NCBI RefSeq assembly: GCF_037265215.1 | Contig: NZ_CP147737.1 | Coordinates: forward strand, 1,768,001 to 1,832,000 | Length of the DNA: 64,000 bases | DNA from: Xenorhabdus griffiniae | GTDB taxonomy: Bacteria > Pseudomonadota > Gammaproteobacteria > Enterobacterales > Enterobacteriaceae | Direction of reading: 5' to 3' | Shown here: piece after piece, positions 1 to 64,000 of the stretch | How the letters are laid out: each line of letters begins with the position of its first letter | Position numbering within the stretch: the stretch's first letter is position 1 | Notes under the pieces: model-generated | Told to the model about the DNA's origin: nothing | The model's input: only the letters and a program-made list of their open reading frames with translations | Database searches by the model: none | Program-made: the position numbers and the translations under genes

Positions 1-810
1 GCAGGGCCAACGGGAGTGGGGAAAACCGAAGTCACGGTCCAACTTGCTAAGGTCTTGAATGTCAAATTATTGCGATTTGATATGTCAGAGTATATGGAAC
101 GTCATACTGTCAGTCGTTTAATCGGTGCTCCTCCGGGGTATGTTGGATATGATCAGGGAGGATTATTGACCGATGCAATCATCAAACATCCTCATTCTGT
201 ACTGTTACTGGATGAGATTGAAAAAGCCCATCCTGATGTTTTTAACCTGCTGTTACAGGTTATGGATAATGGTACATTGACTGACAATAATGGCCGCAAG
301 GCGGATTTCCGCAATGTTATTTTGGTGATGACAACCAATGCAGGAGTGCGTGAAATACAGCGTAAATCCATTGGATTCACTGAACAGGATAACAGCCCGG
401 ATGGTATGGAAGAGATAAAGCGGCTTTTCACACCTGAATTCCGCAATCGTCTTGATAGCATCATCTGGTTTGATGCACTCTCTCTTGAAGTTATTCAGCA
501 AGTTGTTGATAAATTTATCGTTGAGTTACAAGCCCAACTAGATGAAAAAGGCGTTTCTTTGGAAGTCAGTGCAGCTGCACGTCAATGGTTATGTGACAAA
601 GGTTATGATAAGGCGATGGGAGCACGACCTATGGCCCGTGTCATTCAGGACAACCTCAAAAAACCACTGGCGAATGAATTGTTATTTGGCTCTTTGGTGC
701 ATGGAGGCTCAGTCAAGATTGAACTTGATAAAGCTAAACAGATATTGGTATATGATTTCAAGAGTGCCCAAAAATCGAATAATAAGAAATCAGAAGATGC
801 TGTATTGTAA
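1..810 (+). CDS. clpA: ATP-dependent Clp protease ATP-binding subunit ClpA (3' part)
   Basis: C-terminal 269 residues of ClpA, the AAA+ unfoldase that feeds substrates, including N-end rule proteins brought by ClpS, into the ClpP chamber in the cytoplasm. The frame is open from base 1 and begins inside the second ATPase domain: AGPTGVGKTE is its Walker A, LLLDEIEKAHPDV its Walker B, and GARPMARVIQ near residue 210 of the fragment is the sensor-2 region. E. coli ClpA has 758 residues, so about 490 residues lie to the left of the window. The GTG at base 16 that would open the reading frame is an internal Val codon, not a start. It converges with infA across a hairpin. Confidence 0.97.
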   Translation, partial: AGPTGVGKTEVTVQLAKVLNVKLLRFDMSEYMERHTVSRLIGAPPGYVGYDQGGLLTDAIIKHPHSVLLLDEIEKAHPDVFNLLLQVMDNGTLTDNNGRKADFRNVILVMTTNAGVREIQRKSIGFTEQDNSPDGMEEIKRLFTPEFRNRLDSIIWFDALSLEVIQQVVDKFIVELQAQLDEKGVSLEVSAAARQWLCDKGYDKAMGARPMARVIQDNLKKPLANELLFGSLVHGGSVKIELDKAKQILVYDFKSAQKSNNKKSEDAVL

Positions 811-823
811 CCATTAACAGCTA

Positions 824-863
824 CACCACAGGTGACTTTTGAAAAATATGATCACCTGTGGTG
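824..863. terminator. Hairpin between convergent clpA and infA
   Basis: Perfect 12-bp inverted repeat, caccacaggtga at 824-835 and tcacctgtggtg at 852-863, with a 16-base loop. It lies between the clpA stop and the infA stop, so it can end transcripts from both sides. Neither strand has a strong T tract after the stem, so it may be a 3'-end stabilising hairpin or a weak intrinsic terminator. Confidence 0.7.
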
Positions 864-877
864 CTAAGGTATCTTAA

Positions 878-1099
878 TCAGCGGCTACGGAAAGTAATGC
901 GTCCTTTTTCCGGATCATATGTAGTTAGCTCAACTGTAACCTTGTCTCCTGTCAGGATGCGGATATAGTTCTTGCGCATTTTTCCTGAGATATGAGCAGT
1001 GACAATGTGTCCGTTGTCTAATTCAACGCGAAACACAGTATTTGGCAGTGTTTCTAAAACAGTACCTTGCATTTCAAAATTAGTGTCTTCTTTGGCCAT
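878..1099 (-). CDS. infA: Translation initiation factor IF-1
   Basis: IF-1 is the single OB-fold factor that occupies the A site of the 30S subunit during initiation. The conserved core [20 protein letters not shown] is intact. The protein is 73 residues where the enterobacterial form is 72: the N-terminus reads [11 protein letters not shown] rather than MAKEDNIEMQ, and the C-terminal third reads [15 protein letters not shown] rather than the usual TPYDLSKGRIVFRSR. An AGAGGA ribosome site precedes the ATG. It is the last gene of the leftward aat-infA run; a hairpin at 1171-1230 separates it from aat. In E. coli a serW tRNA gene lies between clpA and infA, and none is present here. Confidence 0.96.
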
Positions 1100-1170
1100 C
1101 TAATCCTCTAAATGTAACAACCATAGTTTTTAACCGGCAAGATAATGCCGAAAAACCATCACTATGTAAA

Positions 1171-1230
1171 GGAATGTCGTATTTTAAGCCATCATTTTAC
1201 ATACGGTAATATGATGGCTAATGACATTCC
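1171..1230 (-). other. Two-tier imperfect hairpin in the infA leader
   Basis: Nested inverted repeats: ggaatgtc (1171-1178) pairs with gacattcc (1223-1230), and inside it gccatcat (1188-1195) pairs with atgatggc (1211-1218). It lies between the aat stop and the infA start on the minus strand. It could end aat transcripts or be part of an infA leader; the sequence alone does not decide. Confidence 0.5.
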
Positions 1231-1262
1231 CACCATGAACAGCATTTATTTCTAAGAGACGA

Positions 1263-1952
1263 TTATAAATCCAGCTTTTGTACAGACCAGCAGCCTGATT
1301 GCAATGACTGCTTTCTCAATTGATAAAGATGCTGGAGAAACTTTTCTCTCGGAATATTTTTAGCACCCAATGATTCTGTATGGTGATTTAATACCTGACA
1401 GTCAAATAGTTGGCCACCGTGACGTAAAAAATGGTGATAGAATGCGACAAAAGCACATTTGGAAGCATTCTCCATTTTGCTAAACATCGATTCACCACAA
1501 AATAGTGTACCGACACAAACGCCGTATAAACCACCTACAAGTTGATGGTCATGCCAGACTTCAATTGAATGAGCTAATCCTTCTTTATGTAAGGTTTGAT
1601 AACCTTTTTGAACGTCTGGTCCAATCCAGGTACCTTCTTGTCGTTGAGCGCAATGATATATCACTTCATCAAAAGCATAGTTTACCGTAATTTGGTAAGC
1701 ATGTTTGTGAATAAATCGACGTAGCGTTCGGCCAATATGCAATTCTCCTGGGATCAGCACGGCCCTTGGATCGGGAGACCACCATAAAGGCGGTTCATCA
1801 GGCGAATACCACGGAAAAATTCCCTCATGATACGCTACTCGCAAACGTTCTGCACTTAGATCTCCGCCAAATGCCAATAAACCATTGGGTTCAACCAGCG
1901 CATTAGTGGGATGGGGGAATTCATATGAGTTACCCAATTGAGCTATCGACAT
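1263..1952 (-). CDS. aat: Leucyl/phenylalanyl-tRNA--protein transferase
   Basis: Aat transfers Leu or Phe from charged tRNA to proteins with N-terminal Arg or Lys, making N-end rule substrates for ClpS-ClpAP. Family motifs seen are [43 protein letters not shown] and [14 protein letters not shown] chose the ATG at 1952 (protein [15 protein letters not shown]..., 229 residues) because it aligns with the E. coli N-terminus and has AAGGTGA upstream. A GTG at 1964 overlapping the cydC stop (GTGA) would add four residues. The overlap with cydC implies co-transcription with cydDC, and clpA next door shares its pathway. Confidence 0.95.
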
Positions 1953-1960
1953 AAGTTGAA

Positions 1961-3721
1961 TCACCTTTGCTCAGGATAGCTCTGTAGCTGATAAAATTGT
2001 TGCCGCTGGTAAAATTGATAGTAACGCCCTTGTTGAGCCAGTAGCGCATTATGCTGACCTTGCTCGATAATACGTCCTCCATCCATAACGCAGATTTGAT
2101 CCATGAATTGCAAGCCAGTGAGGCGATGGGTAACGATAATCAAAGTCTTATGCTGACAACTATGGTGTAGCAGCGACAGAATTTGCTGTTCTGTATCTGC
2201 ATCGAGTCCTTCAGTTGGCTCATCCAGCAGCATTAAAGGGGCATTGTGCAATAATGCTCTGGCAATACCCAAACGACGCTGTTCTCCACCGGAAAGCTGA
2301 CGCCCGCCTTCACCCATCCAACAGTTTAGCTTTTTATCAGTGTCTAGCAAGTGCCCTAAACCTACTTGTTGCAGTACGGTTGTTATTTCATCGTCACCAG
2401 CATCTGGTTTTGCCAATAAGAGATTTTCACGCAAAGTATGGCTAAAGACATGTATCCGCTGGGGAACGATAGACATCATTGAACGTAATGTTGACTCATC
2501 ATAATGGGAGATAGAGTGCTGATTAAGTTGAATTTCACCGCTATTGACATCCCAGGCACGCGTCAATAATTGCAAAAGCGTGGATTTACCACATCCTGTT
2601 TTTCCCAGTAAAGCAATATGTTCACCTGATGTCAGGGACAGAGAGATATTTTTCAATACTGGCTGTGGCTGGCCTGGATAGGTGAAATCAACATTTTTTA
2701 TTTCAAGGCTTATCTCGCTATTTGCTTGCGGTCCATGAGAAGGGAAGGTGACTTCCGGTTTTTGGTGCATCAACTGAGAAACCCGAGTTGCAGATGCAAT
2801 GACTTGCCCCATGTGCTGGAATGCCATGCTGACTGGTCCAAGTGCTTCAAACGCAGCAAGAGTGCAGAATGTAAACAGTGCGATCAATGCACCTGCCTGA
2901 CTATTTTCTCCCACACCTGCCGCCGCTAGCCACAGTATCAGCGTCACTGTCATACCGGTGGAAAAAATCATGATAGCTTGTGAAAGGCCGGTCAAACTGG
3001 CTTGTTTTTGCTGGCTTTTCAACCAGTCATTTTCAATCTCTGCCATGGATTGACGAAAGCGTTTGAGTGCGCCAAACACGCTTAATTCAGCTTGCCCCTG
3101 TAAGGCGCTGGTAAGTAATGTACGATATTGGCCGCGTTGTTGAGTAATGTTTCTGCCATAAGGTTTTCCTGCGTGATAAAACACATAAGGTAATATCAGC
3201 AACATCCCTAACATAATACCGCCAATAGTATAGGCGAGGGGGGTATCAAGGAAGCTCAGGCCAAAGGTTAGAGTGAGAATGACGACGAATGCGGCGAGGA
3301 CAGGGGAAATAACCCGCAGATACAAGTGATCCAATGTTTCGACATCCGCAACAAGCCTATTTAACAACTCACCTTGACGAAAACGAGCAATACCGCCAGG
3401 AGAAAGAGGGAGTATTTTTTGAAACGCAAAAACACGTAAATGTGCTAATACCCGGAATGTAGCATCATGGCTGACCAGCCGTTCACCATAACGACCAGCA
3501 GTACGAAAAATGGCCGCCCCGCGAACACCGGCGGCAGGCAGCATATAGTTGAATGTATATAACCCCGCGAACCCAGCCAGGGCTGTGCCAGCAAGGAACC
3601 AACCAGAGAGTGTTAGCAATCCAATACTGGCTAGCAGCGTCACAATCGCCAATACCATACCTAAGCTGATGAGAAACCAATGGCGGCGGTAGAGTGCGAG
3701 AAATGGGAGTAATACACGCAT
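1961..3721 (-). CDS. cydC: Heterodimeric ABC exporter subunit CydC (cytochrome bd assembly)
   Basis: One half of the CydDC inner-membrane ABC exporter, reported to move glutathione/cysteine and bind haem, and required for assembly of cytochrome bd oxidase. 586 residues: an N-terminal six-helix membrane domain (roughly 1-320, with [19 protein letters not shown] near the start) and a C-terminal ATPase domain with Walker [10 protein letters not shown], signature [16 protein letters not shown] and Walker [14 protein letters not shown]. coli CydC is somewhat shorter (573). It follows cydD with only two bases between them and overlaps the aat start region, so cydD-cydC-aat is probably one operon. 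Confidence 0.97.
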
Positions 3722-3723
3722 GA

Positions 3724-5493
3724 TTAAAGCTCCACACTACGGTGAGATAACAGACGAGAAAATACACCTTGAGACTGGCTTAAAGTTTGATAATCACCTT
3801 GTTCGATAAGCAATCCATTTTCCATTACCCAAATCTGGTCATATGATAGTGTTTCTTCTAGCAAGTGAGTGACCAATAATGTGGTTTGTTGATGCGAGGC
3901 CTGATTTAAAGCCATCATCACACGCTGTTCGCTATGGGCATCAAGACTGGCGGCGGGTTCGTCTAAGAGCAATAATTGGCAAGGATTTAACAATGCTCGT
4001 GCTACCGCAATCCGCTGGGCTTGTCCGACAGACAGACGAGCAGCGTTGTCACCTATCACCGTATTGATGCCATCTGGAAGGTCGTTAATAAACTCACTGA
4101 CATAAGCCCGTTCCATCACATCACGGAGTTGTGCTTGCGTTGCGTCATATTGGCCAAGACGAATATTGTCGAGCAGAGTCTGTTCTGGCAGGTATGGGTT
4201 TTGTCCAACCCAACTTAAGCGTTCACGCCATTTAGCGAGACTGAGTTCACGCAACTCAATGCCATTGATTTTCAAGGAGCCATGATAAGGCAAGAATCCC
4301 AGCAATACATTGATCAACGAACTTTTGCCCGCCCCACTTTTTCCAACCAGAGCAATCCGCTGACGCTTATCAATGGTAAAATGCAAAGGACCAGCAAGAC
4401 GATGTCCATCGTGAGACATAATTTCCAGTTCTCTGGCCTCAATGGTAACGGGTTCATTATCTGATAATGTTTTCTCACCGCTACTTGCTGCCTGTTCTCC
4501 ATCGCTGCTAAGTAAGGTGAAGAGCGATTCTGCCGCGCCGACTGCCTGGGCTTTGGCGTGATAAAACGTACCTAAATCGCGCAGTGGTTGAAAAAACTCA
4601 GGTGCCAGGATTAACGCAAGGAAACCGGCAAACAACGTAACCCCCACACCATAGCTACCAAAGTGCAATTCTCCCAAATAGGAAAAACCAAAATAAACAG
4701 CAACAACGGCAATGGAGATTGCGGCAAAAAATTCTAAAACCGCCGAAGATAAAAATGCCATGCGCAGAACTTCCATCGTTCTGCGGCGAAAACTTTCTGT
4801 TGACTCGGTGATTTGTTCAACTTCCGCTTCTCCTCGATGGAACAGGCGTAAAGTTTCCAAACCCCGTAAACGATCGAGAAAATTACCGCTTAAACGGCTG
4901 AGGGCAACAAAATTGCGCCGATTGGCATCTGCGGCGCCTAACCCCACCAATGCCATAAATAGCGGAATCAATGGCGCGGTTACAAATAAAATCAATCCTG
5001 CGGCCCAATTAATTGGAAATACAGTAACCAGGATTAAGATAGGGATCATGGTAGCAAGAGCAATTTGCGGTAGATAGCGAGAATAGAAATCCTGCATGTC
5101 TTCTATCTGCTCCAGGATAATGGTTGCCCAACTGCCGGCGGGTTTCCCCTTAACCCACATAGGGCCTAGTTGTTCAAGTTTATCCAATACCATATTGCGA
5201 ATTTGTTGGCGTACAACTTTGCCACAAATAAATCCGACACGTTCCCGAACGGCATTGACAATCGCCCGTAATGTAAAAGTTGCAGCCAACATGAGAAATT
5301 GGTCAATAAGGTTTTCACGGGGAACATTGTCCATAATCAGGGCTTGCAGAATTGTCGCCAAGAGCCAGGCTTGGGAAATAATCAGCAATCCACTGATTAA
5401 GCCAAGCAGCATTGATAAACGAAGCCACCGACGGGCAGGTGCAGTTTGCTGTTTTAGCCATCGAACAAGTTCAGATTGTCTTGTTTTGTCCAT
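3724..5493 (-). CDS. cydD: Heterodimeric ABC exporter subunit CydD (cytochrome bd assembly)
   Basis: Partner of CydC; the pair exports low-molecular-weight thiols to the periplasm for cytochrome maturation. 589 residues (E. coli 588): N-terminal transmembrane domain (about 1-330, ISGLLIISQAWLLATILQAL as first helix), then an ATPase domain with Walker A GKSGAGKSS, the degenerate signature LSVGQAQRIAVARALL and Walker B LLLLDEPAASLD. The gene is downstream of trxB in the same direction but separated by a terminator, so it probably has its own promoter in the 100-base gap. Confidence 0.97.
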   Translation of the reverse strand: MDKTRQSELVRWLKQQTAPARRWLRLSMLLGLISGLLIISQAWLLATILQALIMDNVPRENLIDQFLMLAATFTLRAIVNAVRERVGFICGKVVRQQIRNMVLDKLEQLGPMWVKGKPAGSWATIILEQIEDMQDFYSRYLPQIALATMIPILILVTVFPINWAAGLILFVTAPLIPLFMALVGLGAADANRRNFVALSRLSGNFLDRLRGLETLRLFHRGEAEVEQITESTESFRRRTMEVLRMAFLSSAVLEFFAAISIAVVAVYFGFSYLGELHFGSYGVGVTLFAGFLALILAPEFFQPLRDLGTFYHAKAQAVGAAESLFTLLSSDGEQAASSGEKTLSDNEPVTIEARELEIMSHDGHRLAGPLHFTIDKRQRIALVGKSGAGKSSLINVLLGFLPYHGSLKINGIELRELSLAKWRERLSWVGQNPYLPEQTLLDNIRLGQYDATQAQLRDVMERAYVSEFINDLPDGINTVIGDNAARLSVGQAQRIAVARALLNPCQLLLLDEPAASLDAHSEQRVMMALNQASHQQTTLLVTHLLEETLSYDQIWVMENGLLIEQGDYQTLSQSQGVFSRLLSHRSVEL

Positions 5494-5557
5494 AAGAAAA
5501 ATTTCTGATTAGCGGGTGATGATACGGAATATCAAAACAAGCTGTATGTTACCTGTT

Positions 5558-5584
5558 AAAAAGCGCTACCGGAATAGCGCTTTA
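5558..5584 (-). terminator. Intrinsic terminator of trxB
   Basis: On the minus strand the stem aaagcgct/agcgcttt (8 bp, about 8-base loop) is followed by a short T run. It sits just after the trxB stop and before cydD, separating the two transcripts. Confidence 0.8.
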
Positions 5585-5596
5585 GGGAAAGATAGA

Positions 5597-6646
<1,050 letters not shown>

Positions 6647-6960
6647 TCATGTTATTAACGATTTTACCGATAGATAGTAACTATGATGTAATCGTATTGT
6701 AAGAAATGATTGTTTAACTTTCTGAATTGAACGCCATTTATACATATGAGACATAAAACAAGCTATCGAAACGATTTACTGAAAATTTATTTGGTAGGTT
6801 GTTCTGATTTTTGTTCATTTACTTTGACAATCGGCTGTGCATTTGCGAAAACATCTGTGTAAGAGATAATTATCTCTCTTGCTAATCAATTGTTTCTATA
6901 AAATAGACAAACTAGTGTGGGTGATTTTCTCATAGAATATAAAAATTGCCGTTAAGCTGT

Positions 6961-7053
6961 TTCTGAAAAACCTAGTGTTTTAGGAGCTAGTATCTTGAGA
7001 GATAGTGTTCTGGGAAATGATGTTTCTGAGAGACAAAGTTCTGGTAATCGTGT
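6961..7053 (+). repeat. Degenerate ~15-bp tandem array, left part
   Basis: Six degenerate units of 14-17 bases line up on the consensus TTCTGGGAGATAGTG: units start near 6961, 6978, 6993, 7008, 7023 and 7039. Similar units resume at 7226 after the palindromic repeat. The unit lengths vary, so the alignment is by eye; no coding frame follows the period. Confidence 0.6.
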
Positions 7054-7054
7054 C

Positions 7055-7217
7055 GTATTCCTAATGGATTTCAAGTTGTAGTGCGGCGGCAAGGGAACAA
7101 AACCTCAAGCGCATAGAAACTAATATAAGTGATGAGTGGCTGATATATGAGTAACTGAGTGATTGGGGTGAGTGAGCACAGCTAACATAGCAGCAACTTG
7201 GAAAGCAAAAGGGATAA
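7055..7217. repeat. Dispersed palindromic repeat (degenerate copy) in the lrp leader
   Basis: Terminal inverted repeats are visible: the left end, attcctaatggatttcaag, matches the reverse complement of the right end, caacttggaaagcaaaaggg. The inner phrase gattggggtgagtgagcac is one I recall from 130-170-bp palindromic repeats abundant in Xenorhabdus, Photorhabdus and related genomes. The copy is degenerate. It splits the 15-bp array. Confidence 0.65.
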
Positions 7218-7224
7218 TTAATCG

Positions 7225-7284
7225 AATTCTGGGAGATAATGGTCTGGGAAATTGTATTCTGGAAGATTGTTTCTAGAGTTGTAG
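7225..7284 (+). repeat. Degenerate ~15-bp tandem array, right part
   Basis: Four more units on the TTCTGGGAGATAGTG theme (starting near 7226, 7242, 7256 and 7270) continue the array seen at 6961-7053 on the other side of the palindromic repeat. Confidence 0.55.
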
Positions 7285-7407
7285 TAGTCCTTAAACCTTG
7301 GTTACAGATTAAGCGTTAACCTTTGAAGACATCTTTTCCAGCTCAACTGGTTGAAAGAGATAGGGAAAATGTTTTAGGTGTAGGAATATTAAAGAGAGAG
7401 CAATAAG

Positions 7408-7902
7408 ATGATAGATAATAAAAAGCGTCCAGGAAAAGATCTTGATCGTATAGATCGTAATATCCTTAACGAGTTGCAAAAAGATGGCCGTATTTCTAAC
7501 GTGGAATTATCCAAGAGAGTTGGTTTGTCACCAACCCCTTGCCTGGAGCGTGTGCGTCGTTTAGAGCGTCAGGGTTTTATCTCTGGCTATACGGCTTTGC
7601 TGAATCCTCATTATTTGGATGCATCATTGCTGGTATTTGTTGAAATTACGCTGAACCGCGGTGCAGCAGATGTATTTGAACAATTCAATACTGCTGTTCA
7701 GAAACTAGAAGAAATCCAAGAATGTCATTTAGTTTCTGGTGATTTTGACTACTTGCTGAAAACACGCGTGCCAGATATGTCTGCATATCGTAAATTGCTC
7801 GGAGAAACTCTGTTACGTCTTCCTGGTGTTAATGACACCCGTACTTATGTTGTAATGGAAGAAGTGAAGCAGAGTAATCGTTTAGTGATTAAGACTCGTT
7901 AA
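7408..7902 (+). CDS. lrp: Leucine-responsive regulatory protein Lrp
   Basis: Global DNA-binding regulator of amino acid metabolism, and in Xenorhabdus a known master switch for symbiosis and virulence. 164 residues, almost identical to E. coli Lrp. N-terminal helix-turn-helix (ELSKRVGLSPTPCLERVRRL, about 34-53) and C-terminal RAM/AsnC effector domain (from about 65). The ATG at 7408 gives MIDNKKRPGKDLDRIDRNIL, matching the E. coli start; AGAGAG lies just upstream. Followed by two hairpins before ftsK. The leader carries the repeats described above. Confidence 0.98.
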   Translation: MIDNKKRPGKDLDRIDRNILNELQKDGRISNVELSKRVGLSPTPCLERVRRLERQGFISGYTALLNPHYLDASLLVFVEITLNRGAADVFEQFNTAVQKLEEIQECHLVSGDFDYLLKTRVPDMSAYRKLLGETLLRLPGVNDTRTYVVMEEVKQSNRLVIKTR

Positions 7903-7923
7903 GCTTTCATCTAAAATGTACAG

Positions 7924-7997
7924 ATGCAAAACAGGAAAAACTTAGGTACACTCCTGTTTATGCATACAGTTTCAACGCTGAGCTCCCCTCAGCGTTG
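7924..7997 (+). terminator. Tandem hairpins after lrp
   Basis: First hairpin: atgcaaaacagga (7924-7936) pairs with tcctgtttatgcat (7952-7965) with one bulge. Second: caacgctgag (7973-7982) pairs perfectly with ctcagcgttg (7988-7997), loop of five, followed by ttccgttt. The second looks like the intrinsic terminator of lrp. Confidence 0.75.
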
Positions 7998-8034
7998 TTC
8001 CGTTTAATCAACAGAAAAACCTGGAGAGCCTTTC

Positions 8035-11000
8035 TTGAACCAGGAATATACAGAAGACAAACGTGTTAAGTTAAAGAAGATAAGCAGTGGCCGCCGGCTT
8101 CTGGAAGCCGTTCTGTTGGTTATTGCTATCTGTGCTGTGTACTTGATGGTAGTGCTTATCAGCTTTAATCCATCTGATCCCAGTTGGTCACAGACATCAT
8201 GGCATGAACCCGTCCACAATTGGGGTGGCAGTGTTGGTGCTTGGTTATCTGACACGCTATTCTCGGCATTTGGTATTCTTGCCTATGCAGTCCCGCCGTT
8301 TATGTTGTTAGGTTGTTGGAATGCTTTCCGTCAGAAAGATAGGCAAGAGTACATTGATTTCTTCACACTTGCATTACGTGTCATTGGTGCTTTGGCCCTG
8401 ATACTGACATCATGTGGTTTGGCTGCTCTCAATATTGATGATTTAAATGATTTTGCTGCTGGTGGCGTCATTGGCAATTTGTTCGGCAATGCGATTCTGC
8501 CTTGGTTTAACATCCTGGGAGCAACTTTGGCTCTGCTTGGTATGTGGGGCGTTGGGTTCACATTGTTTACCGGATGGTCATGGCTTACGATTGCAGAAAA
8601 AATTGGTGCAGTGATTCTGGATTCGCTGAGTTTTGTCGTCAATCGTGGTCGCAATAATGCTGAATATGATGAAAATGATTTAGAAAATACGTTAGCTTCC
8701 GAACGCTCAGCCAGTGAACAAAAACATGCGGAGCAGGCAGATAAACATGAAATGGTTATATCTACTGAAACGCTAGATGAAGATGATGTATTACTGACAG
8801 CTCCAACGTTAGCCGAATTAGCTGATACAGATTCAGCGTTACAGCCTGCATCAACCTCGCCAGCATTGGATCAACTTCAGGAACAAGAACCTGTTCACTA
8901 TTCTTTTGAATTGCCAGATGATGACCAATCAGATACAAATCCACAATCCGATGACTTTTCTCAGGCTATTTCAAATCTATCCACAAACAGTTCTGCTGGC
9001 ACGAATACGCATTTACAAGATGATAATGTAACAGATACGTTTACTCTTCCTGCAAAGGATAATGTCAATTTAAAAGATGCGGCAACGGATATCGCGACCT
9101 CTGCGGTTGTGACGAAAAATCCACAGATTAAACAAGGTATTGGGCCTGAAATGCCACGCCCTAATCCTGTAAGGATCCCAACCCGTCGCGAATTGTATGG
9201 TATTAAAGTGCCTTCTCACCGTTTGGCAGAGCACATGCAACGGAAAGAAAAAGAGAGGCAGAATGAGCAGGTTGCAGAAGCTAATGAACAGCGAATGGAT
9301 GCCCAACAGCAAGACATGTTGCGTCAGCAATTCCTCAAGCAGCAACGTGAGCGCTATGGTGCTGATTTTGAGGAAGGAAACAGAGAGTCAGAGTCTCGTG
9401 AAGCAAGTACGCTGATACATAAGCAACCAGTGGTAGCTGATGAGCCTACAAAAAATAGCGTAGATAAGCAGACCATAGACGAACAAATAGTAAACGAACA
9501 GCCCATAATCGATGAACAAAAAGCGCAGGAAGAAGCGTTGCGGATAGCATTTGAGCAACAGCAACGTGAACGTTACCAACTAAATCAACCTGAGCCTGCT
9601 GAATTTGTATTTATGCCAACAGAGCCACTGAATCAACAAGTTCAGGAAAAAAATATAGCGACTCCTCTTGATTCTCATGAATCGAGAGATCAGCATATTT
9701 TTGCGCAGCAACCGCAGCAACCGCAGCAACCGCAGCAACCGCAGCAACCGCAGCAACCGCAGCAACCGCAGCAACCGCAGCAACCGCAGCAACCGCAGCA
9801 ACCGCAGCAACCGCAGCAACCGCAGCAACCGCAGCAACCGCAGCAACCGCAGCAACCGCAGCAACCGCAGCAACCGCAGCAACCGCAGCAACCGCAGCAA
9901 CCGCAGCAACCGCAGCAACCGCAGCAACCGCAGCAACCGCAGCAACCGCAGCAAGATAGCTTGTTCCATCCATTTTTGATACGCAATGATCAGCCATTGC
10001 CAAAACCAACGACGCCGATGCCTTCTTTGGATCTTTTGGCCGAACCACCGGCGGAAGAAGAACCGGTTGATATGTTTGCGCTTGAGCAAACCTCGCGTCT
10101 AATTGAAGCGCGTTTGAATGATTATCGCGTTAAAGCGGATGTTGTTGGATTCTCTCCAGGGCCTGTCATTACACGATTTGAATTAGATTTAGCGCCTGGG
10201 GTCAAAGCTTCGCGTATTTCTAACTTAGCACGTGATCTTGCTCGTTCACTTTCAGCGGTAGCGGTTCGTATTGTGGAAGTTATTCCGGGCAGACCTTATG
10301 TTGGTTTGGAATTACCCAATAAAAAACGCCAAACAGTTTATCTGCGGGAAGTTTTGGACTGTGAGAAATTCCGTGATAACCCTTCACCGTTAACTATCGT
10401 CTTAGGAAAAGACATTGCAGGACAGCCAGTTGTGGCTGACTTGGGTAAGATGCCTCACTTACTGGTAGCAGGAACGACAGGTTCGGGTAAATCGGTAGGG
10501 GTCAATGCGATGATCCTCAGTATTCTGTATAAAGCGAAACCAGAGGATGTTCGCTTTATTATGATTGATCCGAAAATGCTTGAGTTATCGGTTTACGAGG
10601 GCATTCCACATTTATTGACCGAAGTTGTCACTGATATGAAAGATGCAGCCAATGCATTGCGTTGGTGCGTAAATGAAATGGAGCGACGTTATAAGCTGAT
10701 GTCAGCTTTAGGAGTGCGCAACATTGCGGGCTATAACGACAAGATTAAGCAAGCCGAAAATATGGGGCGACCGATCCCTGATCCGTTCTGGAAACCAGGT
10801 GACAGTATGGATGTAACGCATCCTATGCTGAAAAAAGAGCCTTATATCGTTGTTATGGTTGATGAATTTGCTGATTTAATGATGACGGTTGGGAAAAAGG
10901 TGGAAGAATTAATTGCACGTTTGGCTCAGAAAGCACGGGCGGCAGGTATCCACTTAGTATTGGCAACTCAGCGTCCTTCTGTTGATATTATCACCGGACT

Positions 11001-11493
11001 GATTAAGGCCAATATTCCGACACGCATTGCATTTACAGTATCCAGTAAAATAGATTCCCGTACCATTCTTGATCAAGGTGGTGCAGAATCATTGCTTGGT
11101 ATGGGGGACATGCTTTATTTGGCACCAAACTCTTCCATTCCTGTACGTGTTCATGGAGCATTTGTGCGCGATCAAGAAGTGCATGAAGTTGTGAATGACT
11201 GGAAAGCTCGTGGCCGCCCTCAATATATAGACAGCATTGTCAAAGGGGGAGAAGAGAATGAAGGCAGTATGGGCTTTGATAGCGATGAAGAGCTCGATCC
11301 CCTGTTTGATCAAGCGGTTGAATTTGTGGTCGAAAAGCGTCGTGTCTCTATTTCGGGCGTGCAACGTCAATTTCGGATTGGATATAACCGCGCAGCCCGG
11401 ATTGTCGAACAAATGGAAGCACAACAGATAGTGAGTGCTCCTGGGCATAATGGCAATCGTGAAGTTTTGGCACCTCCGCCCCATGAACATTAA
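8035..11493 (+). CDS. ftsK: DNA translocase FtsK
   Basis: Septal DNA pump that moves the terminus region and activates XerCD at dif. 1152 residues (E. coli 1329). N-terminus with four membrane segments within residues 20-180; a long Gln/Glu/Pro-rich linker (about 200-670) containing a perfect QQP repeat; then the motor with Walker [10 protein letters not shown] at about 812 and Walker [13 protein letters not shown]; and a C-terminal gamma winged helix ([18 protein letters not shown]) that reads KOPS. The start is TTG at 8035 with GGAGAG six bases upstream; [20 protein letters not shown] aligns with the E. coli start. Linker length is variable in this family, and most of the length difference is there. 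Confidence 0.97.
9706..9954 (+). repeat. Perfect 9-bp tandem repeat (CAGCAACCG) x 27.7 within ftsK
   Basis: 249 bases of uninterrupted cagcaaccg units, encoding 27 QQP triplets plus QQ at FtsK residues 558-640. The nine-base unit preserves the reading frame when copies are gained or lost. Complete identity of all units points to recent expansion or ongoing homogenisation. The other five frames are also open through it, which creates several false long ORFs. Confidence 0.97.
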
Positions 11494-11565
11494 TTATCGC
11501 TGTGAAATGTAAACCGTATCGGCAATTGATGGCTGATAATAAAACGAATTGAAGGTATCTCGCAC

Positions 11566-12177
11566 ATGAAAAAACTGATGTTGATTGGTTGTCTGATGAT
11601 GGGTGTGAGCATAGGTTCTGCTTGGGCTGATGCGACGCAGGATCTGCAAGGGCGTTTGGGAAAAGTGAATAGTTTTCATGCCAGTTTTACTCAAACAGTG
11701 ACTAGCAATGAGGGTTCAACGATCCAAAAAGGGGAAGGGGAGCTTTGGATCAAACGCCCTAATTTGTTTAACTGGCATATGACGTCACCTGATGAGAGTG
11801 TTTTGGTTTCTGACGGTAAGACACTGTGGTTTTATAATCCTTTTGTTGAACAGGTGACAGCGAACTGGTTAAAAGAAGCAACGGGAAATACGCCATTTAT
11901 GCTGATTGCGCGTAATGATCCTGCTGACTGGAAACAGTACAAGGTTATGCAAAACGGTAATAGCTTTGAGCTGACGCCTCGTAATGCCAATGGCAATTTA
12001 AAACATTTTTCAATTACCGTGACACCGGATGGAACAATCCAAAAATTTACTGCTGTTGAACAGGATGGGCAAAAAAGTGCTTACCAATTGAAAGGGCAGC
12101 AAAATGTCAACGTGGGTGCGGAAAAATTCAAATTCACCGTACCGGAAGGTGTCACGCTGGATGATCAACGCCAGTGA
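11566..12177 (+). CDS. lolA: Outer-membrane lipoprotein carrier LolA
   Basis: Periplasmic chaperone that takes lipoproteins from LolCDE and hands them to LolB. 203 residues, the same as E. coli. Signal peptide [21 protein letters not shown] followed by the mature domain; the typical [15 protein letters not shown] and [16 protein letters not shown] segments are present. AAGGTAT ahead of the ATG. It lies between ftsK and rarA with seven bases to rarA, so the two are probably co-transcribed. Confidence 0.97.
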
Positions 12178-12184
12178 GGTTTAA

Positions 12185-13528
12185 GTGAACACTCTTTCTC
12201 TCGATTTTTCACAAAATGAATTTCAGCCACTGGCCGCAAGAATGCGGCCAGTCACATTAGATCAGTATATCGGCCAGCAACACTTACTGGCAGAAGGAAA
12301 ACCTTTGCCGCGCGCAATCCAGGCAGGTCATCTTCATTCTATGATTTTATGGGGACCGCCCGGAACAGGAAAAACAACACTGGCTGAAATTATTGGTTAT
12401 TACGCACAAGCTGATATTGAACGTATTTCGGCAGTCACTTCTGGCATAAAAGAAATTCGTGAATCCATAGAAAGAGCACGACAAAATCGCAACGCAGGGC
12501 GCAGAACGATTTTATTTGTTGATGAAGTTCATCGATTTAATAAAAGTCAGCAGGATGCGTTTTTACCACATATTGAAGACGGTACTATCACATTTATTGG
12601 TGCAACCACTGAAAATCCTTCCTTCGAATTAAATTCAGCTTTGTTGTCACGGGCTCGTGTCTATTTATTGAAATCACTTTCGACGGCAGAAATTGAACAA
12701 GTGCTTATTCAGGCCATTAATGATACTGAGCGTGGCGTTGGCGGGCAACATATTGTATTACCAGATAATACTCGCCAAATGATAGCAGAGCTTGTGGCGG
12801 GAGACGCACGCCGTTCACTGAATTTGCTGGAAATGATGGCGGACATGGCAGAAACCAATGCGCAAGGGCAGCGGGTTTTGACGCCGGAATTACTGAAAGA
12901 AGTGAGCGGGGAAAGGAGTGCCAGGTTTGATAATAAAGGTGACCGATATTACGATTTAATTTCTGCTTTGCATAAATCAATCCGTGGTTCAGCACCTGAT
13001 GCAGCGCTTTATTGGTACGCCCGAATTATTACCGCAGGCGGTGATCCCCTTTATGTTGCCCGTCGGTTATTGGCTATCGCTTCTGAAGATGTGGGTAATG
13101 CTGATCCACGTGCAATGCAGATCGCTATTGCTGCATGGGATTGTTTTACGCGTGTAGGAGCGGCTGAAGGCGAAAGAGCGATCGCACAGGCAATTGTTTA
13201 TCTTGCTTGTGCACCGAAAAGTAATGCTGTTTATACCGCATTCAAGGCAGCTATGGCGGATGCGCAAAACAAACCAGATTATGATGTTCCTGCTCATTTG
13301 CGTAATGCCCCGACTAAGCTGATGAAGGAAATTGGGTTTGGTGACGAGTATCGCTATGCCCATGATGAAGCGAATGCATATGCCGCCGGTGAAGTCTATT
13401 TTCCACCAGAAATGCAACAAACACGTTATTATTACCCGAGTGCCAGAGGGCTGGAAGGTAAGATAGGTGAAAAGTTAAACTGGCTTCTGGAACAGGATCA
13501 AAATAGCCCAATAAAACGCTATCGTTAA
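12185..13528 (+). CDS. rarA: Replication-associated recombination protein A (RarA/MgsA)
   Basis: AAA+ clamp-loader-like ATPase acting at stalled replication forks. 447 residues, equal to E. coli RarA. Walker [10 protein letters not shown] at about residue 57, Walker [17 protein letters not shown], sensor 1 [14 protein letters not shown], and a C-terminal tetramerisation domain ending PIKRYR. Start GTG at 12185 (gtgaacactctttct), with AGGTTTAAG upstream. Follows lolA closely. Confidence 0.96.
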
Positions 13529-13549
13529 TTTTCCTGATACGGTAAGGTT

Positions 13550-13656
13550 TATACGCATTAAACTTCAAGTTGCAATTTACAACACGATATGAAATTTGAT
13601 GCCTCCCTGCTTTGCAGGGAGGCATCACACGCATCTTGAAGTTAGATTGGTTTATA
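13550..13656 (-). repeat. ~105-bp palindromic element, copy 1 (reverse orientation)
   Basis: Full-length copy: TATACGCATTAAACTTCAAG at the left end, TTGAAGTTAGATTGG near the right end. The central hairpin arm is here atgcctccctgc/gcagggaggcat, so the stem is kept although its sequence differs from most copies. It lies between rarA and serS. With copy 2 at 15084 it brackets serS in inverted orientation. Confidence 0.9.
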
Positions 13657-13711
13657 TCCAACAATGCTAAATTACAGCGAAAAGCTGTAGTTTTTGACAA
13701 TTTTTCAATAA

Positions 13712-15034
<1,323 letters not shown>

Positions 15035-15051
15035 TACCATTTATTCTTAAT

Positions 15052-15080
15052 AAAAAAGCGCCAAATGTGGCGCTTTTTGC
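15052..15080. terminator. Bidirectional terminator after serS
   Basis: aaaaaagcgcc (15052 on) pairs with ggcgctttttt-like sequence ending at 15079, short loop aaatgt, T run on both strands. It serves serS from the left and the convergent membrane-protein gene ending at 15194 from the right. Confidence 0.9.
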
Positions 15081-15083
15081 ATA

Positions 15084-15190
15084 TATACCAATCTAACTTC
15101 AAGATGCGCGTGATTTCTTCCCGCAAAACGGGGGGAGAAATCACGTTTCATATCGTGTTGTAAATTGCAACTTGAAGTTTAATGCGTATA
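15084..15190 (+). repeat. ~105-bp palindromic element, copy 2
   Basis: Starts TATACCAATCTAACTTCAAG and ends CTTGAAGTTTAATGCGTATA; central arm ttcttcccgc/gggggagaaatc and inner arm gttgtaaattgcaac. It ends three bases before the stop codon of the leftward gene at 15194. Confidence 0.92.
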
Positions 15191-15193
15191 TAT

Positions 15194-16009
15194 TTAACTG
15201 ATTAAGTGAGATTTTGTCTCTTGGGTTTCCGGTGCATAAAAAATACTGCGATAAGTGGTATAATAAGTTGCCATATACATAGGTAAAGTAACAAGCAAAC
15301 CTAAACCAAGTGGAATTGCCGAAATAAACGTCAGAATGCTCATCAGTAAGAAGAACAGGAAACCACCAAGCAGGTTTTTCTTTACTGCATTCAAGCTCAT
15401 TGATATTGCTTCGCCGAATTTTAAACCATTAATGATAATCAGGGCTGGAGCAAACCAACTAAATGCAAGAGAAACGATGCTAAAGAACAGAACCACCAAG
15501 AATGCCAGCATTAAACTAGAAAAACTACCCACGAATAGCATCGGATCTGGATCTTGTCCTGCCAAAAGTATTTGAAATAGGCTTGCTCCTCCAAGTATAA
15601 ACGCAGCAATGATACCAAGTACATTTATGCCGAGGGCAAGCGCACCAACAGCAACTAATGAGCCAAGCTTATTTTTAAACCCATAGAAAAGTAATTCTAT
15701 ATCAGAATCACCCGTTGTTCGTTGTTTTTCACTGACAACAATAAATCCAGCAATAAATACTGGACCAAACAGCGCTGCGGCAATACTGATGATAGGCATG
15801 AATTGCAAGGCTAGTATTATAGCAAAATAGATTAAGGTTAGTAGTATCCATTTCATTGGCTTTGCTTTAAACATTTCCCAGGCATTACCAATCCATTCTG
15901 TTGCTGTCCCAGCTTTTACAGCACGCCCACTTGGAATGAATGTATCTTTTTCCTTGCTCAGAGAGACGCTATTCTCTCCTGAATTGAGATTCATATCTTG
16001 AGTATCCAT
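15194..16009 (-). CDS. Membrane protein resembling the BPSS1780 family
   Basis: 271 residues from the ATG at 16009 (MDTQDMNLNSGENS...), which has GGAAAAA upstream; a TTG at 16039 would add ten residues. After a polar N-terminus of about 45 residues comes GTATEWIGNAWEMFKAKPMKW, which resembles the opening of BPSS1780-type proteins. About six hydrophobic segments follow (near 60-80, 85-105, 125-165, 175-205, 225-250), ending in a short polar tail. Role unknown. It is absent from this place in E. coli, lies between serS and pflA, and is bordered by a palindromic element on each side. The family assignment is by recollection and moderate. Confidence 0.75.
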   Translation of the reverse strand: MDTQDMNLNSGENSVSLSKEKDTFIPSGRAVKAGTATEWIGNAWEMFKAKPMKWILLTLIYFAIILALQFMPIISIAAALFGPVFIAGFIVVSEKQRTTGDSDIELLFYGFKNKLGSLVAVGALALGINVLGIIAAFILGGASLFQILLAGQDPDPMLFVGSFSSLMLAFLVVLFFSIVSLAFSWFAPALIIINGLKFGEAISMSLNAVKKNLLGGFLFFLLMSILTFISAIPLGLGLLVTLPMYMATYYTTYRSIFYAPETQETKSHLIS

Positions 16010-16327
16010 ATTTTTCCGATTTATTTTACTGAATAGCAATTACTGAATTGATTTTTCTCTATTTCTATTTCATTAACATAATTAGTCATAGAAAGCGGAA
16101 GGATTATCATATAAAAATTATTAATCAACAAGTATTGATTTTAAGTCTTATGGGTGGAGAAAGAGATGCTTCTATCGGTAATAATGAATATGTGCGGTTT
16201 GTTTTGTTAATTATACTGATGTGATTTTGGCTTAATTTCCTAATTTATCTTTACATAAAGTAAATGATTTTATTTTTGGTATCAGATATTGTGTGTTTTT
16301 AGAATAAAATATTTCACTCATTATGAG

Positions 16328-16495
16328 TATACCAATCTAACTTCAAGAGGCGTGTGATTTCTCCCCGTGTTGTAAATTACAACTTGAAGTTTAAATAGCG
16401 TTTCAAAATAATAGGAGTATTCCTTACCCCGCGCGGGGTAAGTAACTCCAACATCTGATACTCTCAGTATTATGAAAACCTATTTAATGCGTATA
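16328..16495 (+). repeat. ~105-bp palindromic element, copy 3, arm-deleted and interrupted
   Basis: Left part 16328-16393 (TATACCAATCTAACTTCAAG ... CTTGAAGTTTA) and the last bases 16485-16495 (TAATGCGTATA) of one element, split by a 91-bp insertion. The central hairpin arm is missing: ctccccg joins directly to tgttgtaaattac. These nested elements, plus the hairpin at 16519, are all I can recognise in the 595-base gap before pflA; the first 300 bases are AT-rich leader of the leftward gene. Confidence 0.85.
16394..16484 (+). mobile_element. MITE-like TA-flanked element, copy A (91 bp)
   Basis: Terminal inverted repeats aatagcgtttcaaaata and, at the other end, the reverse complement of aataggttttcataata. 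Directly flanked by TA on both sides (16392-16393 and 16485-16486); removing the element and one TA restores the exact end of the surrounding palindromic element. Central palindrome ccttaccccgcg/cggggtaag. No coding capacity. TA target duplication suggests mobilisation by an IS630/Tc1-type transposase elsewhere in the genome, which is inference. Confidence 0.8.
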
Positions 16496-16518
16496 ACTTG
16501 TTCTGATTTAAAGTTATG

Positions 16519-16555
16519 TTGATCATATCAGGTATATCCAGTCTGATATGATCAA
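16519..16555. terminator. Perfect 13-bp hairpin downstream of pflA
   Basis: ttgatcatatcag (16519-16531) pairs perfectly with ctgatatgatcaa (16543-16555), loop 11. It lies 50 bases past the pflA stop on the minus strand. There is no T run, so it may be a 3'-end stabilising structure rather than a classic terminator. Confidence 0.55.
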
Positions 16556-16604
16556 AGTTTGCAATAATTAATAGAGGGAACAAGCAATGTAAGAGGGAAT
16601 GAAT

Positions 16605-17345
16605 CTAATAGATCACGTGGTGCCCATAACTTCTTAAAATATCTTTTATCCTCTCCATTGTTTCTTTTGGAGGAGGTTTAACACCTTCCAGTTTATAGTC
16701 CTCACCCATGGCAATCCATTTATGCTTACCCAGTTCGTGATAAGGTAATAACTCTATTTTTTCAATATTTTTCATATCCTTGGTGAATTCACCAAGTAAA
16801 CGAACGGATTGATCGTCATCAGACCAACCGGGAACAACAACATAACGGATCCAGGTTTTTTGGTTACGTTTTGCCAGATAACGTGCAAATTCGAGAGTCC
16901 GATGATTGGACACACCAATTAATTTTTGGTGAATATCATCATTAAGCTGTTTTAAATCCAGCATAACCAAATCGGTAGCATCCAATAATTCATCGATCAC
17001 CGGATCATAACGGCGAACAAAGCCATTAGTATCCAGGCAGGTATGGATGCCCTCTTCATGACAAGCCCTGAACCAGTCACGAACAAATTCAGCCTGAAGA
17101 ATGGCTTCACCACCGGAAGCGGTGACTCCACCCCCTGAAGCATTCATAAAATGGCGATAGGTCGTTGCTTCTTTTATTAATTCTTCAACGGTTACGGTTT
17201 TTCCGCCATGGGTATCCCAAGTATCGCGGTTATGGCAATAGAGGCAGCGCATCAGGCAACCCTGGAAAAACGCGATAAAGCGAATACCGGGACCATCTAC
17301 GGTTCCGCAAGATTCAAAAGAATGGATACGGCCAAGTACGGACAT
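16605..17345 (-). CDS. pflA: Pyruvate formate-lyase-activating enzyme
   Basis: Radical SAM enzyme that abstracts a hydrogen from the PflB glycine under anaerobic conditions. 246 residues, the same as E. coli. The radical SAM cysteines are C30, C34 and C37 in [17 protein letters not shown]; the glycine-rich [13 protein letters not shown] motif follows. ATG at 17345. It lies 79 bases after pflB in the same direction, separated by a hairpin that may lower its expression relative to pflB. Confidence 0.97.
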
Positions 17346-17373
17346 GAAAGGACTTCTCCAAAACTAGCAAGCT

Positions 17374-17406
17374 AATAAAGGCCCCAAGATTAAAGGAGCC
17401 TTTATT
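17374..17406 (-). terminator. Hairpin between pflB and pflA
   Basis: On the minus strand aataaaggctcc pairs with ggggcctttatt (one mismatch) around an 8-9-base loop. Likely a partial terminator or mRNA-end stabiliser giving more pflB than pflA product, as the enzyme stoichiometry would demand. Confidence 0.65.
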
Positions 17407-17424
17407 ATCTGTCATTTTTAATAA

Positions 17425-19707
17425 TTACATGGTTTGGGTAAATGTACGGGTGATAACGTCCCGTTGCTGTTCTTTAGTCAAAGAATTAAACCGCACAGCA
17501 TAACCCGATACGCGAATAGTCAATTGCGGATATTTCTCAGGGTTCTCCATAGCATCCAACAGCATTTCGCGGTTCATCACGTTAATGTTCAGATGCTGAC
17601 CACCTTCGATATCTGCTTCGTGATGGAAATAACCATCCATCAGGCCCGCCAGATTTGCTTTACGGACTTCATCATCTTTACCCAGCGCATTCGGTACGAT
17701 AGAGAAAGTGTATGAAATACCATCTTTGGCATAGGCAAATGGTAGTTTCGCCACCGAAGTTAATGAAGCAACCGCCCCTTTTTGATCACGGCCGTGCATT
17801 GGATTAGCACCTGGTCCGAATGGCGCGCCAGCCCGACGTCCATCAGGAGTATTCCCCGTTTTTTTGCCATAAACCACGTTTGAGGTAATGGTCAATACAG
17901 ACTGGGTTGGAACTGCATTGCGGTATGTTTGCAGCTTCTGAATTTTCTTCATAAAGCGTTCAACCAGATCACACGCGATATCATCGACCCGCGGATCGTT
18001 GTTACCGAATTGTGGGTATTCACCTTCAATGTTGAAATCAATCGCCAGGCCATCTTCATCGCGGATTGGGGAAACTTTCGCATATTTAATGGCAGATAAT
18101 GAGTCAGCGGCAACGGACAGACCGGCGATACCACACGCCATGGTACGGTATACATCACGATCGTGCAGTGCCATTAATGAAGCTTCATAGCTGTATTTGT
18201 CATGCATGTAGTGGATAATATTCAGGGCAGTGACATACTGTTTTGCCAGCCAATCCATGAAGTGATCCATACGCGCCATAACCTTGTCATAATCCAGCAC
18301 CGCGTCTTTCATTGGTTCTTCTTTCGGGCCAACTTGCATTTTCATTTTTTCATCTACACCGCCGTTGATGGCATATAGCATGGTTTTTGCAAGGTTTGCG
18401 CGGGCACCGAAGAACTGCATTTGTTTACCAACCACCATTGGGCTGACACAGCACGCGATAGCGTAATCATCGCTGTCGAAGTCAGGACGCATCAGATCGT
18501 CATTTTCATATTGCAGGGAAGAAGTATCGATCGAGACTTTTGCTGCGAACTTTTTAAAGTTAATAGGCAGTTTTTCAGACCACAGAATGGTCATGTTAGG
18601 CTCTGGGGATGGTCCCATGGTGTATAGCGTATGCAGGAAACGGAAACTGTTCTTGGTGACCAGAGTACGGCCATCCAAACCCATACCCGCCAGCGATTCA
18701 GTTGCCCAAATGGGGTCACCAGAGAACAGCTCATCATATTCTGGAGTACGCAGGAAACGCACCATACGCAGTTTCATGACCAAATGGTCTATCAGTTCTT
18801 GGGCTTGTTGTTCAGTCAACTTACCCGCTTGAATATCACGTTCAATGTAGATATCCAGGAAGGTAGAAACACGCCCAAAGGACATTGCAGCACCGTTTTG
18901 GGATTTCACGGCTGCCAGATAAGCAAAATAAGTCCATTGTACGGCTTCTTTGGCATTGGTAGCGGGGCTAGCAATATCATAGCCATATTTAGCCGCCATC
19001 TCTTTGATTTGACCAAGAGCACGATGCTGTTCGGCAAGTTCTTCGCGCAGGCGAATGGTTGCTTCCAAATCTTCGCCATTTTCCAGGTTTTCCTGTAGGG
19101 AAGTGAATTGAGCAAATTTCTCATCACGCAGGAAATCAATACCATACAAGGCAACGCGACGGTAATCGCCGATGATGCGTCCACGGCCATAGGCATCAGG
19201 CAAGCCAGTTAATACACCAGATTTACGGCATTTCAGGATATCGGGGGTGTAAACATCAAATACCCCTTGATTATGAGTCTTACGATACTCAGTGAAAATT
19301 TGTTTCAGTTTTGGGTCTAGTTCGCGGTTATAGGCTTTACAAGAACCTTCAACCATTTTAATGCCACCAAATGGAATAATGGCACGTTTCAGTGGCGCTT
19401 CGGTTTGTAGACCAACAATTTGTTCCAGATCTTTTTCAATATAACCTGCATCATGAGAGGTAATTGTAGACGCAATGTCAGTATCAAAATCTAGCGGTGC
19501 ATGGGTGCGGTTTTCGATTTTGATACCTTCCATGACTTTTTCCCACAAAGCGTCTGTTGCTTTTGTGGCACCCGCAAGGAATGATTCATCTCCTTCATAT
19601 GGGGTGTAGTTTTTTTGGATGAAATCACGGACGTTGACTTCATTCTGCCAGCTACCCTCGTTAAAGCCTTGCCATGCTACTGAGAATTTTTCGTTTAACT
19701 CGGACAT
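17425..19707 (-). CDS. pflB: Formate C-acetyltransferase (pyruvate formate-lyase)
   Basis: Glycyl radical enzyme that converts pyruvate and CoA to acetyl-CoA and formate in anaerobic growth. 760 residues, equal to E. coli PflB. The catalytic pair of cysteines is in [12 protein letters not shown] (about 419), and the radical glycine is in [10 protein letters not shown], 26 residues from the C-terminus. Start [15 protein letters not shown]. Part of focA-pflB-pflA; formate made here leaves through FocA. Confidence 0.98.
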
Positions 19708-19761
19708 GATACTTCTACCTTTTAACAGTGGAACTTTTAAGAAACTTGACTTGGCGGCGAA

Positions 19762-20619
19762 TTAATGTTTTTTGCTGCCACGTAAATAAATCAACCAATA
19801 AGTCAACCCAACCAATATCGCACCACCAATAACGTTACCTATCGTGACAGGGATCAGGTTATCGGTAATAAAGCTTGAAACATTAAGTTGTGGAAATCGT
19901 TCAGGGGTTGTCCCTGTTTTCAGCCAAAATTCATCTGGTGCGAAGTTTTTGATAATGATCCCGAATGGAATTAAAAACATGTTAGCGATACTGTGTTCAA
20001 AACCGCTGGCGACAAACATGCCAATTGGCAGGATCAACGCGAATAACTTATCTATCAAACTGCGTCCGGCATAGCTCATCCAGACAGCAAGACATACCAT
20101 CAGATTGGCTAAAATGCCCAGACATACCGCCTCAATAAAGGAGTGGTGCATTTTATGATCGGCTGTCTGCAATACATTTAGTCCCCAAGTACCATTGGCG
20201 ACAGCATATTGGCCGGAATACCAAACCAAAGCGACGAAAAACAGAGCGCCAATCAGATTACCGATATAAACGTTAATCCAATTTTTGAACATTTGAGACC
20301 AGGTAATACGTCCTGTCGCTTTTGCAATGATCGTCAACACGGTGGAAGTAAAGAGATCGACGCCACAAATAACGACCAACATCAAACCAAGGGAAAAACA
20401 GATCCCACCCGTTAATTTAGCTAGCCCATAAGGAATGGAAGAGGTCCCTGTTGTTGCCGTAATATAAAAAACAAAAGCAATGGAAATAAATACACCTGCC
20501 ATGATTGCCGATAAATAAGTCACTGCGGGATGTTTATTGACTTTATATACACCAATGTCATCAGCGATTTGTGCCATTACAGCAGGTGAAAATAAATTGA
20601 AAGGGTTGTCAGTTTTCAT
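19762..20619 (-). CDS. focA: Formate channel FocA
   Basis: Pentameric inner-membrane formate/nitrite transporter. 285 residues, the same as E. coli, with six membrane helices; PSIPYGLAKLTGGICFSLGL-type and NWINVYIGNLIGALFFVA segments are typical. Start MKTDNPFNLFSPAVMAQIAD. First gene of the anaerobic operon, 54 bases before pflB, with an FNR box 70 bases upstream. Confidence 0.97.
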   Translation of the reverse strand: MKTDNPFNLFSPAVMAQIADDIGVYKVNKHPAVTYLSAIMAGVFISIAFVFYITATTGTSSIPYGLAKLTGGICFSLGLMLVVICGVDLFTSTVLTIIAKATGRITWSQMFKNWINVYIGNLIGALFFVALVWYSGQYAVANGTWGLNVLQTADHKMHHSFIEAVCLGILANLMVCLAVWMSYAGRSLIDKLFALILPIGMFVASGFEHSIANMFLIPFGIIIKNFAPDEFWLKTGTTPERFPQLNVSSFITDNLIPVTIGNVIGGAILVGLTYWLIYLRGSKKH

Positions 20620-20689
20620 CCTAACACTCTCTTTATCCTTAATTAATCATAGCACGCATTGATAGTAACAAACGGGGATTGACCTGAAT

Positions 20690-20703
20690 TTGATATGGAT
20701 CAT
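20690..20703 (-). promoter_or_regulatory. Predicted FNR box upstream of focA-pfl
   Basis: TTGATatggATCAT matches the FNR consensus TTGATnnnnATCAA at nine of ten positions. It lies 70 bases upstream of the focA start, consistent with the known anaerobic FNR activation of focA-pfl in enterobacteria. Between this and the palindromic element at 20932 the gap is AT-rich with nothing else I can identify. Confidence 0.7.
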
Positions 20704-20931
20704 ATTAGACCGAAAGTCTAATGAGATATAGCCGCTTAAATGAGGTGATACGGTATTAATGATATGATTTATAAAGAAAAATATTTTTTAAAATTTATAA
20801 GAATATTTTATATAAGCAGTTTTAGCCTTTTAGATCTTAAAAGTAAAATAACAGGCTAAATTGTCATTTATTTGTTATTTCAAAATAAATTATATTTAAC
20901 CTGTATTTTACTTTTTACGGTTAATAAACAA

Positions 20932-21037
20932 TATACCAACCTAACTTCAAGATGCGTATGATTTCTCCCCCGTGAAGCGGGGAGAAATCAGGTTTCGTAT
21001 CGTGTTGTAAATTGCAACTTGAAGTTTAATGCATATA
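20932..21037 (+). repeat. ~105-bp palindromic element, copy 4
   Basis: TATACCAACCTAACTTCAAG at the left end, GAAGTTTAATGCATATA at the right. Central arm gatttctccccc/ggggagaaatc closed by a short loop, then gttgtaaattgcaac. It ends seven bases from the ycaO stop codon, so it forms the 3' end of the ycaO transcript. Confidence 0.92.
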
Positions 21038-21044
21038 CAACAGC

Positions 21045-22808
21045 TTATTTATTGCTCCAAAATTCACGCTTGGCTTTTTGCAATTTTTCATAAGCAGTTA
21101 ATAATGCTTGATGGGCTGGTAATGCTTTTAATTCTGAATCAACAGACCATAGACCATAGAAGCCGTTTTCTCCGGCAATGGCTGCTGAAGCAGCATCGAC
21201 AGTGTCTTGACCGTACATTTTTACAAACGCCTGATAATATTGCTCTGGTTGGCGATCTTCTTCTTGAGTTAACAGTAACAGCGTTTGCAGGCAGCGGTAA
21301 TAGTTCGCTCGCTCAGTGGTGAAAACGGAAGCGTTGAAATCCTGTGTCCATTCCACCCAAATCAAGGCTTGTTCCAAATCTTTGCCTGCCAGTGCCAGCA
21401 TCGATTTCAATTCACCGATCCGCAGATTGCTCCAACCGTTATCTTTACCCACAGCAATGCCCAATAACTCACGGACACGGGTAAAGTCATCCAAACCTTC
21501 ATCATCTAACTGTTCGAGAAGAGCCAGATAATCTTCTGGCTGCCATTGACTCTCCGGCAATGCCAGAATGGTATCACGCAGATGAGTTCCCATTATGTTA
21601 TTGGCAATGTGCAGATCTTCGACAGGATAAATATCTGACATACCAGGAACCAGAATGCGGCAGGCGTAAACACCAAGGTGCTCATAATCAGCGATATAAA
21701 CTTCAGCATCCAGTTTATTGAAGATCCCCATCAAGGTGGAGAACTCTTCTTCTGTTGTTCCACTGAAATTCCAGTCAGCAAATGCATAGTCCGCATCCTG
21801 CTTGAAGAGATCCCAACTGATTACACCGCTCGAATCAATAAAGTGAGTTTCCAGATTGGTATGTTCAGAAACTTCTTCATTATCAAAGCTTGGTGGCGTG
21901 AAGACATCCAGATCTTTCAGGCTCCGGCCTTGCAACAGTTCTGTGACTGTGCGCTCCAATGCAACACCAAAATCAGGATGGGCACCAAAGGAGGCAAAAC
22001 AGGTGCCATTATTAGGATTGAACAGTACAACGCAAATGACCGGGAACTGTCCACCCAGTGAGGCATCGTAACAATAGAGCGGGAAACCTTCCTCCTGCAA
22101 CTTATTGACTGATTCAACGACGCTTGGGTAGCGATCCATAATATCTTGTGGAATTTCAGGCAGACTGATGCACTCTGCGATAATGCGGTTTTTCACATAG
22201 CGCTCAAATACTTCAGATAATCCCTGCACACGTGCTTCGTTCATGGTATTGCCGGCTGACATGCCGTTTGAAACATACAAATTTCCGACAATATTCATTG
22301 GAATATAAATCGTTTGATTATCTGACTGGCGAGTAAATGGCAGGGCGCAGATCCCCCGCGCTTCATTGCCAGATTGTAAATCCACTAACTGGCTAGCACA
22401 GAGCGCGTTATCTGGATTGTAAAAACGATGCAGACGTTCGTCTAAGATCCCTTCTGGCAGAGAGTCATCTTCTGGCAACGGGAACCATTTTTCATCTGGA
22501 TAATGAACAAAGTCGCCATTGGCAACGGTATTACCCAGATAAAAATCAGCAAAGAAATAGTTTGTCGATAGACGCTCAAAATACTCACCCAAAGCAGAAG
22601 CCAATGCCGCTTTCTTGCTGGCCCCCTTGCCATTGGTAAAGCACAGTGGGCAGTCACGATCGCGAATATGTACTGACCAAACATTCGGAACAGGATTTAG
22701 CCATGAGGCTTCTTCAATATTAAAACCAAGAGACTTCAATTTGTGCTGAAAGCGATTAATGGAGTCCTCTAACGCGGCGTCTTTGCCTGGGATATAGGTT
22801 TGCGTCAT
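21045..22808 (-). CDS. ycaO: YcaO: ribosomal protein S12 methylthiotransferase accessory factor
   Basis: ATP-dependent YcaO-fold protein; in E. coli it assists RimO in beta-methylthiolation of ribosomal protein S12. 587 residues (E. coli 586). N-terminal YcaO domain (about 1-400, with KGASKKAALASALGEYFERL) and a C-terminal tetratricopeptide-like part. No peptide precursor or other RiPP gene is next to it, so a housekeeping role is more likely than natural-product cyclisation. Divergent from ansB. Confidence 0.95.
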   Translation of the reverse strand: MTQTYIPGKDAALEDSINRFQHKLKSLGFNIEEASWLNPVPNVWSVHIRDRDCPLCFTNGKGASKKAALASALGEYFERLSTNYFFADFYLGNTVANGDFVHYPDEKWFPLPEDDSLPEGILDERLHRFYNPDNALCASQLVDLQSGNEARGICALPFTRQSDNQTIYIPMNIVGNLYVSNGMSAGNTMNEARVQGLSEVFERYVKNRIIAECISLPEIPQDIMDRYPSVVESVNKLQEEGFPLYCYDASLGGQFPVICVVLFNPNNGTCFASFGAHPDFGVALERTVTELLQGRSLKDLDVFTPPSFDNEEVSEHTNLETHFIDSSGVISWDLFKQDADYAFADWNFSGTTEEEFSTLMGIFNKLDAEVYIADYEHLGVYACRILVPGMSDIYPVEDLHIANNIMGTHLRDTILALPESQWQPEDYLALLEQLDDEGLDDFTRVRELLGIAVGKDNGWSNLRIGELKSMLALAGKDLEQALIWVEWTQDFNASVFTTERANYYRCLQTLLLLTQEEDRQPEQYYQAFVKMYGQDTVDAASAAIAGENGFYGLWSVDSELKALPAHQALLTAYEKLQKAKREFWSNK

Positions 22809-22955
22809 CGTGATTCACTTCAATTTATGTTAAAGGCGCATATCATACGGCGTTTTTTTTATCCGCTCTATCAATTCCCAAAAATTATTGTTAATTAGAG
22901 TTTATTTATTCTTGGTTTACATAATAAAATGGCTTTTTTTACAAGAGGTTGAATA

Positions 22956-23999
22956 ATGAAAAAGACTAAAATAACAGCAATAGCTGGTTTTCTGGCTTTA
23001 GTTAGCGGTTCTGCTTTCGCTTTGCCAAATGTTACTGTTTTGGCTACAGGGGGCACAATTGCTGGGGGTGGTGAATCTGCAACGCAATCTAGTTATACCG
23101 CGGGTAAAGTAGGTATCGATGCTCTGCTGAATGCTGTACCGGCAATTAAAAATATTGCTGATTTGAAAGGTGAGCAGGTCGTCAGCATCGGTTCTCAGGA
23201 CATGAACGATCAGGTGTGGTTGGCTCTGGCGAAGAAAATCAATGCAGAATGTGACAAAACCGACGGGTTTGTGATCACCCACGGTACTGATACCATGGAA
23301 GAAACTGCTTATTTCCTCGATCTGACCACTCAATGCCAGAAGCCTATTGTGATGGTTGGCGCAATGCGTCCATCTACAGCGCTGGGTGCTGACGGTCCGT
23401 TGAACCTGTACAACGCCGTGGTTGTTGCTGCGGATAAAAACTCGGCAAACCGTGGTGTCCTGCTTGCCATGAATGATTCCGTTATTCATGGCCGTGATAT
23501 CAGTAAACTGAGCACAACGGCAGTTCAGGCATTTCAGGCTGTGAATGCTGGTGCACAGGGCTTCGTTCACAATGGCAAAGTGCGTTACTATTCTGCGGCA
23601 CCAGTAAAAGCGAATAAAGAAGTTTTTGATGTGAGCACACTGGATAAATTGCCAAAAGTTGGCATCGTTTATAACTACTCCAATGCGTCTGACTTGCCAG
23701 CAAAAGCTTTCGTTGAAAATGGCTATCAAGGCATTGTCAGCGCCGGTGTAGGTAACGGTAACATCTATAAGTCCATTTTTGACACATTAGCTAAAGCGGC
23801 CAAAGAAGGTGTTGTTGTTGTTCGTTCCAGCCGTATTCCTTTCGGCTACACTACCCAAAATGCAGAAGTTAACGACAGCAAATATGGCTTTGTGGCTTCA
23901 GAGCGTTTGAACCCGCAGAAAGCGCGCGTTCTTCTGCAATTAGCTCTGACGCAAACTTCTGATGTAGAAAAAATTCAGGAAATGTTTAGTAAGTATTAA
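22956..23999 (+). CDS. ansB: Periplasmic L-asparaginase II
   Basis: Hydrolyses asparagine to aspartate and ammonia in the periplasm. 347 residues. Signal peptide MKKTKITAIAGFLALVSGSAFA, then the two asparaginase signatures: VLATGGTIAGGG with the nucleophilic Thr, and VITHGTDTMEETAYF with the Thr-Asp pair. GAGGTTG upstream of the ATG. In E. coli ansB is elsewhere in the chromosome; here it occupies the place between ycaO and serC. Own promoter and terminator. Confidence 0.96.
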   Translation: MKKTKITAIAGFLALVSGSAFALPNVTVLATGGTIAGGGESATQSSYTAGKVGIDALLNAVPAIKNIADLKGEQVVSIGSQDMNDQVWLALAKKINAECDKTDGFVITHGTDTMEETAYFLDLTTQCQKPIVMVGAMRPSTALGADGPLNLYNAVVVAADKNSANRGVLLAMNDSVIHGRDISKLSTTAVQAFQAVNAGAQGFVHNGKVRYYSAAPVKANKEVFDVSTLDKLPKVGIVYNYSNASDLPAKAFVENGYQGIVSAGVGNGNIYKSIFDTLAKAAKEGVVVVRSSRIPFGYTTQNAEVNDSKYGFVASERLNPQKARVLLQLALTQTSDVEKIQEMFSKY

Positions 24000-24015
24000 T
24001 TCCTGATTGAAATAT

Positions 24016-24042
24016 AAAAAGGCGCATTAAATGCGCCTTTTT
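24016..24042 (+). terminator. Intrinsic terminator of ansB
   Basis: aaaaaggcgcat pairs with atgcgccttttt around a minimal loop, ending in a T run, 16 bases after the stop codon. Confidence 0.92.
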
Positions 24043-24275
24043 ATATTCTTTTTTTATCCGTGATTTTTGGATAAATTATCTGTTAAGTGACTTTTTATTC
24101 TTTGGCTTTATATCGAAATTAATTTATTTTTAACTTTACGGGGTTTTGTAAGGTAATTATTTTCAGATGTATACTTTTTCCCCATTATTAACATCCTAAT
24201 CGCCTTTCTTACCTTTGGTATTAAATAAAATTGATATTATCCAGGTTACCTTTCCTGACTTTTCGCTATTTTGAT

Positions 24276-24381
24276 TATATGCATTAAACTTCAAGTTGCA
24301 ATTTACAACACTATATGAAACGTGATTTTACCCCGCGGAACGGGGGAGAAATCACACGTATCTTGAAGTTAGATTGGTATA
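24276..24381 (-). repeat. ~105-bp palindromic element, copy 5 (reverse orientation)
   Basis: TATATGCATTAAACTTCAAG at left and CTTGAAGTTAGATTGGTATA at right, with gttgcaatttacaac and the arm gattttaccccgc/cgggggagaaatc. It lies in the 531-base gap between ansB and serC, together with the ansB terminator; the rest of the gap is AT-rich with nothing else recognised. Confidence 0.92.
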
Positions 24382-24530
24382 TAATTCATTGCGTTATTTA
24401 TAATAAGAAGGTCTATCAGAAAGTGATACTGTCGTTTGTAACAAATGTTTAATAATTATTGCAGTGGCAGGGCGAGAATGATAAAACCAATGCGTCCGAT
24501 TTTATTGTATCCATTGATAGGGTGAAGTTA

Positions 24531-25619
24531 ATGAGTCAGGTATATAATTTCAGCGCTGGCCCAGCTATGTTGCCAGCGGAAGTGTTACGACGTGCAGAGC
24601 AGGAACTTTGCAACTGGCACGGCTTGGGGACATCTGTGATGGAAATTAGTCACCGCAGCAAAGAATTTGTGGCTGTTGCGGCAGAAGCAGAAAAAGACCT
24701 CCGAGATTTATTAGCCATACCTGAGAATTACAAGGTGCTGTTTTGTCACGGCGGTGCTCGTGGGCAATTTTCGGCGTTACCACTGAACTTACTGGGTGAT
24801 AAATCGACAGCAGATTATATCGTCAGTGGTTACTGGTCTGAATGTGCAGCGAAAGAAGCAGAAAAATATTGCACGCCAAACATCATTGATATCAGAACAG
24901 AAACAAACGACGTCAAAAGCGTGAAGCCGATGAGTGAATGGGCTTTGAGCAGTGATGCTGCCTATGTCCATTATTGTCCTAATGAAACGATTGAAGGCGT
25001 TGCCATTTTTGAAGAGCCTGATTTCGGCGATGATAAAATTGTCATTGCCGATTACTCTTCAACCATTCTCTCTGCACCCATTGATGTTAGCCGTTATGGT
25101 GTTATTTATGCTGGGGCACAAAAAAATATCGGGCCAGCAGGGATTACCGTCGTCATTATCCGTGAAGATCTGCTGGGTAAAGCACACCCACATACACCAT
25201 CTATTTGGGATTATACTGTGCAGGTTCAATACGACTCTATGTATAACACGCCACCGACATTTGCATGGTATCTGTCTGGCATGGTATTCAAGTGGTTGAA
25301 AGAGCAGGGAGGGTTACAAGAGATCAGTAAACGTAATCATGCTAAAGCCAAACACCTTTATCATGCCGTTGATAACAGTAAGTTGTATATCAACCGTGTC
25401 GCTCCTCAAAACCGTTCTATCATGAATGTTCCTTTCCAACTGGCTAACCCCGCATTAGATGGTCAGTTTTTGGAAGAAGCCTATGCACACGGGCTACATG
25501 CATTGAAAGGGCACAAAGTTGCGGGTGGCGCTCGTGCTTCGATTTATAATGCTATGCCTTATGAAGGCGTAAACGCATTGGTTGAATTTATGGCTGATTT
25601 TGAACGCCGCAACGCATAA
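24531..25619 (+). CDS. serC: Phosphoserine aminotransferase
   Basis: PLP enzyme for serine and pyridoxal phosphate synthesis. From the ATG at 24531 ([14 protein letters not shown]) it has 362 residues, exactly the E. coli length; the frame extends upstream to 24459 but those 24 residues are not family-like, and GGTGAAG precedes 24531. PLP lysine in [26 protein letters not shown] binds phosphate. Co-directional with aroA, 90 bases away, forming the serC-aroA pair seen across enterobacteria. Confidence 0.97.
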
Positions 25620-25628
25620 TTTTTACCG

Positions 25629-25651
25629 TCGGGAGGGATAACGCCTCCCGA
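25629..25651. other. Hairpin between serC and aroA
   Basis: tcgggagg pairs with cctcccga around a 7-base loop, nine bases after the serC stop. No T run, so more likely an intercistronic stabiliser or attenuator than a full terminator. Confidence 0.55.
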
Positions 25652-25709
25652 TCTCAAAATCCTCGATCTATCCTAAAAACTAAAATCATATCTGGAGATT
25701 CCTCTCTTT

Positions 25710-27017
25710 ATGCAATCCCTGACGTTACAACCTATTTCCCATATTAATGGGACAATTAATTTGCCTGGTTCTAAGAGCGTTTCTAACCGCGCTTTGTTAC
25801 TCGCTGCACTTGCTAAGGGAACAACCCGATTAACCAATTTATTGGACAGCGATGATATCCGGTACATGCTTAACGCTCTGGCTGCATTGGGTATTTCCTA
25901 TCGTCTCTCTGACAATCGGACTGTCTGTGAAGTAGATGGTATTGGAGGCCGTATCACGGGCAAAAGTGATATTGAACTGTTTTTGGGCAATGCCGGTACA
26001 GCAATGCGCCCATTGGCCGCGGCTCTATGTTTAGGGGACAGCAGTTTAGGAGACAGCGGCATAAATGTAGTGTTGACCGGCGAACCGCGGATGAAAGAAC
26101 GTCCAATTGGTCATTTGGTCGATGCATTGCGTCAAGGTGGGGCAGAAATTGATTATCTTGAACAGGAAAATTACCCGCCTTTGCATATCAAAGGGGGATT
26201 TCTAGGCGGAAAAGTCACCGTTGATGGCACTGTTTCCAGCCAGTTTCTGACCGCTTTGTTGATGGCAGCACCATTGGCAAAAAATGATACGGAAATCCAC
26301 ATACAGGGTGATTTGGTCTCTAAACCTTATATTGATATTACATTGGCACTGATGAAAAGTTTTGGTGTAACAGTAGACAATGAACAATATCAGGTTTTTC
26401 ACATTAAAGGTCAGCAACAATACTTGTCTCCGGGGCAGTATCTGGTAGAAGGCGATGCTTCATCGGCATCTTATTTTCTGGCAGCAGCGGCAATTAAAGG
26501 CGGAACCGTTCGTGTCACGGGCATTGGCAGAAATAGCCTGCAAGGGGATACCCAATTTGCCAATGTATTGGAACAGATGGGAGCAACGATTCGGTGGGGG
26601 GACGATTTTGTTGAATGCGAGCGTGGTACATTGACGGGCATTGATATGGATATGAATGCTATTCCTGACGCAGCAATGACAATTGCGACAACGGCGTTAT
26701 TTGCACAGGGAGAAACCGTTATCCGCAATATCTACAATTGGCGGGTAAAAGAAACCGATCGACTAAATGCGATGGCAACCGAATTGAGAAAAATAGGCGC
26801 CGAAGTGGAAGAGGGACATGATTATATTCGAATTTCTCCGCCAGAAAAGCTCAATCATGCTGAAATTGCGACCTATAATGATCACCGCATTGCGATGTGT
26901 TTCTCGTTGGTAGCCCTGTCGGATACTCCAGTTACTATCCTTGATCCAGGCTGTACAGCAAAGACATTCCCAGACTATTTCAATCAGCTCGAAAAGCTCA
27001 GCCAATACGTAAAGTAG
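25710..27017 (+). CDS. aroA: 3-phosphoshikimate 1-carboxyvinyltransferase (EPSP synthase)
   Basis: Sixth step of the shikimate pathway. 435 residues (E. coli 427). Signature 1 [15 protein letters not shown] and signature 2 [19 protein letters not shown] are intact, as are [12 protein letters not shown] at the N-terminus and [17 protein letters not shown]. After AALCLG there is an extra stretch, [10 protein letters not shown], built by a near-exact 15-base tandem duplication around 26030-26060; the family usually goes directly from LCLG to the VLTGEP segment there. The frame is otherwise clean. Confidence 0.97.
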
Positions 27018-27190
27018 AGAGAGACGCAAAAGTCGGTAGGGATAGAAATAAAAATGGGCTTTGCCTGTTTCTCTCATCTGCTGAGCGCGTATAATAGGAC
27101 CGGTTTTTATTGCTTGCTAATTAAGCAATTTTTTGCATTCGGTAAATGACCTGTCTGTTATACGAATGTTATGCGAAAAGGAGGATAATG

Positions 27191-27877
27191 ATGGCGGCGA
27201 TAGCCCCAGTAATAACCGTTGATGGGCCAAGTGGTGCTGGCAAGGGAACACTATGTCAGGCATTGGCTGAAGCGTTAGATTGGCAGTTGCTTGATTCAGG
27301 CGCCATTTATCGTGTATTGGCACTGGCTGCCATCCATCATCAGGTGGGTATCCAGTCTGAAGACGCACTGGTTCCTCTGGCTGCAAATCTGGATGTTCGT
27401 TTTTTGCCTGCAAATGGCAAACTCCGCGTCATTCTGGAAGGCGAAGATGTCAGCAATGAAATTCGTACCGAAACTGTTGGAAATACGGCTTCGCAAGCGG
27501 CAACATTCCCACGTGTCCGTGAAGCACTTTTACGTCGGCAGCGGGCTTTCCGCATTGCGCCTGGGCTGATAGCTGATGGCCGTGATATGGGAACAGTTGT
27601 CTTTCCTGACGCGCCAGTGAAAATATTTCTTGATGCAAGTGCGGAAGAACGCGCCCGCAGACGTATGTTGCAGTTGCAGGAGAGAGGTTTTAGTGTTAAC
27701 TTTGAAAATCTTTTGTCCGAGATACAAGAACGGGACTTCCGCGATCGCAATCGGGCTGTTGCGCCCTTAGTGCCTGCACAAGATGCATTGATCCTGGATT
27801 CGACCAGTATGTCTATCGAAGAAGTGATTGATAAAGCACTGGTTTATGTGAAAAACGCGCTGGAAATACCCGCATAA
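27191..27877 (+). CDS. cmk: Cytidylate kinase
   Basis: Phosphorylates CMP and dCMP. 228 residues from the second of two adjacent ATGs ([20 protein letters not shown]), which best fits the E. coli start and sits six bases from AAGGAGG; the ATG at 27188 is the alternative. P-loop GPSGAGKGT, substrate residues in [26 protein letters not shown] hexamer at 27090-27095 may be its minus-10 box, although no good minus-35 is visible. It precedes rpsA, as in E. coli. Confidence 0.96.
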
Positions 27878-28070
27878 TCGTTAATTTTCGCAAATAGACT
27901 ATTGCAGTCGCGTATCAAGAAGATGTATATAGAATTCTAGTGTATTGGTAGTGAAATATTCTGGTACACTAAAACACCTTGTAACAGGGAAAAGTTGCGA
28001 GGTATGTAAAACAACCCCATTCGGCTGGAAGCTTAATGGACGTTAATTAAAAATCTTGAAGATCATAAAC

Positions 28071-29744
28071 ATGACAGAATCCTTTGCTCAACTCTTTGAA
28101 GAATCCCTACAGGCTATCGAAACTCGTCCAGGCGCCATCGTTCGTGGTGTCGTGGTTGCTATCGATAAAGACGTTGTATTGGTTGACGCAGGCCTGAAAT
28201 CAGAATCTGCAATTCCTGTAGAACAATTCAAAAATGCTCAAGGTGAGCTGGAAATCCAGGTTGGCGATGAAATCGACGTAGCTTTGGATGCGGTAGAAGA
28301 TGGTTTCGGTGAAACTGTCTTGTCTCGTGAGAAAGCGAAACGTCACGAAGCATGGCTGATGCTGGAAAAAGCATACGAAGAAGCTGAAACTGTCACTGGT
28401 ATTATCAATGGCAAAGTAAAAGGTGGCTTCACTGTAGAACTGAACGGCATCCGTGCGTTCCTGCCAGGTTCACTGGTTGACGTTCGTCCAGTTCGTGACA
28501 CTGCTCACCTTGAAGGCAAAGAGCTTGAGTTCAAAGTCATCAAGCTGGATCAGAAACGCAACAACGTAGTTGTTTCTCGTCGTGCAGTTATCGAATCTGA
28601 AAACAGCGCAGAACGTGATCAGCTGCTGGAAAACCTGCAAGAAGGCATGGAAGTCAAAGGTATCGTTAAGAACCTGACTGACTACGGTGCATTCGTTGAT
28701 CTGGGCGGCGTTGATGGCTTGCTGCACATTACTGATATGGCTTGGAAACGTGTTAAACACCCAAGCGAAATTGTCAATGTGGGCGATGAAATCACAGTTA
28801 AGGTACTGAAATTCGACCGTGAGCGTACTCGCGTATCTCTGGGTCTGAAACAACTGGGTGAAGATCCATGGGTAGCAATCGCTAAACGTTATCCAGAAAG
28901 TACTAAACTGACTGGTCGCGTAACTAACCTGACTGATTACGGCTGCTTCGTTGAAATCGAAGAAGGTGTTGAAGGTCTGGTACACGTTTCAGAAATGGAT
29001 TGGACCAACAAGAACATCCACCCATCCAAAGTTGTTAACGTTGGTGACGTTGTGGAAGTTATGGTTCTGGATATCGATGAAGAACGTCGTCGTATCTCCC
29101 TGGGCCTGAAACAGTGCAAAGCTAACCCTTGGCAGCAATTTGCTGAGACTCACAACAAGAACGATCGCGTTGAAGGTAAAATCAAGTCTATCACTGACTT
29201 CGGTATCTTCATTGGTCTGGAAGGCGGCATCGACGGCCTGGTTCACCTGTCTGACATCTCCTGGAACGTTGCAGGTGAAGAAGCAGTTCGTGAATACAAA
29301 AAAGGCGACGAAATCGCTGCTGTAGTTCTGCAAGTAGATGCAGAGCGTGAGCGTATCTCTCTGGGCATCAAGCAACTGGCAGAAGATCCATTCAACAATT
29401 ACCTGTCTGTAAACAAGAAAGGTGTCATTGTTACTGGTAAAGTCACTGCAGTTGACGCAAAAGGTGCTACAGTTGAATTAGCTGACGGTGTTGAAGGTTA
29501 CCTGCGTGCATCAGAAGCTTCTCGTGACCGCGTTGAAGATGCAACTCAAGTTCTGAACGTTGGCGATGAAGTTGAAGCTAAATATGTTGGCGTTGATCGC
29601 AAAAACCGCGTAATCAACCTGTCTGTTCGTGCAAAAGACGAAGCTGATGAAAAAGACGCTATCGCTTCTGTGAACAAACAAGAAGACACAAACTTTGCTA
29701 ACAACGCAATGGCTGAAGCTTTCAAAGCAGCTAAAGGCGAATAA
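28071..29744 (+). CDS. rpsA: 30S ribosomal protein S1
   Basis: Binds mRNA leaders and unwinds them on the 30S subunit. From ATG 28071 ([13 protein letters not shown]) it has 557 residues, exactly the E. coli length; a TTG at 28056 would add five non-conserved residues. Six S1/OB domains are visible, for example [20 protein letters not shown] (third) and [17 protein letters not shown] (fourth). Codon usage is clearly biased to preferred codons, unlike neighbours. The 190-base leader contains weak stem-loops (tagtgta/tacacta at 27938-27971), compatible with the S1 autoregulation known in E. coli. Confidence 0.98.
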
Positions 29745-29760
29745 TCTAAGTCAATAACGG

Positions 29761-29794
29761 CGGGTAATGTTCTCTATAATGAGAATGTTACCCG
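29761..29794 (+). other. 14-bp stem-loop with wobble pairs between rpsA and ihfB
   Basis: cgggtaatgttctc (29761-29774) opposes gagaatgttacccg (29781-29794) with loop tataat. As RNA transcribed rightward, all 14 positions pair when two G-U pairs are allowed. No T run follows. It could act as an attenuator or processing site, while the loop reads as a minus-10 box; either reading is inference. Confidence 0.6.
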
Positions 29795-29818
29795 AATACG
29801 GTAGTTTAGGGAGGTACC

Positions 29819-30109
29819 ATGACCAAGTCTGAATTAATCGAAAGACTTGCAGAGCAGCAATCTCACATGCCGGCCAAAGCCGTTGAAGATGCAGTGAAAG
29901 AAATGCTTGATCATATGGCAGAAACACTAGCCGCAGGTGAACGTATTGAAGTTCGCGGATTCGGCAGCTTTTCTCTTCACTACCGGGCTCCGCGTGTGGG
30001 TCGTAACCCTAAAACGGGTGAAAAAGTGGAATTGGACGGTAAATATGTTCCCCACTTTAAACCCGGTAAAGAGTTACGTGACCGCGTGAATATCTATAGC
30101 GATAGCTAA
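29819..30109 (+). CDS. ihfB: Integration host factor subunit beta
   Basis: Half of the IHF heterodimer that bends DNA. 96 residues (E. coli 94); the difference is the C-terminal tail [11 protein letters not shown]-binding arm [20 protein letters not shown] with the conserved proline near 64. GGGAGG lies five bases before the ATG. Follows rpsA, as in E. coli. Confidence 0.97.
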
Positions 30110-30133
30110 GATATCAGTTATTACTTAATTAAA

Positions 30134-30162
30134 CTAACGGCACCTTACGGTGCCGTTTTTTG
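30134..30162 (+). terminator. Intrinsic terminator of ihfB
   Basis: aacggcacc and ggtgccgtt pair around ttac (30136-30157), followed by a T run. Confidence 0.93.
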
Positions 30163-30251
30163 TATATACTAATCGCCTTTCAAGATGCGTCTTATATCTC
30201 CCAGCGTAGCGGGGATAAACAATATGCATCTTGAAGTGAGATAGGTATATA
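30163..30251 (+). repeat. Short palindromic element, subfamily 2, copy 1
   Basis: An 89-bp imperfect palindrome: left end TATATACTAATCGCCTTTCA, right end CTTGAAGTGAGATAGGTATA. It shares the terminal TATA and the CTTCAAGATGCG block with the 105-bp family but has a different interior (cgtcttatatctccc, then aacaatatgcatc). It follows the ihfB terminator directly. The remaining 180 bases before comEC hold nothing I recognise. Confidence 0.8.
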
Positions 30252-30430
30252 TCTAATTTAATGTATCTCTGGTTTTTGTGAGAATAGACGTATTTTTTTG
30301 AGATCGTTTCTTTTGTTTAAAAGTTAATTTGCGAAGCGATTCCACGAAAACATTTCTCTAACTGGCAGTAAGATTTACTATGTCATAAGCTCTCTTGCGT
30401 GAATGGAATGTCAGCACAGAGGCATAATGG

Positions 30431-32776
30431 ATGCAGCCGATAATATTTTCTCTTTTTACCTGTTTATTTGCCATTTGGCGAAAACCAACGCCATTTATCA
30501 GTCTAAATTGGGCGGCATTAGCCATTATATTGGGAGTTTTTCCCTTATTATTCCTTGCAGAGCTTCCTCAACAAAAAGTCATTCAATACCTGGTTATCCT
30601 TGCGTTTTGCTTATTATTTTTTCCTTATAAGATTATACGACTAGTATCATTAGCATTATGGGCATTTATTTTCGGATGTTGGCATGGCCAGCATATATTG
30701 GCTCAAGTCACCTATTTCAGCGAAACATCCCGCACTGCAATCGTTATGATTGATAGTGTATCGTTGGAAAATAATACGAAGAAGGAAGATAAGAAGGCGC
30801 GTTATCGTATTAAGCTGATTGAGAGTGATGGGAAATATATTATTCCTGCCTTATATGCGTCAGTATCATGGAACTCTCAAGAGTTGCTATGTGCCGGTCA
30901 GAAGTGGCAGATGACAATGAAACTCAGACCTGTTCATGCTCAATTAAACCATGGTAGTTTCGATAGCCAGCGATATTCACTTTCTATTCGCCAGCCATTG
31001 AATGGAAAAATTATTGAGGCAAAACCTCTCGATAAAAATTGTAATCTCCGACAAAGTCTCATTAATAAGCTGTTACCAGAAATTCAACCATTAAAACAGG
31101 CGGGTATTGTCTTAGCACTCTCGTTTGGTGAAAGGACGTGGTTGGATAAATCCACTCGCTTGCTATTACAGCAGACAGGTATTGCGCATTTGATGGCAAT
31201 TTCAGGGCTGCATATTGCAATGGCCAGCTTATTTGGCTGGAGTTTTGCAAGAATGACGCAGTTTTTCTTTCCTGCAAAATGGATTGGATTTCGCTTTCCA
31301 TTGATCATGGGCTGGTTAACCGCAATGCTGTATGGGTGGTTGTCTGGTTGGGGAATTCCAGCCGTTCGGGCAATATTAGGGCTAACTTTATGGATTTATT
31401 TACGGTGCAAAAGCCGGCTGTGTTTTTCATGGCAATGGGCTTTATGGAGTGCCGCCTTGATTTTATTTTTCGATCCTTTGGCAATACTTTCTGACAGTTT
31501 CTGGCTCTCATTTACTGCGGTAATGGCACTGTTATTTTGGTTTTATTGGATGCCTTTGCCAGAAAAGATACGTCAGGGGTGGCAGTGGTCATGGCTGCGC
31601 GCACTGCATATGCAGTTGGGCATGTTGCTAATGTTGTTACCGTTACAGCTTTTGTTATTTCAGAGCGTTAATATTGCATCATTGGTGGCTAACCTGTGGG
31701 CTATTCCAATTATCTCTTTTTTATCTGTTCCGTTGGTTATGTTGGGGATGGTTTGTCTCTTTCTTCCGGTGATCCAACCCTTTTTATGGCAGCTTGTTGA
31801 TTACAGTATTTTATTTGCTTTGGCACCTTTACCTATTTTGACATATTCATGGTTTGAAACAGGGTACTATCCGATAGTTATTACGTTAATCGGCTGGTTT
31901 TTTGTTGTGATTTGGCGCTTAGATTGGTGGCGATCCTATAAATGGTTGTTGGGCGTTTGCATTGGAATTATTGCGTGTTATTCCAAACGTTCTAATGATT
32001 ATCAATGGCGTTTTTCCATGCTGGATGTGGGGCATGGATTAGCTGTGGTCATCGATAAGGGAGGGGAAGCGATTGTATTTGATACAGGAAATCGTTGGGA
32101 AACGGGCAGCATGGCAGAAAAAGTTATTGAACCTTATTTGCGTTGGCATCGGTTAACACCAGGGCAAATAATCCTGAGTCATGATCATCTGGATCATACG
32201 GGAGGAATAGAATATCTAACTGAAAAGTATCCCGATATCCAAATTAGAAGCCCTTCTCTAAATCAGGCCCATTTACCTTGTGTCCGTGGTGAAAAGTGGA
32301 CATGGCAGGGATTAAATTTTGCCGTTCTTTGGCCTCCAGAAAAGTCAGTTATAGTTGGCAATGATCAATCTTGCGTGATCCGTATTGATGATGGTAAGTA
32401 CAGTCTATTATTAACAGGAGATTTAGAAAAACCGGGCGAATACCGCTTATTGGAGCTTGAGAAGGATCATCTGCGTGCAACAATACTACAAGTACCTCAT
32501 CATGGGAGTAACACCTCTTCTACTTCGGTATTTATGCGCAGAGTTATGCCTCGATATGCTTTGGCTTCAGTTGCACGCTATAGCCCGTGGCGATTGCCTT
32601 CAGTAAAGGTGAAACAACGCTACAAAAATGCTGGCATTGAATGGCATAGCACAGCGGTTTCTGGTCAGATAACCGGCTATGTTTATCGCGATGACATTAA
32701 ATTAAAAGGTTATCGACAACAAATAGTGTCACGATGGTATCATCAGTGGTTTGGTATTCATGGCGATCATGAGTAG
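30431..32776 (+). CDS. comEC: ComEC/Rec2 family DNA uptake channel protein
   Basis: Homologue of E. coli YcaI and of ComEC, the predicted inner-membrane channel for single-stranded DNA uptake. 781 residues. N-terminal hydrophobic helices (about 5-75), a soluble segment, the Competence domain of multiple helices (about 215-500, containing HLMAISGLHIAMASL), and a C-terminal metallo-beta-lactamase-like domain with SHDHLDHTGG and LQVPHHGSNTSST. ATG at 30431. Just upstream of msbA, as ycaI is in E. coli. Whether this organism is competent cannot be told here. Confidence 0.93.
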   Translation: MQPIIFSLFTCLFAIWRKPTPFISLNWAALAIILGVFPLLFLAELPQQKVIQYLVILAFCLLFFPYKIIRLVSLALWAFIFGCWHGQHILAQVTYFSETSRTAIVMIDSVSLENNTKKEDKKARYRIKLIESDGKYIIPALYASVSWNSQELLCAGQKWQMTMKLRPVHAQLNHGSFDSQRYSLSIRQPLNGKIIEAKPLDKNCNLRQSLINKLLPEIQPLKQAGIVLALSFGERTWLDKSTRLLLQQTGIAHLMAISGLHIAMASLFGWSFARMTQFFFPAKWIGFRFPLIMGWLTAMLYGWLSGWGIPAVRAILGLTLWIYLRCKSRLCFSWQWALWSAALILFFDPLAILSDSFWLSFTAVMALLFWFYWMPLPEKIRQGWQWSWLRALHMQLGMLLMLLPLQLLLFQSVNIASLVANLWAIPIISFLSVPLVMLGMVCLFLPVIQPFLWQLVDYSILFALAPLPILTYSWFETGYYPIVITLIGWFFVVIWRLDWWRSYKWLLGVCIGIIACYSKRSNDYQWRFSMLDVGHGLAVVIDKGGEAIVFDTGNRWETGSMAEKVIEPYLRWHRLTPGQIILSHDHLDHTGGIEYLTEKYPDIQIRSPSLNQAHLPCVRGEKWTWQGLNFAVLWPPEKSVIVGNDQSCVIRIDDGKYSLLLTGDLEKPGEYRLLELEKDHLRATILQVPHHGSNTSSTSVFMRRVMPRYALASVARYSPWRLPSVKVKQRYKNAGIEWHSTAVSGQITGYVYRDDIKLKGYRQQIVSRWYHQWFGIHGDHE

Positions 32777-32814
32777 AATGATTCGCTATTTCTTTTGGTT
32801 TTGGTAACTCAATA

Positions 32815-34560
32815 ATGAATGATAAAGACCTTTCTACCTGGCAGACCTTTCGCCGATTGTGGCCGATCATTACCCCTTTTAAAATCGGTCTGATCGTCTC
32901 GGCGGTTGCGCTAGTCATTAATGCTGCCGGTGATACATTGATGCTTTCCTTGTTGAAGCCTTTGCTTGATGAGGGTTTTGGTAAGGCAGACATTGGCGTA
33001 TTGAAGTGGATGCCACTGGTTGTTATCGGATTGATGTTGTTGCGTGGCATATCTGGTTTTATATCGAGTTATTGTCTCTCTTGGGTATCAGGCAAAGTGG
33101 TCATGCAGATGCGTCGCCGCCTGTTCAATCATATGATGGGAATGCCTGTTTCCTTCTTTGACCAGCAATCCACGGGGACTTTGCTTTCCCGTATTACATA
33201 CGATTCAGAACAGGTTGCCTCATCTTCCTCCGGTGCATTAGTGACGGTTGTCAGGGAAGGCGCATCAATTATTGGCCTGTTTATACTGATGTTTTATTAC
33301 AGTTGGGAACTCTCGCTTATTTTGATCGTCATTGCGCCGATAGTTGCGGGAGTTATTCGTCTTGTTTCCGTGCGTTTTCGTAATATTAGTAAAAATATGC
33401 AAAGCAGCATGGGGATGGTAACAACCAGTGCTGAACAGATGCTGAAAGGGCACAAAGAAGTTTTAATTTTTGGTGGTCAAAAAGTTGAAACTGAACGCTT
33501 TAACAAAGTCAGCAACCATATGCGCCAGCAGGGTATGAAAATGGTCACTGCTGATTCCATTTCAGATCCGATTATCCAGCTTATTGCTTCTTTTGCACTG
33601 GCATTTATCCTGTATGCAGCCAGTTTTCCTGAAATTATGGGGGCTTTAACCGCAGGGAAAATCACTGTTGTATTTTCATCTATGATTGCCCTGATGCGCC
33701 CATTGAAGTCCTTAACTAACGTTAATGCTCAATTCCAACGTGGTATGGCTGCATGTCAGACCTTATTTACTATCCTGGATATGGAGCAGGAAAAAGACGA
33801 AGGTAAATTGGAAATCAAAAAGGCAAAAGGCAATCTTGAATTCCGACATGTTACTTTCTGTTATCCAACCAAGGATCATCCTGCATTGAAAAATATTTCA
33901 ATGACGATCCCAGCGGGAAAGACGATTGCATTGGTGGGCCGTTCAGGATCAGGTAAATCGACAATTGCTAATCTCATGACGCGTTTTTATGACGTGAATG
34001 AAGGTGAAATAGTATTAGACGGTCATGACCTGCGTGAATATACCCTGGCTTCACTGCGTAACCAAATCGCGTTGGTATCGCAAAATGTCCACCTATTCAA
34101 TGATACGGTTGCCAATAATATTGCTTACGCTAGCGAAGGATGCTTTAGTCGCGAAGAGATAGAGCGGGCGGCAGAAATGGCTTATGCAATGGACTTTATC
34201 AAAAAACTGGATAATGGCCTTGATACCATGATCGGTGAAAATGGTGTTTTGCTTTCTGGGGGCCAGCGTCAGCGTATTGCGATTGCCCGTGCTTTATTGC
34301 GTGATTCTCCGATTTTAATTTTGGATGAAGCCACTTCTGCATTGGATACAGAATCTGAACGGGCAATTCAGGCTGCATTAGATGAATTACAGAAAAACAG
34401 AACTTCATTGGTCATTGCTCACCGCCTTTCTACTATTGAAAATGCCGATGAAATTATCGTCATTGAAGATGGGAATATCATAGAAAGGGGCAATCATGCG
34501 ACTTTGTTGCAACATGATGGGGCATATGCTCAGTTACATAGGATGCAATTTGGCCAATGA
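32815..34560 (+). CDS. msbA: Lipid A flippase MsbA
   Basis: ABC exporter homodimer that flips lipid A core across the inner membrane. 581 residues (E. coli 582). Six-helix membrane domain (about 1-320), Walker [10 protein letters not shown] at about 378, signature [16 protein letters not shown] and Walker [13 protein letters not shown]. Its stop overlaps the lpxK start (ATGA), so the two are translationally coupled as in E. coli. Confidence 0.98.
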
Positions 34561-35549
34561 TTGAACGCATATGGTCAGGTCGCTCGCGGCTTTACATCGT
34601 ATTATTGCCATTATCAGCCCTTTATGGGCTGATAAGCGGCTTGCGGCGTTTAAGCTATAAACTAGGGTTGAGCCGCTCCTGGAAAGCACCAGTGCCTGTT
34701 GTGGTTGTCGGTAATTTGACGGCAGGAGGAAATGGCAAAACTCCGGTTGTTATTTGGCTGGTTGAACAATTGCAGCAAAAAGGTTATCGGGTTGGCGTTG
34801 TTTCGCGTGGTTATGGTGGGAAATCGGCACATTACCCGTTATTGGTTACCGATGAAGTAACAACGGCACAAGCAGGGGATGAACCTGTTTTAATTCGTCG
34901 TCGTACTGGTGTACCTGTTGCAGTGGCACCAAAGCGAGCAGAAGCCATTCAGGCATTATTATCACATGCTCCGGTTGATATCGTCATTACCGATGATGGT
35001 CTTCAGCATTATGCCTTGCAGCGTGATTATGAGATTGTCGTCATTGATGGCGTTCGTCGTTTTGGCAATGGTTGCTGGTTGCCTGCTGGCCCTATGCGAG
35101 AATTGGCGGGACGCTTGAATAGTGTCAATGCCATCATTGTTAATGGTGGAACACCCGAATCGGGTGAATTACCAATGACTCTAAAGGGCGATTTGGCGGT
35201 TAATTTGCTGACTGGGGAAACGCGAAAGGTGACTGATCTTTCCAATGGTGTTGCGATGGCAGGAATTGGTCATCCACCACGTTTTTTTGCAACATTGCAG
35301 CAATTAGGAGCGAAATTACAGAAAACATACGCTTTTGCTGATCATCAGGCGTACGAAAAATCTCAACTATTGGCCCTGGCAAATAGTGATCAAAATTTAT
35401 TGATGACAGAAAAAGATGCGGTTAAATGTTTCCAATTTGCCCAACCTAACTGGTGGTATTTGCCTGTACACGCTGAATTACCTGAGGAAAAAGGGCAAAA
35501 GGTGTTGAATGATATCTGTGCCTTACTGCCAACATTAAATACTCGCTAA
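34557..35549 (+). CDS. lpxK: Tetraacyldisaccharide 4'-kinase
   Basis: Adds the 4'-phosphate of lipid A at the inner membrane. 330 residues (E. coli 328). N-terminal membrane anchor and P-loop [12 protein letters not shown] at about residue 52; [12 protein letters not shown] and MTEKDAVKC are typical. Overlaps msbA by four bases. E. coli ycaQ, which lies after lpxK there, is absent; ycaR follows directly. Confidence 0.97.
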
Positions 35550-35673
35550 TAATGCCAGGCTATTCTCACCTCACCATACTAAGCAAAATAAGGGAAATTA
35601 AACAAAGCAACAAAGTTAACGGTGATACATTGCTTATGGTATTCTGAGCCACATTAAATTTGATGGGGGATAT

Positions 35674-35853
35674 ATGGATCACCGTTTACTCGAAATCATT
35701 GCTTGTCCGCTATGTCATGGCAAGCTCAGTTATGATAAAGAAAACTTTGAACTGATTTGTAAGTTTGATCGTCTCGCTTTTCCCTTCCGTGATGGCATTC
35801 CTGTGTTACTAGAGAATGAAGCACGTGTCTTGCCTACAGAGGAAAATCAATAA
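35674..35853 (+). CDS. ycaR: Trm112-like protein YcaR (UPF0434)
   Basis: 59 residues: [20 protein letters not shown]..., with the CPLC pair at 11-14 and a third cysteine in LICKFD, then [19 protein letters not shown], all as in E. coli YcaR. GGGGGA lies about five bases before the ATG. Resembles the zinc-ribbon Trm112 family but with an incomplete ligand set. It ends three bases before kdsB, so co-transcription with kdsB is likely. Function not established. Confidence 0.93.
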
Positions 35854-35856
35854 CCC

Positions 35857-36606
35857 ATGTTTACCGTTATCATTCCGGCACGTTTTTCCTCAACCCGTTT
35901 ACCTGGAAAACCATTGGCTGATATTCATGGTAAGCCAATGGTTGTGCGTGTGATGGAACGGGCTGTCCGTTCTGGTGCTGATCGGGTTATTGTGGCAACG
36001 GATCATCAAGAAGTGTTTGATGCAGTGATTGCCGCAGGCGGTGAGGCTTGCATGACACGTGAAAATCACCATTCAGGTACAGAGCGTTTGGCTGAGGTTA
36101 TCGATAAATACCAATTTGCTGATGATGAAATTATTGTGAATGTTCAGGGTGATGAACCCCTTATCCCAGAACAGATCATCAAACAAGTGGCTGATAATTT
36201 AGCTGACAGTAATGCAGGAATGGCAACGCTTGCCGTGCAGATCCAGAATGCAGAAGAAGCATTTAATCCCAATGCTGTTAAAGTTGTGATGGATTCGCAA
36301 GGTTATGCCCTCTATTTTTCTCGTGCTACGATCCCATGGGAACGTGATCGCTTTATGCAATCAACAGAGTCTATTGGAGAGCATTTCCTGCGCCATATTG
36401 GAATTTATGCGTATCGGGCGGGGTTTATTCGACGTTATATCCAGTGGTCGCCAAGCCCCTTGGAAAGTATCGAAATGCTCGAACAATTAAGGGTGCTTTG
36501 GTACGGTGAAAAGATCCATGTAGCAAAAGCCCTGCAAGCGCCTGGTACAGGGGTTGATACACCGGAAGATCTACAAGCCGTCAGAAAAGTTTTTGCCACA
36601 CTCTGA
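35857..36606 (+). CDS. kdsB: 3-deoxy-manno-octulosonate cytidylyltransferase
   Basis: Activates KDO as CMP-KDO for lipopolysaccharide core synthesis. 249 residues (E. coli 248). Nucleotide-binding [18 protein letters not shown] at the N-terminus; [11 protein letters not shown] and [15 protein letters not shown] are family motifs. Directly after ycaR. Confidence 0.97.
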
Positions 36607-36634
36607 TCTTCTTGTTTGAAATCGGGTGAAATTT

Positions 36635-36676
36635 AAAAGAGAATGCCGTAACGTTTATACAGCATTCTCTTTTTTC
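36635..36676. terminator. Terminator between convergent kdsB and elyC
   Basis: aaaagagaatgc (36635-36646) pairs with gcattctctttt (36662-36673), loop about 15, T run on the plus strand and an A/T-rich exit on the other. Serves both genes. Confidence 0.85.
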
Positions 36677-36702
36677 GTCACACTTCACTGCTCATTCTGA
36701 TG

Positions 36703-37530
36703 TTATTTCTCACCCTCTTTTGGTTGAAGGTCTTTTGATTGTTCAATACGTATATCCTGACTTACCGGTTTAATAGCCTGCCAGATGCGGCCTAATGTCT
36801 CATACCAGGCACGCTCGGTGTGTGATAAATAGTAGGAAGAAGGAAGATATTTTTCCCACGAATATAGAGGCGTTGTGACGGCCAATTGATTGGCAGGACC
36901 CGCAATGGGATGCAGACCTCGTTGTACAAAAAACTTGAGGGCTCGTTCCATATGATTGGCCGAAGTGACAAGAATGAAAGGTTGTTGCCCAACGATTTTT
37001 TCAACTTCAGCAGCTTCTTCTTCTGTATCTAAGGGTTTTTTTAATGCTATCGTGTCTTCTACAGGAATTCCCAGAGATTGTGCTACCATAGCAGCAACTT
37101 CGGCACTGCTAATGGCATTAACGCCTTTACCGCCAGTAAAAATCATTTTGGCGCCAGGATTGAGACGATATAACCGAATCCCCTCCGTCACTCTGGGCAA
37201 GCTGTTACTGATAAGGTTGGCGCTGGGAGCCCATTGGGGGTTATAAGTAAAAGCGCCTCCAAGAACCACAATATATTTTATGGGAGTGATAGGAGTTGTG
37301 TCTGGTTCATAGCGTTGAACATATTTTCCCTCGACAGGGAGTAAGAGTTTATCCGCGACAGGCTGTAAACTAAATAAAAGTAATGCCAGCCAACTGAGTG
37401 ATAAAATGGCTTTCCCTGTTTTTTGCCAACGGGTAACCCACAATAATAACAGGGCGGCAAAAGAGACGATAATAATCAACGGTAAAGGCATTAATAGTGA
37501 GCCGATATATTTTTTTAGCAGAAATAACAT
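36703..37530 (-). CDS. elyC: Envelope biogenesis factor ElyC (DUF218)
   Basis: Inner-membrane protein linked in E. coli to undecaprenyl-phosphate metabolism and peptidoglycan synthesis at low temperature. 275 residues (E. coli 259). Two N-terminal helices (about 10-30 and 40-60), then the DUF218 domain with YIVVLGGAFTYNPQWAPSAN, MIFTGGKG and FILVTSANHMERA. The extra length is a polar C-terminal tail. Divergent from cmoM, convergent with kdsB. Confidence 0.94.
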   Translation of the reverse strand: MLFLLKKYIGSLLMPLPLIIIVSFAALLLLWVTRWQKTGKAILSLSWLALLLFSLQPVADKLLLPVEGKYVQRYEPDTTPITPIKYIVVLGGAFTYNPQWAPSANLISNSLPRVTEGIRLYRLNPGAKMIFTGGKGVNAISSAEVAAMVAQSLGIPVEDTIALKKPLDTEEEAAEVEKIVGQQPFILVTSANHMERALKFFVQRGLHPIAGPANQLAVTTPLYSWEKYLPSSYYLSHTERAWYETLGRIWQAIKPVSQDIRIEQSKDLQPKEGEK

Positions 37531-37714
37531 TGATTGGCCTTGGGTTGGTTAAATTATAATCGCGCAATGGCAAATTTAAGGCTAAAAGTAGTTAATTAAA
37601 AGATTACTGTGCCAAAATACATAGTAGTAAAAATAACGGTAGTAAAAATAGCAGTAGATAGCATCATTACTCAATAGATAAATTAAATTTAGCTTATAAG
37701 TGGGGCGGTTTTTC

Positions 37715-38500
37715 ATGCGGGATCGCAATTTCGATGATATTGCAGACAAATTTTCGCGTAATATTTACGGCACAACCAAAGGTAAAATCAGGCAGGCCGT
37801 TGTCTGGCAGGATATTAACGAATTGCTGAATCATTTGCCTCAACGTCCTTTGCTCATTTTGGATGCGGGGGGCGGTGAAGGTAATATGGCCTGCCAGTTA
37901 GCTGAATTGGGACATCAGGTCATACTTTGTGATTTATCAAAAGAGATGATCCAGAGAGCGGAACATAACGCCGAAGAACGGGGTGTTCTCGCTCAGATGC
38001 AATTTATTCAAAGCCCGGTACAGGAAATTCACCAGCATATTGAACAGCCCGTTGATCTGATTTTATTTCATGCTGTCTTGGAATGGATCACCGACCAAAA
38101 AAATGTAATAGAAACATTGGAAGATATGATAACGCCCGGTGGTGCACTTTCATTAATGTTTTATAATGCGAATGGGCTGGTCATGCGTAATGCTATCTTG
38201 GGTAACTTTCATTTGGCGACGCCTAATATTCAGCGTCGTCGAAAACGCTCTCTATCGCCACAAAATCCATTAATACCAGAACAGGTATATCAATGGCTAA
38301 CTGAACTTAAGATGGAAATAACAGGTAAAACAGGCGTGAGAGTTTTTCACGATTATTTGCAAAGTCGTCAATTACAAGACACAAATTTTCCGGCGTTGCT
38401 TGAACTTGAACAGCGTTATTGCAGACAGGAGCCCTATATCAGCCTGGGGCGTTACATTCATGTGATGGCACGCAAGCCTACCTTAAAGAGCGAATTATGA
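37715..38500 (+). CDS. cmoM: tRNA 5-carboxymethoxyuridine methyltransferase CmoM (SmtA)
   Basis: SAM-dependent methylation of cmo5U34 in tRNA. 261 residues from the ATG at 37715 ([20 protein letters not shown]), matching the E. coli start and length, with GGGGCGG upstream. Motif [10 protein letters not shown]. Its stop overlaps the mukF ATG (ATGA), so it leads the mukFEB operon as in E. coli. Confidence 0.96.
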
Positions 38501-39819
38501 GTGAATATTCCCAGACGGTTCCTGAACTTGTGTCCTGGGCCAGAAAAAATGATTTTTCAATTTCGTTGCCACCAGAACGCTTGGCTTTTTTGCTGGCTAT
38601 TGCCGTATTAAACAGTGAACGGCTTGATGGTGAAATGAGTGAAGGGGAGCTGGTGGATGCCTTTCGTGAAGTCTGTAAAGGTTTTGAGCAGACTTCGGAA
38701 GCGGTATCCGTCAGGGCAAATAATGCCATTAATGATATGGTGCGCCAGAAGTTACTTAACCGTTTTACCAGTGAATTGGCGGATGGCAATGCCATTTATC
38801 GCCTGACTCCACTGGGAATTGGCATCAGTGATTATTACATCCGCCAGCGTGAATTCTCCACGTTGCGTCTTTCTATGCAGTTATCTATCGTTGCTAACGA
38901 ATTGCACAGGGCAGCGGAGGCAGCCGAAGAAGGGGGCGATGAATTGCATTGGCACCGCAATGTTTTTGCTCCTCTTAAATATTCTGTCGCTGAAATTTTT
39001 GACAGCATCGATATGTCCCAGCGCTTGATGGATGAACAGCAAAACAGTGTAAAAACTGATATCGCCGCACTACTCAATCAGGATTGGCAGGCGGCCATCG
39101 CTAATTGTGAACAACTGTTGTCTGAAACCTCCGGCACGTTGCGGGAACTTCAGGATACTTTGGAAGCGGCGGGCGATAAATTGCAGGCGAATCTATTACG
39201 TATCCAAGCCGCAAATATGGACAGCGGCGGTTCTGAGTTGGTCGATAAACTGGTTTTTGATTTGCAAAGCAAACTGGATCGCATTATCAGTTGGGGGCAA
39301 CAAGCTATTGATTTGTGGATAGGTTATGATCGCCATGTTCACAAATTTATCCGAACTGCCATTGATATGGATAAAAACCGCATTTTTGCCCAGCGCCTTC
39401 GTCAATCTATTCAACACTATTTTGACAGTCCGTGGACCTTGACAGTCGCTAACGCAGAACGTTTTCTGGATATGCGTGATGAAGAGCTGACTCTGCGTAA
39501 TGAAGAGGTAATGGGAGAGTTACCGCCAGAAATGGAATACGAAGAGTTTAGTGAAATCAATGAACAATTAGCTGAAATGATAGAGCAGGCGCTGGCGGTT
39601 TACCAGCAGGCAAAACTTCCTCTGGATTTGGGGGCTGTACTGCGCGACTACCTTGTCCAGTATCCACGTAAACGCCATTTTGATGTGGCACGTATCTTGG
39701 TGGATCAAGCGGTCAGGTTGGGGGTTGCAGAAGCGGATTTCTCTGGTTTACCGGCGGAATGGTTAGCGATTAATGATTACGGAGCCAAGGTACAGGCACA
39801 TGTCATCGACACATATTGA
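38497..39819 (+). CDS. mukF: Chromosome condensin kleisin MukF
   Basis: Kleisin subunit of the MukBEF condensin. 440 residues from ATG 38497 ([20 protein letters not shown]), exactly the E. coli length. N-terminal winged helix, helical middle domain and C-terminal winged helix that caps the MukB head ([20 protein letters not shown]). Overlaps cmoM by four bases and mukE by twenty. Confidence 0.97.
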
Positions 39820-40522
39820 ACAACTTATGCCAGTGAAACTGGCTCAGGCATTATCCAATACACTTTTCCCTGAATTAGACAGTCAACTGCGTGCAGGGCG
39901 CCATATTAGTCTGGATGATCTTGATAATCATGCTTTTCTGATGGATTTTCAGGAAGAGTTGGAAATGTTTTATGCGCGTTATAACGTCGAGTTAATCCGT
40001 GCACCAGAAGGTTTTTTCTACCTGCGTCCCCGTTCGACGACGCTGATCCCGCGCTCTGTGTTGTCTGAATTGGATATGATGGTAGGTAAAATCCTGTGCT
40101 ACCTTTACCTTAGCCCAGAGCGCCTGTCTAATCAGGGGATATTTACCTTTCAGGAACTGTACGAAGAATTATTGTCATTGGCAGACGAAAATAAGTTGGT
40201 GAAATTAGTGAACCAACGTTCGACTGGTTCAGATCTGGACAAACAGAAATTGCAGGAAAAATCGCGTACAGCTTTAAACCGCTTACGCCGTCTGGGTATG
40301 GTTTATTTCCTGCAAAACGACAGTAATAAATTTACGATTACTGAAGCGGTATTTCGCTTCGGTGCAGATGTACGCAGCGGTGATGACCCACGCGAGGCAC
40401 AATTACGGATGATCCGTGATGGTGAAGCCATGCCAATAGAAAGGGAAACATCGCAGGAAGATAATGAACATGAAGAAGCATCAGGGCATTCAGCAGAAGG
40501 TACGGAGGATGAGCAGTCATGA
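39800..40522 (+). CDS. mukE: Chromosome condensin subunit MukE
   Basis: Kleisin-binding winged-helix subunit. 240 residues from ATG 39800 ([21 protein letters not shown]. coli starts MSSTNIEQ). The block [20 protein letters not shown] is unchanged. The C-terminal tail is acidic and slightly longer than in E. coli (234). The start lies inside mukF and the stop overlaps mukB (ATGA), a sign of tight coupling. Confidence 0.97.
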
Positions 40523-43500
40523 TTGAACGCGGTAAATTTCGCTCACTGACGTTAGTTAATTGGAATGGTTTTTTTGCCAGAACGTTTGATCTTGACGAAC
40601 TTGTGACAACGTTATCCGGCGGTAATGGTGCTGGTAAATCAACCACAATGGCAGCCTTTGTCACTGCATTGATCCCTGATTTAACATTGCTCCATTTCCG
40701 CAATACGACAGAAGCGGGGGCAACTTCAGGTTCACGTGATAAAGGGTTGCACGGTAAGTTACGGGCAGGTGTTTGCTACTCCACGCTGGACGTGGTTAAT
40801 TCACGCCATCAACGGATCATCACCGGAGTCCGTTTACAGCAAGTCGCAGGACGTGATCGAAAAGTTGATATTAAACCCTTTATGATTCAGGGCGTTCCTG
40901 CGTCGATTCAGCCAACGCAGTTATTGACTGACAATATCAACGAACGTCAGGCGCGGGTGCTGCCGTTAAATGAACTAAAGGAACGCCTTGATAAGATGGA
41001 AGGCGTTCAGTTCAAACAATTTAACTCGATTACCGATTACCACGCCCTGATGTTTGATTTGGGTGTGATCCCAAAACGTTTGCGTTCAGCGAGTGACCGC
41101 AGCAAGTTTTATCGTCTGATAGAAGCATCATTATATGGCGGAATTTCCAGTGCGATTACCCGCTCATTGCGTGATTACTTGTTACCGGAAAACAGCGGTG
41201 TCAGAAAAGCATTTCAGGATATGGAAGCCGCATTGCGTGAAAATCGCATTACGTTGGAAGCTATCCGTGTCACCCAATCCGACCGTGATCTTTTCAAGCA
41301 CCTTATCACAGAAGCTACGGCTTATGTGTCTGCTGACTATATGCGTCATGCCAACGAACGCCGCGTTCATCTGGATGAGGCATTGGCTTTGCGCAGTGAA
41401 TTATTTGGCAGCCGCCGCCAACTGGTCGCTGAACGATATCGCCATGTTGAAATGGCGCGGGAACTGGGGGAACAAAGCGGAGCCTCTTCTGATTTAGAAA
41501 TGGATTATCAGGCGGCCAGTGATCACCTGAATCTGGTTCAAACGGCGATGCGTCAGCAGGAAAAAATCGATCGCTACCAATCTGATATTGAAGAGCTGAT
41601 CTACCGACTGGAAGAGCAGAGCGAAGTTGTAGAAGAGGCGAGAGATCTTCAGGCGGAATATGAAGCCACATGTGAAGCGGCAGAACAAGAAGTTGATGAA
41701 CTGAAAAGCCAGCTTGCTGACTACCAACAAGCGTTGGATGTACAGCAAACTCGCGCTATTCAATACCAGCAAGCATTGCAAGCATTAGAGCGTGCCCGTG
41801 AACTTTGCCAGCTTCCCGAACTGTCGATAGAAAATGCCGACGAATGGCAGGAAACCTATCAGGCCAAAGCGCAGCAAGCGACAGAGACGTTGCTGGCGTT
41901 GGAACAGAAATTGAGCGTTGCTGACGCAGCGCATAGTCAGTTTGAGCAGGCTTACCAACTGGTAAAAAGTATTATTGGTGAAGTGAGCCGTAGTGAAGCC
42001 TGGCAAGCTGCTCGTGAAGCATTGCGTGAATGGCCATCCCAGCGTCATCTGGCTGAGCGCGTCCAACCTTTGCGTATCCAATTGACCGAACTGGAACAAC
42101 GCCTGAACAGTCAGCAAAATGCAGAACGTTTGTTGGAAGAGTTTTGTAAGCGTCATAATCAGCAACATCAGGCAGAAGACCTGGAGGCGTTACGGGGTGA
42201 ACTGGAAGCTCAGTTGGAAGAATTGAGCCTGGGCGCCAATGAAAGTGGTGAACGTCGTATTCAAATACGTCAGGAATTTGAACAGCTCAAGCAAAAAATT
42301 CAAGGGCTGACCGCACGGGCACCGGTGTGGTTGGCGGCACAGGAAGCCTTGCAGCAGCTGAGTGAACAATGCAATGAAACATTCGAAAATAGTCACGATG
42401 TGACTGAATATATGCAGCAATTGCTTGAGCAAGAGCGTGAAATTACAGTCGAACGTGATGATATTGCGGCACAGAAACGCGAACTGGAAAAACAGATTGA
42501 ACGTTTGAGCCAACCAAGTGGTGCCGAAGATAGCCGATTGCTCGCATTGGCAGAGCGTTTTGGTGGTGTTTTGTTGTCTGAAATTTATGACGACATTACC
42601 ATTGATGACGCGCCTTATTTCTCCGCATTGTATGGTCCTGCACGTCACGCAATTGTCGTGCCTGATCTCTCACTACTTCGTCCACATCTGGAAACATTGG
42701 AAGATTGCCCGGAAGATCTCTATTTAATTGAGGGCGATCCACAGTCTTTTGATGACAGCGTCTTCCATTTTGAAGAGCAGGAAAACGCGGTTCTGGTGAA
42801 ATCATCCGATCGCCAGTGGCGTTATTCCCGTTATCCTGAAGTTCCATTATTTGGGCGGGCAGCAAGAGAAAGTCGTCTGGAAGCACTTAGCCTTGAGCGT
42901 GATACGCTGGCAGAGCGCTACGCGACACTTTCGTTTGATGTGCAAAAAGTTCAGCGTGCGCATCAGGCTTTCAGTCGTTTTGTCGGTAAACACCTTTCTG
43001 TTGTGTTTGATGATGATCCAGAAGCAGAAATTCGTCGTCTGAGTCAGCGTCGTACTGAATTGGAGCGTGAGTTATCGCAATTTGAAACCCAGGCTCAGCA
43101 ACATCAGCAGAAGCTGGTTCAGGTGAAAGAGAGCCTGTCACTATTAAATCGCCTGATTCCACAAATGACGATTTTGTTGGATGAAACCCTGTTTGAGCGC
43201 GTGGAAACCGTCCGTGAAGAAATGAGTGAGGCTCAGGAAGCCGCGCGTTTCCTGCAACAACACGGTAATGCGTTGGCTAAACTTGAACCGTTGGTTTCGG
43301 TCTTGCAAAGTGATCCACAGCAACATGAGCAGTTGCAGAAGGATTATGAGGCCGTGAAACAGAGCCAGAATCAGGCTAAACAACAAACCTTTGCCTTGAC
43401 GGAAGTAGTGCAACGCCGTGCGCATTTCAGCTATAGCGACTCTGCCGGTATGCTTAACGAAAATGCCGACTTGAACGACAAATTGCGCCAACGCCTTGAA

Positions 43501-44982
43501 CACGCAGAATCTGATCGTAGCCGTGCGCGTGAAAAATTGCGTCAGCAGCAAGCACAATGTGCGCAATTTAACCAAGTCTTGGCATCACTGAAAAGTTCTT
43601 ATGACACCAAGCAAGACATGTTAAAAGAACTTGAGCAGGAGCTGAAAGATATTGGTGTCCAGGCAGATGCTAATGCCGAAAGCCGTGCCCGTGAACGCCG
43701 TGATCAGCTTCACGCCGCTGTGAATGCTAACCGTTCCCGCATTAACCAGCTTGAGAAACAGATCGCGTTCTGTGAAGCGGAAATGGAAAACCTCCAGAAA
43801 AAATTGCGTAAATCTGAACGTGATTATTACCAGAAATGTGAGCAGGTGGTTTCTTCCAAGGCGGGCTGGTGTGCCGTTATGCGTATGGTGAAAGACAATG
43901 GCGTTGAACGTCGCTTACATCGTCGCGAACTGGCTTATATGGATGGTGATGAGCTGCGTTCAATGTCGGATAAAGCGCTGGGGGCATTGCGTCTGGCTGT
44001 GGCCGATAATGAACATCTGCGCGATGCGTTGCGTTTATCCGAAGATCCAAAGCGTCCTGAGCGTAAGATCCAATTCTTTGTGGCGGTTTACCAGCATCTG
44101 CGTGAACGTATCCGGCAGGATATTATTCGAACGGATGATCCAGTCGATGCCATTGAACAGATGGAAATTGAATTGGCACGTTTGACGGAAGAATTAACCG
44201 CCCGTGAGCAGAAACTGGCAATCAGTTCCAAGAGCGTGGCAAATATCATTCGCAAAACCATTCAACGTGAACAGAATCGCATTCGTATGCTGAACCAAGG
44301 GTTACAGGCGGTTTCTTTTGGACAGGTTGGTGGTGTGCGCCTGAATGTGAATGTGCGTGAAAGTCATTCCCTGTTGTTGGATGTGCTTTCTGAACAGCAG
44401 GAACAGCATCAAGATCTGTTCAACAGCCAGCGTCTGACTTTCTCAGAAGCGATGGCAAAACTTTATCAGCGCCTGAACCCGCAAATCGATATAGGACAGC
44501 GTTTGCCTCAGACTATTGGTGAAGAATTACTGGATTACCGCAATTACCTTGAGCTGGAAGTTGAAGTCAACCGAGGTTCGGATGGCTGGCTAAAAGCGGA
44601 AAGTGGGGCACTTTCTACCGGAGAAGCGATTGGTACGGGGATGTCCATTCTGGTCATGGTTGTACAGAGCTGGGAAGAAGAATCACGTCGTCTGCGTGGT
44701 AAAGATATTTCTCCGTGCCGACTGCTGTTCCTTGATGAAGCTGCCCGATTAGATGCGAAATCCATTGCAACGCTGTTTGAGTTATGTGAACGTTTGCATA
44801 TGCAGTTAATTATCGCTGCACCGGAAAATATCAGTCCAGAAAAAGGGACAACTTATAAACTGGTACGTAAGATTTTCAATAACCAGGAACATGTACATGT
44901 TGTTGGGTTGCGTGGTTTTGGGCAAGATATTCCGGTTACTGAGCAATCACAAATACAGGCACAACCTGTGTTACAAGAATAA
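40519..44982 (+). CDS. mukB: Chromosome condensin ATPase MukB
   Basis: SMC-like motor of the MukBEF complex. 1487 residues (E. coli 1486). N-terminal head with Walker A GGNGAGKS at 34-41; long antiparallel coiled coils (about 330-660 and 800-1100) either side of a hinge around 650-780; C-terminal head with signature [10 protein letters not shown] at about 1365 and Walker [13 protein letters not shown] near 1406. A terminator follows. In E. coli the next gene is ldtD; here aphA intervenes. Confidence 0.98.
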
Positions 44983-45008
44983 CTTTATCATTGAATGATA
45001 TTTCTTCT

Positions 45009-45040
45009 AAGAAGGGGGGCGTATTATGCCCCTTTCTTAA
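45009..45040 (+). terminator. Hairpin terminator of mukB
   Basis: aagaaggggggc pairs with gcccctttctt around a short loop (gtattat), 26 bases after the mukB stop; TTAATT follows. Confidence 0.8.
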
Positions 45041-45153
45041 TTGGGATAGAACTTGTTTGAATATTTGTCTCCTTGTGCGGTATGTCTCGTTTTGATGTGG
45101 TGATAAAGTTTACTATTTCGCACCGTTACTACTAATGTGAAAAAGGAATAACG

Positions 45154-45867
45154 ATGCGTAAAGTTACCCTGCTATTTAGTACAATTGTGCTTGCTTTTGG
45201 TTTGAACAGCATGGCACAAGCAAAAGTATTTATGCCTGAGCAAGTTGCTTCAGGTGTTTCTGTGGCAGATTTAGCTCAACGTCATGCGGTACATTGGGTA
45301 TCTGTAGAGCAGATTAAGCGCAGCCTACAAAACCAGCCAGCAATGGCAGTAGGTTTTGATATCGACGATACCGTACTGTTTTCAAGTCCAGGTTTTTATC
45401 GTGGTAAATCGGAGTACTCACCTAATGACAATAGTTATCTGAAAAATCCGGCATTTTGGGAAAAAATGAATAATGAATGGGATAAATTCAGTATACCCAA
45501 GAAGATCGGCATTGAACTGGTTCAGATGCACTTAAAGCGGGGGGATGATATTTATTTCATTACAGCGCGTACAAAAACTAAGACAGAGGCAGTGACCAAA
45601 TACTTACAGGAAGACTTACATATTCCAGCCGATAAAATGAATGCCGTTATTTTTACGGGTGATGAACCAGGTAAAAATAACAAAATTCGTTGGATGAAAG
45701 AGCATAATTTGAAGATTTATTATGGCGATGCAGATACTGATATTGCTGCCGCTCGTGCATTGAATATTCGTGGGATCCGTATTCTGAGAGCATCAAACTC
45801 GTCTTATCAGCCCCTGCCTAAAGCTGGCCGCTTTGGAGAAGAAGTCGTTATTAATTCTGAGTATTAA
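45154..45867 (+). CDS. aphA: Class B acid phosphatase AphA
   Basis: Periplasmic nonspecific phosphatase and phosphotransferase of the DDDD/HAD superfamily. 237 residues, the same as E. coli AphA. Signal peptide [23 protein letters not shown]; catalytic [12 protein letters not shown] (DxDxT), [11 protein letters not shown] and the C-terminal acidic pair in [20 protein letters not shown] precedes the ATG. In E. coli the gene is elsewhere; its place here, between mukB and ldtD, is lineage-specific. Confidence 0.95.
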
Positions 45868-45897
45868 TCTTAAAATTCAATGCAATATACTCTGATT

Positions 45898-45928
45898 AAA
45901 GGCACTAAAGGTGCCTTTTTCTTTTTTT
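45898..45928 (+). terminator. Intrinsic terminator of aphA
   Basis: aaaggcac (45898-45905) pairs with gtgccttt (45911-45918), followed by ttctttttt. The subfamily-2 repeat starts at its last base. Confidence 0.88.
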
Positions 45929-45995
45929 ATACGCGTTACCTTTCAAGTTACTCATTATAAGACAACAATATGTATCTTGAGGTGAGATGGGTATA
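45928..45995 (+). repeat. Short palindromic element, subfamily 2, copy 2 (shortened)
   Basis: TATACGCGTTACCTTTCAAG at left and CTTGAGGTGAGATGGGTATA at right with aacaatatgtatc inside. At 68 bp it lacks the gcg/cgc-rich central arm of the copy at 30163. It is followed within 30 bases by a 105-bp element. Confidence 0.7.
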
Positions 45996-46023
45996 AGCCA
46001 TTATAATTTAAATTTTATTTTCT

Positions 46024-46128
46024 TATACGCATTAAACTTCAAGTTGTAATTTACAACACGATATGAAACCTGATTTTTTCCCGCTTCGCGGGGAGAAATT
46101 ACACGCATCTTGAAGTTAGGTTGGTATA
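46024..46128 (-). repeat. ~105-bp palindromic element, copy 6 (reverse orientation)
   Basis: TATACGCATTAAACTTCAAG at left, CTTGAAGTTAGGTTGGTATA at right, central arm ttcccgcttcgcggggagaa. This, the aphA terminator and the short repeat are what I see in the 425-base gap between aphA and ldtD; the last 160 bases are an AT-rich presumed ldtD promoter region. Confidence 0.92.
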
Positions 46129-46292
46129 GATTTTATTTCAGCTGGTGAAATAAAATTTGATTAGCGAGTCATCCTATCTTAAGCAGTAATTAGGTATATA
46201 ATTACCAGTATTCTTTCTGATAAAATGAGTCTGCGGATAATTATAATAAGTCATTGGATAGCTGCATATATAATAAGGTGAGGTGAGCTCTT

Positions 46293-48011
46293 ATGGTGAA
46301 GAACACGGTCAGGTTACTGAAAGTTTCTTTTATCTGTAGCACATTGGCGGTATCAGAAGGTACTTTTGCAAATCAACAAAATGGACTGTCATCAGGTGGT
46401 ATACAACCACTACCCACAGAGCCAAAAAAAGCAGGTTCTGTTATTTCGACGGATAAAGTAGTTCCTATTTCTCCGGTGAATTCTATTGATGAAAATCGAA
46501 AACAGTTACAGAATTGGTTGCCACAACAAGTAAAACCGATATTTCCTGAACGTTTGGCAAATTTATATGCTAACAATAAAATGCAACCATTATGGTCAGA
46601 TAAAAAAGCCATTAAGCAATTTGAAGATCAATTAGTTGAAATGTCGCTAGCGGGTTTTCAACCTCAATTTGAAAAATGGCTGATACAACTTCATTCTCCT
46701 GAATTAAGTGAAATGGGGCGTGATGTTATCTTATCTGATGCTATGTTAGGTTATCTCCATTTTATTAGTAATGTTGATAAGAAAGGGAGTTCGTGGTTAT
46801 ATAGTCAAACGCCTTATAAGATTGAATTACCCCCGTCCCATTTAATTAATACATGGCAGCAGCATATCAATAACAATAATACTTTTTCTTATATTACGAG
46901 TTTATCACCGAATCATCCTTTGTATGAAAATATGCGTAATGAGATGTTGGCACAATTATCTGCTCAACAGCCATGGACTGATTTTTCATTTCAAGGAACT
47001 CTAAGGCCAGGACAAAGTAGTGAAAGTGTTATTGCATTAAGGAATATATTGTCTCGTTTAGGGGTATTGGATTTATCTGCTACCAAATCCGATAATAGAG
47101 TTTATGGAAAAGAATTAACAGCGGCTGTAAAATATTTTCAAGCCCAGCACGGATTGTCAGCCGATGGGGTTATTGGTAAATCCACTAAAACATGGTTAAA
47201 TACGACACCACAAACCCGTGCTCGTATTATGGCATTGAATATCCAACGATTACGAATTATTCCTGGAGATGTTCCCACCGGTATTTTAGTGAATATTCCT
47301 AATTACTCACTTTTCTATTACTTAGACGGTAAAGAAGTATTGAGTTCTAAAGTTGTTGTTGGGCGTCCCAGCCGAAAAACACCTATCATGAGTAGTGAAC
47401 TAAATAATGTGGTGATCAATCCTCCGTGGAATGTACCCACCAGCATGACTCGCAAAGATATTGCACCAAGGGCGATGCGTGACTCCAGTTATTTTCGTAC
47501 ACGTGGTTATACGGTATTTTCCAGCTGGAGTAATGATGCAAAAGTTATCGATCCTTCATCGATTAACTGGAGCGTAATAACACCAAATAATTTTCCTTAT
47601 CGTATTAGGCAGGCACCAGGCCCAACTAATTCATTGGGACGTTTTAAATTTAACATGCCAAATTCAGAAGCCATTTATTTGCATGATACACCTAATCAAG
47701 CTTCTTTCAGCCGAGAAATGAGGGCCATTAGTTCTGGTTGCGTACGTGTCAATAAGGCACCTGAATTGGCGAATATGCTGTTGAGCGATGCAGGTTGGGA
47801 TAAAACTAAAGTTAATAGTTCATTGAAAACCTGGTCAACAAAATATGTTAATATTCCCAAAAAAATTCCGGTGTTCCTCTATTATCAAACAGCGTGGGTT
47901 GATAAGGGAGGGAAAGCACAATATCGAGATGATATCTATGATTACGATATGAATGCAAGGCGATATTCAGAGTCACTTTCCAGGCTCTTGGTAGCCAGAA
48001 ATGATTTATAA
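46293..48011 (+). CDS. ldtD: L,D-transpeptidase LdtD (YcbB)
   Basis: Makes 3-3 cross-links in peptidoglycan. 572 residues (E. coli LdtD 615). N-terminal export signal (about 1-26, ending GTFA), a peptidoglycan-binding domain (TLRPGQSSESVIALRNILSR and ELTAAVKYFQAQHGLSADGV, about 245-305), and a YkuD catalytic domain with HDTPNQASF followed by AISSGCVRVN carrying the nucleophilic cysteine. AGGTGAGCTC upstream. The shortening appears to be in the N-terminal linker and termini; the catalytic core is complete. Confidence 0.93.
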   Translation: MVKNTVRLLKVSFICSTLAVSEGTFANQQNGLSSGGIQPLPTEPKKAGSVISTDKVVPISPVNSIDENRKQLQNWLPQQVKPIFPERLANLYANNKMQPLWSDKKAIKQFEDQLVEMSLAGFQPQFEKWLIQLHSPELSEMGRDVILSDAMLGYLHFISNVDKKGSSWLYSQTPYKIELPPSHLINTWQQHINNNNTFSYITSLSPNHPLYENMRNEMLAQLSAQQPWTDFSFQGTLRPGQSSESVIALRNILSRLGVLDLSATKSDNRVYGKELTAAVKYFQAQHGLSADGVIGKSTKTWLNTTPQTRARIMALNIQRLRIIPGDVPTGILVNIPNYSLFYYLDGKEVLSSKVVVGRPSRKTPIMSSELNNVVINPPWNVPTSMTRKDIAPRAMRDSSYFRTRGYTVFSSWSNDAKVIDPSSINWSVITPNNFPYRIRQAPGPTNSLGRFKFNMPNSEAIYLHDTPNQASFSREMRAISSGCVRVNKAPELANMLLSDAGWDKTKVNSSLKTWSTKYVNIPKKIPVFLYYQTAWVDKGGKAQYRDDIYDYDMNARRYSESLSRLLVARNDL

Positions 48012-48066
48012 TTTCTTCCGTTACTAATAAGACGCAAAGAAATCAAATTGGCATTAATATATATTG

Positions 48067-48171
48067 TATACCAATCTAACTTCAAGATGCGTGTGATTTC
48101 TCCCCGAGAAGCGGGGAGAAATCAGGTTTTATATCGTGTTGTAAATTGTAACTTGAAGTTTAATGCGTATA
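48067..48171 (+). repeat. ~105-bp palindromic element, copy 7
   Basis: Canonical copy: TATACCAATCTAACTTCAAG, arm gatttctccccg/cggggagaaatc, gttgtaaattgtaac, ending TTTAATGCGTATA. Together with copy 8 at 48408 it occupies much of the 542-base gap between ldtD and ycbK; the 236 bases between them are AT-rich with no gene I can support. Confidence 0.94.
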
Positions 48172-48407
48172 CATAGAGAAGGAAATAATGTTTTATTCTC
48201 TGTTATCTTTTGTTACCCATTATTTTAAAAGTGTTTTTTCACTATGGTTTTTTTAATGAGCTGTTTTGTTATTGATTATAACTTTAATTATGTTAAGTAG
48301 ATCACAATAATAAGCCGATAAATTTACAGTAAAATACAAAATCATTTGAAACTATTTTTTATTTTCTGATGTCTTATTAGTCGATTAAGTTGAGTTATAA
48401 AAGCATT

Positions 48408-48512
48408 TATACCAATATAACTTCAAGATGCGTGTGATTTCTCCCCGCGAAGCGGGGAAAAATCAGGTTTCATAGAATGCTGTAAATGGCAACTTGAAGT
48501 TTAATGTGTATA
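48408..48512 (+). repeat. ~105-bp palindromic element, copy 8
   Basis: Same orientation as copy 7, 105 bp. A few differences (agaatgctgtaaatggc instead of the usual tcgtgttgtaaattgc) weaken the second arm. It ends 41 bases before the ycbK start. Confidence 0.92.
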
Positions 48513-48553
48513 GGCAATATTAATACATTAAAGAATAGCAGGGCATATTATCC

Positions 48554-49102
48554 ATGAATAACATTGACCACGATCGCCGAAAGTGGCTCGGTATAAGTGT
48601 GGCCGCATTGGGATTAGGTTTATTACCTCAATCGGTTTTAGCTGCATTGACAACGCCACGTCCTCGAATTTTACGTTTTGATAACTTGCATACCGGAGAA
48701 ACACTCAAAGCCGAATTCTTTGATGGTCATCGGTATAATAAATCAGAACTAGCCCGCCTGAATTATTTATTCCGCGATTTTCGGCAAAATAAGGTTAAAA
48801 CCATTGATCCGAAATTATTTGATCAAATTTATTTATTGCAAATGCTGATGGGAATAAATAAACATGTTCAATTAGTTTCGGGTTATCGTTCCTTGGCAAC
48901 AAATAATATGTTGCGTCACACCAGTGGTGGCGTGGCAAAACACAGTTACCATACCCGTGGACAAGCCATGGATTTTCACATTGATGGTGTTCAGCTTACG
49001 CATATTCGTAAGGCTGCATTGAAAATGCGGGCAGGGGGAGTAGGGTTTTATCCAAAGAGTAATTTTATTCATATTGATACAGGCCCGGTCAGGACGTGGT
49101 AA
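48554..49102 (+). CDS. ycbK: YcbK: Tat-exported DUF882/peptidase M15-like protein
   Basis: 182 residues, equal to E. coli YcbK. Twin-arginine signal DRRKWLG followed by a hydrophobic stretch ending SVLAAL; the catalytic-type zinc motifs HTRGQAMDFHI and HIDTGPVRTW and the block LVSGYRSLATNN match the M15/DUF882 fold. Likely a periplasmic murein endopeptidase; E. coli YcbK is also called MepK and cuts the 3-3 cross-links made by L,D-transpeptidases, which suits its position right after ldtD. Confidence 0.94.
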   Translation: MNNIDHDRRKWLGISVAALGLGLLPQSVLAALTTPRPRILRFDNLHTGETLKAEFFDGHRYNKSELARLNYLFRDFRQNKVKTIDPKLFDQIYLLQMLMGINKHVQLVSGYRSLATNNMLRHTSGGVAKHSYHTRGQAMDFHIDGVQLTHIRKAALKMRAGGVGFYPKSNFIHIDTGPVRTW

Positions 49103-49147
49103 TCTTATTACCAACAATGAGTCTTGATTGTGGAGTGAAACAGTATA

Positions 49148-49780
49148 ATGAAATACCACATTATCCCCGTTACGATGGCGATGCAAAATTGCACATTGAT
49201 TTGGTGTGAAGCAACTCAGGAGGCGGCGATTGTTGATCCTGGTGGTAATGCTGAACAACTTATCGCTGAAATAGAGCGACGTGGGCTGAAAATCACCCAA
49301 ATTTTGCTGACACATGGTCACTATGATCATGTTGGTGCTACTGTCGAAGTCGCGCAGCATTTTGGTGTGCCTGTTTACGGGCCACATAAGGGAGATGCTT
49401 TTTGGATAGAAAGTTTGGAAATTCAATGCCAAATGTTTGGCGTTGAACCATGCCCCTCTTTTACGCCTGATCGTTGGCTCGATGAAGGGGATACACTAAA
49501 AATTGGCAGTATTGAGTTATCCGTTTTGCACTGTCCGGGGCATACACCGGGGCATATTATCCTTGCTAACCACACCGATAAAGTCATCTCAATGGGAGAT
49601 GTATTGTTTAAGGGCAGTATTGGCCGTACGGATTTTCCGGGCGGAAACTATGATGAGTTGATCCAATCTATTAAGGAAAAAGTATTGCCATTGGGGGACG
49701 AGTATCAATTCATTCCCGGTCACGGTCCAATGTCAACATTAGGGCATGAGCGGAAGACCAATCCATTTTTACAGGATTAA
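49148..49780 (+). CDS. gloC: Metallo-beta-lactamase fold hydrolase GloC (YcbL)
   Basis: Type II glyoxalase-like hydrolase of S-lactoylglutathione. 210 residues (E. coli 215). Metal ligands in [19 protein letters not shown] and the later D and H ([24 protein letters not shown]). GTGAAACAGTAT ahead of the ATG, 45 bases after ycbK. Converges with aspC over a terminator. Confidence 0.95.
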
Positions 49781-49817
49781 TCGCAAACGTCTTTCTTGCC
49801 AGATAATGTAAGAAGAT

Positions 49818-49842
49818 AAAAGCCGCTTTGTCAGCGGCTTTT
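49818..49842. terminator. Bidirectional terminator between gloC and aspC
   Basis: aaaagccgct pairs with agcggctttt around ttgtc; A/T tails on both sides fit the convergent genes. Confidence 0.92.
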
Positions 49843-49849
49843 GAGAAAC

Positions 49850-51040
49850 TCAGAGTATTGCAACGATAGCTTCACACAGAGGAACCATATTCTCCAGTGT
49901 CAGACCCGCTACGTTGATACGGCCAGAGCTAACCGCGTAAATCCCATATTCTTCACGCAGGCGATCAACTTGATCTTTAGTTAATCCACTGAATGAGAAC
50001 ATACCATTTTGTGTGCTAATAAAGCTAAAGTCTTGCTTCGCGCCTTTTTCTTGCAAGGTATTCACAAACAGTTGGCGCATACGCTGAATGCGTTCACGCA
50101 TGGTTGCCAATTCCTGAATCCATTCGGCTTTCAGGTCATCATTGGACAGAATGGTTGTCACAACAGAAGCACCGTGCGCCGGTGGGTTAGAGTAATTGGT
50201 ACGCACAATGGATTTTGCCTGGCTGAATGCCTTTTCTGCGGTATCGCTGTCTGCTGCAACGATGGTGCAGGCACCAACACGCTCATTGTACAACCCAAAG
50301 TTTTTGGAATAAGAACTGGCAACGATTAGCTCATTGTGGTTTCTGGTAAAAATACGCAGACCTTCTGCATCTTCATCCAATCCTTTGGCAAAGCCTTGGT
50401 ACGCAAAGTCGAATACGGGCAGCCAGCCATTTGCAGCAGATAAATCTGCCAGTTTCTGCCATTGTTCAGCGGTTGGATCAATACCCGTTGGGTTATGGCA
50501 GCAGCCATGCAGCAGAACAACATCACCTGCTTGTGCTTCAGACAAACTTGCCAACATGCCTTCGAAATCTAAGGCATGACTTTCTGCATCGTAATAGTTG
50601 TATTCGCGGATCTCCAAGCCAGCACTGGAGAAAACGCCTTTGTGGTTTGGCCAGGTTGGGTTGCTGATCCAGACACGTTTTGCATTGGTCTGTTTAGCAA
50701 TAAAGTCAGCGGCAATACGTAGTGCGCCAGTTCCGCCTGGGCTTTGTACAGTACGGGCGCGTTTGTCAGTGACGATAGGGCTGTTTTTGCCGAAAAGCAG
50801 TTCTTGAGTGACGCGGCCAAATTCAGGTAATCCACTAATTGCCAGATAATTTTTAGTCGTTTCGTTTTCCAGCAGGAACTTCTCTGCTTTTTTAACAGTA
50901 GTCAGAACAGGGGTTTTACCCGTTTCGTCTTTGTAGACGCCGATACCTAAGTTAATTTTATTTTCACGGGGATCTGCTTTAAAGCTATCTGCTAAACCAA
51001 GAATCGGGTCGGCAGGCGCTGCTGTGATTTTTTCAAACAT
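49850..51040 (-). CDS. aspC: Aspartate aminotransferase
   Basis: PLP enzyme linking aspartate and oxaloacetate. 396 residues, the same as E. coli. Schiff-base lysine in [29 protein letters not shown] and the C-terminal [10 protein letters not shown] are conserved. Start [20 protein letters not shown]. Followed by the bidirectional terminator; preceded by ompF with its own terminator, so monocistronic. Confidence 0.98.
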
Positions 51041-51206
51041 TTTTTTGATTCCAAGACTCGGAGAGTTAAGCCCAAAATAAGTGATACGCTGCTCAGGGTA
51101 ACCTTAAGAAATCTATTTGCCAACTACTTGTAGCAAAAAGAATAAAATCTTGTGAAGTAGTTTACGGAGTGAAAAAAAGAGCCTGAAAAAACAGAGAGGT
51201 AAAATG

Positions 51207-51236
51207 TAAAAAGCAGCGCCGGAGCGCTGCTTTTTT
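51207..51236 (-). terminator. Intrinsic terminator of ompF
   Basis: aaaagcagcgcc / ggcgctgctttt pairing on the minus strand with a two-to-four-base loop and T run, 45 bases after the ompF stop. Confidence 0.92.
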
Positions 51237-51281
51237 GAGATAGACTGATTAGCTTTTCGCTAAACAGTGTATCAACAGTAA

Positions 51282-52388
51282 TTAGAACTGATAAGTCAGA
51301 CCAACACCGAATACGTTGCGAGCGTTTGCGTCTGTACCTTCATTTTTGTCCAACAGGTTGATTTTGTAATCAACATAGGTAGACAGGTTTTTGTTAAAGT
51401 AGTAGTAAGTACCTACAGAAACATATTTAACCAGATCAGCGCTGTGGCGTTTTTCGCCTTCACCCAAGTCTTTGCCTTTAGACTGAACGTAAGCCAGAGA
51501 TGGTTTCAGACCGAAATCAGAGAACAGGTATTGTGCAACCAATTCGATATTCTGAGTTTTATTAGCGATACCTTTCGCTTTAACACCATCAATCACTGCT
51601 GAACCAGAAGTCATGTTACGGGTTTCGCCGTACATTGCTGCTAGGTATACGTTGTTAGCATCGTATTTAGCACCGATGTTCCATGCTTCAGCGCGTTCAC
51701 CTTTAGCATAGATATCATTCCACTGACCATTTGCACGAGTAGAATTAGCGTAAGAACCACCAACAGTGATACCGTAACCTACGTTATAGGTGGTAGCCAA
51801 ACCGTAGCCATCGCCATTTGCTGTATCGCCGCTACGACCATTTTTGGTGCGCTCGCTGTTTTGACCTTGGTATTGCAGGGCAAAGTTCAGACCGTCAACC
51901 AGACCGAAGAAATCAGTGTTACGGTAAGTTAACAGACCAGTAGCACGGCCAGTCATGTAGTTATCAGTGTGAGACATGGAGTCGCCACCGAAGATTGGCA
52001 GTACGTCAGTCCATGCGTTAACGTCATAGTTTACGCCGTAGTTGCGGCCGTAATCCAATGAACCGTAGTTAGCGAATTTCAAACCAGCGAAAGCTAAACG
52101 AGTAGCAGTTTCTGCACCATCAGCTTCTGCGCCCTTAGCCTTCAGATTGTATTCCCAACGACCAAAACCAGTCAGTTGGTCAGAGATCTGAGTTTCACCT
52201 TTGATGCCGATACGAGCATAAGAGTCGTCGCCATCTTGGCCGCTTCTTTTATCAGCGATTTGGTGACGAACGTCTACTTTACCGTACAGATCCAGTTTGT
52301 TGCCGTCTTTATTAAAAATTTCAGCTGCGTTTGCTGTACCAGCAACCAGCAGAGCTGGAATTACCACTGCAAGAATATTGAGTTTCAT
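51282..52388 (-). CDS. ompF: OmpF-type general porin (OpnP in Xenorhabdus)
   Basis: Trimeric 16-strand outer-membrane porin. 368 residues from ATG 52388 ([21 protein letters not shown] signal peptide, cleaved before [10 protein letters not shown]). Typical YGKVDVRH and [16 protein letters not shown] strands, loop-3 region with ENS-type spacing, and the C-terminal aromatic sorting signal [11 protein letters not shown]. An upstream ATG/GTG frame to 52403 is rejected because GAGGGTAATAATA sits directly before 52388, as in E. coli ompF. The neighbourhood aspC-ompF-asnS is that of E. coli ompF; the Xenorhabdus orthologue is known as OpnP. Confidence 0.94.
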
Positions 52389-52629
52389 TATTATTACCCT
52401 CATTGGTGTTATCTAGACACCTGCCACTGCCAGAAATAGAACACTAAAAAATTTTGGAACTATTTGTGGGTATCGAGTGTCTTATTAGTCGGCGATCAGT
52501 GTTCCATTGGTAATGAATTTTATCTACCCTCAAAATGCTACAAAAGCACAGAATCAGTAACAAAATGAAAATAGATGTTTCGAAATGTAAATTTTAGGGA
52601 ACTTTTTTAGTGTGCTTTTCGCCATAAAA
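52389..52629 (-). promoter_or_regulatory. ompF promoter and leader region
   Basis: About 240 bases between the ompF start and the asnS terminator. On the minus strand a ttttgttactgattctgtgc stretch followed by cttttgtagcattttg (about 52530-52566) has the spacing and T-rich look of OmpR-binding repeats, but I cannot score it. GAGGGTAATAATA before the ATG is the ribosome site. EnvZ/OmpR control is known for opnP-type genes; the site here is inferred. Confidence 0.4.
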
Positions 52630-52657
52630 TAAAAAAAGCCAACTTTCGTTGGCTTTT
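52630..52657 (-). terminator. Intrinsic terminator of asnS
   Basis: On the minus strand aaaagccaacgaaagttggctttttttatttt: 9-bp stem, four-base loop, long T run, 40 bases beyond the asnS stop. Confidence 0.93.
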
Positions 52658-52696
52658 CATCGGATTGATTGTTAGCTTATTTATTAAGCTTATTCA

Positions 52697-54097
52697 TTAG
52701 AAACTTGCGTTTCTTGGTGTCCGCGGGAATGGAATAACATCACGAACGTTGGATACGCCCGTAACATAAGCTACCAGACGTTCGAAGCCCAAACCGAAAC
52801 CAGCATGAGGAACGGTGCCGTAACGGCGCAGATCACGATACCACCAATAATCTTCTTTATTCAGCCCCATTTCTTCCATACGCTGATCCAACCTATCCAG
52901 ACGCTCTTCACGCTGGGAACCACCAATGATTTCACCAATGCCTGGCGCTAACACATCCATTGCGGCAACGGTTTTACCATCGTCATTCATGCGCATATAG
53001 AAGGCTTTAATGTCTTTTGGATAGTTTTTCATGATCACTGGCGCGTTGAAATGTTTTTCTGCCAGATAACGCTCATGCTCTGATGCCAAATCCACACCCC
53101 AGAAAACAGGGTTTTCAAATTCCTGACCACAATTTTCCAGAATTTCTATCGCATCGGTGTAGTCCAATTGAACGAAATCTGAATCAACAAATTTTTCCAG
53201 ACGAGTGATAACTTCGCTGTCAACTCGTTCTGCAAAGAAAGCCAGATCATCTGCACGCTCTTCTAATGCAGCCTTGAAAACATATTTCAGCATGTCTTCA
53301 GAGAGTCTGGCGATATCATTCAGATCGGCAAAAGCCACTTCTGGTTCAACCATCCAAAATTCTGCCAAATGACGGCTGGTATTGGAGTTTTCTGCACGGA
53401 AAGTGGGCCCGAAGGTATAGATTTTGCTCAATGCACAAGCATAAGCTTCGCCATTTAACTGACCGGATACAGTAAGGAAAGCTTCACGGCCGAAGAAATC
53501 CTGGCTGAAATCCACTTCGCCTTTATCTGTGCGTGGCAAGTTTTGCAAATCCAAAGTGGAAACGCGGAACATTTCGCCAGCACCTTCTGTATCTGATGCG
53601 GTGATAAGCGGCGAGGATACCCAGAAGAAGCCTTTTTCATGGAAGAAACGATGCAGGGCTTGGGCCAGTGTATGGCGAACACGGGCAACGGCGCCGATCA
53701 AATTGGTGCGTGGGCGAAGATGAGCTACTTCACGCAGGTATTCAATGCTGTGGCGTTTAGCTGCCATTGGGTAAGTATCTGGATCATCAACCATGCCAAC
53801 AACAACAACTTTAGTGGCCTGCAATTCAAAATCCTGTCCTTTACCTTGCGATTCCACCACTGTACCGGTGACTTCAACAGAACAGCCCGTGGTTAAATGT
53901 AATATTTCATCCTGATAATTAGGTAAATTATTATTAACGACGGCCTGTAATGGATTAAAGCAGGAACCGTCATAGACGGCGAGGAACGAGATACCAGCTT
54001 TAGAATCTCTCCTTGTACGTATCCAACCGCGAACGGTGACTTCGTTGCCAACCGGAACCCGGCCTTGCAGTACATCGACTACAGGCGCTACGCTCAT
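52697..54097 (-). CDS. asnS: Asparagine--tRNA ligase
   Basis: Class IIb synthetase, 466 residues as in E. coli. N-terminal OB anticodon-binding domain (about 15-105, [21 protein letters not shown]), motif 2 [20 protein letters not shown] and motif 3 [16 protein letters not shown], ending [10 protein letters not shown]. Start [12 protein letters not shown]. Between pncB and ompF, as in E. coli. Confidence 0.98.
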
Positions 54098-54256
54098 AAA
54101 TTTCTCTCTTTTGTATATAGTGGATTAATAACTAGATAGATTTACCAAATACTCCCTTAATCAGGGAGCAGATCGTCTATCTTACTTGTCATCTCTCAGG
54201 AAACAAGAGGAAATTGCGCGTCTTAATGGAGAAACAGAGGGAAAAGTTGTTTTTTA

Positions 54257-54290
54257 TTTGCGTAACCCGCATGAAGCCGGTTACGCAAAA
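54257..54290 (-). other. Hairpin between pncB and asnS
   Basis: tttgcgtaacc (54257-54267) pairs with ggttacgcaaa (54279-54289), loop about 11. No T run on the minus strand, so classic termination of pncB is uncertain. Confidence 0.6.
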
Positions 54291-54317
54291 GATAATCAGA
54301 CGAGTTATGCCGTTTTT

Positions 54318-55532
54318 CTAGACCACTTTCTCTATATAGGGAATGTCGAAGGCCCGACGTAACCTGTTGACAAACTCATCATCTTCACAGATGGTTTTTC
54401 CGGGGCTATCCGAAAGTTTTGCCACGGGTTTACCATTGCATTCGACCAATTTGATAACGATATTCAGTGGCTTTATGCCTGGAATATTACAGGTCAGTCG
54501 TGTGCCAATGCCGAAAACAACATTAATTCTCTTGTGGAAATGGTGATACAGCGCCAGTGCTTTTTGCAGATCCAAGCTGTCAGAGAACACCAATGTTTTC
54601 GTCATTGGCTCGATACCCAGTGATTGGTAATGTGCTATGGCTTTTTCACCCCATTCAATAGGATCACCGGAGTCATGACGCAGACCTTGGTAGGCAGTTG
54701 CTAATGGTTTGTCAAAGTCTCGCAAAAAAGCATCCATAGTAATACAGTCAGTCAGGGCGATACCTAACTGGTTTGGATATTCATTCAGCCAGGTTTGCAG
54801 CGCTGCTCTCTGGCTATTGGCAAGTTCTGGACTAATTTGCTGGTGAGCCTGGAACCATTCATGGGCTTGTGTACCGAGAGGCGGAAGATCAAGCTGTTCT
54901 GCCAGTTGATAATTACTACTTCCAATCAAATAAGGGAAACTATTTTTCAGCTCATTGATAATGGCATATTGCACTGCGTATGAAAAACGACGGCGAGTAC
55001 CAAAATCCATTAATTTAAAACCGGATAGATCGATATTTTTTTCCGCAGCCTCTTTGTAAAACAGTTCAATCAATTTTCTCAGCTGAATAACGGCATCTTC
55101 CGGCGTGATTTCAGGTGAGTGATGACGATGAACCAATTCGCTGATCAGAGCAAGCAAAGGCACTTCCCACAAGATAACTTCGTGCCATAAACCGGAAATG
55201 CGGATGGCTAATTGCCCTTCATAGGTAACAGAAACGTCGACTTGTTTAGGATTAAAGCGGAATGTTTTGCACCAGTTCAGGTAATCCTCTTTGAAGAACG
55301 GCAGGCGAGAAAGATAATCGACTTCGTGTTCTGTCAATGCTAAGTCTGCCATCATGTCGATTTGATGACGTAATGGCTCGGCGTATTCTCCGAGCAGTTC
55401 ATCACCACGGCAACGAAATTCTGCAACAACAGGAATATTGTTGTAATGGTGGTACACTGCTTGCTGCATGTGAAACTTATAAGCATCAGTATCAAGCAGT
55501 GATTTGATAATCGGGGTAGCGTCTAAAGTCAT
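54318..55532 (-). CDS. pncB: Nicotinate phosphoribosyltransferase
   Basis: NAD salvage enzyme making nicotinate mononucleotide. 404 residues (E. coli 400). The phosphorylated histidine lies in [24 protein letters not shown] and [14 protein letters not shown] are family blocks. Start [20 protein letters not shown]. Divergent from pepN, as in E. coli. Confidence 0.97.
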
Positions 55533-55858
55533 GGCGCGTCAGGCATCCTCGCGGAGCATATTCGTGTCAGCTAAATCGATAAAGTCGGGAGAGTATACCG
55601 TGATTATTGGGTTATTGAAGCCATATAGCTACATATATTTTCCCGAATCTAAAGATTAAGGTTAATTTGTTTATAGATAATATCATGTTAAATGAGATAT
55701 GAGATGACAATTAGCACGAAAGTACTAATATGCTGACTACATCATTTATACTTTTACTTAATAAGTTATTAACATCTAAAAAAAGAGACTTATTGATTGA
55801 AAGGAAGATTTCTCTATGGCAGCGTTTATGTTTTTAAAAATAATGGAAAAGGTTCCCT
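55533..55858. promoter_or_regulatory. Divergent pncB/pepN promoter region
   Basis: 326 bases with no gene and none of the dispersed repeats. AT-rich in the middle; GGAAAAGG lies close to the pepN ATG. I see no operator I would name; E. coli pncB is under NadR, but I could not recognise a NadR box here. Confidence 0.4.
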
Positions 55859-58477
55859 ATGACACAACAGCGACTCGTTAAACACCGTCTGGATTATAAA
55901 GCGCCAGATTACACAATTACTAACATTGATCTTGATTTTGATCTGGATGCTGAAAAAACAACGGTGACGGCAATCAGTCAGGTAAAACGTCAGGTTAATG
56001 ACATTACTCCACTGGTTTTGGATGGCGAAAATCTCACATTAAAAAGCATTTATATCGATGATAAAGCGTGGAAGCATTATCAGGAACAGGATGGAAAGTT
56101 GCTGATTGAACAACTTCCAGCCCAGTTTACTCTGAAAATTGTGAATGAAATTCACCCGGTAGCAAATACAGCCCTGGAAGGACTGTATGTGTCTGGCGAT
56201 GCCTTGTGTACCCAGTGTGAGGCAGAGGGATTCCGTCACATCACATATTATTTGGATCGCCCAGATGTTCTGGCTTGTTTTACTACTCGCATTACTGCGG
56301 ATAAAACCAAATACCCATTTCTGCTTTCCAATGGTAACCGTATTGAGCAAGGAGAGCTGGAGGATGGGCGTCATTGGGTAAAATGGCAGGACCCGTTCCC
56401 GAAACCGGCTTACTTGTTCGCATTGGTTGCGGGGGATTTTGATGTCCTGCGTGACACGTTTGTGACCCGCAGTGGCCGTGAGGTGGCACTGGAGCTGTTT
56501 GTTGATCGGGGTAACCTGGATCGTGCTGACTGGGCCATGACATCGTTGAAAAACTCAATGAAATGGGATGAAACCCGCTTTGGTCTGGAGTATGACCTTG
56601 ATATCTATATGATTGTCGCCGTTGATTTTTTCAATATGGGGGCGATGGAAAACAAGGGATTAAACATCTTCAATTCCAAATATGTTCTGGCAAAAACGGA
56701 AACGGCGACTGACGAAGACTATCTTGCCATTGAAGCCGTGATTGGACATGAATATTTCCATAACTGGACCGGAAACCGTATTACATGTCGTGACTGGTTC
56801 CAGTTAAGCCTGAAAGAAGGGCTGACAGTATTCCGTGATCAGGAATTCAGTTCGGATCTGGGTTCACGTTCGGTTAACCGTATTAAGAATGTGCGTGTTA
56901 TGCGTTCTGCACAATTTGCCGAAGATGCTGGCCCTATGGCTCACCCTATCCGTCCTGATCAGGTGATGGAAATGAATAACTTCTATACGTTGACCGTCTA
57001 TGAAAAAGGCGCAGAAGTGATTCGGATGATCCACACCTTATTGGGGGAAGAACAATTTCAGGCGGGTATGCAGCTTTATATCCATCGCCATGATGGTAGC
57101 GCGGCTACCTGTGATGATTTTGTGCAGGCGATGGAAGACGCATCAAATGTCGATTTGACCCTCTTCCGCCGTTGGTATAGCCAATCCGGGACGCCTGTGC
57201 TGACTGTCCGCGACGAATACGATGCAGAAAAGCAACAATATATTTTGCATGTCAGTCAAATGACATCACCAACAGCAGATCAGAAAGAGAAACAACCGCT
57301 GCACATTCCTCTGGATATTGAACTTTATGATGAACAGGGAAGGGTTATCCCGCTGCGTCGTCATGGTCAGCCTGTACATCATGTTTTGAATGTTATTAAT
57401 GCAGAGCAATCATTTGTTTTCGATAACGTTCCATCACGGCCTGTCCCTTCTTTACTGCGTGAGTTTTCTGCACCAGTGAAATTGGATTATCCATACAGTG
57501 ATGAGCAACTTTCATTTTTAATGAAACATGCGCGTAATGAGTTCTCCCGTTGGGATGCAGCGCAAGCTCTGCTAACCAACTATGTGAAGCTGAATGTTGT
57601 CCGTCACCAAAAATCCCTGCCACTGGAATTGCCAATGCATGTCATTGATGCTTTCCGTGCTGTATTGTTGGATAAAGATATCGATCCGGCTCTGGCTGCA
57701 TTGATCCTGACTCTGCCGTCTGAAAATGAAGTGGCAGAATTGTTTACGGTGGTAGATCCCAAAGCTATCCATGATGTCATTCGTGCTATGACAAAGGCAC
57801 TGGCCAATGAAATGGTGGATGAATTCTCTGCGGTTTATCACAGCCTCCAGACAGGCGTATACCGTGTAGAGCATAAGGATATTGCAAAACGTGATTTGCG
57901 TAATACCTGCCTCTACTATCTGGCCTTTATTGATACCAAAGAGTTGGCAGATAAATTAGTGGCGGCACAATATTATCACGCTGATAACATGACTGACAGC
58001 ATCGCTGCCTTATCTGCGGCTGTATTTGCTGAATTGCCTTGCAGTTATCAATTAATGGATGAATTTGATAAGCAATGGCATCAGAATGGTTTGGTCATGG
58101 ATAAATGGTTCAGGCTGCAAGCCACCAATCCAGCCTTCGATGTACTAGAGAAAGTGCGTGGCTTGATGAAACATCGTTCTTTCAGCTTGAGCAACCCAAA
58201 CCGTGTTTATTCACTGTTGAGAATATTCTTTAGCAGAAATGCCGTGGCCTTCCATGCTGAAGATGGTAGTGGTTATCAATTCCTGGTGGAAGTGCTAACC
58301 GAGCTGAATAACCTAAATCCGCAAGTAGCATCACATTTGATTGATCCATTGATTCGTTTGAAACGTTACGATGAAAAACGTCAGGCTTTGATGCGTGCGG
58401 CATTGGAACAATTGAAAGGAATAGAGAACTTATCTGGCGACCTGTTTGAAAAGATTACCAAGGCACTTGAAAGTTAA
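55859..58477 (+). CDS. pepN: Aminopeptidase N
   Basis: Zinc M1 aminopeptidase of the cytoplasm. 872 residues (E. coli 870). Substrate-anchoring GAMEN in FNMGAMENKGLNIF, zinc motif HEYFHNWTGNR with the third ligand E in KEGLTVF, and the large C-terminal helical domain. ATG at 55859. In E. coli the ssu sulfonate operon follows before pyrD; here only a terminator and a short repeat lie between. Confidence 0.98.
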   Translation: MTQQRLVKHRLDYKAPDYTITNIDLDFDLDAEKTTVTAISQVKRQVNDITPLVLDGENLTLKSIYIDDKAWKHYQEQDGKLLIEQLPAQFTLKIVNEIHPVANTALEGLYVSGDALCTQCEAEGFRHITYYLDRPDVLACFTTRITADKTKYPFLLSNGNRIEQGELEDGRHWVKWQDPFPKPAYLFALVAGDFDVLRDTFVTRSGREVALELFVDRGNLDRADWAMTSLKNSMKWDETRFGLEYDLDIYMIVAVDFFNMGAMENKGLNIFNSKYVLAKTETATDEDYLAIEAVIGHEYFHNWTGNRITCRDWFQLSLKEGLTVFRDQEFSSDLGSRSVNRIKNVRVMRSAQFAEDAGPMAHPIRPDQVMEMNNFYTLTVYEKGAEVIRMIHTLLGEEQFQAGMQLYIHRHDGSAATCDDFVQAMEDASNVDLTLFRRWYSQSGTPVLTVRDEYDAEKQQYILHVSQMTSPTADQKEKQPLHIPLDIELYDEQGRVIPLRRHGQPVHHVLNVINAEQSFVFDNVPSRPVPSLLREFSAPVKLDYPYSDEQLSFLMKHARNEFSRWDAAQALLTNYVKLNVVRHQKSLPLELPMHVIDAFRAVLLDKDIDPALAALILTLPSENEVAELFTVVDPKAIHDVIRAMTKALANEMVDEFSAVYHSLQTGVYRVEHKDIAKRDLRNTCLYYLAFIDTKELADKLVAAQYYHADNMTDSIAALSAAVFAELPCSYQLMDEFDKQWHQNGLVMDKWFRLQATNPAFDVLEKVRGLMKHRSFSLSNPNRVYSLLRIFFSRNAVAFHAEDGSGYQFLVEVLTELNNLNPQVASHLIDPLIRLKRYDEKRQALMRAALEQLKGIENLSGDLFEKITKALES

Positions 58478-58506
58478 TATGTAACATATTCTTTAGTGAT
58501 TGTCGG

Positions 58507-58545
58507 AGAAAACCCCGTTGTTGTTTTAAACGGGGTTTGTTTTTA
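58507..58545 (+). terminator. Intrinsic terminator of pepN
   Basis: aaaaccccgtt pairs with aacggggttt around a loop of about nine, followed by gttttta. Confidence 0.9.
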
Positions 58546-58553
58546 CCTGCATA

Positions 58554-58628
58554 TATATTAATCTAACTTTAAGATGCGTGTGATTTCATATCGTGTTGTC
58601 AATTGCAACTTGAAGTTTAGTACATATA
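58554..58628 (+). repeat. ~105-bp palindromic element, copy 9 (75-bp arm-deletion form)
   Basis: TATATTAATCTAACTTTAAG to CTTGAAGTTTAGTACATATA, keeping the inner gttgtcaattgcaac but missing the central hairpin arm: gtgatttc joins directly to atatcg. With the pepN terminator it is all I recognise in the 310-base pepN-pyrD gap. Confidence 0.85.
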
Positions 58629-58787
58629 GAGAGGACTTTTTTGTTTACTCATATAATGGTAAATTAACGCTCTCTTCCAGCTATCACAATGCAGCAATTA
58701 TATATGTATGAGATTGCGTATAACTCAAAATGTATCACTGACAATTCTCACGTAAAAACAATCATAAAGAACAATAGGTTAATTTAA

Positions 58788-59798
58788 ATGTATTATTCTC
58801 TAGTACGGAAGGCATTGTTCCAGCTTGATCCTGAACAGGCACATGAGCTAACTTTCCGCCAACTCAAACGTGTTGCCGGTACTCCTTTCGAATTTCTTAT
58901 CCGCCAATCAGTTGCCACTAAGCCCGTGACTTGCATGGGACTGTCTTTCAAAAATCCACTGGGTTTAGCCGCAGGTCTTGATAAAAACGGTGATTGCATT
59001 GATGCATTTGGGGCAATGGGCTTTGGGTTTGTTGAAGTTGGTACAGTAACACCGCGCCCGCAAGCTGGAAATGATAAGCCAAGATTATTCCGGGTGGTTG
59101 AAGCGGAGGGGATCATCAACCGGATGGGATTTAATAACCTTGGGGTAGATAATCTGGTTGAGAATGTTAAGCGCGCAAAATATGACGGGATTATCGGGAT
59201 CAATATCGGTAAAAATAAAGATACTCCGGTTGAAAATGGAAAAGATGATTATTTAATTTGCATGGATAAAGTTTATCCTCATGCGGGTTATATCACTATC
59301 AATATTTCTTCTCCTAATACGCCTGGCTTGAGGACATTACAGTATGGAGAAGCTTTGGATGATCTTTTGTCTGCGATTAAAAATAAGCAAAGTGAACTTC
59401 AGCAAAAGTTCCAAAAATATGTTCCTGTTGCTGTTAAAATCTCTCCCGATCTTTCAGAAGAAGAATTAATAAAAATTGCTGATAGTTTAATGCGTCATCA
59501 TATTGATGGGGTTATTGCAACAAATACCACATTGGATAGAAAGATTATCGAAGGTTTGAATCACTGTCAGCAGGCAGGAGGGTTGAGTGGACGCCCTGTG
59601 CAATTGCGCAGTACAGAGATTATCCGCCGCCTTTCGCAAGAATTAAAAGGTGAAATACCGATTATTGGTGTCGGTGGAATTGATTCACTGGTGGCAGCCA
59701 GGGAAAAAATAGAAGCAGGTGCTTCATTAATTCAGATATATTCCGGCTTTATCTATAAAGGACCGAAAATCATCAAAGATATTGTTAATCATATCTGA
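58788..59798 (+). CDS. pyrD: Dihydroorotate dehydrogenase (quinone), class 2
   Basis: Membrane-associated flavoenzyme of pyrimidine synthesis. 336 residues, as in E. coli. N-terminal helices for quinone access (about 1-40), FMN motifs [20 protein letters not shown] and IIGVGGIDS, catalytic serine in [17 protein letters not shown] at 58788. Followed by zapC. Confidence 0.98.
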
Positions 59799-59956
59799 AT
59801 ATTTGCGATAATTTGGGGGCAGGGGTTTATTTCTGTCCTCAACTCGTCTATATTTTGTTTTATAGATTAAATTTTATCATTTATTTTTAACTTCTTATTT
59901 CGCTGGCAAAGCTTATTTTAACTAAAAAAGCTATTTTGAGCATAAAAGGGTAAGCA

Positions 59957-60508
59957 ATGAAAATTAGACCTGATGATCAGTGGCGCTGGTATTTTGATCC
60001 TGAGCATAACCGTGTCATGCTCGATCTCGCTAATGGCATGATTTTTCGTTCCCGTTTCCCTGTCAGGCTGTTGACTGATTACGCCGTTACAATGGAAGAA
60101 ATGTCATTTTCAGTCGATGATGCCGCGCTTTTTTACACTTTTGAAGAACATTTACGTCGCATCAATATGGCTCCTGCGTTTAGCGCTGAATTAGCTTTGA
60201 ACGGAGTGGTTGCGTTACGTTTTATGAAACCACAAATGCCTAAGAGTTGGTATTTTTCTCATTTTTCTTTGATAGAGAAACCAGAACACGGTGAAATTAT
60301 TCAGCTTAAGTTACAGAATAGCGGTACTGAAGCACTGTTTATGGTTGCAGAAGTGGGTGACAATGCCAGCTTGTGTTTATTGGCGCAGCAAAAGCTAGAG
60401 ATGCACGATCGTGTTATGAATTTTTGTGATCCTATTAAGGTCATGAATGATCGTATCATGCCTTATATTGAGCCAACTCAGTCATCGATATATCATAGGG
60501 CAATTTAG
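59957..60508 (+). CDS. zapC: Cell division protein ZapC
   Basis: FtsZ-associated protein that promotes Z-ring bundling. 183 residues (E. coli 180). MKIRPDDQWRWYFD, ANGMIFRSRFPVRLLT and the C-terminal KVMNDRIMPYIE are characteristic. AAAGGGTAAGC before the ATG. Downstream of pyrD, as in E. coli. Confidence 0.94.
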   Translation: MKIRPDDQWRWYFDPEHNRVMLDLANGMIFRSRFPVRLLTDYAVTMEEMSFSVDDAALFYTFEEHLRRINMAPAFSAELALNGVVALRFMKPQMPKSWYFSHFSLIEKPEHGEIIQLKLQNSGTEALFMVAEVGDNASLCLLAQQKLEMHDRVMNFCDPIKVMNDRIMPYIEPTQSSIYHRAI

Positions 60509-60887
60509 TGTCATCAGGTTGTTGTGTGCAGAGATATTTATAGTATCACTCCGTGGATTTTGTTTTCCTTCACTTCTCTGTAAAGTCACGGTTATCCGCA
60601 TCTTATTTCACATAAGCTATTATCTTGATCTCAAAACAGTTTATCTTCAACATATTAGGTAATACTAAAAATCTATTTTCCCTTTAAAGGGATGCGTTGT
60701 TTCTATCCATGGAAATTTATGCCGGACTAGCCAAAAATGGGCTATAACCAGTGAAGAAAGAAGGCTGACTCGGAAGGGCAGAATAGTCACAAAATAATGG
60801 ATATAAAGCTGCTCAAGATATTCTTATGCAGGTATTATCGAATGATTGATATGTTTTATATTTTATTCTCAGGAATGCTATGGTTTG

Positions 60888-60912
60888 ATTTACTTGAAGT
60901 TTAATAAATATA
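60888..60912 (+). repeat. Right-end remnant of a ~105-bp palindromic element
   Basis: tttacttgaagtttaataaa followed by tata matches only the right terminus of the family; the left end and both arms are gone. Confidence 0.5.
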
Positions 60913-61039
60913 GAAAATCAGGCATTATCAATGAAATATTTATTGATTACTGTTTTATTAATGTATTTATTGAAAGTAATACAGTGTCTTATTAGATCTT
61001 GTTTTAAACGAGGATATTATAATTTTATTGTAAAATACT

Positions 61040-61144
61040 TATACCAATCCAACTTCAAGATACATGTAATTTCTCCCCGCGAAGCGGGGAGAAATCAGGT
61101 TTCATATCGTGTAGTAAATTGCAACTTGAAGTTTAATGCGTATA
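61040..61144 (+). repeat. ~105-bp palindromic element, copy 10
   Basis: TATACCAATCCAACTTCAAG at left, TTTAATGCGTATA at right, arm ttctccccgc/gcggggagaa with GAA loop. A clean full-length copy. Confidence 0.94.
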
Positions 61145-61262
61145 GATAAAAACTCAAAAAAAAGCACATAAATTCTAACAATGACATCATTTAAAAATGA
61201 AAATACAGAAAAACGTTGAGTATTCATTTTTTATTATTCTATATTTATGTCCTTTAGTTATA

Positions 61263-61360
61263 AATAGGCTTTCATAATACTGAGAGTATCAGATGTTGGC
61301 GTTCCTTACCCCGCGCGGAGCGCGGGGTAAGGAATACTCCTATCATTTTGAAACACTATT
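61263..61360 (-). mobile_element. MITE-like TA-flanked element, copy B (98 bp)
   Basis: Same family as the element at 16394-16484, in the opposite orientation and seven bases longer in the central palindrome (ccccgcgc, ggag, gcgcgggg). Ends aataggctttcataata and, inverted, aatagtgtttcaaaat. TA on both sides (61261-61262, 61361-61362); the right TA is also the first TA of the neighbouring palindromic element. Confidence 0.82.
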
Positions 61361-61510
61361 TATACCTATCTCACTTCAAGATGCGTGTGATTTCTCCCCG
61401 CTTCGCGGTCAGGTTTCATATGATGCGTCTTATATCTCCCCACGTAGTGGAGAGATATAAACAATCACATTGATTTGCAAGCTGCAACTTGAGGTTGGAT
61501 TGGTAATATA
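61361..61510. repeat. Mosaic palindromic element (both subfamilies)
   Basis: Left end of subfamily 2 (TATACCTATCTCACTTCAAG), then the tgtgatttctccccgc arm and caggtttcatat of the 105-bp family, then the subfamily-2 interior (gcgtcttatatctcccc ... gatataaacaatc), and a right end of the 105-bp family type in reverse (CAACTTGAGGTTGGATTGG). It ends ten bases from the ycbX stop. Confidence 0.75.
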
Positions 61511-61520
61511 TTATTAATGT

Positions 61521-62633
61521 TTATCTTAGTTCGATGACTAAATCATTTTGAGGAATACAGCTACATGCCAGAATTTTTCCATTATCCTTAATGGATGTCG
61601 ATTTCAGTGGCAATACGTCCCCTTTAACCAAGGATATCTTACAGGAACCACAAATTCCGGCACGACATGAATAGGGAATTTGAATACCTTGATCTTCGAG
61701 TTGTTCTAAAATAATTTGCTGATTATTGCCAATAAAACGTTGTCCATTGAATTCAATAGCAACGGACTGTTGAGCATCTTCCTTTATAGGTAAATCGGTT
61801 GCTTGTTCACCACTACCATATTCACGTGGTGTTCTCTTTTCTAAAATGGTAACTCGATCCCCAACTCGAATAATGCCGCTGTTACGGGCAATGGCATTCT
61901 GTCCAAAATCAACCGCACCATTTTCTTTGGCTGTTCTGAAAGATTGCAGGGTAGCCAGTGGCTCACTTTGCGGATTTTTGCGGCCTTTTTCGGGGCTGAC
62001 TGTGGTCAAAATACAGCGACTGCACGGTTTTGGCAGATCAAAAACAATATCGCCAATTTGGATAGTTTGCCAGCTATCTTCTTCAAAAGGAGCGGCACCT
62101 GTGACAATGATATTGGCACGGAATTGTTCTATTTTAATACTGGCAGGACAGCGTTGTTGCAAGGCATGAAAAGAGGCTTCATTGATAATTAAATAGGGAA
62201 AACCATCTGCGAATGATAAAGAAATATCGGGGAATTTCTTGACCCGTCGAGTTAGTTCTTCACTGAGCCAGCGTAGTTGTACCGGCTTATCAAAAAAGCC
62301 ACTGAGCCAATTATTCACCCTCTCAGGAGCAACTAACGCGGTAAAATGATTTCCCCAAACTTCAGTGGGGAGGCGCTCTTCTTTAAAATCATTGTAAAGT
62401 ACAGTAGCGCTTTCTCCGTTTGGTGCCTGCAAATACAGACCGTTATGCAGCATAGTTGGAGTAAATAGCAACATCTGCGGATATTGGCGGGCAGTAATAA
62501 ACGTGCCGTTTGTTGTGGTGATCATAAAATTGCGATCAAACATCAGGCCACTTTCATTAACGAGAGAATGAGAAAGTTGTGATCCACGCATGGATTTGAC
62601 GGGGTAGGTATAGAGGCGCGACAGCGTTAACAT
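61521..62633 (-). CDS. ycbX: YcbX: MOSC domain and 2Fe-2S ferredoxin protein
   Basis: Molybdenum-cofactor-dependent detoxification of N-hydroxylated bases in E. coli. 370 residues (E. coli 369). N-terminal beta-barrel domain ([13 protein letters not shown]), MOSC domain (about 110-260, with FRANIIVTG and [10 protein letters not shown]) and C-terminal ferredoxin domain with [14 protein letters not shown] and a final CSC. Divergent from rlmL. Confidence 0.95.
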
Positions 62634-62759
62634 CCATTATCTCCCAAATATTTTTGTCTTTGCTAAAGCATTTTTATCTTTATTGTGTCAGCAACTTTAG
62701 GACATGTCGAAGGTATTGGCTATAATGTGCCACAATTTTTTTGGTGGTGAACTTTTGTG

Positions 62760-64000
62760 ATGATTAATAAGATGAACTCTCTCTTTGCCAGCACAGCACG
62801 TGGACTGGAAGAACTATTAAAGAACGAACTGGAAATCCTGGGAGCGCAATCTTGCAAGATTGCCCAAGGTGGGGTTCATTTTCAAGGCGATGATCGGGTG
62901 ATGTATAAAAGTTTGCTGTGGAGCAGACTGGCATCCCGTATCCTGATGCCGCTTAACGAATTTAACGTTTATAGTGATTTGGATCTGTATCTTGGTGTCC
63001 AGTCCATTGACTGGAGCGAGATTTTCTCAGTTGATAGTACGTTCTCTGTTCATTTCAGCGGCACGAATGAGGAGATCAGAAATACACAATATGGCGCATT
63101 GAAAGTGAAAGACGCTATTGTCGATAGTTTTATGCGCAAAATCAAACAACGTCCTGATGTTGCGAAACAACAGCCAGATGTCCGTATCCATGTTTTCCTA
63201 AATAAAGAGAAGGCCATCGTATCACTCGATTTGAGTGGAGATAGCCTGCATATCCGTGGTTACCGTGATCTGGCTGGACAGGCACCACTGAAAGAAAACC
63301 TTGCCGCAGCGATTATTTTACGTTCTGGCTGGCAGGCAGGAACACCAATGGTTGATCCCATGTGTGGCTCAGGAACGTTGCTAATCGAAGCGGCCATGAT
63401 GGCAGCAGATTGCGCTCCTGGCTTGTATCGCCAGCATTGGGGCTTCACATCATGGTTACAATTCAATGAAACAATCTGGCGTGAAGTCACTACAGAGGCA
63501 CAGGTCCGTTTCCGTAAGGGGTTACAGGAAACGACTTCCCGTTTTTTTGGAACGGATATTGATCGCCGAGTCATGGATATGGCACGTTCAAATGCACGTA
63601 GGGCAGGGGTATCCCAATTGATCCAGTTCCAACAAGGAGATGCCAGCAAACTGGAAAATCCCTTGCTGGAAGGACCAGAGGGAACGGTATTAAGCAACCC
63701 GCCTTATGGAGAGCGTCTTGAAAGTGAACCTGCACTGATCGCGTTGCATAGTGTATTTGGTCGCGTGATGAAAGCTCGCTTCCCTGGCTGGCGTTTATCA
63801 CTGTTCAGTGCTTCGCCGGAATTGTTGGGTTGTTTACAATTACGCGCAGAGCGTGAATTTAAAGCTAAAAATGGTCCTCTGGATTGTATCCAAAAGAATT
63901 ATGTCATCCAGAAAAGTGAACAGCTAGCGGATAAACCGCAGTCATTGGATACAGGTATCGCGGAGGATTATGCTAACCGTTTGCGTAAAAATGAGAAAAA
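62760..64000 (+). CDS. rlmL: 23S rRNA (guanine-2445/2069) methyltransferase RlmL/RlmK (5' part)
   Basis: Fused enzyme; N-terminal half methylates G2445, C-terminal half G2069 of 23S rRNA. About 413 residues are present and the frame is open at the window edge; the full protein is near 700. Seen are [17 protein letters not shown], a THUMP domain (about 45-160), SAM motif [14 protein letters not shown] and [17 protein letters not shown]. The RlmK half lies beyond the window. ATG at 62760 ([11 protein letters not shown]) has GGTGGTGA nine bases upstream; ATG at 62772 matches the E. coli start and is the alternative. Confidence 0.95.

Follow-up and report, generated by a model that had tools for sequence, protein, structure and literature searches.

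Palindromic elements in the window

Positions 61040 to 61144 of the window, by which the whole analysed stretch of 64 kb from Xenorhabdus griffiniae is meant, hold a palindromic element of 105 bp that recurs at several other places of the same stretch. Ten related elements had been listed in the initial annotation. A covariance model built from these copies and run unfiltered over the window recovered a related element at all ten coordinates, eight of them of full length and two (at 16328 and 58554) lacking the central hairpin; the list was therefore real throughout, although it had overlooked two further relatives at 30165-30249 and 61361-61459. The totals for the window are eight full copies (105-107 nt, 119-129 bits), two hairpin-less copies, and two related variants, with all scores referring to this self-derived model. 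Further weak matches mostly represented the opposite strands of the same palindromes and were left uncounted, as was a match of 23.7 bits at 45928-45995. The twelve elements were compared with the corresponding places in four relatives, namely G060, which belongs to the same species as the window genome, G017, which belongs to another species, G002, and G027, resulting in 48 site-by-genome cells. The elements and the states found in the relatives are as follows.

13550..13654, minus strand: full element, central hairpin of different sequence that still pairs; G060 and G017 lack the element and show a single TA
15084..15190, plus strand: full element; a chimeric element occupies the corresponding place in G060
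16328..16495, plus strand: hairpin-less element (57 bits) whose right end carries, inserted in a TA, a second-family element; both are absent in G017, where a single TA remains
20932..21037, plus strand: full element (covariance model)
24276..24381, minus strand: full element (covariance model)
30165..30249, plus strand: 85-bp variant with the same left end and another right end (50.5 bits); absent in G017, with TATA common to the flanks
46024..46128, minus strand: full element (covariance model)
48067..48171, plus strand: full element; no element in G017, flanks not precisely alignable
48408..48512, plus strand: full element; absent in G060 and G017, where a single TA remains
58554..58628, plus strand: element without the central hairpin (75 nt, 72 bits); a rearranged element is found at the G060 counterpart
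61040..61144, plus strand: full 105-bp element, reference copy (covariance model)
61361..61459, plus strand: composite variant with the left end of the element (39.5 bits; covariance model)

The copy at 16328 extends as far as 16495 because of the second-family insertion in the TA of its right end. The central arm of the 13550 copy indeed differs in sequence while its pairing is kept, as had been noted before, and a direct count agrees with the earlier figure of 16 identical positions between the two 20-nt ends.

Anatomy of the unit

The unit consists of a TA, 101 bp, and another TA, and both terminal TAs are present in 85 of the 90 distinct copies of at least 100 nt. Its left end is TATACCAATCTAACTTCAAGATGC, and its right end, in inward reading, is TATACGCATTAAACTTCAAGTTGC, which differs from the left one at 5 of 24 positions. 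A GC-rich hairpin lies between the ends, with GATTTCTCCCCGC-GAA-GCGGGGAGAAATC as its commonest form, and a short arm, GTTGTA..TGCAAC, overlaps the right repeat. The 101 bp between the TAs are too short to accommodate a transposase gene, as is characteristic of a MITE. Some copies are also arranged head to tail, in arrays of four (period 103) and of three (period 104) in which neighbouring units have a TA in common. A tandem pair at 189770/189876 abuts without a common TA, which counts against the reading as a MITE that inserts at TA.

Insertion at TA dinucleotides

Clean empty sites were found in 6 of the 48 site-by-genome cells; in the others, a contig ended, the flanks had diverged, or something else was inserted. 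At 13550 and 48408, the flanks meet at a single TA in both G060 and G017, and the compound element at 16328 is missing from G017, again leaving a single TA. As judged from these empty sites and from the shared TA in the arrays, the elements show the TA target and the target duplication of MITEs of the IS630/Tc1-mariner type. G017 carries a subfamily of its own with about 80% identity, and a copy of this subfamily (L143:8946-9050), which is more diverged than its flanks, is present at the place corresponding to 20932, while G002 and G027 have none there. The elements at this place in the window genome and in G017 either arrived independently or result from a replacement.

A second family of palindromes, likewise about 105 bp long and with the ends TATAAATAG..TTTCA and a GC-rich centre, is found at 61259-61363 and at about 16392-16487, where it interrupts a copy of the 105-bp element at a TA. 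Matches to this family in the relatives amount to 17 places, 16 in G060 and one in G017. The place in G060 that corresponds to 15084 (L140) carries a chimera, with the left half derived from the 105-bp element, the right half from a second-family element, and the junction at the hairpin. This chimera indicates that the two families recombine as modules.

Abundance, distribution, and gene context

The genome from which the window derives (4.77 Mb in one contig) contains at least 150 full-length matches to the covariance model, since all 150 candidates that were scored proved to be of full length. The 18-mer at the right end occurs 258 times in this genome with at most one mismatch, compared to no occurrence of a reversed control; 110 of these occurrences are on the forward and 148 on the reverse strand, which is a mild imbalance. 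A first look yielded 402 candidates in the own genome vs fewer than 20 in many other genomes of the genus. Matches were obtained in 19 of 60 genomes including the own one, all of them among the 29 genomes belonging to the genus of the window, and in a family-wide sample in 3 of 295 genomes, again including the own one, and in 1 of 154 genera. This restriction to the genus holds for the sampled genomes, among which Photorhabdus is possibly not represented. Plasmid, phage, and viral-contig collections, which may leave out near records, yielded no matches to the element. Taken by its distribution, the element looks like a mobile one that has undergone bursts in some lineages. As a separate observation, strong LuxC-like matches are present throughout the genus of the window.

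The open reading frames around 50 loci of the own genome were inspected by a crude check, which found divergent frames on either side of 20 elements, co-directional ones around 18, and convergent ones around 11. The remaining one lies inside a short, possibly spurious ORF of 90 codons; the initial annotation had described the elements as all intergenic. Among the 18 co-directional loci, the element has the same sense as the frames in 10 cases and the opposite sense in 6, with 2 undetermined.

A candidate mobilising transposase of the IS630 family

Of 30 genomes of the genus, 28 contain matches to the IS630-type DDE_3 domain. The own genome has 14 such matches, and an intact open frame of 359 codons of the kind seen at locus L066 is present at two places. 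The IS630 element at L066, also from the own genome, codes for 345 amino acids without stops, comprising DDE_3 and winged-helix domains, and its right end is identical to the left end of the 105-bp element in 23 of 24 bases. More generally, of the 15 IS right ends that could be read, 9 differ from this left end by no more than two bases, while the other 6 represent a second type, TATACGCAATTAACTTGAAGATGC or a near variant, with 4-5 mismatches to either end of the 105-bp element. The right end of the latter agrees with the second IS type at 20 and with the first at 18 of 24 positions, and the 14 readable IS left ends show 5-6 mismatches to its left end. By chance, the repeat-masked window offers at best 8-9 mismatches to the left end and 6-8 to the right one. 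Because the 4-6 mismatches separating the right end from the IS types come close to this chance level, the case for IS630 rests on the left end; accordingly, terminal repeats like those of IS630 are evident at the left end and weak at the right. Inside the ends, four comparisons between the palindromic element and the IS gave no significant similarity (values reached by 78, 539, 646, and 732 of 2000 shuffles), and an origin of the element as a simple internal deletion of IS630 is therefore unsupported.

All 38 transposase loci found in named genomes belong to Xenorhabdus, a count that was obtained with a single protein as query and thus covers close relatives only. In Xenorhabdus sp. BG5 (L100), such an IS directly adjoins a full copy of the 105-bp element, with the terminal TA in common. 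As far as can be judged from the sequences, a resident transposase of the IS630 type very probably moves the element.

Because of the TA duplication, the presence or absence of copies within a species, the high and uneven copy number, and the intact IS630 with a matching end, the 105-bp palindromes are interpreted with high confidence as a non-autonomous MITE of the IS630/Tc1-mariner type, whose ends would be recognised in trans by a resident IS630 transposase. The MITE inserts at TA dinucleotides, which are duplicated, and the transposase, whose own end is nearly the same, should be able to act in trans on the imperfect 24-bp repeats of the MITE. The outer stem of the predicted fold would then correspond to the pair of terminal repeats. 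The pairing of the central hairpin may have been kept either by a fold that aids movement or tolerance in transcripts, or by the capacity of long hairpins to template their own correction.

Fold and covariation

The four strands that were folded gave z-scores from -5.9 to -8.4, and the central hairpin together with the inner portion of the outer helix formed in all of them, whereas the third arm was mostly replaced by other pairings. Covariation was analysed in 96 distinct copies, taken from the own genome as well as from others, using a structure of 31 pairs which is formed in 95.3% of the cells. Changes on both sides were recorded for 15 of the 31 pairs, compared to a shuffle mean of 6.1 (none of 500 shuffles reached 15) and to 2-7 in slid controls, values that have to be read with the caution that a related model had guided the fitting of the alignment and that the copies share descent. 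These compensatory changes, for which a check had been proposed in the initial annotation, fall mainly into the central hairpin, where 9 of 13 pairs are affected and one pair occurs as TA, AT, CG, or GC among the copies. Little variation is seen in the two outer helices (paired at 96.6% and 97.1%), and the third arm shows changes on both sides in 2 of 5 pairs. With respect to the three-arm fold predicted previously, the central hairpin and the inner outer stem are thus borne out, but support for the third arm is weak. The cloverleaf reading finds no support in the form proposed, as the outer stem corresponds to a transposon's terminal inverted repeats and little speaks for a third arm.

The covariation of the hairpin is not explained by mobility alone. 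With a probability somewhat short of even, it may be a mutational by-product, in which template switching or inversion of the hairpin corrects one arm to match the other while the fold itself is unselected. The compensatory changes are concentrated in the long central hairpin, as such a process would have it, and the inverted loops (CTTCG instead of CGAAG) that 2 of 90 copies contain are a hint of inversion or of templated repair. One-sided intermediates are seen at several pairs (one of them is C-A in 11 copies, another A-C in 17); they argue in the other direction, being compatible with stepwise change. An unlikely extension of the MITE reading assumes a hybrid from two sources, with left and right ends resembling the two types of IS630 right ends, so that either lineage could move the MITE, and with the hairpin as a working part in transposition or in rendering transcripts harmless, which would hence have stayed paired in the separately expanded subfamilies of Xenorhabdus. 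The odds of this reading are lowered because the second IS type is equally near to both ends of the MITE (4-5 mismatches).

It appears quite improbable that the elements are primarily structured RNAs or mRNA-processing elements which are kept for their fold, with mobility being secondary, as has been proposed for repeats of Neisseria and Yersinia. The strong folds would suit such a role, as would the compensatory changes that the central hairpin shows, and excerpts of published reports on similar repeats provide precedents in the form of effects involving RNase III or RNase E (PMC2229807, PMC10969869). On the other hand, copies are present or absent within a species, their number ranges from none to hundreds inside one genus, and the gene contexts are mixed (20 divergent, 18 co-directional, and 11 convergent). 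Moreover, no Rfam family was matched at gathering score in the window, and 43 of 90 copies have no unbroken central stem longer than 11 bp. The elements are hairpin-rich and intergenic, which would also fit REP-like sequences whose single-stranded hairpins are acted on by a Y1 transposase of the RAYT type. This alternative is extremely improbable, since neither the duplication of TA, as seen at the clean empty sites, nor an inverted end shared with a DDE transposon is expected from a Y1 mechanism.

Relation to known elements

Returning to the interpretation as an IS630-type MITE, the initial annotation had regarded a match to an already classified repeat as evidence against its proposal; such a match exists for the kind of element, but not for a named family. 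MITEPlu5 of Photorhabdus luminescens is presented in excerpts of a 2018 report as a 123-bp ERIC-like MITE with 552 complete copies, which was tied by its ends to the CCC-type IS630 elements ISPlu3, 8, and 19 (PMC6267812). Its very high copy number, strong fold, TA target, IS630-type terminal similarity, and strain-to-strain indels (PMC6267812) are features that it has in common with the Xenorhabdus MITE. It differs, in a comparison by description, in being 123 bp long and related to ERIC, whereas the Xenorhabdus MITE measures 101-105 bp and is not ERIC-related as judged against an ERIC copy. In 2010, a 105-bp palindrome with dispersed fragments and unlike ERIC was described from locus D of Photorhabdus TT01alpha, with its origin and role given as unknown in the sections consulted (PMC3091717). 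Having the same length and being likewise palindromic and dispersed, as far as this partial description allows the two to be likened, it may be related to the Xenorhabdus MITE (PMC3091717). An older precedent is RUP of Streptococcus pneumoniae, introduced in part of the respective report as a MITE with TA ends for which mobilisation by the IS630-Spn1 transposase was proposed (PMC2229807). It has these two features in common with the Xenorhabdus MITE and belongs to another lineage, the distinction being based on the partial description rather than on a comparison of sequences (PMC2229807).

The ERIC or RU-1 elements are also enterobacterial and palindromic, with TA ends and imperfect terminal repeats, as seen in a copy from Pantoea (L091). 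This copy is 127 bp long, its ends differ from those of the MITE at 8-10 of 24 positions, and its only matches in the window are of 12-13 nt (at 40910 and 12382), none of them at an element. The core sequence of ERIC is thus not found in the MITE, and a presumed likeness of the ERIC ends was not borne out. RU-3 of E. coli was ruled out by eye against its printed sequence of 103 nt. A search of the open literature, covering titles and the starts of abstracts, retrieved no description of the Xenorhabdus MITE. It is a new IS630-type MITE of Xenorhabdus with a notably well-kept central hairpin, while the kind of element is already known.

For an abundant repeat of Xenorhabdus, a likely origin is thereby proposed together with a candidate transposase, and the MITE accounts for much of the intergenic variation between strains. 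Alongside MITEPlu5 of Photorhabdus, it is a second very high-copy, strongly folding MITE tied to IS630 in nematode symbionts. The changes that keep the fold across subfamilies offer a good test of whether the hairpins of MITEs are selected or self-correcting.

A repeat of a different kind is present at 9632-10017 of the window, consisting of a 9-bp tandem repeat with about 31 registers inside a 1152-aa FtsK-like frame (8035-11493) with FtsK domains. It is located between the membrane and motor domains of this frame.
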